A stretch of DNA of 51,383 nt from Lachnospiraceae bacterium (lineage in GTDB: Bacteria; Bacillota; Clostridia; Lachnospirales; Lachnospiraceae), in NCBI GenBank assembly GCA_021771755.1, contig JAETOL010000017.1:1-51383 (forward strand), given 5' to 3'. Made by a program: the position numbers and the translations under genes. Positions 1 through 51,383 of the stretch are shown here, piece after piece (position 1 is the stretch's first letter; each line of letters begins with the position of its first letter). The notes below the pieces were generated by a model. It saw nothing but the letters and a program-made list of their open reading frames with translations, did not search any database and was not told the DNA's origin.

Positions 1-80
1 GCCAACGGAGGTTTACCCCCATTAATTAAGCGACAACAGTATTATGCTTCATTACAAGAGGCAGCATAGGTCGAACATCC

Positions 81-524
81 TTGAGAAAAAAGTGTAAAGT
101 AATATTGACAATATCACTTCATCTATTGCCGGAATTTCGTCAAGCCGGATGCAAGATCATCCTTGATTTCTCTCTCAACAAAAATTTTGATGAACTTGCT
201 CCGGTATTAAAAAATACAGATTTCGGTTTCTTCTCCTTCGAAGAATATAATGATAACATTGAAGAATTTCTAAAAAAAGCTCATTCCTTCGGTCCTCAGA
301 TTGTAACTGCCACCTTCGGTACAGACGGAAGTATGAGTTATGATGGTGAAAAATTTTATAAACAAGGAATTTATCCTGCTGAAGTCATAAACACTGTTGG
401 AGCAGGTGATTCATTTATTTCTGGTTATATATACGGTTTGATCCAGGGTTGGGATATTCCTGCCTGCCTTGATTGTGGTGCACGGACTTCTGCAGAAATT
501 GTTTCAAAATTTGATCCATATTAA
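81..524 (+). pseudogene. Truncated PfkB-family sugar kinase, fructoselysine-6-kinase-like C-terminal part
   Basis: This is the C-terminal half of a ribokinase/PfkB-family kinase. The PfkB signature with catalytic Asp is visible as NTVGAGDSFISGY, followed by the usual C-terminal helix region. LLPEFRQAGCKIILDFS and the later text resemble FrlD (fructoselysine 6-kinase) from memory of that family. A full enzyme has about 260 residues; only about 135 are recognisable. The reading frame upstream is closed by TAA at 27-29, and the first residues after the TTG at 81 do not look like the family. The substrate-binding N-terminal half is therefore missing or lies in another frame. Nothing recognisable was seen in bases 1-80. 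It is probably a broken gene or a rearrangement junction at the left edge. The FrlD assignment is tentative; the PfkB fold is secure. Confidence 0.65.
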
Positions 525-528
525 CAAC

Positions 529-575
529 AAAAAGAGTCAGATGAAAAAGAAAATCTTTCATCTGACTCTTTTTTA
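529..575. terminator. Bidirectional rho-independent terminator
   Basis: AAAGAGTCAGATGAAA pairs with TTTCATCTGACTCTTT around a short A-rich loop. There is a T run on the plus side and an A run on the left, so it can serve both converging genes (kinase remnant and CPBP protease). It overlaps the last codons of the protease gene. Confidence 0.85.
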
Positions 576-1367
576 TATCATTCTCTTTTTAGATGCATTT
601 CTTTTTAAATGCCGGACTCCCACAGTAAATACCACCAAAAGTACTGCTTCCATTGTCAGAACAACCATCACATAGTTTTCTTCCGGTATACGAACAAGCA
701 GTTCCGGCATTACAAGAGACCAGATATTTGCCCCCATATGCAGCAGCACACTGGACCATAAATTTCCTGTAAGTTCCAGGATATATGCAAACACGATACC
801 AAGGATTCCTGCATAAACTGCCTGTACAAGATTCATATGGTATATTCCAAAGAAAACTCCGGAAATTACAGCTGCCGCTGCCATTTTCATGTGATCCCGA
901 AGACGCAGATAGATCAGCCAGCGAAATACCATCTCTTCCGCCACCGGCGCTATGATCCCCATCCAGAAGATCAGCATAAAAAAGCTTTTTCCGCTCATGA
1001 TCTGTTCCATATTTTCCTGATATGCCTGAACATTCAGGATATTCTGAAGCATAGCCACCAGAATATTTGCAAACACCGAACATGCCGTACCCAGAAGAAG
1101 CAGCAGAAAAACAGTTCCCGGCTTTAGTTTTCTTCCCGGTTTTTCCGGTATAAGACCACCCAGTTTTCTTGCGTTTCTGTCTTTTTTATAAAAATATATG
1201 CATGGCAGCATCGTCAGAAGAGCAGAAATTCCTGTGAGAAAAATTGTATAGGAAGTAAAATCTTCCATTGTACCGTTCATCCCGTACAGAATCACAGCCA
1301 GAGCCGCATTGGCAATCACCTGACTGATCAGAAAATGGATCCCGCAGGGATAAACCACCCTCCACAC
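573..1367 (-). CDS. CPBP-family intramembrane protease (CAAX/Abi type)
   Basis: A polytopic membrane protein of about 264 residues with the three CPBP motifs: EEMVFR (glutamate pair plus Arg), FGIYHMN (F-x3-H) and HMGAN (H-x3-N). These residues form the catalytic site of the Rce1-like glutamyl protease family, and several hydrophobic segments surround them. Family members act in bacteriocin self-immunity, prenyl-protein-like processing or signalling; the substrate here cannot be told. The start is uncertain. The GTG at 1367 is the best available start, but no clear Shine-Dalgarno sequence is seen and no in-frame ATG lies nearby. It is the last gene of the minus-strand group after the HAD phosphatase (32-base gap) and ends in a shared terminator. 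Confidence 0.85.
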   Translation of the reverse strand: MWRVVYPCGIHFLISQVIANAALAVILYGMNGTMEDFTSYTIFLTGISALLTMLPCIYFYKKDRNARKLGGLIPEKPGRKLKPGTVFLLLLLGTACSVFANILVAMLQNILNVQAYQENMEQIMSGKSFFMLIFWMGIIAPVAEEMVFRWLIYLRLRDHMKMAAAAVISGVFFGIYHMNLVQAVYAGILGIVFAYILELTGNLWSSVLLHMGANIWSLVMPELLVRIPEENYVMVVLTMEAVLLVVFTVGVRHLKRNASKKRMI

Positions 1368-1399
1368 CTGTCCTAAAAGACTCTGTTTATGCAGAGGGC

Positions 1400-2047
1400 T
1401 CAGAAGAAAAAATCAAGCACCTCCTGCGCAGAGTCTGCAATCTTTAAGGGCATTGCATTTTTCAGTTCGTCTTCTGAACCATACCCATAAGAAACTGCCA
1501 GACACTTAAGTCCTGCTTTGCGGGCGCCAAAAACATCATGCTCCTTATCTCCTACCATAATCACCTGATCCCGGTGATCTCCCATATGAAGCCGGTCAAG
1601 CGCTTCTTCGATCACATCCGCCTTGCTGGTCCGTCCACCGTTCATTTCACTTCCTACAATTTCATGGAAGTATTTTGTGAGGTCAAAATGATCCAGTACC
1701 TTTTTTACAAATCGTTCTGGTTTGGAAGAAGCCACTGCCAGAATATAACCTTTTCCTCTCAGCTTATCCAGCATATCTTCCACACCCGGATATACCTGAT
1801 TCTCAAAAATACCAATATCTGTATATCGTTCTCTGTAATATTCAACTGCCCTGACTGCGGTTTCTTCATCCAGATCTGCATATTTCATAAACTGCTGAAG
1901 AAGGGGCGGGCCGACAAATACTTCAAGCTTTTTAAGATCCGGCTCCGGCTGCCCAAGCTTTTCTAATGCATATTGTACAGACTTTGTTATCCCCTCTCCT
2001 GATTCTGTCAAAGTTCCATCCAGATCAAATAAAATCACTTTATACAT
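1400..2047 (-). CDS. HAD-family phosphatase, phosphoglycolate phosphatase-like
   Basis: A 215-residue HAD subfamily IA hydrolase. Motif I is FDLDGTLTESG (nucleophile Asp9 and general acid Asp11), motif II the Ser in VASSKPERF, motif III the Lys in that segment, and motif IV GDKEHD. A four-helix cap lies between motifs I and II, as in Gph/PgmB-type enzymes. It probably dephosphorylates a small sugar or glycolate phosphate in the cytoplasm; the exact substrate is not visible. The ATG at 2047 has a good ribosome site (GGAGG, six bases upstream). A TATACT box sits just upstream within the 63-base gap to the previous gene, so a separate promoter is possible. Confidence 0.88.
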   Translation of the reverse strand: MYKVILFDLDGTLTESGEGITKSVQYALEKLGQPEPDLKKLEVFVGPPLLQQFMKYADLDEETAVRAVEYYRERYTDIGIFENQVYPGVEDMLDKLRGKGYILAVASSKPERFVKKVLDHFDLTKYFHEIVGSEMNGGRTSKADVIEEALDRLHMGDHRDQVIMVGDKEHDVFGARKAGLKCLAVSYGYGSEDELKNAMPLKIADSAQEVLDFFF

Positions 2048-2110
2048 AAGTTCCTCCAGTACTTTCCTAACACATCCTAAAAGATTCTGATTATTCGTAT
2101 GGATAGTATA

Positions 2111-2920
2111 TCATGATTTATTTTTTTCGTCTATGAAAATTCCATGTACATGGTTTCCATAATCCAGAACAGCCAGTTCCGTAACCACCTTCTTCGCCTG
2201 GGACTCCTGCCGGCTTTTTTGTTCCGGAACGATCCGGTCCCCCTGCCACTTCCACCGGGTATCTTTTCCATTTATTTTTAAGTACAGAATCTGTACCTCT
2301 CTGTTTCCCCGGATTTTAAAACAGGGATTTCTGTCTGTTTCCCCTTTCCAGCAGATCAGTTGGGGAACCTCTTCTGATTTCCAGGATCCAGGGGAATGTT
2401 TTCTTCTATTATTTATCTCGTCCGGAAAAGCAGACGGTGCAGGAGAAATCGTAGACGGAACTGCTGTTGCCAAAGGTAATGGTGGCGGAGACGGCATCAA
2501 AGCTGGCAGAGGTGTTGCCGTAGGCGTATTATCCGAAGTAATTTCCCATATTCTTTGTGTTTCTCCTCCTGACCAGAACGCCTCTTGAGAACGATCATCA
2601 TTTGCTGAAGTTCCATTTACCGGAGCCTCATTTTCTGATCCATAATTGTTTTCTATATTTTCCTGAATCGGATACGAATTTTCTCCATTTCCTTCCTCCT
2701 CCTGAGGATCTGTATCTTCCCAGATTTCTTCCTGTGATTCCTCCTGGACTCCCGGATTCCCTGCCGATTCCTCCCAGTCCCATGGAAGATCGGTGTTTTC
2801 TCCTGTTCCCATCTCTACCTGAAAGCCCCCAAGTTCCTGCTCTGCGGACATGGCCGATATCTTTCCCGGCATCATCAGTAGGATGAACATAAAGATCCAG
2901 TTCCAGCATTTCTTATTCAT
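2111..2920 (-). CDS. Secreted acidic/Pro-rich protein paired with a Ser/Thr kinase
   Basis: 269 residues, not recognised as a known family. The first 23 or so residues form a signal peptide (NKKCWNWIFMFILLMMPG, cleavage near ISAMSA). Next come about 110 residues very rich in Glu, Asn and Gly, then a Pro/Ala/Thr/Ser linker near residues 130-165. The end is a compact Lys/Trp-containing domain of about 90 residues with QLICWKGETDRNPCFKI, which has two Cys and might be a small beta domain. The start overlaps the kinase gene end by 8 bases, so the two are translationally coupled. Membrane kinases in Clostridia often have such partners, but the role here (ligand, substrate or wall-anchored sensor) is inference. 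Confidence 0.75.
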   Translation of the reverse strand: MNKKCWNWIFMFILLMMPGKISAMSAEQELGGFQVEMGTGENTDLPWDWEESAGNPGVQEESQEEIWEDTDPQEEEGNGENSYPIQENIENNYGSENEAPVNGTSANDDRSQEAFWSGGETQRIWEITSDNTPTATPLPALMPSPPPLPLATAVPSTISPAPSAFPDEINNRRKHSPGSWKSEEVPQLICWKGETDRNPCFKIRGNREVQILYLKINGKDTRWKWQGDRIVPEQKSRQESQAKKVVTELAVLDYGNHVHGIFIDEKNKS

Positions 2921-4160
2921 AATGTCCCTCCGTATAGTTCCTTAAATACTGTTTCCATACCTTAAAATTCCATCCTTCCTGAGCTGCTTTTTCCTTTTTT
3001 CTCTTTCTCTGGAATTTTTCATATAAATCCAGACTTTCCTCTCCTCTTCCCTGTCTTGCCAAAAACAGACCATACGCGGCATATTCTTCCTCTTTTGCAC
3101 TTCTTTCTTTTGCAAGTTGTCTGTAATATCCCTCAGCCTTTACCATATTGCCCTGAAGTTCACTGTTTTCTGCCAGCAGATACAGGAGACGAATCTGATG
3201 ATCGGGTTTCGTATATCGATACAGCAAATGTCGGCTATGTTCCTCAACCTGACTGCATACTGTTTCCCTGATATTTTTTCCTCCGGACTGAAAGTCCATT
3301 GTTCTATACATGGAAATCACAGAAGACACCGCTGTTTCAAAAGGAACGGATGGTGTCTGCATCCCGACGTAAACGCCGAAACATAAGACAACCGTCACAA
3401 TACCACACATGACCAATGCAAGTCCCCTCCATCGTTTCAAAGACAACGGCTGAAGTTTTTTTAACCCGTCTATGGCATTTTCGGCATTTTTCCATCTCTT
3501 TTCCGGCTGTGTACGACAGCATTTCCAAATGAAAAAAGCAAGATAAGGATATTGCAAAAAACACGGAATACGTCTTTTTCCGCAAAGACTCTCCATTGTT
3601 TTTCCAAGTGCATAAATATCACTGGTTTCTTTTAGTATCCCATGATACTGTTCCGGTGCCGCATATCCCTTTGTGCCATAACAGAGGATCTTCTTCCTGT
3701 CATATCCCAGCACTGCACTTCCAAAATCAATCAGGTACAAGGTTCCATTGTCTGTCAGCATCAGATTTTCCGGCTTCAGATCTCCATAATAAACGGCAGG
3801 CTTTCTTGAATGAAGATACGATAATATATCCAGGATTCTTTTTCCCATAGAAATGATTTCTTCTGCCGAAAACCCCTTTCCTTCTTCCAGACACTGTCTC
3901 AATGATTTTCCCTGAATATATTCCATCACCAGAAAACACCGATTCTCCTGTTCTGTATAATCGATCATCCGAGGCAGTGACGGATGATCCAGAAGGCGCA
4001 GAAACTCAGCCTCTTTTTTTCTTTCCAAAGGCAGTTCCTTCACGGCTCGATAAATCCCCAGATCGATATCCCTGGCAAGATATAAGGTTCCCTGTCCGCC
4101 TTTACCGATTCTGTCTACAATACAGTACCGCCCCTTTAAAATAATTCCGATCAGCTCGAT
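2913..4160 (-). CDS. Membrane eukaryotic-type Ser/Thr protein kinase, apparently starting at a non-AUG codon
   Basis: A Hanks-type kinase of about 415 residues. The Gly-rich loop IGKGGQGTLYLARD (residues 18-31), the ATP-anchoring Lys in AVKEL (Lys41), the catalytic loop YYGDLKPEN (Asp127; YGD replaces the usual HRD) and DFGSA (Asp145) are all visible. A single membrane segment follows at about 246-268. The extracellular C-terminal region looks helical and repeat-like (TPR-like spacing: AEGYYRQLAKERSAKEEEY). The usual start finder would take the GTG at 4043, but that is the Val of AVK and would remove the Gly loop and Lys region. The frame is open only back to a TGA at 4199-4197, with no ATG, GTG or TTG before the Gly loop. 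ATC at 4160 lies eight bases after a strong GAGGGGAG. The downstream partner is the overlapping secreted protein. Confidence 0.85.
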   Translation of the reverse strand: MELIGIILKGRYCIVDRIGKGGQGTLYLARDIDLGIYRAVKELPLERKKEAEFLRLLDHPSLPRMIDYTEQENRCFLVMEYIQGKSLRQCLEEGKGFSAEEIISMGKRILDILSYLHSRKPAVYYGDLKPENLMLTDNGTLYLIDFGSAVLGYDRKKILCYGTKGYAAPEQYHGILKETSDIYALGKTMESLCGKRRIPCFLQYPYLAFFIWKCCRTQPEKRWKNAENAIDGLKKLQPLSLKRWRGLALVMCGIVTVVLCFGVYVGMQTPSVPFETAVSSVISMYRTMDFQSGGKNIRETVCSQVEEHSRHLLYRYTKPDHQIRLLYLLAENSELQGNMVKAEGYYRQLAKERSAKEEEYAAYGLFLARQGRGEESLDLYEKFQRKRKKEKAAQEGWNFKVWKQYLRNYTEGHYE

Positions 4161-4176
4161 ACGCTTCGCTCCCCTC
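4158..4176 (-). promoter_or_regulatory. Ribosome site and probable ATC start of the kinase gene
   Basis: On the minus strand GAGGGGAG (4176-4169) is followed after eight bases by an in-frame ATC (4160-4158), then GAG CTG ATC GGA. The alternatives in frame are CTG, ATT and ATA codons. A point change from ATG to ATC would explain this, and so would true weak non-AUG initiation. Confidence 0.5.
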
Positions 4177-4357
4177 TTTATGAATATAGAAAAACATCAT
4201 GTCCGTCAGGGCAGTTTCTGCACAAAAACTCACAGACTTATCCTACATATTGATTTCGTTTTCAAAAGTGGAAAATACCGGAAGAACTCCGGCAAAAGAT
4301 ATGATATCTGTCCATTTATTATAGCACAAATTGTTCTGATCAATTATAAACTTTTCA

Positions 4358-4417
4358 TAAAAACAAAAAGACCCTTTATCCGGCAGGAAATGATACTTCC
4401 TGTCAGATAAGGGGTCT
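4358..4417 (-). terminator. Rho-independent terminator of argS
   Basis: Minus-strand AGACCCCTTATCTGACAGGAA pairs, with small mismatches, with TTCCTGCCGGATAAAGGGTCT and is followed by TTTTTGTTTTT. The remaining bases between 4177 and 4357 hold no gene that I can see. Confidence 0.9.
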
Positions 4418-4458
4418 GAAACATCGATATTCTGAGAATCAGATTTTCTGATATATTT

Positions 4459-6225
4459 TTACATTCTGTCCGGAGCAGAGAATCCAAGAAGATCGATACT
4501 GGTTTCCAGAATACTTCTGGTCACACTGAGAAGCTTCAGGAAAGATTCCTTCTGTGCCTGATCTTCCTCGCTCAGGATCTTTGTTTCATGATAGAAGCTG
4601 TTAAATGCATTGGAAACCTCATAAATATAAGCACAGATCTTATGAGGAGCTTTTTCTTCAAATGCACTTTCCACAGTTGCCCCAAACTTTGTCAGTTCCA
4701 GCATAAGGTTCTTCTGGCTGTCGTTTACTGCCGGAAGAAGCTGGATTCCCTCAAGGTTTCCGCCTTCTTCTGCATAACGATTCAGAATAGACTTAATGCG
4801 GACAATGGTATAAAGAATGTACGGACCTGTATTTCCCTCAAAAGAAGTAAACCGGTCAATATCAAACACATAGTCTTTCGTAGCCTGGTTGGAAAGATCA
4901 CCGTATTTGATTGCGGAAAGACCAACAATCTCTGCTGTTTCTGTAGCGTCTTTATCCTTTACGCTTCTGTTTTCCACGATCTTGCGGTACATTTCTTCAT
5001 CGATATCTGCGATCAGGCGCTCCAGTCTCATAACGCCGCCTTCTCTTGTCTTAAATGGCTTGCCGTCTTTTCCGTTCATTGTTCCGAAGCCCAGGAAAGA
5101 AAGTCTGGTATCTTCTTTTACAAGTCCGGTTTTTCTTGCGCAGCGGAATACCTGAATAAAGTGAAGTTCCTGACGTTTGTCTACTACATAAAGAATCTCG
5201 TCCGGATCATAGAGCTTCATACGCTCTACAATCGTTGCAAGATCCGTTGTTGTGTAAAGAGAAGCACCGTCGGATTTCAGGAGCATACATGGAGGAATCT
5301 CCTTGGTGTCTGTCTCTTCCTTGACATCTACTACAAGCGCACCCTGATCTTCATAGGCAAATCCCTGATCCTTCATGGCCTGCACCATATCCGGAATATA
5401 CGGCTGTGCATCTGATTCCTTTTTCCACAGGTCAAAGGACACGTTCAGGTTGTCGTAATTTCTCTTAAGGTCTGTTACAGAAACCTGCATGATATGATTC
5501 CAGAGAGCCATGTATCCCGGCTTGCCCTGCTGAAGAAGATGGGTCGCCTCCAGCGCCTCGTTGCGGTAATCCTCGTCCTCCTTGGATTTTCCGCTGGCAC
5601 AGGGATAGATCTCTTCCAGTTCACCAATGGTAAACGGTGCTTCCTCCGGGTACTCTCCCTGATAGCTGTCATCAAAATATACCAGCTCCGGTTTGCGGTG
5701 TTTCAGTTCTGTAATGATCAGACCCATCTGAAGTCCCCAGTCTCCAAGATGCACGTCACCAATCACCTTATGTCCCACAAAGCGGCCGATCCTTTTGATA
5801 CTCTCTCCGATAATGGCAGAACGGAGATGACCTACATGAAGGGGCTTCGCCACGTTTGGTCCGCCGTAGTCAATGATGATCGTCTTCGGAGTTTCCGCCT
5901 GGGTCACAGAGAATTTAGGATCCTCTGCCATTTTTTTCAGATAATCTGCAAGAAACTCTTCTTTTACTTTCAGATTAATGAAGCCCGGCTTTACCACTTC
6001 TGCCATGGAAAATACCTGGCTGTCCTTTAAATATTCCACTACATCATCTGCGATCATAAACGGAGCTTTTTTGTAAGCCTTGGCTCCTGCCATAGCTCCG
6101 TTGCACTGGAACTCACAGAGATCCGGTCTGTTTGATACCGTTACTTTTCCATACTCCGAATCATATCCGGCTTTTTCAAAAGCGGAGGAAAGCTCCTCTG
6201 CCATAATTTCCATCAGTTTCTTCAT
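4459..6225 (-). CDS. argS: Arginyl-tRNA synthetase
   Basis: A 588-residue class I aminoacyl-tRNA synthetase that charges tRNA-Arg. The family N-terminal Add1-like domain is present. The HIGH signature reads HVGH at about residues 130-133 inside YGGPNVAKPLHVGHLRS. The KMSKS region is the ArgS-type variant near GKPFKTREGG. The DALR anticodon-binding domain closes the protein (SNAFNSFYHETKIL). Length and motifs are complete. It starts 29 bases after degV and ends at a strong terminator, so it is the last gene of a minus-strand run that begins with the transport genes at 11.3 kb. Confidence 0.97.
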   Translation of the reverse strand: MKKLMEIMAEELSSAFEKAGYDSEYGKVTVSNRPDLCEFQCNGAMAGAKAYKKAPFMIADDVVEYLKDSQVFSMAEVVKPGFINLKVKEEFLADYLKKMAEDPKFSVTQAETPKTIIIDYGGPNVAKPLHVGHLRSAIIGESIKRIGRFVGHKVIGDVHLGDWGLQMGLIITELKHRKPELVYFDDSYQGEYPEEAPFTIGELEEIYPCASGKSKEDEDYRNEALEATHLLQQGKPGYMALWNHIMQVSVTDLKRNYDNLNVSFDLWKKESDAQPYIPDMVQAMKDQGFAYEDQGALVVDVKEETDTKEIPPCMLLKSDGASLYTTTDLATIVERMKLYDPDEILYVVDKRQELHFIQVFRCARKTGLVKEDTRLSFLGFGTMNGKDGKPFKTREGGVMRLERLIADIDEEMYRKIVENRSVKDKDATETAEIVGLSAIKYGDLSNQATKDYVFDIDRFTSFEGNTGPYILYTIVRIKSILNRYAEEGGNLEGIQLLPAVNDSQKNLMLELTKFGATVESAFEEKAPHKICAYIYEVSNAFNSFYHETKILSEEDQAQKESFLKLLSVTRSILETSIDLLGFSAPDRM

Positions 6226-6254
6226 GTCTTATGACTCCTCGTACTTATTCTTTT

Positions 6255-7124
6255 TTATACAGTGACTTTTTTGGAGCATGCCACTGCAAGAGCTCCATGG
6301 CCAATATGGCAGGCTACGCTTAAGGAAAGAGGATCCATATGGATCTCCAGCTCCGGGAACATCTCCTGAACTTCTTTTTTGAATTCCTCTGCCTCTTCCT
6401 GATTTCCGGTATAAGCCATCTGCAGACACATTTCTCCCTTTTTCACATATTCTGCAAAGCGGGTATCCATATCTTCCTTCATGGCTTTAAGCATGACACG
6501 TTTGGCCTGTTTCTTGCCTCTTACCTTAGAATAAGCATCCAGCTTATCCCCCTGGATCTGAAGTACCGGCTTCAGGTTCAGCACTGTACCGATAGCTGCT
6601 GCCGCAGGAGTGATCCTGCCGCCTTTTTTCAGATATTTCAGAGTTTCTAAAGTAATGTAAATACTGGATTCCAGTTTTTCTGCCTCCAGGATCTCACGGA
6701 TCTCTGCGGCATTTTTTCCTGCCTTTACCAATGCAAGCGCATCCAGAACAGACTGTCTCTGCGTTACGGAAATTCTCTGGTTATCAACCACCTGTACCTT
6801 TCCATCGTAATCTCTGGCAAGTCCCATGGCCGTTTCACAGGAAGCACTGAGACCGCTGGACATAGGAATATGAACGATCTCATCATACTCTTTCAGAAGG
6901 TTGTCCCACATTCCACATACCTCTCCCGGACTGGGCTGTGAGGTGGAAATCGTTTCATCCTTCTGCAGACGCTCATAAAACTCTTCCTGAGAAAGCGTAA
7001 TCCCTTCCAGATACATTACTTCATTAATATAAAAGGGCATGGGCAGGACAAAAACTCCAAGACTGCGTCCCTCATCCTGCGTGATACCGCTGTTGCTGTC
7101 TGTAACAATTGCAATTTTATTCAT
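6255..7124 (-). CDS. DegV-family fatty-acid-binding protein (FakB-like)
   Basis: 289 residues from the ATG at 7124 (MNKIAIVTDSNSGI). The family signatures are TDSNSG near the N terminus, TSQPSPGE, MSSGLSAS and the C-terminal GHIGHGA-like segment (ACHIGHGALAVAC). DegV/FakB proteins hold an acyl chain and present it to the FakA fatty-acid kinase for phospholipid synthesis. The open frame extends upstream to 7247, but the start at 7124 overlaps the stop of the preceding membrane protein as ATGA and has GGAG six to ten bases before it. The gene is therefore translationally coupled to the transport operon, an unusual setting. No fakA is seen in the window. Confidence 0.92.
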   Translation of the reverse strand: MNKIAIVTDSNSGITQDEGRSLGVFVLPMPFYINEVMYLEGITLSQEEFYERLQKDETISTSQPSPGEVCGMWDNLLKEYDEIVHIPMSSGLSASCETAMGLARDYDGKVQVVDNQRISVTQRQSVLDALALVKAGKNAAEIREILEAEKLESSIYITLETLKYLKKGGRITPAAAAIGTVLNLKPVLQIQGDKLDAYSKVRGKKQAKRVMLKAMKEDMDTRFAEYVKKGEMCLQMAYTGNQEEAEEFKKEVQEMFPELEIHMDPLSLSVACHIGHGALAVACSKKVTV

Positions 7125-8185
7125 ACTGCATTCTCCTTTTTCTTTTCTCCTGAAAAATACATGCTGTGTACAGTGTAACACATTTTCTGTCGTATCACAA
7201 TAAAAAGAAAAAAAGCCCCAAGAGAAAAAAACAGGGATTTTACACAAAAAATAATATTTTCTGACTGAATCATTGTTTTTGGAAGTATCAAAAACCGCTG
7301 GATATTTTCTGCAGCAGAAGAAAACCGCTCAGACCAGAAGGTAAAATCCGACCATCTGGAAGGAATCCAGTCTCCCGGAATCCGAAAGGTGTTCCAAAGG
7401 ATCATTCCTCCCGTTACACCAAGAAGCAGCAGAGCACCAGTCCAGATCCAGTAATCCGCCTGCCGGAAAAAATATTTTTTTTGCTCTGTCCGGGCAGATT
7501 TCCATAAACTCCACCCCACTGCGGCAGGAAAAAACACCAATGCCATCAAAGCAATACCAGATAAAAACCCACCTTCGACAATTGTTCCCGATAGACCGCA
7601 GCTCATAAGAATCTGTTCCGGTGTCTTTCCCATTTCAGAATCTTCTTTTTTTACAAACACTCTATTATAGGAACCATCAGGATCCTCAGGAGAGATCAGA
7701 AGCAGTCTCTGTTTCCACGGAATCACCTTTCTCACCTGATATTCCTTTCCCTGAAAGCGTAACCATCTGCCTTCTGCATTCTCTGTTCCAAACAGTTTCA
7801 CTGCCGAAACACTGTCAAGAACACAGCCCACTCTGTCCGGAAAAAGAAGTCCTGCCAGTCTCCAGTCATAAAGAGACGCCTCACCAATCATTTCCCCAGT
7901 CATTACCACTGTACTTCTTCCATATTCCGGTTCTTCCAGAGTTTCCATTCCTCCTTCCCGAAAGAAACAGATTCCTCTATCCTGGTCTGTTTTTTCCATG
8001 ATTTTCAGAATATCCTCCGCCTGATCTCCATCAGGAAAATAATTGGATAAAAACACGGGCACAGAAGGCTCCGGCTGCATCTGCCCATAATAAAAGACAG
8101 CCACTCCATAAAAAATCAGCACAAGGCTCCCCAGCAGCAGACGTTTCCACCAGCCTTTCGGAAACGCCCTTCCTTTCCCGCTCAT
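7121..8185 (-). CDS. Membrane protein with a MacB-type periplasmic core domain, no ATPase
   Basis: 354 residues. One membrane segment lies at about 14-33. An extracytoplasmic domain runs to about residue 205; its text ELEEPEYGRSTVVMTG, VSAVKLFGTENAEGRWLRFQGKEYQV resembles the MacB_PCD pattern, where an Ala-Leu-Phe-Gly segment precedes a Gly-rich strand and VxxV. Two or three further membrane segments follow (about 208-228, 246-268 and 315-335). This is the topology of an FtsX/MacB permease, but the sequence is divergent and has no nucleotide-binding domain. It overlaps the adaptor gene by ATGA at the start and degV by ATGA at the end. The likely role is as partner of the upstream HlyD-type adaptor in a transport or sensing complex; the family assignment is moderate. 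Confidence 0.65.
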   Translation of the reverse strand: MSGKGRAFPKGWWKRLLLGSLVLIFYGVAVFYYGQMQPEPSVPVFLSNYFPDGDQAEDILKIMEKTDQDRGICFFREGGMETLEEPEYGRSTVVMTGEMIGEASLYDWRLAGLLFPDRVGCVLDSVSAVKLFGTENAEGRWLRFQGKEYQVRKVIPWKQRLLLISPEDPDGSYNRVFVKKEDSEMGKTPEQILMSCGLSGTIVEGGFLSGIALMALVFFPAAVGWSLWKSARTEQKKYFFRQADYWIWTGALLLLGVTGGMILWNTFRIPGDWIPSRWSDFTFWSERFSSAAENIQRFLILPKTMIQSENIIFCVKSLFFSLGAFFLFIVIRQKMCYTVHSMYFSGEKKKENAV

Positions 8186-9618
8186 GACTGCTGCAGCCTT
8201 ACCCGGCTGCCATCCTGTATTTCTCTGTTTGCTTCCGTGATCACTTTCTGGCTGCTGGAAATCGTTCCCTCTGCAAGCGCCGCCGTGGTCTGATTTTTTT
8301 CTTTTACCTGTACGGAAACTTTTCGTGCCATCTGCACCTCCCCCAGAATCGAATCCACAGTATCCACAACAAATACATACTCCTGACCTGACTGCCCATA
8401 CAAAGCTGTAAGAGGTACACAGCAGCTATAAGGTCCGCTGGACTGCTCCACTGTAAATTCCACGCTTTCCCCTACGGATAATCCGCTTTCCGGCACAGCC
8501 ACAGTCATAACAAAGGTTCCCGGCTCTGCTTCATCCTCCCGGACTGCCTGCACCACCGCATTTTCTACAACTGTCTTACTGACGCCCTCCAGTTTCACAG
8601 CTGCTCCCACAGAAACATATTCCATATCCTCTCTGGTGATCCGTCCCGTCATACTCAGTTCTCCGGTAAGCTCATAAACCACTGCCGCAGCCTCCTGAGA
8701 TGTCTGTCCTCCTGTCTGGGCAGAAACAGTTTTCATGACTCCTTCCGAAGGAGAAAAAACCTCTCCTTTATTGTCCAGAAGCACATTCAGCTCTCTCAGT
8801 TCCGCATTTCTTCCTTCCAGCTGCGTCTGAAGCGTTTCCTCTGTGCTGTCCTGAACCTGAGGGATCGCTGCATCCTGTTTTGCACGGTCTGCCTCCTTTA
8901 CTTCCCGGTTCCGGTTCATGATCACCTGATTCAGAGCTTCCGTTTTTGCCCGTACATCATCTATCAGAGCCTGCTCCTGCTGTCTGTCCGCCTCGGAATT
9001 TCCCTGTGTGCCGTCTGTCAGGTCATTTCCCTGCCCGTCTGTACCGTCCCCGAAATCCGGTTCTCCATTTTGCTGTTCCTGCTGCCGGGCTGCTTCCTCT
9101 GCCGCACGTCTGGCTCTGTATTCATTTAATCTCTGCTGTGCAATATTCACTTCGTTCTGAGCATTGGAAATATTGATGTTTCCATTGGCCACCGCGGTAT
9201 CCAGATCCTCCTGGGCTCTTTTTGTTTCATTTTGTTTTTTCTGATCATTGATTTCTTTCTGACTCTGGATATCGCTGATCTTCAGAGAAAGTTCCTGGAT
9301 CTCGTCCTGTTTTTTCTGTATACTGTCCTGAATGCTGTTTTCCAGAACCGTCAGGATCGCCTGCTCTTTTTTTATGGACTCTCCGGGTTTCACATAAACC
9401 TGTGCGATCTTCAGGCCTTCCGGGACAAAAACCGCACACTCTCTGGTTCCCTCTATTTTTCCGGTTCCGGAAACAATGTGACTGATAATCTGATTCTGAG
9501 GGGCGGATGCATGAATCTTTGCCACACTGACAGAATCCGCGGCTCTTGACAAAAAAGTAAAGACCAGCATTGCTGCAAAAAATATTCCAAACCATTTCAG
9601 TATTTTTTTTCGTTTCAT
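8182..9618 (-). CDS. HlyD/MacA-type membrane fusion (adaptor) protein
   Basis: 478 residues from the ATG at 9618 (MKRKKILKWFGIFF). A membrane anchor spans about residues 8-25. A short biotinyl-lipoyl-like half follows (IVSGTGKIEGTRECAVFVPEGLKI, VYVKPGESIKKEQAIL). A long coiled-coil hairpin comes next, with a Gln/Gly/Asp-rich tip near residues 175-215. The second lipoyl half is KTVSAQTGG and there is a beta-barrel/MP C terminus. The open frame runs on upstream, but the start chosen has AGTAGGAG just before it and lies five bases after malG. Such proteins bridge an inner-membrane transporter with the cell surface. Its partner is probably the overlapping MacB-core-domain protein. Confidence 0.88.
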   Translation of the reverse strand: MKRKKILKWFGIFFAAMLVFTFLSRAADSVSVAKIHASAPQNQIISHIVSGTGKIEGTRECAVFVPEGLKIAQVYVKPGESIKKEQAILTVLENSIQDSIQKKQDEIQELSLKISDIQSQKEINDQKKQNETKRAQEDLDTAVANGNINISNAQNEVNIAQQRLNEYRARRAAEEAARQQEQQNGEPDFGDGTDGQGNDLTDGTQGNSEADRQQEQALIDDVRAKTEALNQVIMNRNREVKEADRAKQDAAIPQVQDSTEETLQTQLEGRNAELRELNVLLDNKGEVFSPSEGVMKTVSAQTGGQTSQEAAAVVYELTGELSMTGRITREDMEYVSVGAAVKLEGVSKTVVENAVVQAVREDEAEPGTFVMTVAVPESGLSVGESVEFTVEQSSGPYSCCVPLTALYGQSGQEYVFVVDTVDSILGEVQMARKVSVQVKEKNQTTAALAEGTISSSQKVITEANREIQDGSRVRLQQS

Positions 9619-9623
9619 TTCTC

Positions 9624-10463
9624 CTACTCCTTCACTGCTGTTGAGACAATTCCCTGTTCCAGATAATCCTGCCCTGCCAGAAATACCAGTACAGCCGGAA
9701 GCAGCGCCAGTACCGAAGCTGCAAATGCCCTGCCCGCCTGTTCTGTACCAATGTTGGGAAGGTACAGGGAAAGAGGCCATTTTTCTTTTGTTTTCAAAAA
9801 TGCCATCGGCTGTTCGATGAGATTCCAATATTCCAGAAAGCCCAAAACCAGCGCCGAGATCATCCCCGGGGACCCAAGAGGAATCCCGATACGGAAAAAA
9901 ATCTTCCATTCTCCTGCCCCGTCGATCCTTGCGGAATCTATCACCGCTTCCGGAAGTCCCTGAAAAAACCGATACATCAGAAATACCGGAAAGGTGGAAA
10001 AAGCAGCAGGCAGGACGATTCCGGTCAGCGTATCCAGAAGCCCTGTCTGATCCAGTACCAGATAATTACTGAGCATCATTACCTGAAAAGGCATCATCAT
10101 CAAAGCAATATATATGGTAAACAAAAGCTTTTTTCCCGGAAAACGATATCTGGCAAATCCCCAGGCCGCAGGCGTTCCCACAAGAATCTGCCCGATAAGG
10201 GTCAGAGCTGTGATCTTTACAGAATTCCAGAACATAACAAAAAATTCCGGCGAATCCAATAATAATTCCACATAGTGAGAAAACGTCGGATACAGAGGCA
10301 TCAGTTTCCATGAGGCGAAGCCCTCTCCGTCTCCCAGAACAGGAAGAAGAATCTGAGACAGCTCCGTATTTCCCATCAAGGATCCACATACCAGAAACAA
10401 CACCGGAAACACAGCTGCCGCTGCCATAAAAAACATCAGCACTGTCAGAATTTTTTTCATCAT
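9624..10463 (-). CDS. Carbohydrate ABC-transporter permease, MalG/MsmG type
   Basis: 279 residues, six predicted membrane segments. The EAA loop that docks on the ATPase is clear: EAVIDSARIDGAGEWKIFF. The N terminus MMKKILTVLMFFMAAAAVFPVLFLVCGS is typical for MalG-like proteins. It overlaps the MalF-like gene by four bases and is followed by an adaptor gene. No ATPase gene is seen in the operon, so it would need a shared MsmK-type ATPase from elsewhere in the genome, as is common for Firmicute sugar importers. Confidence 0.92.
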   Translation of the reverse strand: MMKKILTVLMFFMAAAAVFPVLFLVCGSLMGNTELSQILLPVLGDGEGFASWKLMPLYPTFSHYVELLLDSPEFFVMFWNSVKITALTLIGQILVGTPAAWGFARYRFPGKKLLFTIYIALMMMPFQVMMLSNYLVLDQTGLLDTLTGIVLPAAFSTFPVFLMYRFFQGLPEAVIDSARIDGAGEWKIFFRIGIPLGSPGMISALVLGFLEYWNLIEQPMAFLKTKEKWPLSLYLPNIGTEQAGRAFAASVLALLPAVLVFLAGQDYLEQGIVSTAVKE

Positions 10464-11323
10464 ATGCCCTCTCCCCCTTCCCAGGCTTTTTGGAGGATCA
10501 GGATCAGCACAAGGATCACGCTTCCTGTCACTACAGCCGCCGCTGCCATTTTGTCCAGGGACAGATCCCGGTACCAGTTATTAAAAAGATGCTGCAGAAG
10601 ATACATACTTTCCTGGGGATAATCTCCTGCCACCAGCCAGGCTTCCCGGAACACCTTAAATCCGTTCAGCAAAGACAGCACCACAATGGTAAAAAGAGAG
10701 GGCAGAAGATTCGGCACAGTAATCTTAATAAAACACTTCCATTCTCCCGCTCCGTCTACTCTGGCAGCTTCATAGAGAGCCGCAGGTATCGCGCCAAGAC
10801 CTGCCACCCACAAAACAATATCATATCCCAGATTTCTCCAGAGATAACTGACTACCAGTACAAAAAAAGAAGCATCGGTGTTCATCCAATCCGGTCCATG
10901 GACAGACAAAAGTTCCAGAAGATGATCCAGAATTCCCTGACTGTGAAAAAGAACTTTCCACAAAAGGACCACGGATGCCACCGGAATCACCATAGGAAGA
11001 AGGAACATACTTTTCAGGATATGCATACTTTTTTTCCTTCTGGTAAGCAGCACTGCAATCAGAAGAGACAGCCCCACAAGCAAAGGAATACAGATGCAGA
11101 AAAATTTCAGTGTATTACCTGCTGCCAGACGGAATGCCTGATTTTCAAAAACTGTCCGGTAATTTTTCAATCCGGTAAATTCTCCGCTGACCGCGCTGAA
11201 AAAGGATCTGCGTATCACATCTCCGTAAGGGATTACCCAGAACAGCCCTACGCCCAGAAAGCTGGGAAGCAGAAACAGCAAACCTTTATATTCTCTTTTC
11301 TTCGTTATTTTATGTATCGCCAC
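10460..11323 (-). CDS. Carbohydrate ABC-transporter permease, MalF/MsmF type
   Basis: 287 residues with six membrane segments and the EAA loop YEAARVDGAGEWKCFIKITVP. It starts at GTG 11323, with GGGAG about ten bases upstream, and is divergent from the response regulator gene. It is the first gene of a coupled run: MalF-like, MalG-like, adaptor, MacB-core protein, DegV, ArgS. It pairs with the solute-binding lipoprotein encoded at 12.2-14.6 kb, which has its own promoter region with the same upstream blocks. Confidence 0.92.
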   Translation of the reverse strand: MAIHKITKKREYKGLLFLLPSFLGVGLFWVIPYGDVIRRSFFSAVSGEFTGLKNYRTVFENQAFRLAAGNTLKFFCICIPLLVGLSLLIAVLLTRRKKSMHILKSMFLLPMVIPVASVVLLWKVLFHSQGILDHLLELLSVHGPDWMNTDASFFVLVVSYLWRNLGYDIVLWVAGLGAIPAALYEAARVDGAGEWKCFIKITVPNLLPSLFTIVVLSLLNGFKVFREAWLVAGDYPQESMYLLQHLFNNWYRDLSLDKMAAAAVVTGSVILVLILILQKAWEGGEGI

Positions 11324-11493
11324 AATTTACACTCTCCCGTTATTTTATGAGTAGTATACCAATCCATTCTAAAAAAAACCTCTAAGACAAATTAGAGATT
11401 TTTTACAGAAAGCTTTTTTAAAATATGATATGATAGTCTAAAAATGCAGTAGGTGTTCTGCAGAGAAAGAAAAAATAACACGAGGTACCCGTT
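11324..11493. promoter_or_regulatory. Divergent promoter region with blocks shared with 14580-14749
   Basis: Between the permease operon (left) and the response regulator (right). CCATTCT (11364-11370), CCTCTAA (11379-11385) and TTAGAG (11392-11397) recur in the same order upstream of the histidine kinase. CTCTAA and TTAGAG form an inverted repeat with a seven-base gap. A TATGATATGATA box at 11424-11435 is identical in the two regions and is the probable -10 region for the rightward gene. Confidence 0.7.
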
Positions 11494-12174
11494 ATGAATA
11501 TTTTAATGATCGAAGATGACAGAGAATTATGTACAGCAGTCTCCTTTCGGCTGGAGCAGGAGGGCTTTTCCGTAACTGTCTGTCACGACGGAGAAGAAGG
11601 GCTTTATTATATGCAGGAATCGCCCTTTGATCTGGTGATTCTGGACCGTATGCTTCCTCATATGAATGGAATAGAAGTATTAAAGGAAGCACGTTCCCGT
11701 CAGATCAAAACTCCGGTGCTGATGCTTACCGCTCTGGGGGAGCTTGATGACCGGCTGGCAGGACTGAACGGAGGCGCAGATGACTATATGGTCAAACCCT
11801 TTGCGTTTGAGGAGCTGCTGGCAAGAATCCAGTGTCTGCTGCGGCGCCCGGCAGTTTATCAGGATTCCGTAAAGTTTATTTCTCTGGCCGATGTTTCTTT
11901 TGTCCCGAAGACAAGAACTCTGTCCAGCCACGAAAAAACATGTACCCTGTCCAGCCGGGAAGGAGAGCTTATGGAGGTGTTCCTTCGGAATCCCGGTCAG
12001 ACCCTTCCCAGACAGCTTTTGCTTTCCCGTGTATGGGGACTGGAAGCAGATGTGGAAGAGGGAAACCTGGATAACTACATTCACTTTCTCCGGCGCAGGC
12101 TCAAAGCTGTAGAAAGCACACTGCAGATCCGAACCGTCCGGGGAGTCGGATATCAGCTTGAGGTTTTTCAGTAA
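11494..12174 (+). CDS. OmpR/PhoB-family response regulator
   Basis: 226 residues. The receiver domain has the acidic pair EDD at 7-9, the phosphorylated Asp51 (LVILDRMLP), Thr79 and Lys101 (VKPF). The C-terminal winged-helix DNA-binding domain ends in VRGVGYQL. The probable partner kinase is encoded 2.6 kb to the right on the same strand; a lipoprotein gene in the other direction lies between them. The most likely targets are the two divergent regions that share its candidate operator. It is followed by a bidirectional terminator. Confidence 0.95.
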   Translation: MNILMIEDDRELCTAVSFRLEQEGFSVTVCHDGEEGLYYMQESPFDLVILDRMLPHMNGIEVLKEARSRQIKTPVLMLTALGELDDRLAGLNGGADDYMVKPFAFEELLARIQCLLRRPAVYQDSVKFISLADVSFVPKTRTLSSHEKTCTLSSREGELMEVFLRNPGQTLPRQLLLSRVWGLEADVEEGNLDNYIHFLRRRLKAVESTLQIRTVRGVGYQLEVFQ

Positions 12175-12184
12175 ATCCTGCAGC

Positions 12185-12222
12185 AAAAAAGGAATCGCAC
12201 TTTTATCTGCGATTCCTTTTTT
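12185..12222. terminator. Bidirectional terminator between response regulator and lipoprotein gene
   Basis: AAGGAATCGCA pairs with TGCGATTCCTT around an eight-base loop. An A run lies on the left and a T run on the right, so it works for both converging genes. Confidence 0.92.
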
Positions 12223-12224
12223 GT

Positions 12225-14579
12225 TTATTCTGCCAGATAAAGATTTACCTGCTGAATGGCTCCCTTTGCCGCCTCCTCAAGGCTGATCTCTCCGTTTAAA
12301 TATCTGGTTCCGTTTTCGGCTATAGCGTTCAGGATGACCTCATTTCCCCTGGATGGTGTGGTAAGTGATTTTCCAAGCTCCTGAATTTCCTTTGTGGTCT
12401 CTTCATCCGCCCGGACGATCTCCAGTTCCACATATTCGCCTGTAGAGATATTTCCGGATCCCGAAATCCCCAAACGTCCCTGTTCGTCTCCTGCCGCCCA
12501 GTAGTCTTCACTGTCATACACGGCTTCATTTACAGGAAATCCGCTGTCACTTCCAATTTCCTGGCCTTCCTTTGTAAACAGGAATCCCACCAGTTTTTCT
12601 GCCGCCTCCTTCTGTTCTGCTTTGGCACTGATTCCCACTGTCTGAACGGGAACAAAGCAGTTCTGTGCCTGTCCGTTCCATAAGCTATGGGTGATATCTC
12701 CCATTTTCTGCTCCAGACTGTACATATTTGCAAGTTCTTCCGGAGAAGCCAGTCTGCCTGCAGCCATCTTCACATATCCCCCCAGCAGAGACATCACAGA
12801 AGCACTGACATTACTCAAAATCGACAGTTCACTGATGCTGTAAACATACTCGCCTGCCATTTCTTTGATATAATCCATACTTTCTTTTCCTGCGGTATAG
12901 ATCCGGCCTGCCTGCTCCAGGTATTCCTGCACTGCCGCTTCATCCAGAGAGCCGTCTTCCTTCTGCCATGCAGGAGCATTTACATCGCCAAAGGCTCTTA
13001 GAAAGCCTTCCGGCCCTGCTCCCATCAACGAGAGTGGCATCTTCATTTCTGTATATTCATTCTGATAGCTTTCCAGCATATCCGCCATGGAGACAATATC
13101 CCCGGCTTTTTCCACATCTTCTTTGTTTCCCTGAATCAGGGGAATACTGAATTTCAGCGGCATCACATACTGGCTTCCGTCTTCCTCTCTGTAAGGTTCT
13201 CTGATATTATCCAGAATTCCGTCTGCCTCTTCCGCCTTATCCAGAATACTGCTGATATCTACAAGCATGCCTTTTTCTATATAAGTATCCTCCGGAATAC
13301 CGTCTAAAATCATAACATCCGGTCCGTTCCCTGCCATAATTTCTGTATTCAGTGTTTTCAGGGCATCTGTGGTTGTCATTCCGTCTTTCCCTGTCATTCC
13401 CACTTCCAGATTCAGATAAATATCCGGATATTTCTTCTGAAAAACAGCCGCCACCTGACGAATATAGGAATTGTCCAAAAGGGAATATACCGTTAGCTCT
13501 GTATCCGGCTCTGCCGGTGTATCCGGGGAATAGGTATACTTTAAAATCCTTCCCATATGGCCCATATCTGCGGCGCCATCCTGAACTGCCACAAAAAAGT
13601 TTCCTTCCTGATCCCGGTTCATTGCCACAAGAGAAATATCCGGAGAAGAAAGGCTGTTCAGGTTTCCATCAATCACCTCTTCCACAACACTTCCCTCAAA
13701 GGAGAAACGGAAAACTCCTCCGTCCTCTGTATAAAAAAGGCTGTCCTCCTCATCGCCTTTTGAAAATACAAGAGGGTAAGAGGAAGTACTGGTAAGCTCA
13801 AGATTACTTTTGTCTTCCGTGATCTGCTCTGTCAGCGCTGCCGCATCCTCCAGAGGCTCCCCTGTTTCCAGATCATAATAATGAACTGTGGAATTGGTAA
13901 CTGCCACCAGATAATTACCTATAGAGGCAAAACAGGAAACAACGCTTCCTTCCTCGTATTTTCTCACAACACTCCCGTCAAGAGGATTGATCTCTACAAG
14001 GGCAGTTGAAAAATCACTGATGATAAGATTTCCTTTATCTGTAAAACGTGCTTCCGAAACATAAGCGCTTGCAAGCGCCTGAGAAAGATCCGGCTCCTGC
14101 ACACTGCCATCCGGCGCCAGATAATAATACTTATGCTCCTCTGTTTCTCCTGAAGCGTCATAGGCAGATACAAAAATCCCGCCATTTGCTCCCAGCTTCG
14201 GGTAAGAAAGACCGTATTTCGATGTGTCTACCTGCACCGCCTCCGAAAGATCCACCGCTTCCTTCCAGGTTTTCCCTCCATCAGAAGAATCCGCATAGAA
14301 AACGCCCTCATTGCCTTTATAAAAGCAAATCCTCAGGGTTTCATCCTCCAGAAGAGTCATGTCTGCAATATCTCCGCAGTCCTCTGGAAGAACTACATCC
14401 TCCTCCAGATAGCGGCCCATTGTTTTTTCTTCTTTTTGTGTATCCTTTGTGTCTGGTTTTTCTTTTTTTGTATGATCTGCCTTTCCCGTGTTTCCGCATC
14501 CGGCAAGTCCCGGCGTCAGGGCAAGAACCATGGCAGCTGTAAGCGCCGTCCCCCGTTTCCATATGCGATATCTGGTCAT
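12225..14579 (-). CDS. Solute-binding lipoprotein fused to an N-terminal beta-propeller-like region
   Basis: 784 residues from the ATG at 14579, which has GGAGG upstream; the open frame starts earlier at 14654 but without a ribosome site. A lipobox LAGC puts the lipidated Cys at 28. Residues of about 60-360 look like a WD/BNR-type propeller: repeated short strands with FYADSSDGGKTW, YYLAPDGSV, VHYYDLETGEP and FYTEDGGVFRF. From about residue 385 there is a family-1 extracellular solute-binding domain (TELTVYSLLDNSYI, AGNGPDVMILDG, FTKEGQE). Simple sugar-binding proteins have only about 400-450 residues, so the fusion doubles the length. It lies between the response regulator and kinase genes on the opposite strand and shares its upstream operator blocks with the permease operon. 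The ligand is unknown. Confidence 0.85.
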   Translation of the reverse strand: MTRYRIWKRGTALTAAMVLALTPGLAGCGNTGKADHTKKEKPDTKDTQKEEKTMGRYLEEDVVLPEDCGDIADMTLLEDETLRICFYKGNEGVFYADSSDGGKTWKEAVDLSEAVQVDTSKYGLSYPKLGANGGIFVSAYDASGETEEHKYYYLAPDGSVQEPDLSQALASAYVSEARFTDKGNLIISDFSTALVEINPLDGSVVRKYEEGSVVSCFASIGNYLVAVTNSTVHYYDLETGEPLEDAAALTEQITEDKSNLELTSTSSYPLVFSKGDEEDSLFYTEDGGVFRFSFEGSVVEEVIDGNLNSLSSPDISLVAMNRDQEGNFFVAVQDGAADMGHMGRILKYTYSPDTPAEPDTELTVYSLLDNSYIRQVAAVFQKKYPDIYLNLEVGMTGKDGMTTTDALKTLNTEIMAGNGPDVMILDGIPEDTYIEKGMLVDISSILDKAEEADGILDNIREPYREEDGSQYVMPLKFSIPLIQGNKEDVEKAGDIVSMADMLESYQNEYTEMKMPLSLMGAGPEGFLRAFGDVNAPAWQKEDGSLDEAAVQEYLEQAGRIYTAGKESMDYIKEMAGEYVYSISELSILSNVSASVMSLLGGYVKMAAGRLASPEELANMYSLEQKMGDITHSLWNGQAQNCFVPVQTVGISAKAEQKEAAEKLVGFLFTKEGQEIGSDSGFPVNEAVYDSEDYWAAGDEQGRLGISGSGNISTGEYVELEIVRADEETTKEIQELGKSLTTPSRGNEVILNAIAENGTRYLNGEISLEEAAKGAIQQVNLYLAE

Positions 14580-14749
14580 AATTACATTTCCTCCATCTAT
14601 TTTTATTTTCTCACAGGATAACAGCCCATTCTCAAAAGAACCTCTAAAAATCATTCTGACAGGTATAAATTTTCATTTTGCTTTTTAGAGGCTCTTTCCA
14701 GAAAATTATGATATGATACCATTATAAACTTTCCATAAAGGAGGATTTT
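14580..14749. promoter_or_regulatory. Divergent promoter region with blocks shared with 11324-11493
   Basis: Between the solute-binding lipoprotein (left) and the histidine kinase (right). It contains CCATTCT (14626-14632), CCTCTAA (14641-14647), TTAGAG (14685-14690) and TATGATATGATA (14707-14718). The first two blocks have the same spacing as in the other divergent region; the TTAGAG half lies further away. A strong AGGAGG precedes the kinase start. Confidence 0.7.
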
Positions 14750-16033
14750 ATGTTTCGCAGACTTCACATACATATGACTCTTTTTTCCACCCTTATCACA
14801 GGAATCATACTGTCTCTTATGGCGGCTGCCTGTCTTCTGATCACCGAAAGAAATATACGTCAGAACCATTATACCATATTCACCAATAATGCCTATTCCT
14901 GCATTTCCTATCTGGAAAGCCAGAACGTATTGTCCCACCGCTGGATGCAGCAGGCACAGAATAATTATCATATTCAGATGCAGATTCTTGACGGAGAGCA
15001 TCCTCTGTTTTTTGACCGGCTTCATGAAAAATCTGACCTTCAGGATACCTTCTCCCTGGCAAAAAAAGAATCAAAGGAAAACCACGGACTGGATCTGACT
15101 TCCTCCGGCAGTGCCCAGACGCTTTCCAAGGTGGCCATGTTCCAGATTCCCGGCTACTATACCTGTACTGCCCGTATTCCCAAAAAACAGGGCTCTCTTC
15201 ATGCTGTTTTTCTTTATTCCCAAAAGGAGCAGGCCTCTCAGATCCTGAGAATGCGTCTTCTTTTTCTCTGTGCTGTTCTGACTGCAATTTTTGCCCTTTC
15301 TGTATTTTCCTGGCTTTTCACCAGAAAAATGATCCAGCCTCTGGAAAAAAGCCGGAAGGAGCAGAATTCCTTTATTGCCGCGGCATCCCATGAACTGCGT
15401 TCGCCTCTGGCAGTGATCCAGAGCAGTCTGTCTGCCGTTCCACATGCATCAAAGGAACAGGCAGATCGTTTTATCTCCATCAGTCTTGAGGAATGTCAGC
15501 GTATGGCCCGACTGATCCAGGATATGCTTTCTCTTTCCAGATCAGACAATCACACCTGGGTGCTGAATACGGTACCCTGCGAGGTGGATACGCTTCTTCT
15601 GGAAGCCTTTGAAAAATATCAGCAGCCTGCCCGTGAAAGCGGCAAAAAATTACAGATCGATCTCCCGGAGGATCCACTTCCTCTCTGCATCTGCGATCCG
15701 GAAAAAATCAATCAGATTCTGACCATCCTGATCGACAATGCACTAAGCTATGTACCGGAAGGAGGGCTTATCCGTCTTCAGGCAGAAAAAGAACCGGGAG
15801 CCATTGCCATTTCTGTTTCTGACAACGGTCCCGGTATTCCCGATTCCGAAAAGGATTCTGTTTTTCAGCGTTTTTACCGCTCAGATGCCTCCCGAAATGA
15901 CAAGCAGCATTTCGGTCTTGGCCTTTGTATTGCAAAAGAGATCACGCTTCTCCATCATGGCAGTCTGAGAGTTCTGGATACCCCCGGCGGAGGAGCTTCA
16001 TTTGTCCTGAAGCTTCCTCTGGCAAAAAACTGA
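14750..16033 (+). CDS. Sensor histidine kinase
   Basis: 427 residues. Membrane segments at about 12-32 and 167-189 enclose an extracellular sensor of about 135 residues. The HisKA dimerisation domain has the phosphoacceptor His214 in SHELRSPL. The ATPase domain has the N box (Asn330), G1 (DNGPGI) and G2 (GLGLCIAK) motifs. It probably phosphorylates the response regulator encoded at 11.5 kb. The gene is divergent from the solute-binding lipoprotein, so ligand capture by that lipoprotein might feed the sensor (inference). Confidence 0.95.
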   Translation: MFRRLHIHMTLFSTLITGIILSLMAAACLLITERNIRQNHYTIFTNNAYSCISYLESQNVLSHRWMQQAQNNYHIQMQILDGEHPLFFDRLHEKSDLQDTFSLAKKESKENHGLDLTSSGSAQTLSKVAMFQIPGYYTCTARIPKKQGSLHAVFLYSQKEQASQILRMRLLFLCAVLTAIFALSVFSWLFTRKMIQPLEKSRKEQNSFIAAASHELRSPLAVIQSSLSAVPHASKEQADRFISISLEECQRMARLIQDMLSLSRSDNHTWVLNTVPCEVDTLLLEAFEKYQQPARESGKKLQIDLPEDPLPLCICDPEKINQILTILIDNALSYVPEGGLIRLQAEKEPGAIAISVSDNGPGIPDSEKDSVFQRFYRSDASRNDKQHFGLGLCIAKEITLLHHGSLRVLDTPGGGASFVLKLPLAKN

Positions 16034-16055
16034 ACGGAATTTTTCATGACATTCT

Positions 16056-17306
16056 TTATTCACTTCTCAGTGCATCGATCGGGTTCAGATTGGCTGCTTT
16101 CACTGAAGGCAGCAATCCGAAGATCACACCGATCACTGTTGAAAACAACACAGAGCCGATAATCGCCGGCACACTGATCGCTGTAGGTGCACCGGAAACC
16201 CTGGATACCACCCTGGATAAAATAATTCCCAAAACCACTCCTATGATTCCCCCGATGCTGGTCAGCATGGAGGCTTCTGTAAGGAACTGATACAGGATCA
16301 CCTTTTTTCTGGCGCCTATGGCTTTTTTCAGTCCGATCTCGCTGGTTCTCTCAGTTACCGACACCAGCATGATGTTCATAACGCCAATACCTCCTACAAG
16401 AAGGGAAATGCTGGCGATCCACAACAACTGCTGATTGGTGCTCTCACTGAGATTCTGCAGATTTTTCACACGTTCCATTACATCGTCTGCCTTATATTTG
16501 AATTTGGAGTCCTCACTGATCCCCTGATTCAGGATCTTGGCGGCACTGTTTCCCGCAGAGCTCATATTATCTGTAGAATCTGCTTTGATCACTACATTTT
16601 CCGGTTCATCGAACTGAAAAGCAATGGGCCAGCATCTGCTTGGGATCATTACTGTACCGATCACTGCCTGGTAATATTCATAGTATTCACTGATACTGTT
16701 GATATTCGGCTGATAGCTGTCTCCCTGCTGAACAATCCCTACTACCACAAAAGGATCATCTCCGATCTCTATCGTCTTTCCCAGTGGATCTTCTCCGGAA
16801 AAGAGATTTTCTGCCGCATTGTTGTCGATCAGTGCAACTTTGTTCAGGTTTTCGTAATCCTTCTGAATAAAACCACGTCCTGACTGAACCATATACCCAC
16901 AGGTATCCAGATAATTTTCATCAATACCATAAACCGTTCCACCCTGGAGGGATGTGTTCTGATAGTACACACTGCTGTAGGTATTTGTGTGGAAAAAAGT
17001 AACATTTTCTACATGCTCCATCTCTCTTACCTCTTCTTTCTGTGCATTAGAAAGAAGAGGAGGATTTCCACTGTTACTCATCCCAAACATAGGATCATAG
17101 CTGCTGTCTCCATCATAAAGGCTGATGGTCACAGTGTTGTTTCCTGCACCGATCAGATCCTCCTTGATCTGCTCGCTGGTTCCTTTGATCGTAGACACAA
17201 TGGCAATGATCGAAGCAATTCCGATAATGATACCCAGCATAGTAAGAAAGGAGCGCATTTTATGCGACCAGATTCCCTGAATGGATATTCTTATATTTTC
17301 AAGCAT
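16056..17306 (-). CDS. MacB-like ABC-transporter permease (FtsX family)
   Basis: 416 residues. A membrane segment lies at about 19-41. A MacB periplasmic core domain follows, with AAENLFSGEDPLGKTIEIG and VVGIV. The FtsX domain carries three membrane segments, with GGIGVMNIMLVSVTERTSEIG and the ending NLNPIDALRSE. There is no ATPase domain, because the ATPase is encoded separately two genes upstream. It is the last gene of the four-gene export operon, 14 bases after the second adaptor. The likely function is export of a peptide, lipid or antimicrobial from the outer leaflet. No clear terminator was seen in the 22 bases before the converging kinase gene. Confidence 0.93.
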   Translation of the reverse strand: MLENIRISIQGIWSHKMRSFLTMLGIIIGIASIIAIVSTIKGTSEQIKEDLIGAGNNTVTISLYDGDSSYDPMFGMSNSGNPPLLSNAQKEEVREMEHVENVTFFHTNTYSSVYYQNTSLQGGTVYGIDENYLDTCGYMVQSGRGFIQKDYENLNKVALIDNNAAENLFSGEDPLGKTIEIGDDPFVVVGIVQQGDSYQPNINSISEYYEYYQAVIGTVMIPSRCWPIAFQFDEPENVVIKADSTDNMSSAGNSAAKILNQGISEDSKFKYKADDVMERVKNLQNLSESTNQQLLWIASISLLVGGIGVMNIMLVSVTERTSEIGLKKAIGARKKVILYQFLTEASMLTSIGGIIGVVLGIILSRVVSRVSGAPTAISVPAIIGSVLFSTVIGVIFGLLPSVKAANLNPIDALRSE

Positions 17307-17320
17307 AAACTCCCACCTTT

Positions 17321-19357
17321 CTAGTATCCATATAACTCTTCAAGAGTACCTGCTTTTGTTTTGATTCCTTCTTTTATGGATTTTCCATAAGGGAAAGCAA
17401 TCCGGTCTTCACGAGTGATCCCACCTTTTACCAGAACAGAAGAACCTCCGTTTACATTGCCGCCTATGGTCAGGAACTGCTTTTTAAGAATCCCTTTTTC
17501 ATCCTTATATACATAGTATTTTCCATTTTCTGACCGTACAAAAGCTTTATCCAGGACGATCACTCCAGAATTATCCGTATTCTGCTGAAGCGTAATGCTA
17601 AGCCAGTCATCCTCGGATACTTCCACATCCTTATCCAGAATAGATGCACTGTAGGTATAATAAGAAACATTTGGGTTTCCGTTTCCCATATAACTACCTG
17701 AAGTTCCCGGATAAGAAGAAACGTCTATAACCTCCGCTTCAAAGCTTCCGCTGGAACCAGAACACTTCAAAATAGTTCCCTCATCCATCTGATCCAACAT
17801 CAGTTCACTTACTGTACCTTTTACATAATAACCGTCTTTACTCTTTACAGTCATAAAAGCATTTCCTTCAGAAATTCCAGTGAGAGGATCTCCCACCTTT
17901 GCAATGATTCCATCAATCTTGCTGTAGATGACTTCTTTACTTACTTTTTTCTCCAGTTTCGTGATCTCTATCTCACTTTCCCGGATATCAAGCTTCAGGC
18001 TTTCAATTTTATTTTTCTGATTTGCGATTGCCTCGTCCCTGCTGATCGTTGCACCAGATCCGCCTCCATCGTCGCCTCCGCCATCTGGAATCTGAGGATC
18101 TTCTTCATAATGAGATGCGCCTTCCAGCGTATATTCCATTTCCGCTGTTTCTTCTACCATATTTTCCAAAAGACTTCCGTCGATCAGATAATATCCCGTA
18201 CAGGATATTTTTCGGTCTGAAAAATCAGCAATGGTATCATTTTGATGAAACTCCAGCTGATACCAGTATCCGTTTACTCCCGGTTCTTTTGTGCCGTCAG
18301 CCTGAAATCCGGCCATCTTATTCAAAAATGCGCCCGTGGCAATGACTTTTCCCTTTGCAGAGCTGCACAAAAATACATATGGATCTTCTTCTGTACCTGT
18401 TCCGGTAAAAGGAACGGTTTCTCCATCCAGCTTCAGATAAAACTCCGGTTCACCATCTGTAATATCTGTTTCCGCTTCATTTGGTTCCGGATCTATGATC
18501 TCTATATTATCTGAAACATCATCCGAAAACTCCTCATCCGGGGTATCGGATGGAGGAATCGTTGGAGATACAGACGGAGTTACCGATGGAACAGGAGACG
18601 GAGTTTCCTGACTTCCGCTTCCATCCCCAAAATCAATCAGCACATCGTCTCCGCTGCCGTCAGAATCTTCTGTCCCTGACTGTCCGTTTCCTGTGTCTGA
18701 TCCACCCTGCTGTTCTGATCCACCAGAAGAAAAATCTTCCCCGTAAGACTGGCCAGAAGAATCACTGCTTTCTTCTATAAACATTTCTTCCTGTGCTCCG
18801 ACTGTCCGGGCAGTTGCCAAAACAGGATAAAGTGCTGCTGCCAGGTAGCTGCCCTTTACATTGCTGTAAGAGGATGCAAGCTCATCATCCGAAGAAAGGG
18901 AACTGCTGGTATCATCATTTTCCGGAAGTCCCGGAAGTTCAGAATCGCTCTCCTCCAGGGGACCTCCATTCTGCAGACTATGAAGCCGGTTAATTGCTTT
19001 CTCAAGATCCTGCTCCTGCTTCTGTTTCTTCAATTTTGCAATATTCAGCTCCATCTGTACCAGCGTCATATCAAAAGATACCAGTTTGTCTCCTTTTTGT
19101 ACGGTATCTCCCTTTTGTACAAAAAGATCCTGAACAATCATATCTTTGTCTACGATCACATTCTGCGTGACATTCGTCACAATATTTCCATCCAGGGTTG
19201 TATCATCCATATAGTAATCAGAAGCAATGCTGTCTACACTGACTACTGTGACTGTTTCTTTATTATTTTTCTTAAAATAAACTGCCGCTCCTACCACGCT
19301 TCCCGCTGCCAGTACTGTGATCAGCACCCCTATGATTATCTTTTTGGCATTTTTCAT
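17321..19357 (-). CDS. Large HlyD/MacA-type adaptor with an extra domain inside its coiled-coil hairpin
   Basis: 678 residues. An N-terminal membrane anchor spans about 7-28. The lipoyl half is VDKDMIVQDLFVQKGDTVQKGDKL and the first coil is near residues 95-120. A long insertion of about 300 residues follows. It is Ser/Gly/Asp/Glu- and Pro-rich, with TPSPVPSVTPSVSPTIPPSD, then a compact domain (PEFYLKLDGETVPFTGTG to about residue 410). The second coil is KNKIESLKLDIRESEIEITK, followed by the second lipoyl half (IDGIIAKVGDPLTG) and the barrel. Normal adaptors have 350-450 residues. The start overlaps the ATPase gene by ATGA. Because the hairpin tip points away from the membrane, the insert would sit in the wall or outside it (inference). 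Confidence 0.88.
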   Translation of the reverse strand: MKNAKKIIIGVLITVLAAGSVVGAAVYFKKNNKETVTVVSVDSIASDYYMDDTTLDGNIVTNVTQNVIVDKDMIVQDLFVQKGDTVQKGDKLVSFDMTLVQMELNIAKLKKQKQEQDLEKAINRLHSLQNGGPLEESDSELPGLPENDDTSSSLSSDDELASSYSNVKGSYLAAALYPVLATARTVGAQEEMFIEESSDSSGQSYGEDFSSGGSEQQGGSDTGNGQSGTEDSDGSGDDVLIDFGDGSGSQETPSPVPSVTPSVSPTIPPSDTPDEEFSDDVSDNIEIIDPEPNEAETDITDGEPEFYLKLDGETVPFTGTGTEEDPYVFLCSSAKGKVIATGAFLNKMAGFQADGTKEPGVNGYWYQLEFHQNDTIADFSDRKISCTGYYLIDGSLLENMVEETAEMEYTLEGASHYEEDPQIPDGGGDDGGGSGATISRDEAIANQKNKIESLKLDIRESEIEITKLEKKVSKEVIYSKIDGIIAKVGDPLTGISEGNAFMTVKSKDGYYVKGTVSELMLDQMDEGTILKCSGSSGSFEAEVIDVSSYPGTSGSYMGNGNPNVSYYTYSASILDKDVEVSEDDWLSITLQQNTDNSGVIVLDKAFVRSENGKYYVYKDEKGILKKQFLTIGGNVNGGSSVLVKGGITREDRIAFPYGKSIKEGIKTKAGTLEELYGY

Positions 19358-20034
19358 GGTTTCACCTCTTTTTCCTGAAGCACACCATCACGGATCGTTA
19401 CCACCCGTTTGGCATGAGCAGCTATATCCGGATCATGAGTGATCATCAAAACGGTCACTCCCTCATCATTCAGCTTCTGAAAAAGCTCCATGACCTGTGC
19501 TCCTGATTTACTGTCCAAAGCTCCGGTCGGTTCATCTGCAAGAAGAAGCTTCGGATTATTTACAATTGCCCTTGCGATCGCCACACGCTGCATCTGACCA
19601 CCGGAAAGCTGGTTTGGTTTGAAATCCACTCTGTCAGAAAGTCCTACCCTGTCCAGTGCCTTCAATGCCCGGGCCTTTCTTTCTTTTTTCGGAACTTTGG
19701 CATAGTTCAGAGGCATTTCCACATTTGCCAGTGCAGTCTGCCTGGGCAGGAGATGAAAACTCTGAAATACAAATCCGATCTTTGTAAGACGGATATCAGA
19801 CATTGTGTTCTCCGAACAGGATCGTATATCCTGCCCATCCAGGAAAAAATTCCCTTTGGTCGCCTGATCCAGACACCCGATGATATTCATAAGTGTGGTT
19901 TTTCCGGAACCGGAAGGTCCCATGATCGCAACATACTCTCCTTCTTCCATTGAAAAATTTACATCCTTCAGCACAGGAACATTCATCTTTCCCTGCTGAT
20001 AGTCTTTATAAATTCCTTTCAATTCAAGAATCAT
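19354..20034 (-). CDS. MacB/LolD-type ABC-transporter ATPase
   Basis: 226 residues. The motifs are Walker A GPSGSGKTT, the Q loop near VFQSFHLLPRQTAL, ABC signature LSGGQMQRVAIARA, Walker B LLLADEPTGALDS and switch His in MITHD. It is the separate ATPase subunit of the MacAB-like operon, with four-base overlaps to the adaptor genes on both sides. It probably powers the permease at 16056-17306. Confidence 0.96.
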   Translation of the reverse strand: MILELKGIYKDYQQGKMNVPVLKDVNFSMEEGEYVAIMGPSGSGKTTLMNIIGCLDQATKGNFFLDGQDIRSCSENTMSDIRLTKIGFVFQSFHLLPRQTALANVEMPLNYAKVPKKERKARALKALDRVGLSDRVDFKPNQLSGGQMQRVAIARAIVNNPKLLLADEPTGALDSKSGAQVMELFQKLNDEGVTVLMITHDPDIAAHAKRVVTIRDGVLQEKEVKP

Positions 20035-21557
20035 TCCATTTCCTCCATGTCTCCATCTGCCGGAGTCAGGATTTCATCCTCCGAAATCCCTTCATCCTGG
20101 AATTCGTCCATCATAACGGCCTCTGCAGCTGCACCGTCCATATCTTCTGCTCCCATATCCGCCTCATCGATCATAGTGCCGTCTTCAATAGCTTCATCAT
20201 AAACCATTCCGTCTTCCGGCATTCCCATATCATCTGCCGGAAACTCCTCTTCCAGCAATTCTTCATCTAAGTCATCTGCCGGATCCATATCTACAGTTCC
20301 CGGATCTGTTATGATCTCTTTGCTTACCGTTGTCTTCATACCTTCTGTAAGCAATTCTGAAGGATATGCGATACAGTCTTTTTTCGTCAGACCATCTGCA
20401 ATCTCGTATTCACCAAGATTTTCATCATATTGTCCAAGGACTACGCTTCTCTTTTCCAGACGTTTGTTTTCATCTGCAGCCCATACATACGGACTGTTTG
20501 TATCCGCATCCATAATATAAAACTCGCTGAGCCAGATTCCCTCTTTTTTCTCTTCCTGGCCTTCATCGATCTCAATGTATACATGCTGTCCCAGCATCAG
20601 TCCCTCTGACTGCTCCAGTTCCACATAGAACGGATATGTAGTGGAAGAAGTCTGAGAATCACCGCTTGCGTCCATCATTCCCCATGCATAAGTGCTTTCA
20701 TTTTGAGAATTGGCGCTTTCTCTGTCCACAGATCCCATGGTTCCTCTCCATATCTGTTCCTCATCTACTCGAGATCGTACGATTACCGGCTGCCCTTCAA
20801 TGATGCTGTTTGCATTCATCTCATTGACCGTCCCTTTGATCCGGTAAGCGCCTGTACTGAGTATGGTGATAAAAGCATTCTTTCCGCTGCCGGAACTGCT
20901 GTCATCGGAATAACTAAAGTCATCTCCCATCTCCAGCCCGTCACTGTTTTCGTCATCTGTTGTAAGCTTGGAAGTATCAATTTTCTGGATCACTCCGTCG
21001 ATACTGCTTCGAACCTCCGTATTTCCCATGGTATTCTCAAGTTTTGTGATCTCGGCCTGCTTACTCTTCTGACTGTATTCATTCTTTTTCAGATTCATTT
21101 TATTGGTTTCGATCTCAATCGTATAAGAAAGCTGTTCGTCCTTTCCAGCCTGTTTCTTCTCTTTCTCCAATGTGGCAATCTGGCTCTGCAGACTGGCTGC
21201 CTCATTTTTCAAACGGTCAAATTCAAGCTTTGCCTCATCCAGATCCTCCTGAATACTGCTCAGATCATACTGAAACAGAAGCTGTCCCTGTTTTACTTCT
21301 TCACCAGCCTTTACCTGAACTTCTTTAACCGCCCGACCGCTTTCCAGCTCTACTTCCACTGTTTCCTGCGGTTCTACTACACCTGCATAACGATTGGATA
21401 CCCCGGAAACGGTTCCCATAATTTCATTGATTTCTGTAACATATGCCGTTTCACCGCTTTCCTCCTCATGCCCGAAAACTCCCATTTTCCAGCATACACC
21501 GCCTGCTGCTCCGCCAATGATCAAGATCCCCAAAAGGATCAGAATTCTTTTTTTCAT
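20031..21557 (-). CDS. HlyD/MacA-type adaptor with an acidic C-terminal tail
   Basis: 508 residues. A membrane anchor spans about 5-27. Next are the lipoyl half (RAVKEVQVKAGEEVKQGQLL), a coiled-coil hairpin of about 100 residues, the second half (SIDGVIQKIDTSK) and beta barrel and MP domains. The last 75 or so residues are extremely acidic (DDLDEELLEEEFPADD), an unusual tail for this family. It is the first gene of the four-gene operon. The ribosome site is weak (AGGTAGG, about 11 bases upstream). Having two adaptors in one operon suggests a heteromeric adaptor ring. Confidence 0.9.
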   Translation of the reverse strand: MKKRILILLGILIIGGAAGGVCWKMGVFGHEEESGETAYVTEINEIMGTVSGVSNRYAGVVEPQETVEVELESGRAVKEVQVKAGEEVKQGQLLFQYDLSSIQEDLDEAKLEFDRLKNEAASLQSQIATLEKEKKQAGKDEQLSYTIEIETNKMNLKKNEYSQKSKQAEITKLENTMGNTEVRSSIDGVIQKIDTSKLTTDDENSDGLEMGDDFSYSDDSSSGSGKNAFITILSTGAYRIKGTVNEMNANSIIEGQPVIVRSRVDEEQIWRGTMGSVDRESANSQNESTYAWGMMDASGDSQTSSTTYPFYVELEQSEGLMLGQHVYIEIDEGQEEKKEGIWLSEFYIMDADTNSPYVWAADENKRLEKRSVVLGQYDENLGEYEIADGLTKKDCIAYPSELLTEGMKTTVSKEIITDPGTVDMDPADDLDEELLEEEFPADDMGMPEDGMVYDEAIEDGTMIDEADMGAEDMDGAAAEAVMMDEFQDEGISEDEILTPADGDMEEME

Positions 21558-21713
21558 GATATTATGCCTACCTCTCTGTAAATATAGGACTGTGTAATCT
21601 TTTTTATCATAGCAGATTATACTTCAAAAGAAAAGTCCTGTGGAAAATCACCTGGTTTTTCACAATTTTTTCACAGTAAAATACTATCAAACGATCCTCT
21701 TTATCCCGTATTT

Positions 21714-21742
21714 TTGACTTTTCTCACAATTTCTGGTAAAAT
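21714..21742 (+). promoter_or_regulatory. Vegetative promoter of the lipoprotein gene
   Basis: TTGACT (21714-21719), 17 bases, TAAAAT (21737-21742). It lies 32 bases before the start codon, with GGAAAGG as ribosome site. Confidence 0.8.
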
Positions 21743-21774
21743 AGAGGGGAATATTTTGGAAAGGAAAGAAACTT

Positions 21775-22911
21775 ATGAAGATCGTAAAAGGTCTGGCTCC
21801 ATTCCTTCTTCTTATCTTTGCCGTATCCATGATCATCGGCTGTTCCCACACAGATAAGACGGATGTTGAAGGAGTCATCACAAACGAACTGGATCTCCTG
21901 AAGAATCTGGATTCTGATACTGCTCAAAAATATATTTCTTATAAAGAGCTGTTTCCGGATGCCACAGAAAAAACAGAACGTTCCAAGGAAGTCGAAGAAG
22001 TTTTTTCTCTCTTTTTTCAGGATTTCGACTACAGAATCCTGCGAATCAAAGTCGACAAGGACAAAAAAGAAGCATCTGCCAATTTGAAGCTTACCACCAT
22101 CGATGCCAGGGCTCTTGCCAGAGATTATACCATTTCTCATCTGGAAGAGGCGATATTGAATGCAGCAGACTCAGCTTCCCAGAATACAGAAGAACAATCA
22201 GACTCTATGGAGGATCGTTATCTGATCCTGAATGAGCTTCTGAAAGATCATACATACAAAACTGTAGAAACCGACTGTACCCTTACTTTGCAGAATATCA
22301 GCACAGACGGCGAAGAGTGGGAGATCAAACGTACTCATGATCTGGAAAACAGTCTTGTCGGCGGTCTTATCACTTATCTCGGCGACAGTGATCTCCTGAC
22401 ACCGGAGGAAACACTGACCGTCTACTTAAATACCCTAAAAACCATGGATCAGGATCAAATGAGCAATTATCTTGGTCTGGAAAGTCTGTTATCAACCTCT
22501 GATACAGCAAAAAATTCCATTGCGTCCGCTCTTGTGGAGCAAATGCATAAAAATTTTGACTTTAAAATTACGGATTCGACTGTAGAAAGCTATCAGGCCG
22601 TCATTCAGACAGAAATCACAACCTTTGACAGTGATGCGATACTAAAGGCTTATCAGGAAGAACTGGATGAATATCTCTCCTCTCCGGAAGCAGTTATCGA
22701 CGGTGCTCAGAAACGCTACAACCATTCTCTGGAGCTTCTTCTGCGCAATATTGAAAAAAACACAGGAACCTTAACCCATCCTGCTGTTTTTGTACTGACC
22801 AATGACGGCGCTTCCTGGAAACTTCAGGATGACGGTCATTCAATTGGAGCCGGCATATTCGGCAATCTCAGTGTTACTCCTGTTGCAGAGGAAGAAACTG
22901 CAGAACAATAA
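21775..22911 (+). CDS. Lipoprotein with two tandem copies of an unassigned domain
   Basis: 378 residues. The signal peptide ends in a lipobox IIGC (Cys about 23). Two similar halves follow. FFQDFDYRILRIKVDKDKKE with LARDYTISHLEEAI recurs as MHKNFDFKITDSTVES with LKAYQEELDEYL. Each half ends in a short W-containing strand region (GEEWEIKR and GASWKLQD). This DUF5105-like pattern occurs in clostridial surface lipoproteins; no function is known to me. It is divergent from the MacAB-like operon and monocistronic, ending at a strong terminator. Confidence 0.85.
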   Translation: MKIVKGLAPFLLLIFAVSMIIGCSHTDKTDVEGVITNELDLLKNLDSDTAQKYISYKELFPDATEKTERSKEVEEVFSLFFQDFDYRILRIKVDKDKKEASANLKLTTIDARALARDYTISHLEEAILNAADSASQNTEEQSDSMEDRYLILNELLKDHTYKTVETDCTLTLQNISTDGEEWEIKRTHDLENSLVGGLITYLGDSDLLTPEETLTVYLNTLKTMDQDQMSNYLGLESLLSTSDTAKNSIASALVEQMHKNFDFKITDSTVESYQAVIQTEITTFDSDAILKAYQEELDEYLSSPEAVIDGAQKRYNHSLELLLRNIEKNTGTLTHPAVFVLTNDGASWKLQDDGHSIGAGIFGNLSVTPVAEEETAEQ

Positions 22912-22938
22912 TGATCCCGCTTTTACTGCACCTACATA

Positions 22939-22987
22939 AAAATCCCTTTTTCACCGGAATGAAATCGCCGGTGAAAAAGGGATTTTT
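22939..22987. terminator. Bidirectional terminator between lipoprotein gene and aspS
   Basis: AAATCCCTTTTTCACCGG pairs with CCGGTGAAAAAGGGATTT around a ten-base loop, with T/A runs on both sides. It closes the aspS end of the minus-strand operon and also serves the lipoprotein gene. Confidence 0.95.
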
Positions 22988-22997
22988 TATCCTCTTC

Positions 22998-24794
22998 TTA
23001 TTCTTCTGTTTCTTCTTCTGACAGTTCTAATCCCAGTTCTTCCAACTGTACACTGCTTGCCTGGCTTGGAGACTGTGTCATCAGACAGGAGGCATCCTTT
23101 ACCTTCGGGAAAGCAATAACATCACGGATACTGTCAACCTTCGCCATCAGCATAACCAGACGGTCAAGTCCATATGCCAGTCCTGCATGAGGCGGTACTC
23201 CATATTTAAACGCATTCAGAAGGAATCCGAACTGCTCGTAAGCAGATTCCTCAGTGAATCCAAGCATCTGGAACATTTTTTCCTGAATGTCGTTCTGGTG
23301 GATTCTGACACTTCCTCCACCGATCTCATTTCCGTTCAGAACAATGTCGTAAGCTTTTGCACGAACCTTGCCCGGATCAGTATCCAGAAGAGCAAGGTCC
23401 TCTTCCATCGGCATAGTAAATGGATGGTGCATGGCAGTAAAGCGGTTTTCTTCTTCATTCCACTCAAGAAGCGGGAATTCTGTCACCCATACAAAACGGT
23501 ATTCGTTTTTATCCAGAAGCTCCATCTGCTTGGCAAGCTCTACACGGAGAGCGCCCAGAACATCATAGACCACTTTGTTTTTATCAGCTGCAAAAAGAAG
23601 CAGGTCTCCCGGCTTTCCTTCCATAGCCTGTACAAGAGCATCCATTTCCTCATCTTTCATAAATTTCGCAAAAGAAGATTTTCTTGTTCCGTCTTCTGCA
23701 ATGGCAATATAGGCAAGACCTTTTGCTCCATAGCCTTTTGCAAATTCTACCAGCTTATCGATCTTCTTTCTCGGCATGGACCCCTGGCCCTCTGCGTTGA
23801 TACCACGAACAGTTCCGCCTGCCTCAAGCGCGCCCTTAAACACTACAAACTCACAGTCCTTTACCACCTCACTGACATCGTGAAGTTCCATTCCAAAACG
23901 CATATCCGGTTTGTCAGAACCAAAACGGTCCATAGCCTCCTGCCATGTGATGCGCTGGATCGGAAGCTGTACCTCCACACCAAGGACTTCTTTAAACACA
24001 TAGGCAAGATATCTTTCATTTACATCAATGACGTCATCTACGTCCACAAAAGACAGCTCCATGTCAATCTGTGTAAACTCCGGCTGACGGTCTGCACGAA
24101 GATCCTCATCACGGAAGCAGCGTGCGATCTGAATGTAGCGGTCATAACCGGAACACATAAGAAGCTGTTTGTAAAGCTGAGGAGACTGTGGAAGTCCGTA
24201 AAAGCTTCCCGGATGAACTCTGGAAGGAACCAGATAATCTCTTGCACCTTCCGGTGTTGTCTTTCCAAGGACCGGAGTCTCAACCTCAAGGAAGCCTTCC
24301 TCTGCAAAGAACTTTCTGGTAAGCATGGCAACCTTGCTTTTCAGCATCAGGTTTCTCTGAAGATCCGGTCTTCTCAGATCCAGGTAGCGATATTTCAGAC
24401 GGATCTCATCTTTTGTTTTGCTGTTTTCTTCAATCGGGAACGGTGGAACTTCTGATTCAGCCAGAACGCGAAGTTCGTTTGCACGAAGCTCGATCTCACC
24501 TGTGGCAAGGTTTTCGTTTACAGCGCCGCCTCTTTTTTCAACGATACCGGTAACGGCGATCACAAATTCACTTCTTAGTTTTCCGGCTTTTTCAAAGCCT
24601 GCCTCATCAATGCTTCCGTTTTCAAAAATCACCTGCATGATTCCGGAACGGTCTCTTAAATCTACAAATACGATACCGCCCTTGTTTCTGGCCTTCTGGA
24701 CCCATCCCATCAGCGTTACCTTATTTCCTGTCATCTCATTTGTCACTTCCGCACAGCGGCAGGTTCTGTGCAGTCCCTTCATACTTTCTGCCAT
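22998..24794 (-). CDS. aspS: Aspartyl-tRNA synthetase, bacterial type
   Basis: 598 residues. The N-terminal OB-fold anticodon-binding domain begins TGNKVTLMGWVQKARNKGG. The class II catalytic core has motif 2 FRDEDLRADRQPEFTQIDM and motif 3 GLAYGLDRLVMLM. The bacteria-specific GAD insertion lies in the middle, which gives this length. Class II enzymes attach Asp to tRNA-Asp. It lies 15 bases after hisS and is the last gene of the operon. Confidence 0.97.
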   Translation of the reverse strand: MAESMKGLHRTCRCAEVTNEMTGNKVTLMGWVQKARNKGGIVFVDLRDRSGIMQVIFENGSIDEAGFEKAGKLRSEFVIAVTGIVEKRGGAVNENLATGEIELRANELRVLAESEVPPFPIEENSKTKDEIRLKYRYLDLRRPDLQRNLMLKSKVAMLTRKFFAEEGFLEVETPVLGKTTPEGARDYLVPSRVHPGSFYGLPQSPQLYKQLLMCSGYDRYIQIARCFRDEDLRADRQPEFTQIDMELSFVDVDDVIDVNERYLAYVFKEVLGVEVQLPIQRITWQEAMDRFGSDKPDMRFGMELHDVSEVVKDCEFVVFKGALEAGGTVRGINAEGQGSMPRKKIDKLVEFAKGYGAKGLAYIAIAEDGTRKSSFAKFMKDEEMDALVQAMEGKPGDLLLFAADKNKVVYDVLGALRVELAKQMELLDKNEYRFVWVTEFPLLEWNEEENRFTAMHHPFTMPMEEDLALLDTDPGKVRAKAYDIVLNGNEIGGGSVRIHQNDIQEKMFQMLGFTEESAYEQFGFLLNAFKYGVPPHAGLAYGLDRLVMLMAKVDSIRDVIAFPKVKDASCLMTQSPSQASSVQLEELGLELSEEETEE

Positions 24795-24809
24795 GGTTTC
24801 TACTCCTTT

Positions 24810-26066
24810 TTATAGTTTATCCCGGAAAAACTCAACAAACTCGGTATATCCCTCGCCCATCATCTGTTCTTTCTGGAATTTCTTGTTTTTCTTCATAATA
24901 GAAAGATTTACCTGAACGCCGTTTCTTCTTTCTTCTTCCGCCTGTTTCAGAATGGTAAGAAGCTTGTCTGCAGGCATATTCTTTTCGATCAGATATGCTT
25001 TTTTTGCATTGCTTCCCGGAACTTCATAACCTCTTTCCAGAAGCAGCATGACAATACGTTCAAAGCCAATGGAAAATCCGCAGGCAGAAGTATTCTGTCC
25101 TGTAAATTTACCGATCATCTCATCATAGCGTCCTCCGCCGCCTACGCTTCCTCCGAACTCGTCCATTGCGATCTCAAAGATCGGTCCTGTATAATAAGAC
25201 ATTCCTCGAACCAGTGTCGGGTCAAAGGAGATCTTAAAGTCGGCGCTCTTTACGGCATCCACAGAAGAAATAATCGTTTCCAGATCCTCTGCCACCTTTG
25301 GATCCAGAACATCCTTCAGTTTCTCTTTGCAGTAACGAACACCTTCGATATCTGACGTAATCTCACGGAACATGCCAAGATAAGTGTCAATGCTTTCCTT
25401 TGCAAATCCTTCTTTTTCCAGCTCTGCTGCAACGCCTTCCAGACCAATCTTATCCATCTTATCCAGAATGATAAATACGGTATCAAAGCTTTCTGTCGGA
25501 AATCCGCTGTACTGGGCCATTGCCTTCAGGATCTTTCTGTCATTGATGCGGATAGTGAAGTTGTGGAAATCCAGTTTTCCCAGAAGAGTTGTGGTTGCCA
25601 GTACCAGTTCGATCTCTGCAAGATAGGTCGGCTCTCCCAGAATATCAATATCACACTGCATAAACTGACGGAAACGTCCTCTCTGAGGACGGTCTGCTCT
25701 CCATACATTTCCCATCTGCAAAGCCTTAAAAGGAGCCGGAAGCTCATTTGCATTGTTGGAATAATATCTGGAAAGAGGAACTGTCAGATCATAACGAAGG
25801 CCGGAATCCACCAGATCCGCTTCTTCCTTTGCACTTTCCAGTTTCAGTTTCTCTCCTCTTTTGAGAATTTTAAAAATCAGTTTTTCATTCTCTCCGCCTT
25901 GCTTGCTGCTGAGATTTTCAATATGTTCCACACAGGGAGTTTCAATAGAAGAAAATCCAAATTTCCCGTAAGTTTCACGGATCATGTTCATCACATAATT
26001 ACGGATTTCCATTTCTTTTGGTAAAATGTCTTTCATACCGGTTACCGGTTTTTTCTTTAATGCCAT
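24810..26066 (-). CDS. hisS: Histidyl-tRNA synthetase
   Basis: 418 residues. Class II core with LRYDLTVPLSRY, motif 2 VWRADRPQRGRFRQFMQCD and the His-specific GGGRYDEMIGKF. The C-terminal anticodon-binding domain is present. The ATG at 26066 has AGGAGG upstream. It forms the hisS-aspS pair common in Firmicutes, here preceded by an HD-GYP gene. No T-box leader was seen before it. Confidence 0.97.
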   Translation of the reverse strand: MALKKKPVTGMKDILPKEMEIRNYVMNMIRETYGKFGFSSIETPCVEHIENLSSKQGGENEKLIFKILKRGEKLKLESAKEEADLVDSGLRYDLTVPLSRYYSNNANELPAPFKALQMGNVWRADRPQRGRFRQFMQCDIDILGEPTYLAEIELVLATTTLLGKLDFHNFTIRINDRKILKAMAQYSGFPTESFDTVFIILDKMDKIGLEGVAAELEKEGFAKESIDTYLGMFREITSDIEGVRYCKEKLKDVLDPKVAEDLETIISSVDAVKSADFKISFDPTLVRGMSYYTGPIFEIAMDEFGGSVGGGGRYDEMIGKFTGQNTSACGFSIGFERIVMLLLERGYEVPGSNAKKAYLIEKNMPADKLLTILKQAEEERRNGVQVNLSIMKKNKKFQKEQMMGEGYTEFVEFFRDKL

Positions 26067-26079
26067 GCCTGCCTCCTGT

Positions 26080-26643
26080 TTATGTTTTATGTATCACTCT
26101 TTGAAATGCAAGAAAAACTTCCATGTCAAAGTTTTTGATCTCATCGATCATAAGTTCCACCACTGTAGCCACATCAAACGCAGTCCGATAAGGTCTGTCT
26201 GAGCTCAGTGCCGCAAAAACATCACATACTCTTAAGATTCTTCCGCCAATGGGAATGTCCTCTCCTGCCAGATTATCCGGATAGCCGGTTCCATCATAAT
26301 TCTCATGATGATACAGGATACTCTCCAGAACAAAATCTGAATATCCCTGACCCTTCAGTTCCTCATATCCCAACGTGGAATGCATACGGACATATTTCAG
26401 TTCCTCGATCAAAAGGGGATCCTTTTCCCGTCCGTTGATATATTCCGTCAGTCTCAGCTTTCCAATATCATGAAGCATACCGGCAATTGCCAGTTCGTAA
26501 CAGACAGATTCTTCCAGGCCCATTTCTGAAGCTACTTTGTATGCAAGATTACTGACCACGATCCCGTGATCCAGCTCGGCCGACAGATCAAAATCCAGTA
26601 TCCTGTCTGATGTTTTCAGCGTTTCTGCTTCTGCCGCACCCAA
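26080..26643 (-). CDS. Single-domain HD-GYP phosphohydrolase
   Basis: About 187 residues, essentially one HD domain of HD-GYP type: MLHDIGK (metal-binding HD), HSTLGYEEL, HHENYDGTGYP (GYP signature) and RVCDVFAAL. HD-GYP proteins usually hydrolyse cyclic di-GMP, but single-domain relatives may act on other nucleotides. I place the start at the TTG at 26643, eight bases after GGAGG; the GTG at 26652 would sit too close to it. The gap to hemZ is about 15 bases. Confidence 0.85.
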   Translation of the reverse strand: MGAAEAETLKTSDRILDFDLSAELDHGIVVSNLAYKVASEMGLEESVCYELAIAGMLHDIGKLRLTEYINGREKDPLLIEELKYVRMHSTLGYEELKGQGYSDFVLESILYHHENYDGTGYPDNLAGEDIPIGGRILRVCDVFAALSSDRPYRTAFDVATVVELMIDEIKNFDMEVFLAFQRVIHKT

Positions 26644-26658
26644 TCTGTACACCTCCTA

Positions 26659-28185
26659 CTATAACCATTTCTGGATTCCTGCCCGTTTTCTTTCGATCAT
26701 CTCATCAATACGGGCAATATAATTGGATACATCTTTTACATTTTCAACACGCTCGATCCGTTTTCCATGATCGAATACCAGTTTTGAAGATCCGCCTGCT
26801 CCAAGTGCAATGATCGGCTGTTTTTCTTCCATAATTAGTATATTGTAAATCCCTGCTTTGTCAACCTCTGCATAGCCTACATTTTCAAAATTGCCCTTCA
26901 TATTTTTCTGGCGATACAGATAATAAGGACTCATCCCCATTTCATAAGCCGTTTTCATAGTCAGATCCATGATCTCCTGATTATTCTCAAAAGTCATTTC
27001 CTGATACTGATCCTTAAACATATTCAGCCTTGCCGCACGTTTCACAGCCAGGGAATGTACAGTCAGACTGTCCGGAGCCAGCGTTCTTACTTCCTCCAAA
27101 GTATGAGCCACTTTTTCCTTATCCTCACCGGGAAGTCCTACGATCAGGTCCATATTGATATTGTCAAAGCCACACTCTCTGGCCAGAGCAAATGCGTTCT
27201 TTGTCTCCTCTACTGTATGACGTCTTCCAATGATGTCCAGAGTTTCCTGATTCATGGTCTGCGGATTTACAGAAATTCTGGTGACCGGATATTTCCGGAT
27301 CATCTGAAGTTTTTCTTTTGTAATGCTGTCCGGGCGTCCGGCCTCTATGGTAAATTCTGCCAGATCTCTGCAATGGAAGTGTTCCATCAGAGCATCCAGA
27401 AGCCGCTTAAGCTGCTCCGGCTCCAGAGTAGTCGGCGTTCCGCCTCCGATATAAACGGTGTCCAGCTTCCTGCCTTTTTCCTCCATGATCCGGGATACCG
27501 CCTCAATTTCCTTACACAAAGCATCCAGATAAAGATCCACCTTGTTTTTCCACTGCTTCAAAGGATAAGAGCTGAAGGAACAGTAAAGACAGATACTTGG
27601 ACAAAATGGAATACCTACGTAAAGGCTGTACCCATTTTCGTAATCAATATCCTTTAAAAGCTCTCTTTCTCTGTTTGCAATAGCAATGGCAAGCGCTGTT
27701 TTTTCCGGACTGACCAGATAGCGTTCCCTCATTTCCTGCGCAGCTTCAGAGTTTTTCATTCCGGATTCAAGCATTGCCATGGCAAGCTTGGCCGGACGGA
27801 TTCCCGTAAGGTTACCCCAGGGAAGCGTCCTTCCTGTAAGCTTTACCAAAAGCCGGTAAAGTACCTGCTTGATAATATCCTTCTGCTCTTTTCGGAGTTC
27901 ATGCGCTTTTTCTTTATCAGCAGAATCCTCTTTACAGGAAAGAAGGGCATCCGAAGACTGCCCCTTTATCATCTCTCCACATGTTACACCTGTATGCTCC
28001 TCACTGCGGTAATGGATCAGGAAACTCTGCTCCTGCTCTTCCACCCGGAATGCAAGATCTGCCTCTGCTTCCTCTTCTTTTTCATAAGAAACAAAAATCT
28101 CTGCTTCCGGATAAAAAGCCCGGATCAATTCATAGATGTCGTGTTCAAAGTCTCTGTTCTCAAACAGAATTCTGATCTTATACAA
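26659..28185 (-). CDS. hemZ: HemZ, coproporphyrinogen dehydrogenase-like radical SAM protein
   Basis: About 508 residues. The radical-SAM cluster motif CPSICLYC (C-x3-C-x2-C) is followed by YIGGGTPTTL and a HemN-like core, after an N-terminal region of about 150 residues specific to HemZ. The family is annotated as oxygen-independent coproporphyrinogen III oxidase, but HemZ function in heme-poor anaerobes is uncertain. The start is placed at the TTG at 28185, giving YKIRILFENRDFEHDIYELI, which matches family N termini; ATG 28206 is the alternative. It overlaps the MBL gene by eight bases. Confidence 0.88.
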   Translation of the reverse strand: MYKIRILFENRDFEHDIYELIRAFYPEAEIFVSYEKEEEAEADLAFRVEEQEQSFLIHYRSEEHTGVTCGEMIKGQSSDALLSCKEDSADKEKAHELRKEQKDIIKQVLYRLLVKLTGRTLPWGNLTGIRPAKLAMAMLESGMKNSEAAQEMRERYLVSPEKTALAIAIANRERELLKDIDYENGYSLYVGIPFCPSICLYCSFSSYPLKQWKNKVDLYLDALCKEIEAVSRIMEEKGRKLDTVYIGGGTPTTLEPEQLKRLLDALMEHFHCRDLAEFTIEAGRPDSITKEKLQMIRKYPVTRISVNPQTMNQETLDIIGRRHTVEETKNAFALARECGFDNINMDLIVGLPGEDKEKVAHTLEEVRTLAPDSLTVHSLAVKRAARLNMFKDQYQEMTFENNQEIMDLTMKTAYEMGMSPYYLYRQKNMKGNFENVGYAEVDKAGIYNILIMEEKQPIIALGAGGSSKLVFDHGKRIERVENVKDVSNYIARIDEMIERKRAGIQKWL

Positions 28186-28807
28186 ATGGATTATACCTCT
28201 TTTCATAACCAATGGTTGTGGACATATCATGTCCCGGAAAAACTTCTGTATCCTCAGGAAGATTATCTGTCAGTCTGTGAAGACTCTGAACAATCTGAGC
28301 TGTACTTCCGCCCGGGAAATCTGTTCTTCCCACAGAACCATAAAACAACGTATCCCCGCTGAAAAGGATTCCTTCTTCCTCCAGGTAATAACAACAGCTT
28401 CCTTCCGTATGTCCCGGGGTATGGAGCATTTGTACAGAAAAGCCTGCCGCTTCAAAAACCTGAAGATCCGTAAGAAGCACATCTGCTTTCAGGGAACAGA
28501 CTCTGCTTCCGTATCCGGAAAGATTTACCGATGGATCCAGAAGAGTACCTGTTTCTTTTTCGCAGGCATAAAGAGGAATCTGAAATTCCTTTCTCAGCTC
28601 TTCTGCCGCCAGAATATGATCATAATGACCGTGAGTCAGAAGAATTGCTTTTGGTTCTGCCTGCATTTCTTTTATTTTTGAAGAGATGGCTTCTGGCTGA
28701 TCTGCCGGATCAATGATCAGAAGTTCTCCGGTTTCTTTATTTTTCAGCAAATAACAATTGGTAGATACAGAACCAAGAATACATTTCTGAAGATCTGCTT
28801 TTTTCAT
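28178..28807 (-). CDS. Metallo-beta-lactamase-fold hydrolase (glyoxalase II-like)
   Basis: 209 residues with the metal motif LTHGHYDH (H-x-H-x-D-H), a His in HTPGHTEG and an Asp in FSGDTLF. This fits the small glyoxalase II / YcbL group of thiolester hydrolases. It lies between relA and hemZ in the conserved block; the natural substrate is not known. Confidence 0.92.
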   Translation of the reverse strand: MKKADLQKCILGSVSTNCYLLKNKETGELLIIDPADQPEAISSKIKEMQAEPKAILLTHGHYDHILAAEELRKEFQIPLYACEKETGTLLDPSVNLSGYGSRVCSLKADVLLTDLQVFEAAGFSVQMLHTPGHTEGSCCYYLEEEGILFSGDTLFYGSVGRTDFPGGSTAQIVQSLHRLTDNLPEDTEVFPGHDMSTTIGYEKRYNPFV

Positions 28808-28846
28808 ATTGTCTCTCTCTTTCTAAAAAATGTTTTCCCTGCTGCA

Positions 28847-31174
28847 TCAGCCTGTGGTACGCTCTACATCCAGAACGCTTTCCACCTGCCGGATCTTTTC
28901 GATCAGAGATGCCAGTTCTTCCTTGCTGGCAACTTCAAAGCTGACTGCAAGAGTTGCCTTGTCCTGTTTATTCGTACGGCAGTTCATATTCTTCATGTCA
29001 ATTTTTCGCTCTGTGAAAAGTTTAGAAAGATCTACGATCAGACCGGTTCGATTATTCGCAAAAATACGAAGCTCTGCCATATATTTTTCGGAAGCTCTTG
29101 TATCTGCCTGCCATTCCGCCTCAATCAGCCTGGTTCTGTCCGTCTCCGACATATTCAGCACGTTCACACAGTCTGTACGATGAATGGTGATTCCTCTTCC
29201 TCTTGTAACAAAACCTACGATTTCATCTCCCGGAATCGGACTGCAGCATTTTGAAAAGCGAACTGCCACATCATGAATACCGCGAACTACAATTCCTCCT
29301 TTGGATTTTACCAGTCGGAGTTTTTCCTGTGCATCAGATGCCGCATCCAGAACATCCTGGTCTGTAATCTTCTTCGTATGTTCTTTTTCATAGGCCTCCA
29401 TCAGCTTGTTAAACACCTGGCCTTCTTTCAGTCCGCCATGTCCGATAGCCGCCAGAACCGAATCCCAGTCACGGAATCCATATTTACGCATAACCGCTTC
29501 CAGATACTGAGGCTTCGTATAAAAGCTGATCTTGTAGCCTTTCGATTTGGCATACTGCGCCAGCATATCCTTGCCTTTCAGGATATTGTCTTCTTTCAGT
29601 TCCTTTTTGAACCACTGATTGATCTTGTTTTTCGCCTGCGTACTCTTTACAAGCTTCAGCCAGTCACGGCTTGGTCCCTGAGAATTCTGTGACGTAATGA
29701 TCTCAATACGGTCTCCATTCTGTATTTCATACTCAATAGGAACCAGTTTTCCATTTACCCGGGCGCCTACCATACGGTTTCCTACTGCACTATGTACACA
29801 ATAGGCAAAATCGATCGGTGTAGAACCTGCCGGAAGGTTTTTTACATCTCCCAGAGGAGTAAAGCAGTATACACTGTCAGCAAAAAGATCCAGGTCATTT
29901 TTCAGAAGGCTCATAAATTCCCTGTTATCAGACATGTCTCTCTGCCATTCCAGAATCTGACGGAGCCAGTTCAGCTTCTCTTCTTCACTTTTTCCTACCG
30001 GAGCCTTTCCGTCTGAGGATTCCTTATATTTCCAGTGTGCAGCAATGCCATATTCCGCAGTTTTATGCATTTCATAGGTACGGATCTGTATTTCAAAAGG
30101 CTGCCCGCTTGGTCCGATCAGCGTGGTATGAAGGGACTGATACATATTCGGCTTTGGCATGGCAATATAATCCTTGAAACGTCCCGGAATCGGTTTATAC
30201 ATTTCGTGGATCACACCAAGAGCAGCATAGCAGTCCTTTACACTGTCCACCAGAATACGTACTGCAAAAAGGTCATAAATCTGGTCAATTGTCTTATTCT
30301 GATTGACCATTTTTTTATAGATACTGAAGAAATGCTTGATACGTCCATCAACCTGGGCTTCTATCCCTGCATCCTCCATATGCTGTTTTACTTGATTTAC
30401 AATCCCGTTTACAAAGTCCTGTCTCTCACTTTTTCGCAAGGAAACCTTATCTACAAGATCATAATAAACATCCGGTTTCAAGTATTTCAAAGAAAGGTCA
30501 TCTAATTCCACCTTGATCTTGGAAATACCAAGTCGCATGGCAATGGGAGCATAGATATCCATAGTCTCTCTTGCCTTTTCCTGCTGTTTCTCGGGACGCA
30601 TATACTGCAGTGTACGCATATTATGGAGACGGTCTGCCAGCTTGATCAGAATTACGCGGATATCTTTCGCCATGGCAAGAAACATTTTTCTCAGATTCTC
30701 TGCCTGAAGCTCCACCTTATCTTTTGAATAGTTCAACTGTCCCAACTTGGTGACTCCATCTACCAGAAGCGCAACCTCTGACCCGAATTCCTTTTCTACT
30801 TCTTCGTAGGTCATCCAGGTATCTTCAACAGAATCGTGAAGAAGACCGGCAACAATCGTTTCTTTATCAAGCTCCAGATCTGCCAGGATAATACCCACAC
30901 AAAGCGGATGGATGATATAGGGTTCTCCGGATTTTCTCTTCTGATCCTTATGAGCTTCTTTTGCAACTTCATATGCCTTCTGTATCATGGTGATATCCGT
31001 AGACGGATGATATTTTTTCACACTGGTGATCAATTCCTGATACAGAACCTCCGGACTGGTAAAATCACTCATGGATTTGACAGCTGCATCTGCTTTTTTT
31101 ACAGTTTCCCGTTTTTCCTCGTTGGTCAGTCCGGCTTGTTTGTTAAGCTGTGTATTTTTATCTTTTTCTGCCAT
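28847..31174 (-). CDS. relA: Bifunctional (p)ppGpp synthetase/hydrolase, RelA/SpoT family
   Basis: 775 residues. An HD hydrolase domain (GLLHDSVEDT; YIIHPLCVG), a synthetase domain (KDYIAMPKPNMYQSLHTT), a TGS domain (CFTPLGDVKNLPAGSTPIDFAY) and a C-terminal ACT domain (LRIFANNRTGLIVDLSKL) appear in order. Both the hydrolase and synthetase motifs look complete, so it should make and remove the stringent-response alarmone. It is encoded 70 bases downstream of apt. The gap holds a short inverted repeat (ATACAACAAA/TTTGTTGTAT near 31220-31242) with no T run. Confidence 0.96.
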   Translation of the reverse strand: MAEKDKNTQLNKQAGLTNEEKRETVKKADAAVKSMSDFTSPEVLYQELITSVKKYHPSTDITMIQKAYEVAKEAHKDQKRKSGEPYIIHPLCVGIILADLELDKETIVAGLLHDSVEDTWMTYEEVEKEFGSEVALLVDGVTKLGQLNYSKDKVELQAENLRKMFLAMAKDIRVILIKLADRLHNMRTLQYMRPEKQQEKARETMDIYAPIAMRLGISKIKVELDDLSLKYLKPDVYYDLVDKVSLRKSERQDFVNGIVNQVKQHMEDAGIEAQVDGRIKHFFSIYKKMVNQNKTIDQIYDLFAVRILVDSVKDCYAALGVIHEMYKPIPGRFKDYIAMPKPNMYQSLHTTLIGPSGQPFEIQIRTYEMHKTAEYGIAAHWKYKESSDGKAPVGKSEEEKLNWLRQILEWQRDMSDNREFMSLLKNDLDLFADSVYCFTPLGDVKNLPAGSTPIDFAYCVHSAVGNRMVGARVNGKLVPIEYEIQNGDRIEIITSQNSQGPSRDWLKLVKSTQAKNKINQWFKKELKEDNILKGKDMLAQYAKSKGYKISFYTKPQYLEAVMRKYGFRDWDSVLAAIGHGGLKEGQVFNKLMEAYEKEHTKKITDQDVLDAASDAQEKLRLVKSKGGIVVRGIHDVAVRFSKCCSPIPGDEIVGFVTRGRGITIHRTDCVNVLNMSETDRTRLIEAEWQADTRASEKYMAELRIFANNRTGLIVDLSKLFTERKIDMKNMNCRTNKQDKATLAVSFEVASKEELASLIEKIRQVESVLDVERTTG

Positions 31175-31244
31175 TCTCTCCCACCTGCCTGATATTCGAT
31201 CTGTCTGTGGTCAGTTACTATACAACAAATTTTTGTTGTATTGA

Positions 31245-31769
31245 TTATTTTCCTTCGTAGCGGATTACAGAAGCCACGTCGTAACCAGCCAGTTTTTCGC
31301 GGCCCTTCAGTCCTGCCAGTTCCATCAGAAATACAATTTTTACTACTTCGCCGCCAAGTTCCTCAATCAGCTTTACTGCTGCCTCCACAGTACCGCCTGT
31401 TGCGATCAGATCATCGATCACTGCTACCTTCTGTCCCGGCTTGATCGAATCTTTATGCATTTCAATAGTTGCACTTCCATACTCCAGATCATAGCTTCTG
31501 GAAACTGTTTCACAGGGAAGTTTTCCTTTTTTTCTTACCGGCACAAATGGCTTATGGAGATTGTAAGCAATCGGTACGCCAAACATAAAGCCTCTTGATT
31601 CTGTTCCTACAATTACATCTACATCTGTATCTTTCAGACAGTCCTGCATAAGATCAATTGCCATCGTCAGTCCGTCTGCATCCTGCAGAATACTTGTCAC
31701 ATCCCGGAAAATAATCCCCGGTTCCGGAAAATCCGGTATACTTCTTACATAATCCTCAATTTTCTTCAT
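31245..31769 (-). CDS. apt: Adenine phosphoribosyltransferase
   Basis: 174 residues. The PRPP-binding motif is VAVIDDLIATGGT and the N terminus IPDFPEPGIIFRDVT is typical. It salvages adenine to AMP. Its own vegetative promoter lies upstream, after the end of recJ. Confidence 0.96.
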   Translation of the reverse strand: MKKIEDYVRSIPDFPEPGIIFRDVTSILQDADGLTMAIDLMQDCLKDTDVDVIVGTESRGFMFGVPIAYNLHKPFVPVRKKGKLPCETVSRSYDLEYGSATIEMHKDSIKPGQKVAVIDDLIATGGTVEAAVKLIEELGGEVVKIVFLMELAGLKGREKLAGYDVASVIRYEGK

Positions 31770-31839
31770 AGTCCCGTACCTCCGCCTGTTCTATTAAAAT
31801 TGCGGCAAAAAGCCGTTTTTATCATAAATAATCTCAATA

Positions 31840-31868
31840 AGTATATCACTTTTTTTTTACGGAATCAA
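31840..31868 (-). promoter_or_regulatory. Vegetative promoter of apt-relA
   Basis: On the minus strand TTGATT (31868-31863), 17 bases, TATACT (31845-31840). A small CGGC-A5-GCCG hairpin (31803-31815) lies in the leader before the ribosome site. Confidence 0.8.
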
Positions 31869-31913
31869 TCCAAAACCCGACAACTCTCGCTAAATCCCGC
31901 TATTTTCCACCAG

Positions 31914-33626
31914 TTACATATAATTTCGAATCACAGCCTGGAGAGTTTCTCTTCCCTGGTATACATTGATCTCCGGATAGTAAGTCACGGAAATCGTATC
32001 TTTTTTCTGTACATATGTCTGAAATTCCACTGCCTGGCCAAAATATACGGCCTCCAGTGAATTTCCCGAAGCATCTGCAAGCTTCATTTTTGCCACATTT
32101 TGATTTTTACCCAAAATTCTTAAATTTAAAACACGAAGACCTTTCTGTGCAAAAAGAGGCTTGGTATTCCCTTTTCCGAAGGGTTCCAAAATAGAAAGCT
32201 GCTCCGTCAGTTCTTTGGTAAGATAGGAAATCGGCATAGGAACGTCAATCGTGATCTTTGGTGTCAGTTCTGCCTGTGTAAGGGTACACAGCTCATTCAG
32301 CCTCTTTCGAAAAGGCTCTACATTTTCCTCTTTCAAGGAAAGACCAGCCGCCATGGGATGTCCTCCAAACTGTTCCAGAAGATCACCGCATTTCACCAGT
32401 TCCTCATACATGGAATACGCTTCTATGGAACGTCCGCTTCCTTTTACTCCATTTTCAGCTTTTGTCAGTACAAATGCCGGCTTATAATATTTTTCTCTCA
32501 AACGCCCTGCAATGATTCCTGCCAGACTTTCATGACATTCCGGAAGATACACCACAAGAACACGGTCTTCACAAAGCCCTGTGTGTTCGATCATTTCGAT
32601 TGCTTTCTCTTTTCCTTCTTCTGTCATTGCCTTTCGACTCTGGTTCAGCGCTACCAGGTCTCCGGCTTCTTTCGCAGCCTGATCCCACTCTTTTGTGCAA
32701 AGAAGTGATAACGCTCTGGATGCCGTATCCAGTCTTCCACTGGCATTGATGCAGGGACCCAGGACAAATCCTACATGGTAAGCCGTAATTCTTTCTCCTT
32801 CCAGACCATTGGCCTCGATCAGCGCTCGAAATCCCTGATTCTTTGTTTGAGGAAGCCGTTTCAGACCTTCTTTTACAATGATTCTGTTTTCCCCCTGCAG
32901 GTCCATCACATCTCCTACCGTAGCTACTGCTGCCGCTTCAGAAAACTCCAGAATCTCATTCGGATCGATTCCGTAAGTCTCATACAGAGACCAGATCAGT
33001 TTCCATGCCACTACGGCTCCACAAATGTTTTTGTTTGGATATGTGCATCCCGGCTGTTTGGGATTGATCACTGCATCAGCCTGAGGGATAATCCATACTC
33101 TCCCTTGTTCCGTATCCTGATATGGAATCTCATGATGATCCGTTACAATCACTGTCATTCCGCCTTTTTTTGCCTGAGCGATCTCCTGAGAAGCCGCAAT
33201 TCCATTATCGCAGGTAACGATCGTATCCACTCCATCGATTGCTGCCTTTTCGATCAGCTGGCTGTGAAGTCCATAACCGTCCTTGATACGATCCGGAATA
33301 TACGTATCCACATCAGCTCCAAGGCGTTTCAATCCGGTAAGCAAAATATAGGTAGCTGTTACACCGTCAATATCATAATCTCCGATAATCCGGATCTTTG
33401 CACCTGCATTAATTTTTGCCGACAGAATTTCCGCTGCTTTTTTCATATCCTTCATAAGCCATGGAGAAGGAAGTTCCTCCAAAGTTCCATACAAATAAGA
33501 ACGGATATTTTCCTTTCCTTCTACATCCCGGTTTCGGATCAGTCTTGCCACTACCTGATCGATTCCAAATTCTCTGCTGATTTCCTGAAAATCAGCTTTT
33601 TTTGCCATTACAACCCATTTTTCCAT
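31914..33626 (-). CDS. recJ: Single-stranded-DNA exonuclease RecJ
   Basis: 570 residues from the ATG at 33626, with GGAG upstream; the frame is open to 33659. The DHH phosphoesterase motifs IIGDYDIDG, VTCDNGIA and VTDHHE are present, then the DHHA1 region with GSGRSIEAYSMYEEL and GGHPMAAG, and an OB fold at the C terminus. It degrades single-stranded DNA 5' to 3' in recombination and mismatch repair. Confidence 0.95.
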   Translation of the reverse strand: MEKWVVMAKKADFQEISREFGIDQVVARLIRNRDVEGKENIRSYLYGTLEELPSPWLMKDMKKAAEILSAKINAGAKIRIIGDYDIDGVTATYILLTGLKRLGADVDTYIPDRIKDGYGLHSQLIEKAAIDGVDTIVTCDNGIAASQEIAQAKKGGMTVIVTDHHEIPYQDTEQGRVWIIPQADAVINPKQPGCTYPNKNICGAVVAWKLIWSLYETYGIDPNEILEFSEAAAVATVGDVMDLQGENRIIVKEGLKRLPQTKNQGFRALIEANGLEGERITAYHVGFVLGPCINASGRLDTASRALSLLCTKEWDQAAKEAGDLVALNQSRKAMTEEGKEKAIEMIEHTGLCEDRVLVVYLPECHESLAGIIAGRLREKYYKPAFVLTKAENGVKGSGRSIEAYSMYEELVKCGDLLEQFGGHPMAAGLSLKEENVEPFRKRLNELCTLTQAELTPKITIDVPMPISYLTKELTEQLSILEPFGKGNTKPLFAQKGLRVLNLRILGKNQNVAKMKLADASGNSLEAVYFGQAVEFQTYVQKKDTISVTYYPEINVYQGRETLQAVIRNYM

Positions 33627-33650
33627 TTTTTCTCCTGTTAAAAATATGAC

Positions 33651-33682
33651 CCGGGACAACCATACTGCCCCGGGACCATTTT
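33651..33682 (-). terminator. Hairpin between secDF and recJ, possible partial terminator
   Basis: Two CCCGGG blocks separated by about 16 bases pair to a GC-rich stem. On the minus strand the sequence ATATTTTT follows. It could attenuate readthrough from secDF into recJ. It is weaker than the other terminators listed. Confidence 0.4.
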
Positions 33683-33693
33683 TTCATCCTGAT

Positions 33694-36105
33694 TTATTCC
33701 GTTTTGTTATTATCTGAAACAGAATTTTTCTCTGCTTCCTGCGCCGCCAGACGCTCTGCTACTCTTTTACGGTTTTTCTTTTTCGGCTGTTTCTGTCCAT
33801 TTCCCTGATTCTTAACCGGAACTGCACTCTGCACATTCTCACTGTTTTTCTCACCTGAGGTCTTTTGTGCAACAGCCTGTACTTTGTTTTTTCCAAATCC
33901 CTGCTTCATTACCAGCCACAATGAGCCTGTAATACAAACAGAAGAATATGCACCGCAAATGATACCTGCCATTAACGGAAGTGCAAATTCACGGATAGAA
34001 GATACTCCCATTGCAAAAAGTACAGCTACCATCACAAATGTAGTAAGAGAAGTATAGATACTTCTGGTAAGAGTCTGTGTGATACTGTCATTTACAATCT
34101 CTGTAAGATCTGCGCGAGCTCCTCTTTTCCTGATATTCTCACGGATACGGTCAAAAATAACGATGGTTGCATTGATACTGTAACCCACAATGGTCAGCAT
34201 GCATGCGATAAATGTATTTCCCACTGAAATTCTTGCCAGTGCATAAAAAGCAAACACTACAAGGACGTCATGCACAAGTGCAAGAACTGCACTGCCGGCA
34301 AAACGGATATCTTTGAATCGGAACCAGATATAAGCAAGCATGCAAAGAGTTGCCACAACAACTGCAACAAATGCATCCTGTCTCATTTCTGAACTTACTG
34401 TAGATGAAATACTTTCAGATGCGATCAGAGATCTGTCCACATCAAATTTCTCTACCATTGCATTATTCAGAGCCTCTCTCTCCTCCTGGGAAAGCGCACG
34501 AGTCTTAATGATCACCTGATTTGTTCCCACAACCTTGGTCGGCTGTACATTTCTGTCTCCGGTAACCTCTTCCACTACAGGAGTCACTTCAGAGTCGATG
34601 GTCTTAATATCCATATCCTCATTAAAGGTAACTGTAGTTGCCGTACCACCGGAAAACTCCAGGCTGTAGTTCAGGCTGCTTCCATCTGTCTTCTGATGGA
34701 TCATCATCGATACCGGTCCTACAAGAATCAGGATCAGTGAAAGGATAAAAAATACATTCTTCTTTCCAACAAAGTTGAAAGATTTTCTCTGTTTTGCTTT
34801 TCCATAGAACTTCGCATCCTGGAATCCTACTGCATAAAGAGCATTCATGATCAGTCTGGAGATCACAAGCGCCGTAAACATAGAAACCACGATACCAAGA
34901 GCCAGGGTATATGCAAATCCCTTAACCGTACCGGAACCCAGCCACATCAGAACTACGGATGCGATCAGAGTCGTGATATTTCCGTCAATAATCGCGGAAA
35001 AAGCTTTGGAAAATCCGGAACGGATCGCTGTTCTTACAGAACTTCCTTCTGCAATTTCTTCCTGAATACGTGCATAGATGATCACATTTGCATCTACCGC
35101 CATACCAATACCCAAAATGATACCTGCAATACCCGGAAGGGTCAGGGTAATATCAAAAGCATTCAGGGTGATCAGCTCAATGGCTGTATAAAGGATCAGT
35201 GCAAAAGCTGCAACGATTCCCGGAATTCTGTAAACAAGGATCATAAACAGAATTACAATCACAAGCCCGATCGCACCTGCAGTAACACTTGTTGTAATCG
35301 CCTCTTCACCAAGCTGGGCTGCTACAACGCTGGAACGAAGTTCCTCCAGCTCCAGGCTCAGGGAACCGATACGGATATAGGATGCCAGATTCTGTGCTTC
35401 CTCTACCCCAGCCATTCCATTGATCTCTGCCTGTCCGCCTGTGATCGCTTCTTCTACAGTCGGAGCGCTTAATACTTCATTATCATAAATGATTGCAATC
35501 TGCTTTCCTACATTGGCTTCTGTAGCTTCCGCAAATTTCTTTTTGCCCTCATCTGTCAGTTTCAGGCTGACTGCATATTCTCTGCTGCTGCCATCCTGTT
35601 TCTGATAAGCGCCGCCCTGGGCATCTGCCACATCTGTACCTTCCAGTACAACGGATCCGGCTTCTCTGATCTCGTCAAGACTTCTGGCAAGCTCATATTT
35701 GCTTTCTCCGGCAACAAAGTTTGCATTTCCTTCGGAATCTGTCTCCTCGATAAAGCAGAGAGAACCTGGTTTTCCCAGTTCGTTAAGAATCTTATCTGCA
35801 TCTGTTACACCCGGGATCTCAACTGTGATACGATTGTCTCCCTCCTGGTAAGCCTGGGCTTCTGTACTGTACTGTTCCACACGCTTCTGCATTTTGTAAA
35901 CAGTATCAGACATTTCTTCTTTACCTGGATTTTTGTCCTTTGCTTCATAAGTGATACTTACTCCACCTGACAGATCAAGACCGGTATTAATGTTTTTTGC
36001 CGCCCCGGTTCCTGTCGGGCCAAAACCTACACCGGCTGTATAACACAGGAACGCTGTTAAGATCACAGTCAGGACCAGTACAATGACACCTCTTTTTTTC
36101 TTCAT
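33694..36105 (-). CDS. secDF: Fused SecDF protein-export membrane protein
   Basis: 803 residues. The SecD half is at the N terminus (NTGLDLSGGVSITYEA, then AVDANVIIYARIQEE in the membrane domain). The SecF half starts near residue 440 (LEFSGGTATTV, VGYSINATIVIFDRIREN). Twelve membrane segments are expected. A Lys/Gln/Asn-rich cytoplasmic tail of about 50 residues ends the protein. SecDF uses the proton gradient to pull proteins out of the SecYEG channel. It lies directly downstream of the SCIFF maturase, a conserved neighbourhood in Clostridia. Confidence 0.96.
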   Translation of the reverse strand: MKKKRGVIVLVLTVILTAFLCYTAGVGFGPTGTGAAKNINTGLDLSGGVSITYEAKDKNPGKEEMSDTVYKMQKRVEQYSTEAQAYQEGDNRITVEIPGVTDADKILNELGKPGSLCFIEETDSEGNANFVAGESKYELARSLDEIREAGSVVLEGTDVADAQGGAYQKQDGSSREYAVSLKLTDEGKKKFAEATEANVGKQIAIIYDNEVLSAPTVEEAITGGQAEINGMAGVEEAQNLASYIRIGSLSLELEELRSSVVAAQLGEEAITTSVTAGAIGLVIVILFMILVYRIPGIVAAFALILYTAIELITLNAFDITLTLPGIAGIILGIGMAVDANVIIYARIQEEIAEGSSVRTAIRSGFSKAFSAIIDGNITTLIASVVLMWLGSGTVKGFAYTLALGIVVSMFTALVISRLIMNALYAVGFQDAKFYGKAKQRKSFNFVGKKNVFFILSLILILVGPVSMMIHQKTDGSSLNYSLEFSGGTATTVTFNEDMDIKTIDSEVTPVVEEVTGDRNVQPTKVVGTNQVIIKTRALSQEEREALNNAMVEKFDVDRSLIASESISSTVSSEMRQDAFVAVVVATLCMLAYIWFRFKDIRFAGSAVLALVHDVLVVFAFYALARISVGNTFIACMLTIVGYSINATIVIFDRIRENIRKRGARADLTEIVNDSITQTLTRSIYTSLTTFVMVAVLFAMGVSSIREFALPLMAGIICGAYSSVCITGSLWLVMKQGFGKNKVQAVAQKTSGEKNSENVQSAVPVKNQGNGQKQPKKKNRKRVAERLAAQEAEKNSVSDNNKTE

Positions 36106-36166
36106 TGTTTTTCCCTTCTTTTTTAAGTCCCCATGATACCATATGTTATCCTGCGGACTGATTTAT

Positions 36167-37531
36167 CTAGTCCGCAAGAGCGGCTTTGATCATAATTGCA
36201 CACTCCACTCGTTTTCTCTGGAGTTCACATCCGATCTCATAATTTCCCTTTACATCATTCTGGAAATGATATGCATTCGCTGCACATCCTCCACTGCAAT
36301 AGAATCTTGCAAAGCAATCCTTGCATGCTTCTTTTGTATATACGTTGCAGTTTTTAAATTCATCCCGAACCTGCGGACGGGTAATTCCTTCCTCTACATT
36401 TCCCATCAGGAACTGTTCTTCACCGACAAACTGATGACACGGGTAAAGATCTCCCCATGGAGTTACTGCCAGATATTCGGTTCCTGATCCACATCCGGAA
36501 AGACGTTTATATACGCATGGACCGCCTGTAAGGTCGATCATAAAATGGAAGAAATTAAATCCTCTTCCTTCTTTTTCTCTTTTGATCATCTCTTTTGCAA
36601 GGATATCGTATTCCTCCAGAATCTGAGGAATATCTTCCTGACGGATTGCGTAATCCTCTTCCTCTGGTGCAACAACCGGTTCAACAGAGACTTGTTTGAA
36701 TCCCATATCTGCCAGATGAAGAACATCTTTAGAAAAGTCAAGATTATGATGCGTAAAAGTGCCTCTTACATAATACTTGTCCTGATTTCTGGATTCTGCA
36801 AACTTCTGGAATTTCGGCATGATCAGGTCATAGCTTCCTGCGCCTTTACGAAATGGTCTCATATGATCATGAACCTCTTTGCGGCCATCCACACTGAGAA
36901 CTACATTTGCCATTTCACGGTTACAGAATTCCATTACCTCATCATCCAGAAGGACACCGTTTGTTGTAAGAGTAAAGCGGAAATTCTTATTGTAGAGTTT
37001 TTCCTGCTCACGTCCATATCTTACCAGGTCTTTCACTACCTGCCAGTTCATCAACGGTTCTCCGCCAAAGAAGTCTACTTCCAGATTTCTTCTGGAACCG
37101 GAATTTGCGATCAGGAAATCCAATGCTTTTTTTCCAGTCTCAAAAGACATCAACGCTCTTCTTCCATGGTATTCTCCCTCTTCCGCAAAACAATAACGGC
37201 AGGCCAGATTACAATCATGGGCAATGTGGAGGCACAGAGCCTTTACTACAGGTTTACTGTTTTTTGTAAATTCTTCAATCGCGCCTTCATAAATATCTTT
37301 TGTAAAAAGCATGCCTTCTTCCTGCAGCTTCAAACATTCGGAAACAGAAGTTTTTATTTCTTCTTCCTTATATTTATCTTTTAATTTCGCGACTATCTCT
37401 TCTTCAGAGATGCCTTCTTCTATGTATGGCAGAACCTCGTATGTCACAAGATCCACCAAATGGATACATCCGCTGTTAATGTCCAGAACAATGTTATATC
37501 CATTGTTCTGATATCTGTGTATCAGACTCAT
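36167..37531 (-). CDS. scfB: SCIFF radical-SAM maturase, thioether-forming
   Basis: 454 residues. The N-terminal RiPP-recognition-like region is about 1-90. The radical-SAM cluster motif has Cys107, Cys111 and Cys114 (CNLACRYC). A C-terminal SPASM domain carries many Cys (CVYKRLSGCGSG, YPCHQF, CFARFYCSGGC). The family links Cys sulfur to partner residues of the SCIFF peptide, forming thioethers. It follows the SCIFF gene by 135 bases, with a hairpin between them. The AGTCCGC hairpin around its own stop codon (about 36148-36176) has no T run. Confidence 0.95.
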   Translation of the reverse strand: MSLIHRYQNNGYNIVLDINSGCIHLVDLVTYEVLPYIEEGISEEEIVAKLKDKYKEEEIKTSVSECLKLQEEGMLFTKDIYEGAIEEFTKNSKPVVKALCLHIAHDCNLACRYCFAEEGEYHGRRALMSFETGKKALDFLIANSGSRRNLEVDFFGGEPLMNWQVVKDLVRYGREQEKLYNKNFRFTLTTNGVLLDDEVMEFCNREMANVVLSVDGRKEVHDHMRPFRKGAGSYDLIMPKFQKFAESRNQDKYYVRGTFTHHNLDFSKDVLHLADMGFKQVSVEPVVAPEEEDYAIRQEDIPQILEEYDILAKEMIKREKEGRGFNFFHFMIDLTGGPCVYKRLSGCGSGTEYLAVTPWGDLYPCHQFVGEEQFLMGNVEEGITRPQVRDEFKNCNVYTKEACKDCFARFYCSGGCAANAYHFQNDVKGNYEIGCELQRKRVECAIMIKAALAD

Positions 37532-37617
37532 TTTTGAAAATCCTTTCCTGTAAATTCATCTTTGAAACACACAAGGACCCTGCATCAGCATTTCCTTCAG
37601 ATGCATAACAAAGAAAG

Positions 37618-37643
37618 AAGCAGCGGCTTTCACCCCGCTGCTT
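37618..37643 (-). terminator. Hairpin between the SCIFF gene and its maturase
   Basis: AAGCAGCGG pairs with CCGCTGCTT around an eight-base loop, about 24 bases past the SCIFF stop. On the minus strand it is followed by CTTTCTTTG, not a full T run. This fits partial termination, giving more precursor than enzyme mRNA, or RNA 3'-end protection. Confidence 0.6.
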
Positions 37644-37666
37644 AAATGCCTTCCTGAAACTCTGTC

Positions 37667-37807
37667 TTATTTGTGCTCGCAGCTCTGATTTCCTACTGTA
37701 CAGGAAGTTTTGCATGCTGACTGACAGGAAGTCTGGCACTCACCGCATCCACCTTTTTTCACAGTGTTCTGCAGATTCTTTGTATTTAATGTTTTGATAT
37801 GTTCCAT
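37667..37807 (-). CDS. scfA: SCIFF peptide, six-cysteine RiPP precursor
   Basis: 46 residues from the ATG at 37807, preceded by AGGAGG at ideal spacing. It begins MEHIKTLNTKNLQNTVKKGG, and the C-terminal half holds Cys at 21, 24, 28, 32, 36 and 43. This is the six-cysteines-in-forty-five-residues precursor that is nearly universal in Clostridia. The mature product and its biological role remain unknown in general. It is the direct substrate of the maturase encoded downstream. Confidence 0.95.
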   Translation of the reverse strand: MEHIKTLNTKNLQNTVKKGGCGECQTSCQSACKTSCTVGNQSCEHK

Positions 37808-37843
37808 TGTACATCCTCCTTTTATATAAAATTATCTGGGCAT

Positions 37844-37852
37844 AGTATAGCA
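37844..37852 (-). promoter_or_regulatory. Extended -10 promoter of the SCIFF gene
   Basis: Minus-strand TGC-TATACT (37852-37844) lies about 35 bases before the ribosome site. The -35 box is not clear, which fits an extended -10 promoter. Confidence 0.55.
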
Positions 37853-37884
37853 TAAAATCTTTCTAAATAAAAGCCTTTTTTTCC

Positions 37885-38235
37885 TCATGCAAGCATCCCG
37901 CCCAGCGCTCCGCCTCCCAGACACATACAAAACGTAGTAACCAGATGCTGAAAAGACATATCCCATCTCTTTTCAACGGCAAAAGACACTGCTGCAAGCA
38001 GGATAAAATACGCCAGTCCCACCAGTATTCCCCAAAAATATTTATTTTTCCGCATACGTTTTCCGACCATAAACCCTCCGGCAAGACAGGAGATCACATA
38101 TACTGCCACAATCCCTGCTGATACGGGAACAATCCCCAGATCAAACTGGAATACCAGAAATGCCAGGATGAGAAGGCACATTCCCGTAAGGCCATATGCC
38201 AAAAACAGTGATCTTAAAACAGCCCTCATTTTCAT
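37885..38235 (-). CDS. TIGR04086-type small membrane protein
   Basis: 116 residues from the ATG at 38235, which follows GGGGAGG. There are four hydrophobic segments, with the small-residue-rich pattern CLAGGFMVGKRM and a C-terminal GGGALGGML. This matches my memory of the TIGR04086 family, a four-helix membrane protein found next to SCIFF/SecDF genes in Clostridia. Its function is unknown; context suggests a link to the membrane or export. Confidence 0.75.
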   Translation of the reverse strand: MKMRAVLRSLFLAYGLTGMCLLILAFLVFQFDLGIVPVSAGIVAVYVISCLAGGFMVGKRMRKNKYFWGILVGLAYFILLAAVSFAVEKRWDMSFQHLVTTFCMCLGGGALGGMLA

Positions 38236-38292
38236 AAAAAACCCTCCCCTGTAACATATATATGGGGAGGATTTTTTCATATTACCATTCTT

Positions 38293-39942
38293 TTATTTTT
38301 TTCTGCGTTTCAGATAAACAATCACACCTACGATCACAACTGCCGCAACACCAAGAATCACAAATGGAAGAATCAAGGTATTGTCTCCTGTATTTACAGC
38401 AGACGTAGAATCACTGTCTGTTTCCTTGCTTTCCTCTGCTGAACTGTTCTGATCTTTTTTATCAGAAGAAACGTTCTGCACTGTCTCCTCTTCTTGTTCT
38501 GGCGCTGAAGTTACCGGTACCAGCGTATGATCCGAAGTGTTCTCCGGTGCAGGTGTCACATTCGTATCGGAAGAACCGGCATCACCATATCCGTCTTCCT
38601 GAATTTCCTCACCTACCAGCGGTCTGCTTCCTGCAATTCCAAAAGGACTAAAAGAATGAGTGCTGAAGATCATCGTACTTCCATCTACGCTTGGCACAAT
38701 TGTCTCCATAGCTCCGCTGTCCAGAAGATGTTCTATTGTATATGTATATCCAGCCTTTACAGGCACCGTAACGCTAATATACTCTCCATCCGGAATTTCA
38801 TATTCTGTGTTATTTTTCAGATCCCAGAGTTCAAATTCATATGATTTGAATACATTTGCCTCTGTTTCATTTGTAAACTGATAGTCTTCTCCGCTGGTTG
38901 CACGGAATTGTACGTACCATGGAAGATTGATTCCGGACACAGAAATACCATTGCAGGAATGATTTTCTGCTGCTGCTGCCTGCTGTTCCTCCTCGGAAAG
39001 GTCCTCTTCCGCATCTGTAGGACGTGAGTCTTCCGGCTCGTTTTCATCTCTGTCAAAAATATTATCACTGTCGGATTCCGGGTTTTCTTCTTCTCCCGGT
39101 GTTACGGTCGGTTCCGGATTTTCTTCTCCCGGGGTCACAGTCGGTTCCGGCTTTTCCTCTCCTGGGGTCACAGTTGGTTCCGGATTTTCTTCTCCTGGGG
39201 TCACAGTCGGCTCCGGATTTTCCTCTCCCGGGGTCACAGTCGGTTCCGGATTTTCTTCTCCCGGGGTCACAGTCGGTTCCGGTATCTCTTCTCCCGGGGT
39301 CACGGTCGGTTCCGGATTTTCCTCTCCCGGGGTCACAGTCGGCTCCGGTGTCTCTTCCTCTGGGGTCCCAGTTGGAGCGGGCATCGCCTCTTCCTGATCT
39401 GAATTCCCCTGAGAGCCCTCACAATTTTCATCGCCGCTTACTTCTTCATCCGTAGTGCTGTCTGTTGTCTCTGACTCCGAATCGTCATACGCATCCTCAG
39501 AATCCTGCTGCTCTGTATACTGTTCTTCTTCCCATTCCTCTTCACTGTTGTCTTCGTTTTCAGACTCATTTTCCATACTGCTGACTACAACAGTAACACT
39601 ACTGTAAATTCCATCAGACTCTCCATCCCATCCGGAAATTCTGGAAAGATCTGCTGAATCATAAGGTCTGAACACTACATCATAAGACTCAATCCGCTGT
39701 GATGGAATATTAGATCCATCTACCCAGGAAAGAGTACCATACTCACTGGATGGGAGAGAAATATCTGATAAAGGGACAGGCTCATCTATTGTCACATTAT
39801 CCGGAATTAAACTGCTGACCTTAATATCAGTATTTCCACCATATACTGCAGCCGGCTGTATCTGCCCAGATACTAATACTGCAGTCAAAGCTGCAGCAGC
39901 TAAAAACTGTACGTTTCTTTTATTGATATTACTCTTCTTCAT
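38293..39942 (-). CDS. Repeat-rich surface protein with a C-terminal wall/membrane anchor
   Basis: 549 residues. A signal peptide (about 1-34) comes first, then a region of about 90 residues with strand-like text. A Glu/Asp/Ser-rich stretch follows, then eight copies of an 11-residue PEPTVTPGEEx repeat (about 200-290). A domain of about 120 residues contains YVSVTV-like and YTIEHLLDSG segments. The end is a sorting-like region with VNTGD, a hydrophobic segment and KRRKK. The TGD signal resembles the non-canonical sortase motifs of Lachnospiraceae. The protein is probably a wall-attached stalk that displays the C-terminal domain. The promoter region upstream carries a palindrome. Confidence 0.85.
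   Translation of the reverse strand: MKKSNINKRNVQFLAAAALTAVLVSGQIQPAAVYGGNTDIKVSSLIPDNVTIDEPVPLSDISLPSSEYGTLSWVDGSNIPSQRIESYDVVFRPYDSADLSRISGWDGESDGIYSSVTVVVSSMENESENEDNSEEEWEEEQYTEQQDSEDAYDDSESETTDSTTDEEVSGDENCEGSQGNSDQEEAMPAPTGTPEEETPEPTVTPGEENPEPTVTPGEEIPEPTVTPGEENPEPTVTPGEENPEPTVTPGEENPEPTVTPGEEKPEPTVTPGEENPEPTVTPGEEENPESDSDNIFDRDENEPEDSRPTDAEEDLSEEEQQAAAAENHSCNGISVSGINLPWYVQFRATSGEDYQFTNETEANVFKSYEFELWDLKNNTEYEIPDGEYISVTVPVKAGYTYTIEHLLDSGAMETIVPSVDGSTMIFSTHSFSPFGIAGSRPLVGEEIQEDGYGDAGSSDTNVTPAPENTSDHTLVPVTSAPEQEEETVQNVSSDKKDQNSSAEESKETDSDSTSAVNTGDNTLILPFVILGVAAVVIVGVIVYLKRRKK
39090..39355 (-). repeat. 33-base tandem repeat array coding PEPTVTPGEEx
   Basis: About eight near-identical 33-base units in frame, differing mainly at the last codon (N, I or K). 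Copy-number change by slippage would shorten or lengthen the stalk in steps of 11 residues without a frameshift. Confidence 0.9.
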
Positions 39943-40248
39943 TATTACACCTCATCTATATATAAACATCACACAATCGTCAATCTTTTATTCTCAGGAC
40001 ACCAGAACTCTCTACAAAATCATCCATTATTTTTTGTCCTGAACCTCTTATCATTATAAAACCGACAAAACATGTCGGTAAAAGCATTCTTCATCTTTTA
40101 ATATATCAAAGTTTTACCTTTTTGTAAATATTTCGTAATAAATATTTTTCTTTATTTCACGTGAATTATATCATAAATCTATTTTTTTCGACACCCCTAA
40201 TTTGTTTTTTTTAAACCATCTGGAACAAAGATTCAACTGCTAATTTAA
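39943..40248. other. Long leader and promoter region of the surface protein
   Basis: AT-rich, no gene seen. It holds two promoter candidates on the minus strand: TTTACC-N18-TATAAT, and further up TTTACA (40128-40123)-N17-TATATT (40105-40100). It also holds a TTCACGTGAA palindrome near 40160. A leader stem pairs CTCAGGACA (about 39994) with TGTCCTGAA (about 40042). The untranslated leader would be about 100-150 bases. Confidence 0.55.
40053..40082 (-). promoter_or_regulatory. Promoter with palindromic operator in its spacer
   Basis: The minus strand reads TTTACC (40082-40077), an 18-base spacer, then TATAAT (40058-40053). The perfect inverted repeat ACCGACA-N5-TGTCGGT (40061-40079) fills the spacer and touches the -35 box, a classic repressor position. 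Confidence 0.6.
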
Positions 40249-40430
40249 ATTCCACCTTCATGTGGAATTTAATCTTTCTGAATCATCCGGAACAAAGCGG
40301 CCAGCTCTGTTTCGAACGCCCTCAATCCACCAATCCTTAAGGAGTGCTGGATCTCTTGCAAATGTTTGTTTAGCACAGGCCAAAATAAAAGGAACAACCA
40401 GTTCCCCCTCACAAAAATAAAGAACCACAT
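40245..40430 (-). pseudogene. Possible gene remnant, unrecognised
   Basis: The minus-strand frame from about 40470 to a TGA at about 40259 is open for about 70 codons and reads as ordinary protein (FILACAKQTFARDPALLKDW, GVRNRAGRFVPDD). It has no start codon and runs into the terminator of the upstream gene. I do not recognise the family. Its end lies in a perfect hairpin AAATTCCAC-N6-GTGGAATTT (40247-40270), and a 16-base motif around GGAACAAAG is present twice (about 40215 and 40283). Confidence 0.3.
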
Positions 40431-40463
40431 AAAAAGGCCGGTATTCAGTTATCTGATCCGGCC
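40431..40463 (-). terminator. Rho-independent terminator of the YdcF-like gene
   Basis: GGCCGG and CCGGCC close a stem with an inner TCAG/CTGA stem and ATAA loop, followed on the minus strand by TTTTT. It begins about ten bases past the stop codon. Confidence 0.85.
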
Positions 40464-40471
40464 CATACTTT

Positions 40472-41065
40472 TCAATCCATCATCAGCGAAAACTGGCTGA
40501 TGATCCTAGACACCTCTCCCATCACTTCCTGGATTCCTTTCTGACTTTCGCGCCAGTTTTCCAGACTGATTCCATCAGGAAAAGACGGGCATACCAGGAA
40601 CTCCGTTTCCGGATATGCTCTCTGGTAATACATCAGTACTCTTCTGGCATGGTAGGACTTACAGCAAAGAATTGCTTTCTTTATTGAAAGCCCTGCCTCA
40701 TCTGTTACTTTTCGGGAATACAGAGCATTCTCCCAGGTAAATGTAGCATTCTCTTCCTTCAGGATATCTTTTTCCCGGACTCCATTCTGCATAAGAACAT
40801 CTTTAAGGAATTGCCACTCTGTCTGGTACTCCTTATCATAGACCGCCTCTTTTAATAATACACCAGAAAATTTCCCAGCTGTAATACTGTATTTCCCGCT
40901 CGGCAAAATATATGGCGCAAATCCTTTTTTATACAAATCTGCTGCTTTTTCTGCCATATGCGGATACCCATTGCCTGGTATAAATATAATATCTGCTTTT
41001 TCCGGCTGGTCGCTTATAAACATAAACTCTTCTGTTTTTTGCAGAAATTCCTCATAACTGGTCAT
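40472..41065 (-). CDS. YdcF-family (DUF218) protein
   Basis: 197 residues. The family signature ADIIFIPGNGYPHMAEKAADL opens the domain, with LPSGK, a Glu/Asn-rich ATFTWENA and LCCKSYHARRVLMYY. DUF218/SanA-like proteins are linked to envelope functions and may bind nucleotides or act on envelope intermediates; the exact reaction is unknown. There is no membrane anchor, so this is the cytoplasmic variant. The ATG at 41065 has GGGAG upstream. It lies 20 bases after the cell-wall amidase gene and was probably cotranscribed with it before the insertion. Confidence 0.85.
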   Translation of the reverse strand: MTSYEEFLQKTEEFMFISDQPEKADIIFIPGNGYPHMAEKAADLYKKGFAPYILPSGKYSITAGKFSGVLLKEAVYDKEYQTEWQFLKDVLMQNGVREKDILKEENATFTWENALYSRKVTDEAGLSIKKAILCCKSYHARRVLMYYQRAYPETEFLVCPSFPDGISLENWRESQKGIQEVMGEVSRIISQFSLMMD

Positions 41066-41085
41066 ATTCTGTCTCCCTTTGTGTT

Positions 41086-41821
41086 TTATCTGGTTACAAT
41101 TATAGTACTATATCCCGCATCACGCAATCTCTGTTCCATATCAACTGCATTTCCAATCTGTTGAAATGCCCCCGTCTGTACCTTATATAGATCATTTTCC
41201 CGGAGAATATACGAAGGAAATCCCTGGTCTGTAAGCTGGTACAACATTCTGTCTGCATTTTCCCGCTTACGAAATACTCCCGTCTGCACACGATAATATA
41301 AGGGATCTTCTACAGTTTCTCCTGTAAGTGTTCCTAAAACCGCTCCGGCGATCCCCTCTGCCATCTCATCAAATTTCTCATCAAAAAGCTTGTTGTCTTC
41401 ATCGGAATTCAAAAATCCAGCTTCAACCAGCAGTGCCGGCATTTTTGTTCTTCGTAGTACGACAAGTCCAGGCCGTTCTTTCACACCGATTTCCCGAAAA
41501 CCGATTTCCCCCATAGCTCCCAGAATATTTTCTGCCATTTCATATTTTATGCCGCTTTTATCATATACAAGGACTTCTACCCCTTGATATTTGTTGGCTT
41601 CAGGACTGCTGTTCCTGTGAAAAGAAATAAAGTAATCCGCACCTGATTCATTTGCAAGTCTTGCCTTTTCAAAGGGTGTCTGGTATACATCATCCACCCG
41701 TGTATAGACCACATTGATTCCATTTCTCTCCAAAATCTCTCCTACAGAAAGTGTCAGCTTCAATGTATCATCTTTTTCCTGTCTTTCCTGATAAACAGCT
41801 CCCGGATCTCCTCCACCATGT
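41086..41821 (-). pseudogene. CwlC-like N-acetylmuramoyl-L-alanine amidase, 3' piece of an interrupted gene
   Basis: The body of an Amidase_3 enzyme followed by a SPOR domain. The text begins HGGGDPGAVYQERQEKDDTL and continues with SFHRN (zinc His) and LLVEAGFLNSDED (catalytic Glu). Two SPOR half-repeats follow (YYRVQTGVFRKRENADRML and LYKVQTGAFQQIGNAVDM). Such enzymes cleave the bond between MurNAc and the peptide. The frame is open upstream to the recombinase stop at 41829 but has no start there. The only apparent start, TTG 41763, would remove the first zinc ligand. The missing 5' end lies at 43753-43787. Joined, they give 254 residues, about the length of B. subtilis CwlC. In this arrangement the enzyme is inactive or not made. 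Confidence 0.88.
41816..41821. repeat. Right attachment core, ACATGG
   Basis: Minus-strand ACATGG, where the element meets the amidase 3' piece. It lies seven bases beyond the recombinase stop codon and is identical to 43753-43758. Confidence 0.75.
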
Positions 41822-41828
41822 GAAAGCG

Positions 41829-43499
41829 CTATTTTGCGGAAATATTTCTACTATCTGGTTTTGAAAAACGATAATAAATCTCTAGGCACTGGTCTTCCCG
41901 CACTTCAATTCGATCGATCAATTCCATAAGTATCTGCTTGCAGATATATTTTTGCTTTTTATAATCTGAAAGACCTCCAGTTCCAAAACTATCCCTTCCT
42001 TTTTCGTTTTTTTCCATCTGTCGTAAATATATCTCTTCTTTTTTTGAATAATCCTCTGAATAAGAAAGAAATTCTTCTCTGGTCAAAAGTCCGCTCCTAT
42101 AGTCCTCATAGGATTGTTTTTTTAATTTTCGTACTTTTGTCAATTCTGTCTCCATTTTGAACAATTCCTTGTTTTTTTGTATATTCTCTTCCTTCTTTTT
42201 CTGTTCCCATGCTTTCTCCCATGCACTAAACTGTTCAGATTGCGAAAAAAACAACTCCTGAAGATCATCTTTGACCAAACGTTCCAAAAGTTCTGCCGGC
42301 AGCGTATGAGGAGAGCAGAATTCTTTTCCTTTCCTTTTATAAGTTCCACAGTAAAAACAAGCGTTTATACTTCCATCTGCACGTTTCCAATGATTTAGAA
42401 TCATTGTTTTCTTACATCTGCCGCAAAAAACCAACCCTGACATAATATTATCATCATAGTTTTCAGCTGTTTGGCGGTCATTACGCTGAAGTAATTTTTG
42501 TGTTCTTTCCCAGACTGCTTGACTGATGATTGCCTCATGGGTATTCGGCACCACGATCCAGTTTTTACGATTCACCACATGCTGCCTGCTTCTCATATTC
42601 TGCACTTTCTTTCCCTGAACCATAGCTCCTGTATAAGTTTCATTTTTCAGCATATGGTGCACCGTAGCATACGTCCAACCGGAAGACGTTTCCGTTCTGA
42701 TACCGTTTCTATATTTTTCTCCACATTCTTTTTTATATTCAGAAGGGCATGGTATCCCTTCATTATTTAATTGTTCTGCAATCTCCTGCTTACTTTTTCC
42801 ATTAAGAAACAGTTCGAAAACAGTTCGAACAATTGATGCCGCAGCTTCATCGATCAGTAAATGGTTTTTATCACGGGGATCTTTTCGATATCCGTAGCAT
42901 GCAAAAGCTCCAATAAATTCTCCTGCCCGCTGTTTTGTCCTCATAGTTGCCTGTATCTTCCTTGAAATATCTCTTGCATACTGTTCATTAAATATATTTT
43001 TTATGGGAAGAAGCATATCATATGACTGACGAAGACTGTCAATCCCGTCTGAAACAGCCACAAAGCGAACTCCCAGCTCTGGAAAAATCCGCTCCAGATA
43101 TCGTCCGGAATCTATATAATCTCTTCCAAATCTGGAAAGGTCCTTAACTATCACACAATTGATCAGCCCAAGCCTTATATCTTCTATCATTTTCTTAAAA
43201 CCCGGGCGATCAAAATTAGTCCCTGTATATCCGTCATCCACATACAACTCATAAAAACAGATATCCGGCTGTTTTTCCAAATATTCCACTAAAAACTTTT
43301 TCTGATTAGCCACACTGTCACTTTCCACCTTGTCTCCATCTTCTCTGGATAAGCGGATATAAAGAGCTGCATGATATTGGAACTTGCGATAGCTATTCTC
43401 GCATGGGCATACAGACTGTGATGAAATACGCTCTACCTTTTTTTCCCTATCGTATTCTCCCAAAAACGGATCCTGGCATTCCGGCTTTTTTCTGCTCAT
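41829..43499 (-). CDS. Large serine recombinase of the amidase-interrupting element
   Basis: 556 residues. After a 44-residue N-terminal extension, the resolvase catalytic domain begins with LYIRLSRED (catalytic Ser). KDLSRFGRDYIDSGRYLE is the Arg/Asp signature. The recombinase domain and Cys zinc ribbon follow (LVFCGRCKKTM, CFYCGTYKRKGKEFC). A long coiled coil and a C-terminal DNA-binding end complete it. The ATG at 43499 has GGGAGG upstream and overlaps the small upstream gene by ATGA. All motifs are intact, so it should be active. The stop is seven bases from the crossover core. SpoIVCA/SprA-type recombinases that excise sporulation-gene inserts belong to this class. Confidence 0.93.
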   Translation of the reverse strand: MSRKKPECQDPFLGEYDREKKVERISSQSVCPCENSYRKFQYHAALYIRLSREDGDKVESDSVANQKKFLVEYLEKQPDICFYELYVDDGYTGTNFDRPGFKKMIEDIRLGLINCVIVKDLSRFGRDYIDSGRYLERIFPELGVRFVAVSDGIDSLRQSYDMLLPIKNIFNEQYARDISRKIQATMRTKQRAGEFIGAFACYGYRKDPRDKNHLLIDEAAASIVRTVFELFLNGKSKQEIAEQLNNEGIPCPSEYKKECGEKYRNGIRTETSSGWTYATVHHMLKNETYTGAMVQGKKVQNMRSRQHVVNRKNWIVVPNTHEAIISQAVWERTQKLLQRNDRQTAENYDDNIMSGLVFCGRCKKTMILNHWKRADGSINACFYCGTYKRKGKEFCSPHTLPAELLERLVKDDLQELFFSQSEQFSAWEKAWEQKKKEENIQKNKELFKMETELTKVRKLKKQSYEDYRSGLLTREEFLSYSEDYSKKEEIYLRQMEKNEKGRDSFGTGGLSDYKKQKYICKQILMELIDRIEVREDQCLEIYYRFSKPDSRNISAK

Positions 43500-43669
43500 C
43501 GTCCTTCCTCCCGGTCAAAAATCTTTTGATCACCAAACAAAAAATCTTCTGCTTTTTCCCGAACATTTATCCCATATTGGTCGATTATAAAAAAAATTTT
43601 TTCCTCTAAAGACCCGTTTTCCCCAAAAAATCTTTTTATCTGCCAGGAGACAACCTCTTTCTTTTTCAA
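43496..43669 (-). CDS. 57-residue protein coupled to the recombinase, candidate directionality factor
   Basis: This short frame starts at TTG 43669, eight bases after GGAGAG, and stops by ATGA overlap with the recombinase start. The protein begins MKKKEVVSWQIKRFFGENGS, continues with IIDQYGINVREKAEDFLFG and is charged. No family is recognised. Position, size and coupling fit a recombination directionality factor, as for SprB of the SPbeta-type system, but the sequence gives no direct proof. The open frame with a good ribosome site supports it being real. Confidence 0.65.
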   Translation of the reverse strand: MKKKEVVSWQIKRFFGENGSLEEKIFFIIDQYGINVREKAEDFLFGDQKIFDREEGR

Positions 43670-43752
43670 ATTTGCTTCTCTCCATCTCTGCCTTTTCCAC
43701 AGATTATGACGAAAGCCTGTCCTCTATGCCGTTTTTCCGCAAAAAACTGTCT

Positions 43753-43758
43753 CCATGT
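43753..43758. repeat. Left attachment core, ACATGG
   Basis: Minus-strand ACATGG, spanning the end of the Gly codon, the His codon CAT and GG of the amidase 5' piece. It is identical to 41816-41821. Confidence 0.75.
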
Positions 43759-43787
43759 CCTGCATCAAGCATGATTTTATATGCCAA
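43753..43787 (-). pseudogene. CwlC-like amidase, 5' piece of the interrupted gene
   Basis: From TTG 43787 the frame reads MAYKIMLDAGHG, the N-terminal strand and first zinc ligand (His) of an Amidase_3 domain, after which the match stops at the core. AGGGGG stands eight bases before the TTG; ATG 43772 is the alternative start. In frame this piece joins GGTGGAGGAGATCCG of the 3' piece. Confidence 0.85.
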
Positions 43788-43818
43788 AGGTAATTCCCCC
43801 TGATCTTCCTTTTATGAT

Positions 43819-43845
43819 CATTATATGCATTTTTTCATTCTATGT
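43819..43845 (-). promoter_or_regulatory. Candidate sporulation-type (sigma-K-like) promoter of the split amidase
   Basis: The minus strand has AC at 43845-43844, 16 bases, then CATATAATG (43827-43819). The Bacillus sigma-K consensus is AC, 16-17 bases, CATAnnnTA; one position differs here. The ribosome site follows 20-25 bases later. It overlaps the end region of the DUF5688 gene. Confidence 0.4.
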
Positions 43846-43848
43846 CAT

Positions 43849-44793
43849 TTATTCCTCCTCAGCCTCTTCACATAAGCTAAAAATTCCTGTATCTCTGTCA
43901 TAATGGTAAATATGAAGAGTCAAAACATCTTCTTCTGAAGTCGTTTCCCTTACCGTGTCTGCCAATACATGCCGCAGATCTTCCGGATCTGCTGTATTTT
44001 CATTATGTATCATTACCTCATGTATGCTGGTAAACACAAGATATAAGCTTCCCTGCATTAAATCTGCAAGTCGCCTGGCCACACCTGGAAGAAAAACCGC
44101 CACCGCACCATTGGTTCTTTTTACTGTACTGAGACAATTTCCCACTGCCCCTCTGCGGATAGGATAATCCGATAAAAGATTCATAAAATTCTCACCCTCG
44201 TAATGGGAATCAAAGATCATTTTTTCCCAGCAATAAATTCTGGGAGGCGAAATAAAATATGTGTTTAATAATGCAGCTTCAAAAACCTCATCCTTGTCCA
44301 TCTCCCACTGCTCCAACATACGCTGCTTCACCTTCATACTACTGGTATAACCTTCTATTTCTCCCATTCGGATGTAAAGAACCATGGCAATATCTCCAAT
44401 AACACGGTACACTGAATCCATAAGATCCTGTTCATATTTATTTTTATTAATAAGTCGAATGAAAAGGTGTTTTTTTACTTTATTATAATCGTTTAGAATT
44501 TTTGCCTTTTCAATAATATCAGCTCTGGAAATCCCCTGCAGTCTTTTTACCACATCTCCTACAAGCAGATCCATCTCCATCCCCCGTCTGTATTCTTCAT
44601 ACAGATCTCCAACATACAGAGCACAAACTTCTGTCACCCCGTTAGATTCAAACTGTTTCACAAATAACCGATCTCCAGAAGTGGGAGGATATTCATCTTT
44701 TTTCTTATAAAAAATCCTCTCCTCCTCATAGCCGGTCGCATCAATCAATTTCTGCCTAAAAACTTCTACAAACCTTTCATATCTGTTTTCCAT
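43849..44793 (-). CDS. DUF5688-family protein
   Basis: 314 residues, a cytoplasmic protein with no membrane segment. The text (YRRGMEMDLLVGDVVKRLQ, RTNGAVAVFLPGVARRLADL, SIHEVMIHNENT) matches my memory of DUF5688, a family frequent near mobile elements in Lachnospiraceae and without known function. The ATG at 44793 has GAGG upstream. The neighbours are the split amidase (downstream) and a hairpin and phosphatase gene (upstream). Confidence 0.75.
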   Translation of the reverse strand: MENRYERFVEVFRQKLIDATGYEEERIFYKKKDEYPPTSGDRLFVKQFESNGVTEVCALYVGDLYEEYRRGMEMDLLVGDVVKRLQGISRADIIEKAKILNDYNKVKKHLFIRLINKNKYEQDLMDSVYRVIGDIAMVLYIRMGEIEGYTSSMKVKQRMLEQWEMDKDEVFEAALLNTYFISPPRIYCWEKMIFDSHYEGENFMNLLSDYPIRRGAVGNCLSTVKRTNGAVAVFLPGVARRLADLMQGSLYLVFTSIHEVMIHNENTADPEDLRHVLADTVRETTSEEDVLTLHIYHYDRDTGIFSLCEEAEEE

Positions 44794-44942
44794 TGATATT
44801 CCTCATCTTTCTTGCGAAATACGGGCGATGTGCCCATGACATTGATCAGATTCGCAGCAGGATCCTGAAATGGATTCCTTTCTGCGCTTTTAGAATTTAG
44901 AAGGGAAATTCCTTCCCTCAGAGCTGCTCTACTATGAGTATA

Positions 44943-45002
44943 AAACAAAAAACCACTGGATGTAAAGAATTTTTCATCGACAAATTCTCCCTCCAGTGGT
45001 TT
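44943..45002 (-). terminator. Terminator hairpin downstream of the tyrosine phosphatase
   Basis: AAACCACTGGA pairs with TCCAGTGGTTT, with an inner GAATTT/AAATTC stem. On the minus strand a TTTTTTGTTTT run follows. Confidence 0.8.
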
Positions 45003-45148
45003 CCTTTTTAGTATATGCCGTTATATTATAGTAATCTTTGTCATTCTGTTCACAATCCGCATGTTTCATGCAAACTGGCTGCTTTTATTTTTTCGCTTTT
45101 CCTTATCGACTCCATTAAAATGATGAAGAAGATCTTTTATCGCTATTC

Positions 45149-45616
45149 TTATCTGATTTCCCCCTTTTGTTTCAGATATTCCAAAAAAGCAGTACAGCCA
45201 TCCTGTACATCAGCATAAGTTTCATCAAAATTCCCCGTATACCACGGATCCGCGATGTCCCTTGATGATTTATGAAACTCTAAAAGCTTATATATTTTTC
45301 CATCCGGATCTCCACCTGCGATCCGGTTCATATTCCGGATATTCCAGGTATCCATACCAATCAGATAATCATACTCCTGGTAATCCCTTTTTGTCATTTG
45401 CACTGCTTTATGGGGAAGTACCGGAATTCCCATTTCCCGACATTTTGCCACCGTTCCGTAATGTGGTCCATTACCAATTTCTTCCCGACTGGTAGCTGCT
45501 GAATTAATATAGAAGTGGTCAGTGAGCCCCTGTTTATTGATCATGTCCTGAAAAACAAATTGGGACATGGTGCTGCGGCAGATATTGCCGTGGCATATAA
45601 ATAATACTTTTATCAT
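45149..45616 (-). CDS. Low-molecular-weight protein-tyrosine phosphatase
   Basis: 155 residues. The active-site loop CHGNICRS (C-x5-R-S) is at the N terminus. The general-acid loop is ADPWYTGNF (Asp of DPWY), and GMDTWNIRNM is typical. It removes phosphate from tyrosine residues or small molecules; in Firmicutes it often acts on capsule kinases, none of which is seen here. The ATG at 45616 has AAGGAG ten bases upstream. It lies just left of the integrase remnant. Confidence 0.93.
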   Translation of the reverse strand: MIKVLFICHGNICRSTMSQFVFQDMINKQGLTDHFYINSAATSREEIGNGPHYGTVAKCREMGIPVLPHKAVQMTKRDYQEYDYLIGMDTWNIRNMNRIAGGDPDGKIYKLLEFHKSSRDIADPWYTGNFDETYADVQDGCTAFLEYLKQKGEIR

Positions 45617-45731
45617 TGTTCTTATATCTCCTTGTTTCTTCTCAAGTCCTTGTTTTTACTGCATTTGTCAGCTTATATCAAAATTCTCTTTTTCTTATAT
45701 CTTTTCACAATTCCTTATATTTTCCATGGCG

Positions 45732-45772
45732 TTTGGTACAAAAATTGGTACATTTTTCTTGAATTTGGAACA
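45732..45772. repeat. Three TTGGTACA-like direct repeats beside the integrase remnant
   Basis: TTTGGTACA (45732-45740), TTGGTACA (45745-45752) and TTTGGAACA (45764-45772). Short direct repeats at the end of a tyrosine-integrase gene often are arm or attachment-site motifs. Confidence 0.4.
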
Positions 45773-45814
45773 TCATAATATTTTCCACTTTCTCATGGCA
45801 TAAATAATGTGCTT

Positions 45815-46026
45815 TTAAAAATTGACAACTTTTGAAGTCTGCGAATTTGCACGTTTTTCTAGCTGTTTTAATTCTTGCTGTGCATCTTCCAAGCCTAAAT
45901 GCGTGTACACATTCAATGTTACACTAATATCTGAATGCCCCATTAAATATTGCAATGTCTTAGCACTTATACCACTTCTAGCCATATTAGAACAATATGT
46001 ATGTCTGCATATATGTGGACGTGTCA
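45815..46026 (-). pseudogene. C-terminal fragment of a tyrosine integrase
   Basis: About 70 residues with the catalytic end of a phage-type integrase: PHICRHTYCSNMARSGI (H-x2-R box), TLQYLMGHSDISVTLNVY (second His and active Tyr) and THLG. The rest, including the first catalytic Arg, is missing. Upstream the frame merges with the end of a serine recombinase, so the second mobile element has replaced or displaced the 5' part. The protein cannot be active. Confidence 0.88.
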
Positions 46027-47360
46027 AGTATGGGACAAAAAAAAATTTCTTTTTTCTTGCCGGATAGTACCTGACCATTCCAATCAGGTACCCCAGCACT
46101 TTTATTATCTTCCAAAAAATCGCTCTTGTTGTCCTGCTCAAGCATCTTTGCATCACGTTCAGACTCCTCTATCTTTCGTCTGATTTCTTCCAGCTGTCTG
46201 CCTATCTTTTCTGCTTTCTGCTTGTACAGTTCCCGATCAATACAACCATCTTTGTACCCATCATAAAGTCTCATTTTTTCAGAAGACAACTGGCGGCTCT
46301 GTTTCAACAATTCTGCAACATTCGTCTCCATACCTTTGCTCTGGTTCTTTGATTCAACAACTTTCCGGTTTTCCAGCATGGAAGCTGCAAACAGATGAAC
46401 AAGCTCCAGGATATGCTTTTCCATTGGCTCACGTCTGACCACTAGGCTTCGACAGACATGATCACCGCTGGTACGCCCATCCGAGCATTTCAGCAGATGC
46501 TCCGTTTCTCTTACCAGACAATGACCACAGTGTGCACACAGCATCAGTGCTGGCTGTTTCTTGCGTCTTGCCAGCGTATAATTGGTTCTTGTTTCTGCAA
46601 CACCTCTGGATTTTTTCGGATGCAGTCTGTTCGCTTTTTCAAACAGTTCCCTGTCAACAATCGGATCATGGTGGTTTTCCAGCCTGATCCAGTCAGACTC
46701 GTCATTAAGAACCGCCTTATGACCGGTGTGCATACTGCAGCGTGTTTTACCCCATATCCGGGTTCCAATATAAATCTCATCCCGTATGATTGCAGATACT
46801 GTGGTTGGATTCCAGCGTTTTTTCATGATGGTATCAAACCGTCGGAACTGAACCTGCTCTCCTCTTGACATTTTCTGCTCATCACAGGTGGCAATTTCCT
46901 GTTTGTTCAGTTCCCTTGTGATCTCTGCAAAGCTCATACCTTCTGCAGCCATCTGGAAGATCATCTTCACCACTTTAGCCGCATCCGGATCAATTTCCAA
47001 CCTTCCATCTTTGCCCTTTCTATAACCATATCTGGCATTTACCGGAAGCTAAAATCCCACTTCCAGATAGTCCCTGCCAAACCTGGAAAAATCTTTCACA
47101 ACTACACAGCCGATCTGTCCGCTTTTCATATCCTCCTGCAGCTGTTGAAAACCATTGCGTTTGAAGTGGGTGCCGCTGACACCGTCATCCACATATTCAA
47201 GGATATCCGACTCATCCACACCAAGCTGATCGATCACAAACGATTTCAACAGGATTCTCTGAGAAGTCACACTATCACTTTCCAGTTTGGTTCTGCCATC
47301 CACATTCCCATCTTCCATAGATAAACGGATATAGACAGCTGTTTTCCTATTTTCTGTCAT
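45987..47360 (-). pseudogene. Third tandem serine recombinase, decayed with an internal deletion
   Basis: The N-terminal piece (47049-47360) has VYIRLSMEDG with catalytic Ser and VVVKDFSRFGRDYLEVG, then TAG. In the same frame after the stop come NARYGYRKGKDGRLEIDPDAA, the recombinase domain, a zinc ribbon (LCAHCGHCLV) and a coiled coil. The part between (normally about 70-90 residues: the end of the catalytic domain and its dimer helix) is absent. The last codons run into the integrase fragment. It starts with a four-base overlap after the second recombinase, so it was once part of a three-gene operon. Confidence 0.85.
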
Positions 47361-49048
47361 CTTGACTGTGCCTCCTTCTCTTTCATTATCTTTTGCAATT
47401 CAGCGAACTGGTCATCATATACCAGTTTGATCTCATAATCATACTTACCATGGATAATAATGGAATCCACAAAGGCATCCACCATTTCTTTTGTCAGCTT
47501 CCGCTTAGACATATAAGTATGTATCACTTTCCCCCATCCTTCTTCGATATGATAATCTTTGGAATACCGTACCTGCGCCGTCAATACTGCATCCAGACGG
47601 CTCTTGATGTTTTCTATTTCATTGGAATAGATACGGGAAAACTGCATGTACTCTTCTTCTGTAATCAGGCGTTCCGAATAATCCTCATATAAATCAGATT
47701 TACGCTTACTGATCCGGCTCAGTTCCCGCCGAAGTTTCCCTACTTCCTTGTCCAAAAGCAAATATTGCGTCTGGTTTCTGGAAGCGGAGTTCATTTCCCG
47801 GATCATTTTTTCTGTATCCAATACGTTTTTCATATGTGACTGGATCAGACGAAGGACATCTTCATCCACGTATTCTTTTTTGACCCTGTGCCCCTTGCAC
47901 TGGTTTCCTCCTGATTTATGGTTTGCATTGGCACCGCAGATATAATAAAATGTCCCGGACTTTTCCCTGGACAGGATCATGCGGTTGCCACATCCTCCAC
48001 ACCTGATCTTGCCGGTATAAAAATTCTGGCTCCGGATGGCTCCATTATTCAGCTGATGCCTCTTTTTATATTCTTCCGTAATTTCCCGGATTTTTTCCTG
48101 TACCTGGCGGAACAGCTCTTTATCTATAATCCCTTCGTGGGTATTCTCTGCATAGATCCACTCACTCTCCGGTCGGTTCCTCTGCTTGTTTCCCTGAAAA
48201 ACGCTCTGCTGATATTTTCCATATACGGAATCGCCGGTACAATGTACATCCTGAAGCACACGTTTTACTTCGTAATTATTCCACGGTTTGGACTCTGGGG
48301 ACGGCTTTTCCCCGGATCTGTAATATTCCCTTTGCAAAGTTGGGGATAAGATGCCATCTGCGTTCAGTTTTTTTGCAATATCACTGTAGCTGTAGCCATC
48401 CATATACATAGAAAAAATTGCCCGTAAATGTCCGGCAGCTTCCTCATCAACTACCAGCTGGTGCCTGTCCTGTTCTGATTTCCTATATCCATAGGGTTCC
48501 CAGGCACCGGTAAATTTTCCTTCTCTCCATAGGGCTTTTTTTGCACTGCTGCTCTTTTTTGCAAGGTCTTTGGAATAGAACTCATTGATAATATTCTTTA
48601 AGGGAACAGTCAGATCTACTCCCTCACGGAAAGAATCAAAATCATCCGTCACTGCCAGGAACCGTACATGAAAGAACGGGAATACACGCTCAATATAATT
48701 GCTTGTTTCTACATAATTCCTGCCAAGCCTGGACAAATCCTTTACAATCACGCAGTTGATTTTCCCATGCTTGATATCTTCCATCATCTGCGTAAATCCA
48801 GGACGATCAAAATTTGTACCGGAATAATCAGAATCCTTATAAACTTCTGCAACCGAAATATCCTCTGTATCAGCCACATAGTTTTTCATCAGTTCCACCT
48901 GGGTTTCTATCGTCCCCCTCTCTATCGTTTCCTCTGTTTCCATAGAAATCCTTGCATATAACCCTGCCCGGAACGGTCTTTTGATCTCTTCCTGAACGGC
49001 TGCACTGCTGACCGTTTCAGGAATGCTTTTCCTGCTTTTTCGTGCCAT
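47357..49048 (-). CDS. Large serine recombinase, second of three
   Basis: About 563 residues from the ATG at 49048 (MARKSRKSIPE), preceded by AGGAGG. A slightly earlier TTG start at 49057 is less likely. The catalytic domain has LYARISMETEE and VIVKDLSRLGRNYVETSNYIE. The zinc ribbon is IRCGGCGNRMI and YYICGANANHKSGGNQC, followed by a long coiled coil. It is complete and overlaps both neighbouring recombinase genes by a few bases. Confidence 0.93.
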   Translation of the reverse strand: MARKSRKSIPETVSSAAVQEEIKRPFRAGLYARISMETEETIERGTIETQVELMKNYVADTEDISVAEVYKDSDYSGTNFDRPGFTQMMEDIKHGKINCVIVKDLSRLGRNYVETSNYIERVFPFFHVRFLAVTDDFDSFREGVDLTVPLKNIINEFYSKDLAKKSSSAKKALWREGKFTGAWEPYGYRKSEQDRHQLVVDEEAAGHLRAIFSMYMDGYSYSDIAKKLNADGILSPTLQREYYRSGEKPSPESKPWNNYEVKRVLQDVHCTGDSVYGKYQQSVFQGNKQRNRPESEWIYAENTHEGIIDKELFRQVQEKIREITEEYKKRHQLNNGAIRSQNFYTGKIRCGGCGNRMILSREKSGTFYYICGANANHKSGGNQCKGHRVKKEYVDEDVLRLIQSHMKNVLDTEKMIREMNSASRNQTQYLLLDKEVGKLRRELSRISKRKSDLYEDYSERLITEEEYMQFSRIYSNEIENIKSRLDAVLTAQVRYSKDYHIEEGWGKVIHTYMSKRKLTKEMVDAFVDSIIIHGKYDYEIKLVYDDQFAELQKIMKEKEAQSR

Positions 49049-49049
49049 T

Positions 49050-50741
49050 TTATACAACCTCCTTTATCTTGACCTGCAGATTGTTATCCGGATCTGTTGC
49101 AACCTCCACTCCCATAGCCGGAAGCTGTGTCAGCAATGCCTGATAACAGTCATCAAAGTCAAAGACGATCTCAATATTCTTTTTGTCATGGACTCTGATT
49201 TCCCGAATCAATTCCACGATTACTGTCCTGGTCAGCACTTCAATATCCTGATATTTCACAAAATAATCCAGCCATGTGTTAGAAGCATCTGCTTTTTCCA
49301 GTATGTTATCCATTTCTTTCTGGATTGCCCGGATACTCTCTTCTGCATTCCTAAGCCTTTTTCCATATGCTGCATGAAGTTCTACATAATCTTCTTTTGA
49401 TACGATGCCCTCTTTCATATCGGAATAAAGCATCATGCGGAGTTCCTTACAGCGTTCTGTCTCCATTTTTTTCTTTTCCAGCCTGTCCTGGAGTTTTTTC
49501 ACATTGATTTCCTGAAATGGTACAGTCCCGATAAACTCCAACACCCTTTTCAAATGCATGATGTTCTGGATATGCTGTTTCAGCATTACCAATACCACGT
49601 TTTCCAGATCTTTTTCCGGGATTCTGTGACTGGAGCAGCGTTTCGTTTCTTTATTTGTGGAACATAAATAATAGGCATATTTCTTTCCACCAACTGTTGA
49701 GACCTTTCTCGTCATCGGTGCCCCGCAATCCGCACATACAGCAATGCCGGACAGCAGATACACCTGCTTCTGGTCAGGAGAAGTACGGGTATCCATCCCC
49801 AAAAGCCGCTGGACGATCTCAAAATCCCTTTCACTTACCAGCGGCTCATGGTTCTTTTCAATACGAATCCAATCATCTTCCGGCTTTACGTAGGACTGCT
49901 TCACTTTATGGTTCGGTGTCGTACGTTTCCCCTGCACAAGGTTTCCAATGTAAACCTCATTTTCCAGTATTCTGCGTACCGTAACAGAACTCCAAAGAGC
50001 CTGCTCTTTCTGTCGGAACCCGGTCTCATAATGACTGCCGCTGCTGATCTTATATTCAAATGGGGAAAGCACACCCAGTTCATTCAGGCGGTTGGCAATC
50101 GCATCCTGGCTCATTCCCTGCAGTTTCATCTTAAAGATGTCCTGTACTACACTGCCTGCAACCGGATCAATCTCCAGCTTATGCTTGTCTGCCTTAACTT
50201 TCTGATACCCGAATGCCACAAAAGGTGTCACACATTCTCCCTTTTTCCTCTTAATTTCAAGGTTACTTCTGATCTTAATGGAAATGTCACGGCAATAAGC
50301 ATCGTTGATTAAGTTTTTGAATGGGATAATAATTTCATCGGCCTGATTCTTTCCCTGAAGGCTGTCATAATTGTCATTTATGGCAATAAAGCGCACACCA
50401 AGAGCCGGGAATAAACGTTCAATGTACTTCCCGGAATCAATGTATTCCCGCCCAAACCGAGATAAATCCTTCACCACTACGCAATCAACAATCCCACGCC
50501 TGATATCTTCCAGCATAGCCTGGAATGCAGGGCGCTCAAAATTAGAGCCTGAGTAGCCATCGTCAACCCGGACGGAAACAACTTCTATATCTTTTTTGTC
50601 TTTCAGGAAATCCAGAATCAGAGCCTTCTGGTTAGAAATGCTGTTACTTTCCATTTTTGCAGAACTGGAAAGATCGCCATCTTCTTTGGATAATCTGACA
50701 TAGATGGCGGCACGATAGATTTTATTGAAATTCTGATACAT
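49050..50741 (-). CDS. Large serine recombinase, first of three
   Basis: 563 residues. The catalytic domain has IYVRLSKEDG and VVVKDLSRFGREYIDSGKYIE. The zinc ribbon is AVCADCGAPMTRKV with YYLCSTNKETKRCSSHRI, then a coiled coil and a short C-terminal domain. The ATG at 50741 has AGGAGG upstream. All key residues are present. It probably cooperates with the second recombinase for integration and excision of the element. Confidence 0.93.
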   Translation of the reverse strand: MYQNFNKIYRAAIYVRLSKEDGDLSSSAKMESNSISNQKALILDFLKDKKDIEVVSVRVDDGYSGSNFERPAFQAMLEDIRRGIVDCVVVKDLSRFGREYIDSGKYIERLFPALGVRFIAINDNYDSLQGKNQADEIIIPFKNLINDAYCRDISIKIRSNLEIKRKKGECVTPFVAFGYQKVKADKHKLEIDPVAGSVVQDIFKMKLQGMSQDAIANRLNELGVLSPFEYKISSGSHYETGFRQKEQALWSSVTVRRILENEVYIGNLVQGKRTTPNHKVKQSYVKPEDDWIRIEKNHEPLVSERDFEIVQRLLGMDTRTSPDQKQVYLLSGIAVCADCGAPMTRKVSTVGGKKYAYYLCSTNKETKRCSSHRIPEKDLENVVLVMLKQHIQNIMHLKRVLEFIGTVPFQEINVKKLQDRLEKKKMETERCKELRMMLYSDMKEGIVSKEDYVELHAAYGKRLRNAEESIRAIQKEMDNILEKADASNTWLDYFVKYQDIEVLTRTVIVELIREIRVHDKKNIEIVFDFDDCYQALLTQLPAMGVEVATDPDNNLQVKIKEVV

Positions 50742-50772
50742 ATCTTACCTCCTCTTATTACGTCAAAAAACC

Positions 50773-50832
50773 CATGTAATAAAAGGGGGCTGCATAATTT
50801 GTCCTTACAGACATTTTAACACAGCCACCCCA
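50773..50832 (-). terminator. Weak hairpin upstream of the recombinase operon
   Basis: Minus-strand GGGGTGGCTG can pair with CAGCCCCC, followed by TTTTATT. It may limit readthrough from the toxin genes into the recombinases. Confidence 0.45.
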
Positions 50833-50849
50833 AACTTTCCAGTACTTTT

Positions 50850-51098
50850 TCAGACACTCAGAAGCATATTTTCAAATGCCTGCTCCAAAGATATCCCGTT
50901 ATTGGCAAACCTTACTTTGACCTTCATATTCCCGATCCGGACAAGATACGGATTTCCTACCTTATTCAGATATGATTCCCGCCGTTCCTTCAGGCTTTTA
51001 TTCCTGTCTGCTTTTATTGTCAGTAAATCTGTCATTTCATCAATATTTACATCACAAAAATCCTGTTCCAGATACTTTCTATATTCTTCTGCTGTCAT
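50850..51098 (-). CDS. Small mobile-element protein (82 residues)
   Basis: Starts at the ATG at 51098 (MTAEEYRKYLEQDFCDVNID) with AGGAGG upstream. The second half, NPYLVRIGNMKVKVRFANNG followed by ISLEQAFENML, resembles small transposon-linked proteins (DUF6870/TnpW-like; from memory, not certain). It overlaps the end of the MazF-like gene by 20 bases, so it is coupled to it. It may be an accessory transfer protein; an antitoxin role cannot be excluded. Confidence 0.7.
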   Translation of the reverse strand: MTAEEYRKYLEQDFCDVNIDEMTDLLTIKADRNKSLKERRESYLNKVGNPYLVRIGNMKVKVRFANNGISLEQAFENMLLSV

Positions 51099-51383
51099 AA
51101 TCCCCCTCCTCATATACTCCTGTCTGAATCTCCACCGCTCTCGTAATCCTCCGCATTGCATCAGAGCTGACATGACCACATTTTTGGATGATACTCTGAA
51201 CATCAATACTTGTGATCTGTTCCGCCAGTACCAGCCCATGCCGTTTCAAGCCAACCATTTCATAACAGTTAATAAACACATGGGTCGGAAGATACCGTTT
51301 TTTGTACACCCTTGAAGTAAACGGCACTACCGTTACCACCGGACTGTATGTATTCGCTTTGTTATTGCTGACAACCACTACCG
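51079..51383 (-). CDS. MazF/PemK-type toxin, N-terminal end outside the window
   Basis: About 100 visible residues. VVSNNKANTYSPVVTVVPFT is the conserved beta-strand core of PemK/MazF. LPTHVFINCYEMVGLKRHGL and VLAEQITSIDVQSI complete the usual pattern, ending in an alpha helix. These proteins cut mRNA at short sequences. The start and any upstream antitoxin lie beyond position 51383. Confidence 0.85.
   Translation of the reverse strand, partial: VVVVSNNKANTYSPVVTVVPFTSRVYKKRYLPTHVFINCYEMVGLKRHGLVLAEQITSIDVQSIIQKCGHVSSDAMRRITRAVEIQTGVYEEGDYDSRRI

What the first reader, a model, noticed from the sequence alone, without database searches (positions are those of the whole stretch)
41086..43787. 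Self-excisable 1.94-kb element splits a CwlC-like cell-wall amidase exactly at its zinc-ligand codon
Seen in the sequence: a 5' piece coding MAYKIMLDAGHG (43787-43753) and a 3' piece coding HGGGDPGAVY through a SPOR domain (41821-41086) flank one recombinase gene. ACATGG stands at both junctions. Joining GGACATGG to TGGAGGAG gives DAGHGGGDPGA in frame and a 254-residue protein. B. subtilis CwlC, the mother-cell lytic amidase, has the same domains and about 255 residues (established). Skin and related elements interrupt sporulation genes and are excised by serine recombinases (established). I infer that this is a minimal intervening element that may switch the amidase on by excision.
Basis: partly seen in the sequence, partly recalled or inferred. 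Interest (0 to 1): 0.94.

Follow-up and report, generated by a model that had tools for sequence, protein, structure and literature searches.

The report
Self-excising inserts splitting spore-wall genes
In a Blautia gut bacterium a 1.9-kb DNA insert carrying its own recombinase splits a cell-wall amidase gene exactly at a catalytic-motif codon; it is predicted to cut itself out during spore formation, and close relatives of the recombinase mostly lie at pieces of three spore-wall gene families.

Summary
Observation confirmed: a 1,937-bp segment bounded by ACATGG splits an Amidase_3+SPOR gene inside its DAGHGG motif; joining gives 254 aa. Of 43 Blautia orthologues 9 are split at this codon, 34 are whole by match start. 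Interrupted copies remain under strong purifying selection (dN/dS 0.02 between two interrupted species). The amidase occurs only with sporulation-type sigma factors (43/0/4/17) and has a SigK-like promoter (32 of 32). Of the 80 nearest recombinase loci kept, 71 carry pieces of SPOR amidase (26), CwlD (32) or PdaB (13); controls 0 of 80 and 0 of 16. In the window's own genome cwlD is also split, by a recombinase-less insert with similar att arms, suggesting excision in trans. Excision was not observed. It is a minimal, multi-target variant of skin-like sporulation intervening elements.

The parts
43820..43845 (-). SigK-like promoter of the amidase: AC-N16-CATATAAT
   Evidence: CATAnnnT[AG] in 32 of 32 Blautia amidase upstreams examined (100 shuffles: mean 2.2, max 6); AC 14-18 nt before it in 20 of 32 (mean 0.5, max 3). 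C. difficile SigK boxes AC / CATATAAT: PMC3789822 (passages). Function inferred.
43753..43787 (-). 5' piece of the amidase gene, TTG start, (M)AYKIMLDAGHG
43753..43758 (-). attL core ACATGG (first copy of the repeat); likely crossover dinucleotide CA of the His codon, 43757-43756
   Evidence: centre of symmetry of attP between C and A uniquely best in 24 of 29 loci
43734..43744 (-). inner half-site TTTTGCGGAAA (recombinase arm, left)
   Evidence: 11-bp perfect inverted repeat with 41832-41842
43701..43727 (-). SigE-like promoter ATA-N16-CATAATCT before the small ORF
   Evidence: pattern in 24 of 73 (window plus 72 clade loci; window is one of the 24; 60 shuffles: mean 1.2, max 6); with another window definition, window left out: 24 of 76 clade loci, 1 of 73 viral, 0 of 16 other Blautia LSR loci. 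Absent from the sister species G032. Function inferred.
43496..43669 (-). 57-aa ORF, candidate recombination directionality factor (excision factor)
   Evidence: same small-protein family before 34 of 37 held-out clade recombinases; the window's own match is weak (E 0.0042). No convincing Pfam, PHROG or NCBIfam match
41829..43499 (-). large serine recombinase, 556 aa, intact
   Evidence: three LSR domains; Y47, R49, S51 among columns invariant in 19 of 19; TnpX, YokA
41832..41842 (-). inner half-site TTTCCGCAAAA (recombinase arm, right)
41816..41821 (-). attR core ACATGG (second copy of the repeat)
41086..41821 (-). 3' piece of the amidase gene: Amidase_3 remainder and SPOR domain
   Evidence: SPOR part matches PDB 1x60, sporulation-specific amidase
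41822..43758 (-). the whole 1,937-bp intervening element

Best explanation
The 1,937-bp segment is a minimal two-gene intervening element, a large serine recombinase plus a likely excision (directionality) factor, that splits a SPOR-domain cell-wall amidase gene at the His codon of its catalytic DAGHG motif and is predicted to be cut out precisely in the mother cell during sporulation, restoring the gene. Shown: the two pieces, repeats, inverted half-sites, intact recombinase, conserved small ORF, whole orthologues in relatives, and purifying selection on interrupted copies. Inferred: early in the mother cell a SigE-type promoter makes the small factor and the recombinase; the pair recombines attL with attR at the CA dinucleotide of the His codon; the circle is lost with the doomed mother cell; the joined amidase is then made from a SigK-type promoter and probably helps lyse the mother cell, as CwlC does. 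The forespore keeps the insert. The same recombinase may also act in trans on the recombinase-less insert that splits cwlD in this genome.
For: Exact in-frame joint, 254 aa. 34 of 43 Blautia orthologues whole by match start, 9 split at the same codon; both pieces seen in 7 of the 9 (the contigs of G013 and G050 end inside the element). dN/dS between interrupted G000 and G032 0.020 (69 synonymous, 7 non-synonymous); median 0.051 in 8 pairs of interrupted copies and 0.072 in 44 pairs of whole ones, pairs not independent. Five species with interrupted copies form one clade (97*) and G000/G032 another (99*), which suggests old insertion. Amidase only where SigE/SigK-type sigma genes were found: 43/0/4/17, p 4e-12. 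SigK-like -10 in 32 of 32 upstreams examined. Small ORF family in 34 of 37 held-out clade loci, 1 of 73 viral, 0 of 16 other LSR loci. SigE-like site before it in 24 of 73. Of the 80 recombinase loci kept (of 471), 71 carry pieces of SPOR amidase, CwlD or PdaB; controls 0 of 80 and 0 of 16. attP symmetric about the His-codon CA in 24 of 29. Precedents: skin, gin and yin elements (passages).
Against: No excised joint was seen. Of the 120 best of 5968 public proteins listed, the five at 88% identity or more (P0001-P0003, P0015, P0084) lack the normal N-terminus; whole ones begin at 87% (members inside clusters not seen), so excision is at most rare in sequenced cells. The window's small ORF matches its family only weakly (E 0.0042; G032 0.049), and held-out loci are kin of the training loci. 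The SigE-like site is found in about a third of loci, many of them close kin, and not in G032. AC at -35 in 20 of 32. The recombinases of G000 and G032 are 73% identical (dS 1.33, dN 0.21) against 96% for the amidase, and G003, their whole sister, shows gain or loss nearby, so separate, later insertions are not excluded and part of the selection seen could predate them. It is not shown that this species sporulates.
Confidence: 0.76

Rival explanations
1. A selfish mobile element that uses conserved catalytic motifs of dispensable spore-wall genes as landing sites; it leaves only at random or for transfer, and the split genes are simply inactive in carriers.
For: Near-identical recombinases sit at different genes (the target labels need 29 changes on the recombinase tree, shuffled mean 40.1); several relatives carry cargo or ORFs that look by eye like mobile-element genes; the five nearest public proteins are of the interrupted form.
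Against: Interrupted copies keep start, frame and promoter (7 of 7 seen) and dN/dS 0.02-0.07 (8 pairs); interruption is shared by a 5-species clade; SigE-like promoter before the small ORF in about a third of loci; the window's element has no transfer gene.
Confidence: 0.15
2. A reversible phase switch in growing cells: random excision and loss give a sub-population with active amidase.
For: yin was found both integrated and excised at all time points of culture (PMC10747680, passages).
Against: SigK-like amidase promoter and co-occurrence with sporulation sigma genes; no excised allele among the nearest public proteins listed.
Confidence: 0.05
3. The 3' piece is still translated as an amidase with a substitute N-terminus from the element, so no excision is needed.
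For: In several relatives an in-frame start lies upstream in the insert (MPSHGG in G032, MENFRKLLPAHGG in G013; also cwlD of G032, 224 aa, and of G000, 198 aa).
Against: In the window's amidase no ATG, GTG or TTG lies in frame before the His codon; the first start is 41763. The normal promoter and the start of the conserved motif are cut off.
Confidence: 0.04

Closest known systems
skin elements in sigK (B. subtilis, C. difficile)
   Same: Serine-recombinase element inside a mother-cell sporulation gene; in C. difficile a 72-aa SigE- and SpoIIID-controlled directionality factor is, with the recombinase, enough for excision in E. coli (PMC5025042, passages).
   Different: Prophage-like and larger (19 genes in C. 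difficile), target sigK; here 1.94 kb, two genes, target a wall amidase; sigK of this genome has an open frame without a break.
gin element in gerE of B. cereus
   Same: Non-prophage intervening element; recombinase GirC with factor GirX, excised in sporulation (PMC5595907, passages).
   Different: 28.6 kb, 31 genes, three recombinases, other target gene.
yin element in yabG
   Same: Intervening element in a SigK-controlled sporulation gene, candidate directionality factor (PMC10747680, passages).
   Different: Prophage-like and said there to be unique to one strain; here a family across Lachnospiraceae and some other Firmicutes (names) with three kinds of target gene.
SP-beta in spsM, vfbin in spoVFB
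   Same: Excision restores a sporulation gene (PMC4191935, start of abstract in a listing; vfbin named in a passage).
   Different: Prophage or prophage-like; different targets.
B. subtilis CwlC
   Same: Amidase_3 plus SPOR, about 255 aa (recalled); SPOR domain matches PDB 1x60.
   Different: CwlC gene is not interrupted (recalled); mother-cell lysis by this protein not tested.

Membership tests
sporulation gene-intervening element (skin-like) | lies in a gene with the sequence marks of a sporulation gene | tested here: met
   SigK-like -10 in 32 of 32; gene only where sporulation-type sigma genes were found, p 4e-12; indirect, expression not tested
sporulation gene-intervening element (skin-like) | carries a serine recombinase | tested here: met
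sporulation gene-intervening element (skin-like) | direct-repeat att sites whose joining restores the gene | tested here: met
   in silico only
sporulation gene-intervening element (skin-like) | directionality factor | tested here: inconclusive
   conserved small ORF in place, no functional test, window match weak
sporulation gene-intervening element (skin-like) | mother-cell control of excision genes | tested here: inconclusive
   SigE-like site in 24 of 73 loci, the window among them, G032 not
sporulation gene-intervening element (skin-like) | excision during sporulation observed | not testable with these tools
   needs PCR or reads from sporulating cells
prophage-like intervening element | phage genes in the element | tested here: not met
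   besides recombinase and small ORF only short overlapping ORFs in 1,937 bp; no relative over 42% identity among the 80 viral loci kept of 242
CwlC-type amidase | Amidase_3 followed by SPOR in one 254-255 aa protein | tested here: met
CwlC-type amidase | lyses the mother cell late in sporulation | not testable with these tools
   inferred from domains and promoter

The most novel reading that the evidence does not exclude
One recombinase and its small partner run a multi-locus developmental DNA-elimination programme: in the mother cell they remove their own element from the SPOR amidase gene and, in trans, recombinase-less inserts from cwlD (a 1,729-bp insert with a symporter gene in the window's genome, a 190-bp insert in its sister species G032). 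The spore-wall genes of these gut bacteria would then be split genes, assembled only in a cell line that dies, much as ciliates clear inserts from their somatic nucleus.
Probability: 0.45. Interest if true: 0.95.

Novelty: new variant of a known kind. Interest (0 to 1): 0.87.

Why it matters
The sporulation intervening elements in the papers I saw are a few large prophage-like or island-like cases. Here is a family in Lachnospiraceae and some other Firmicutes found at three kinds of wall gene (SPOR amidase, CwlD, PdaB), down to a two-gene, 1.9-kb form and to recombinase-less inserts. It makes testable whether leaving the mother cell's genome is a general life style of mobile DNA in spore formers, and could explain why such spore genes look truncated in commensal genomes. 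Compact recombinase and factor pairs with short att sites could also be useful tools.

Tried and rejected
Rejected: a chance repeat (same codon split in 9 of 43 genomes); a dead gene; a phage element (no relative above 42% identity among the 80 viral loci kept; target genes on 0 of 80, though viral DNA held was shorter, median 7.7 kb against 15.3 kb).

Led nowhere: family libraries for the small ORF (20 members scanned; best E 0.18 in Pfam, 0.011 in PHROGs, 0.055 in NCBIfam). Curated NCBIfam cut-offs for CwlD and PdaB are passed neither by the six pieces scanned nor by the four joined proteins; but no Blautia genome passes the CwlD cut-off either (0 of 64). Nine of the 80 loci show no known target (L088, L108, L112, L115, L127, L131, L144, L157, L165); four of them end within 0.7 kb of the recombinase end, the others remain unexplained. 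In the first family survey (299 genomes, 15 non-own loci fetched) a split target was recognised in 10 of 15; L070, L078, L079, L080 and L084 show none. Literature: searches listed no paper on an intervening element in a cwlC-, cwlD- or pdaB-type gene; only titles and abstract starts of the listings were read for most; the library lacks most subscription papers and all preprints. A large catalogue of such recombinases (PMC10083194) was seen in the listing only and may hold members.
Full report
Observation. Reading the minus strand of the window, a gene starts at TTG 43787 and reads (M)AYKIMLDAGHG, then breaks; its continuation HGGGDPGAVY... runs from 41821 to 41086. ACATGG stands at both breaks, 1,937 bp apart, and joining them gives one 254-aa frame. 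Pfam finds Amidase_3 and SPOR in the 3' piece and the three domains of a large serine recombinase in the 556-aa protein between the pieces. The SPOR part matches the solved SPOR domain of a sporulation-specific amidase (1x60), and the catalytic part matches amidases such as CwlV (1jwq). In the integrated state no ATG, GTG or TTG precedes the His codon in frame, so the split gene should not make a complete enzyme.

Relatives. The genus is Blautia: the contigs of G032, G006, G008, G002 and G005 agree in length with records named Blautia. Of 64 genomes, 43 have the orthologue at E below 1e-100; in 34 the match begins at residue 1-4 and in 9 at residue 7-10. In 7 of these 9 I saw both pieces, broken at the same His codon with start and frame kept; the contigs of G013 and G050 end inside the element, and their 3' pieces break there too. 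The inserts differ: recombinase with little else (G000, G032), added ORFs that look by eye like a toxin-antitoxin pair (G002), K+ and phosphate transporters (G005, G006, G008, and G013 and G050 as far as held), or a chemotaxis receptor without a recombinase (G061).

Is the split gene alive? Between the interrupted copies of G000 and G032, dS is 0.62 and dN 0.012 (69 synonymous against 7 non-synonymous differences, dN/dS 0.02). Over pairs with dS of 0.1-2, eight pairs of interrupted copies have a median of 0.051 and 44 pairs of whole copies 0.072; pairs share sequences (33 of 43 sequences used: nine had no locus at hand, G034 failed in extraction). On the amidase tree five interrupted species form one clade (97*) and G000 with G032 another (99*), with whole G003 as their sister. 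This is what is expected if the whole protein is still made. Against an old insertion in G000 and G032 stands the larger distance of their recombinases (73% identity, dS 1.33, dN 0.21; neighbouring genes have dS 0.68 and 1.55), so later, separate insertions are not excluded.

When is it used? SigE/SigK-type sigma genes were found in 47 of 64 genomes (only 1 match over the curated cut-off). All 43 genomes with the amidase have them; 17 have neither, 4 only the sigma genes. Upstream of the amidase CATAnnnT[AG] stands in 32 of 32 sequences examined (25 whole, 7 split; shuffles mean 2.2, max 6), with AC at the right distance in 20 of 32 (shuffles 0.5, max 3). In the window it is AC-N16-CATATAAT. 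In C. difficile SigE and SigK promoters share the -10 and differ at -35, ATA for SigE and AC for SigK; one SigK promoter reads AC / CATATAAT, and cwlD is under SigE (PMC3789822, passages). So late mother-cell expression is likely.

The recombinase family and its targets. A scan of named genomes with an alignment of 19 recombinases kept the best 80 of 471 loci; some are the same loci as in the unnamed set. Choosing by recombinase only, 71 of 80 carry a match to one of three wall genes on the held DNA: CwlD-like amidase 32, SPOR amidase 26, PdaB-like deacetylase 13; nine carry none (L116, which hits two, was set to SPOR by hand). Of the 58 amidase-type loci 56 are split, none seen whole, 2 undetermined; 28 of the 56 also hold a 5' piece. 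For PdaB both pieces were seen in 6 of 13. NCBIfam gives spore_cwlD as best family for the four CwlD-like pieces scanned and spore_ybaN_pdaB for the two PdaB-like ones, all below cut-off; it also matches the SPOR amidases weakly to spore_cwlD, and the one PdaB 5' piece scanned matched nothing. Controls: 0 of 80 viral recombinase loci and 0 of 16 other Blautia recombinase loci at 35-42% identity, 16 of the 18 such matches. Nearly identical recombinases occur at different targets, and L121 and L125, from one assembly, have recombinases identical over the compared stretch, one at CwlD and one at the SPOR amidase (quick tree with long-branch warnings).

Site. Taking both sides for 29 loci, attP is symmetric about the point between C and A of the His codon: unique best centre in 24 of 29 (one each at two other centres, three ties), mean 14.9 of 24 pairs against about 4-8 at other centres. 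All 29 share CA on both sides, which follows in part from how they were found. In the three PdaB joins made (L147, L145, L117) the element is reversed and breaks at the Trp codon of SFDAAWGNEDT, where TG on the coding strand is CA on the other; in L137, L156 and L083 the PdaB piece lies on the same strand as the recombinase, which this does not explain. CA of the His codon is therefore the likely crossover dinucleotide in the amidases.

Second gene. A small ORF, typically about 40-67 aa (...YTVEREFLSKFSVEELLIRIIKSH...), precedes nearly every recombinase of the clade. A profile from 23 odd-numbered loci finds it in 34 of 37 assessable even-numbered loci at E below 1e-4 (misses L118, L150, L162), in 1 of 73 viral loci (L167) and 0 of 16 others; the held-out loci are kin of the training loci. 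The window's 57-aa ORF scores E 0.0042 and that of G032 0.049. No library knows it; of 41 public relatives of one member the 3 with a legible name are 'hypothetical protein'. ATA-N16/17-CATAnnnT stands upstream of it in 24 of 73 loci, window included, G032 not (shuffles mean 1.2, max 6; many of the 24 are close kin); with another window definition and without the window, 24 of 76 clade loci, 1 of 73 viral and 0 of 16 other loci have it. In C. difficile the skin factor CD1234 is a 72-aa SigE-controlled protein that, with the recombinase, is enough for excision in E. coli (PMC5025042, passages). I therefore read the small ORF as a directionality factor; this is inference.

A second split gene in the same genome. 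The cwlD gene next to sigE of G000 is also split, at the His codon of DPGHGG, by a 1,729-bp insert holding a sodium:solute symporter and no recombinase; in G032 the insert is 190 bp. Of 13 Blautia cwlD loci looked at, these 2 are split and 11, G003 and G034 among them, are whole. Both inserts offer an in-frame start for the 3' piece. They carry GCG or GTG at 16-18 bp from the CA on each side, the position of GCG in the window's att arms (read by eye). dN/dS of cwlD between G000 and G032 is 0.059, with dS saturated. In G005, G006, G008, G013 and G050 a similar symporter gene stands between sigE and a whole cwlD, so how it came inside cwlD of G000 is open. No second recombinase of this clade was found in G000 at E below 1e-100; the next is 39% identical. 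Excision in trans is the simplest reading and is untested.

Known systems. skin, SP-beta/spsM, vfbin, gin (28.6 kb, three recombinases, needs GirC and GirX) and yin lie in sporulation genes and are excised (passages). The window's element works like them by anatomy, but is far smaller, not phage-like, and its family is found at wall genes. I found no paper describing it (searches named under tried and rejected).

Verdict. Observation confirmed; interpretation supported and widened. Open: direct proof of excision, the function of the small ORF, and whether this species sporulates.

Noticed in passing
L263:4014-2286 (-), that is G000:C118 about 36513-34785: cwlD of the window's own genome is split by a 1,729-bp recombinase-less insert with a sodium:solute symporter gene.
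   Followed up: partly
L265:1889-2078 (G032): cwlD split by a 190-bp insert; by eye it holds hairpin-like repeats and a T run.
   Followed up: partly
L053 about 1800-3936 (G061): SPOR amidase split by an insert with a 605-aa chemotaxis receptor on the other strand and no recombinase; a related recombinase on another contig lacks its N-terminus.
   Followed up: partly
L047, L048, L050 (and L051, L052 as far as held): About 6.3-kb versions of the element carry TrkH/TrkA-type K+ uptake, a PHO4 phosphate transporter and a DUF47 protein (Pfam on L047; others by similarity).
   Followed up: partly
window 45815-49057: Another cluster of serine recombinase ORFs beside what looks by eye like the C-terminal part of a tyrosine integrase; possibly a second insertion.
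   Followed up: no
L121 and L125 (JAJQFQ); L090 and L092 (CAJTDX); L089 and L142 (CAJTIR): Single assemblies carry two elements, one at CwlD and one at the SPOR amidase; in JAJQFQ the two recombinases are identical over the compared stretch.
   Followed up: partly
L072 and L074, upstream of the recombinase: An ORF that looks by eye like the sigma-factor-like gene of conjugative transposons, suggesting that some members are ends of larger elements whose 5' gene piece lies beyond the held DNA.
   Followed up: no
L167 (IMG/VR contig of 127.5 kb): The closest viral recombinase (42%) has a relative of the small ORF before it (E 5.9e-8): a possible phage ancestor.
   Followed up: no
window 43701-43727: GGACAGG lies between the two boxes of the SigE-like promoter and resembles the B. 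subtilis SpoIIID site as I recall it (GGACARG, from memory); it recurs in L087, L094 and L163.
   Followed up: no
window 38293-39942: Surface-protein-like ORF with EENPEPTVTPGE-type repeats (by eye).
   Followed up: no
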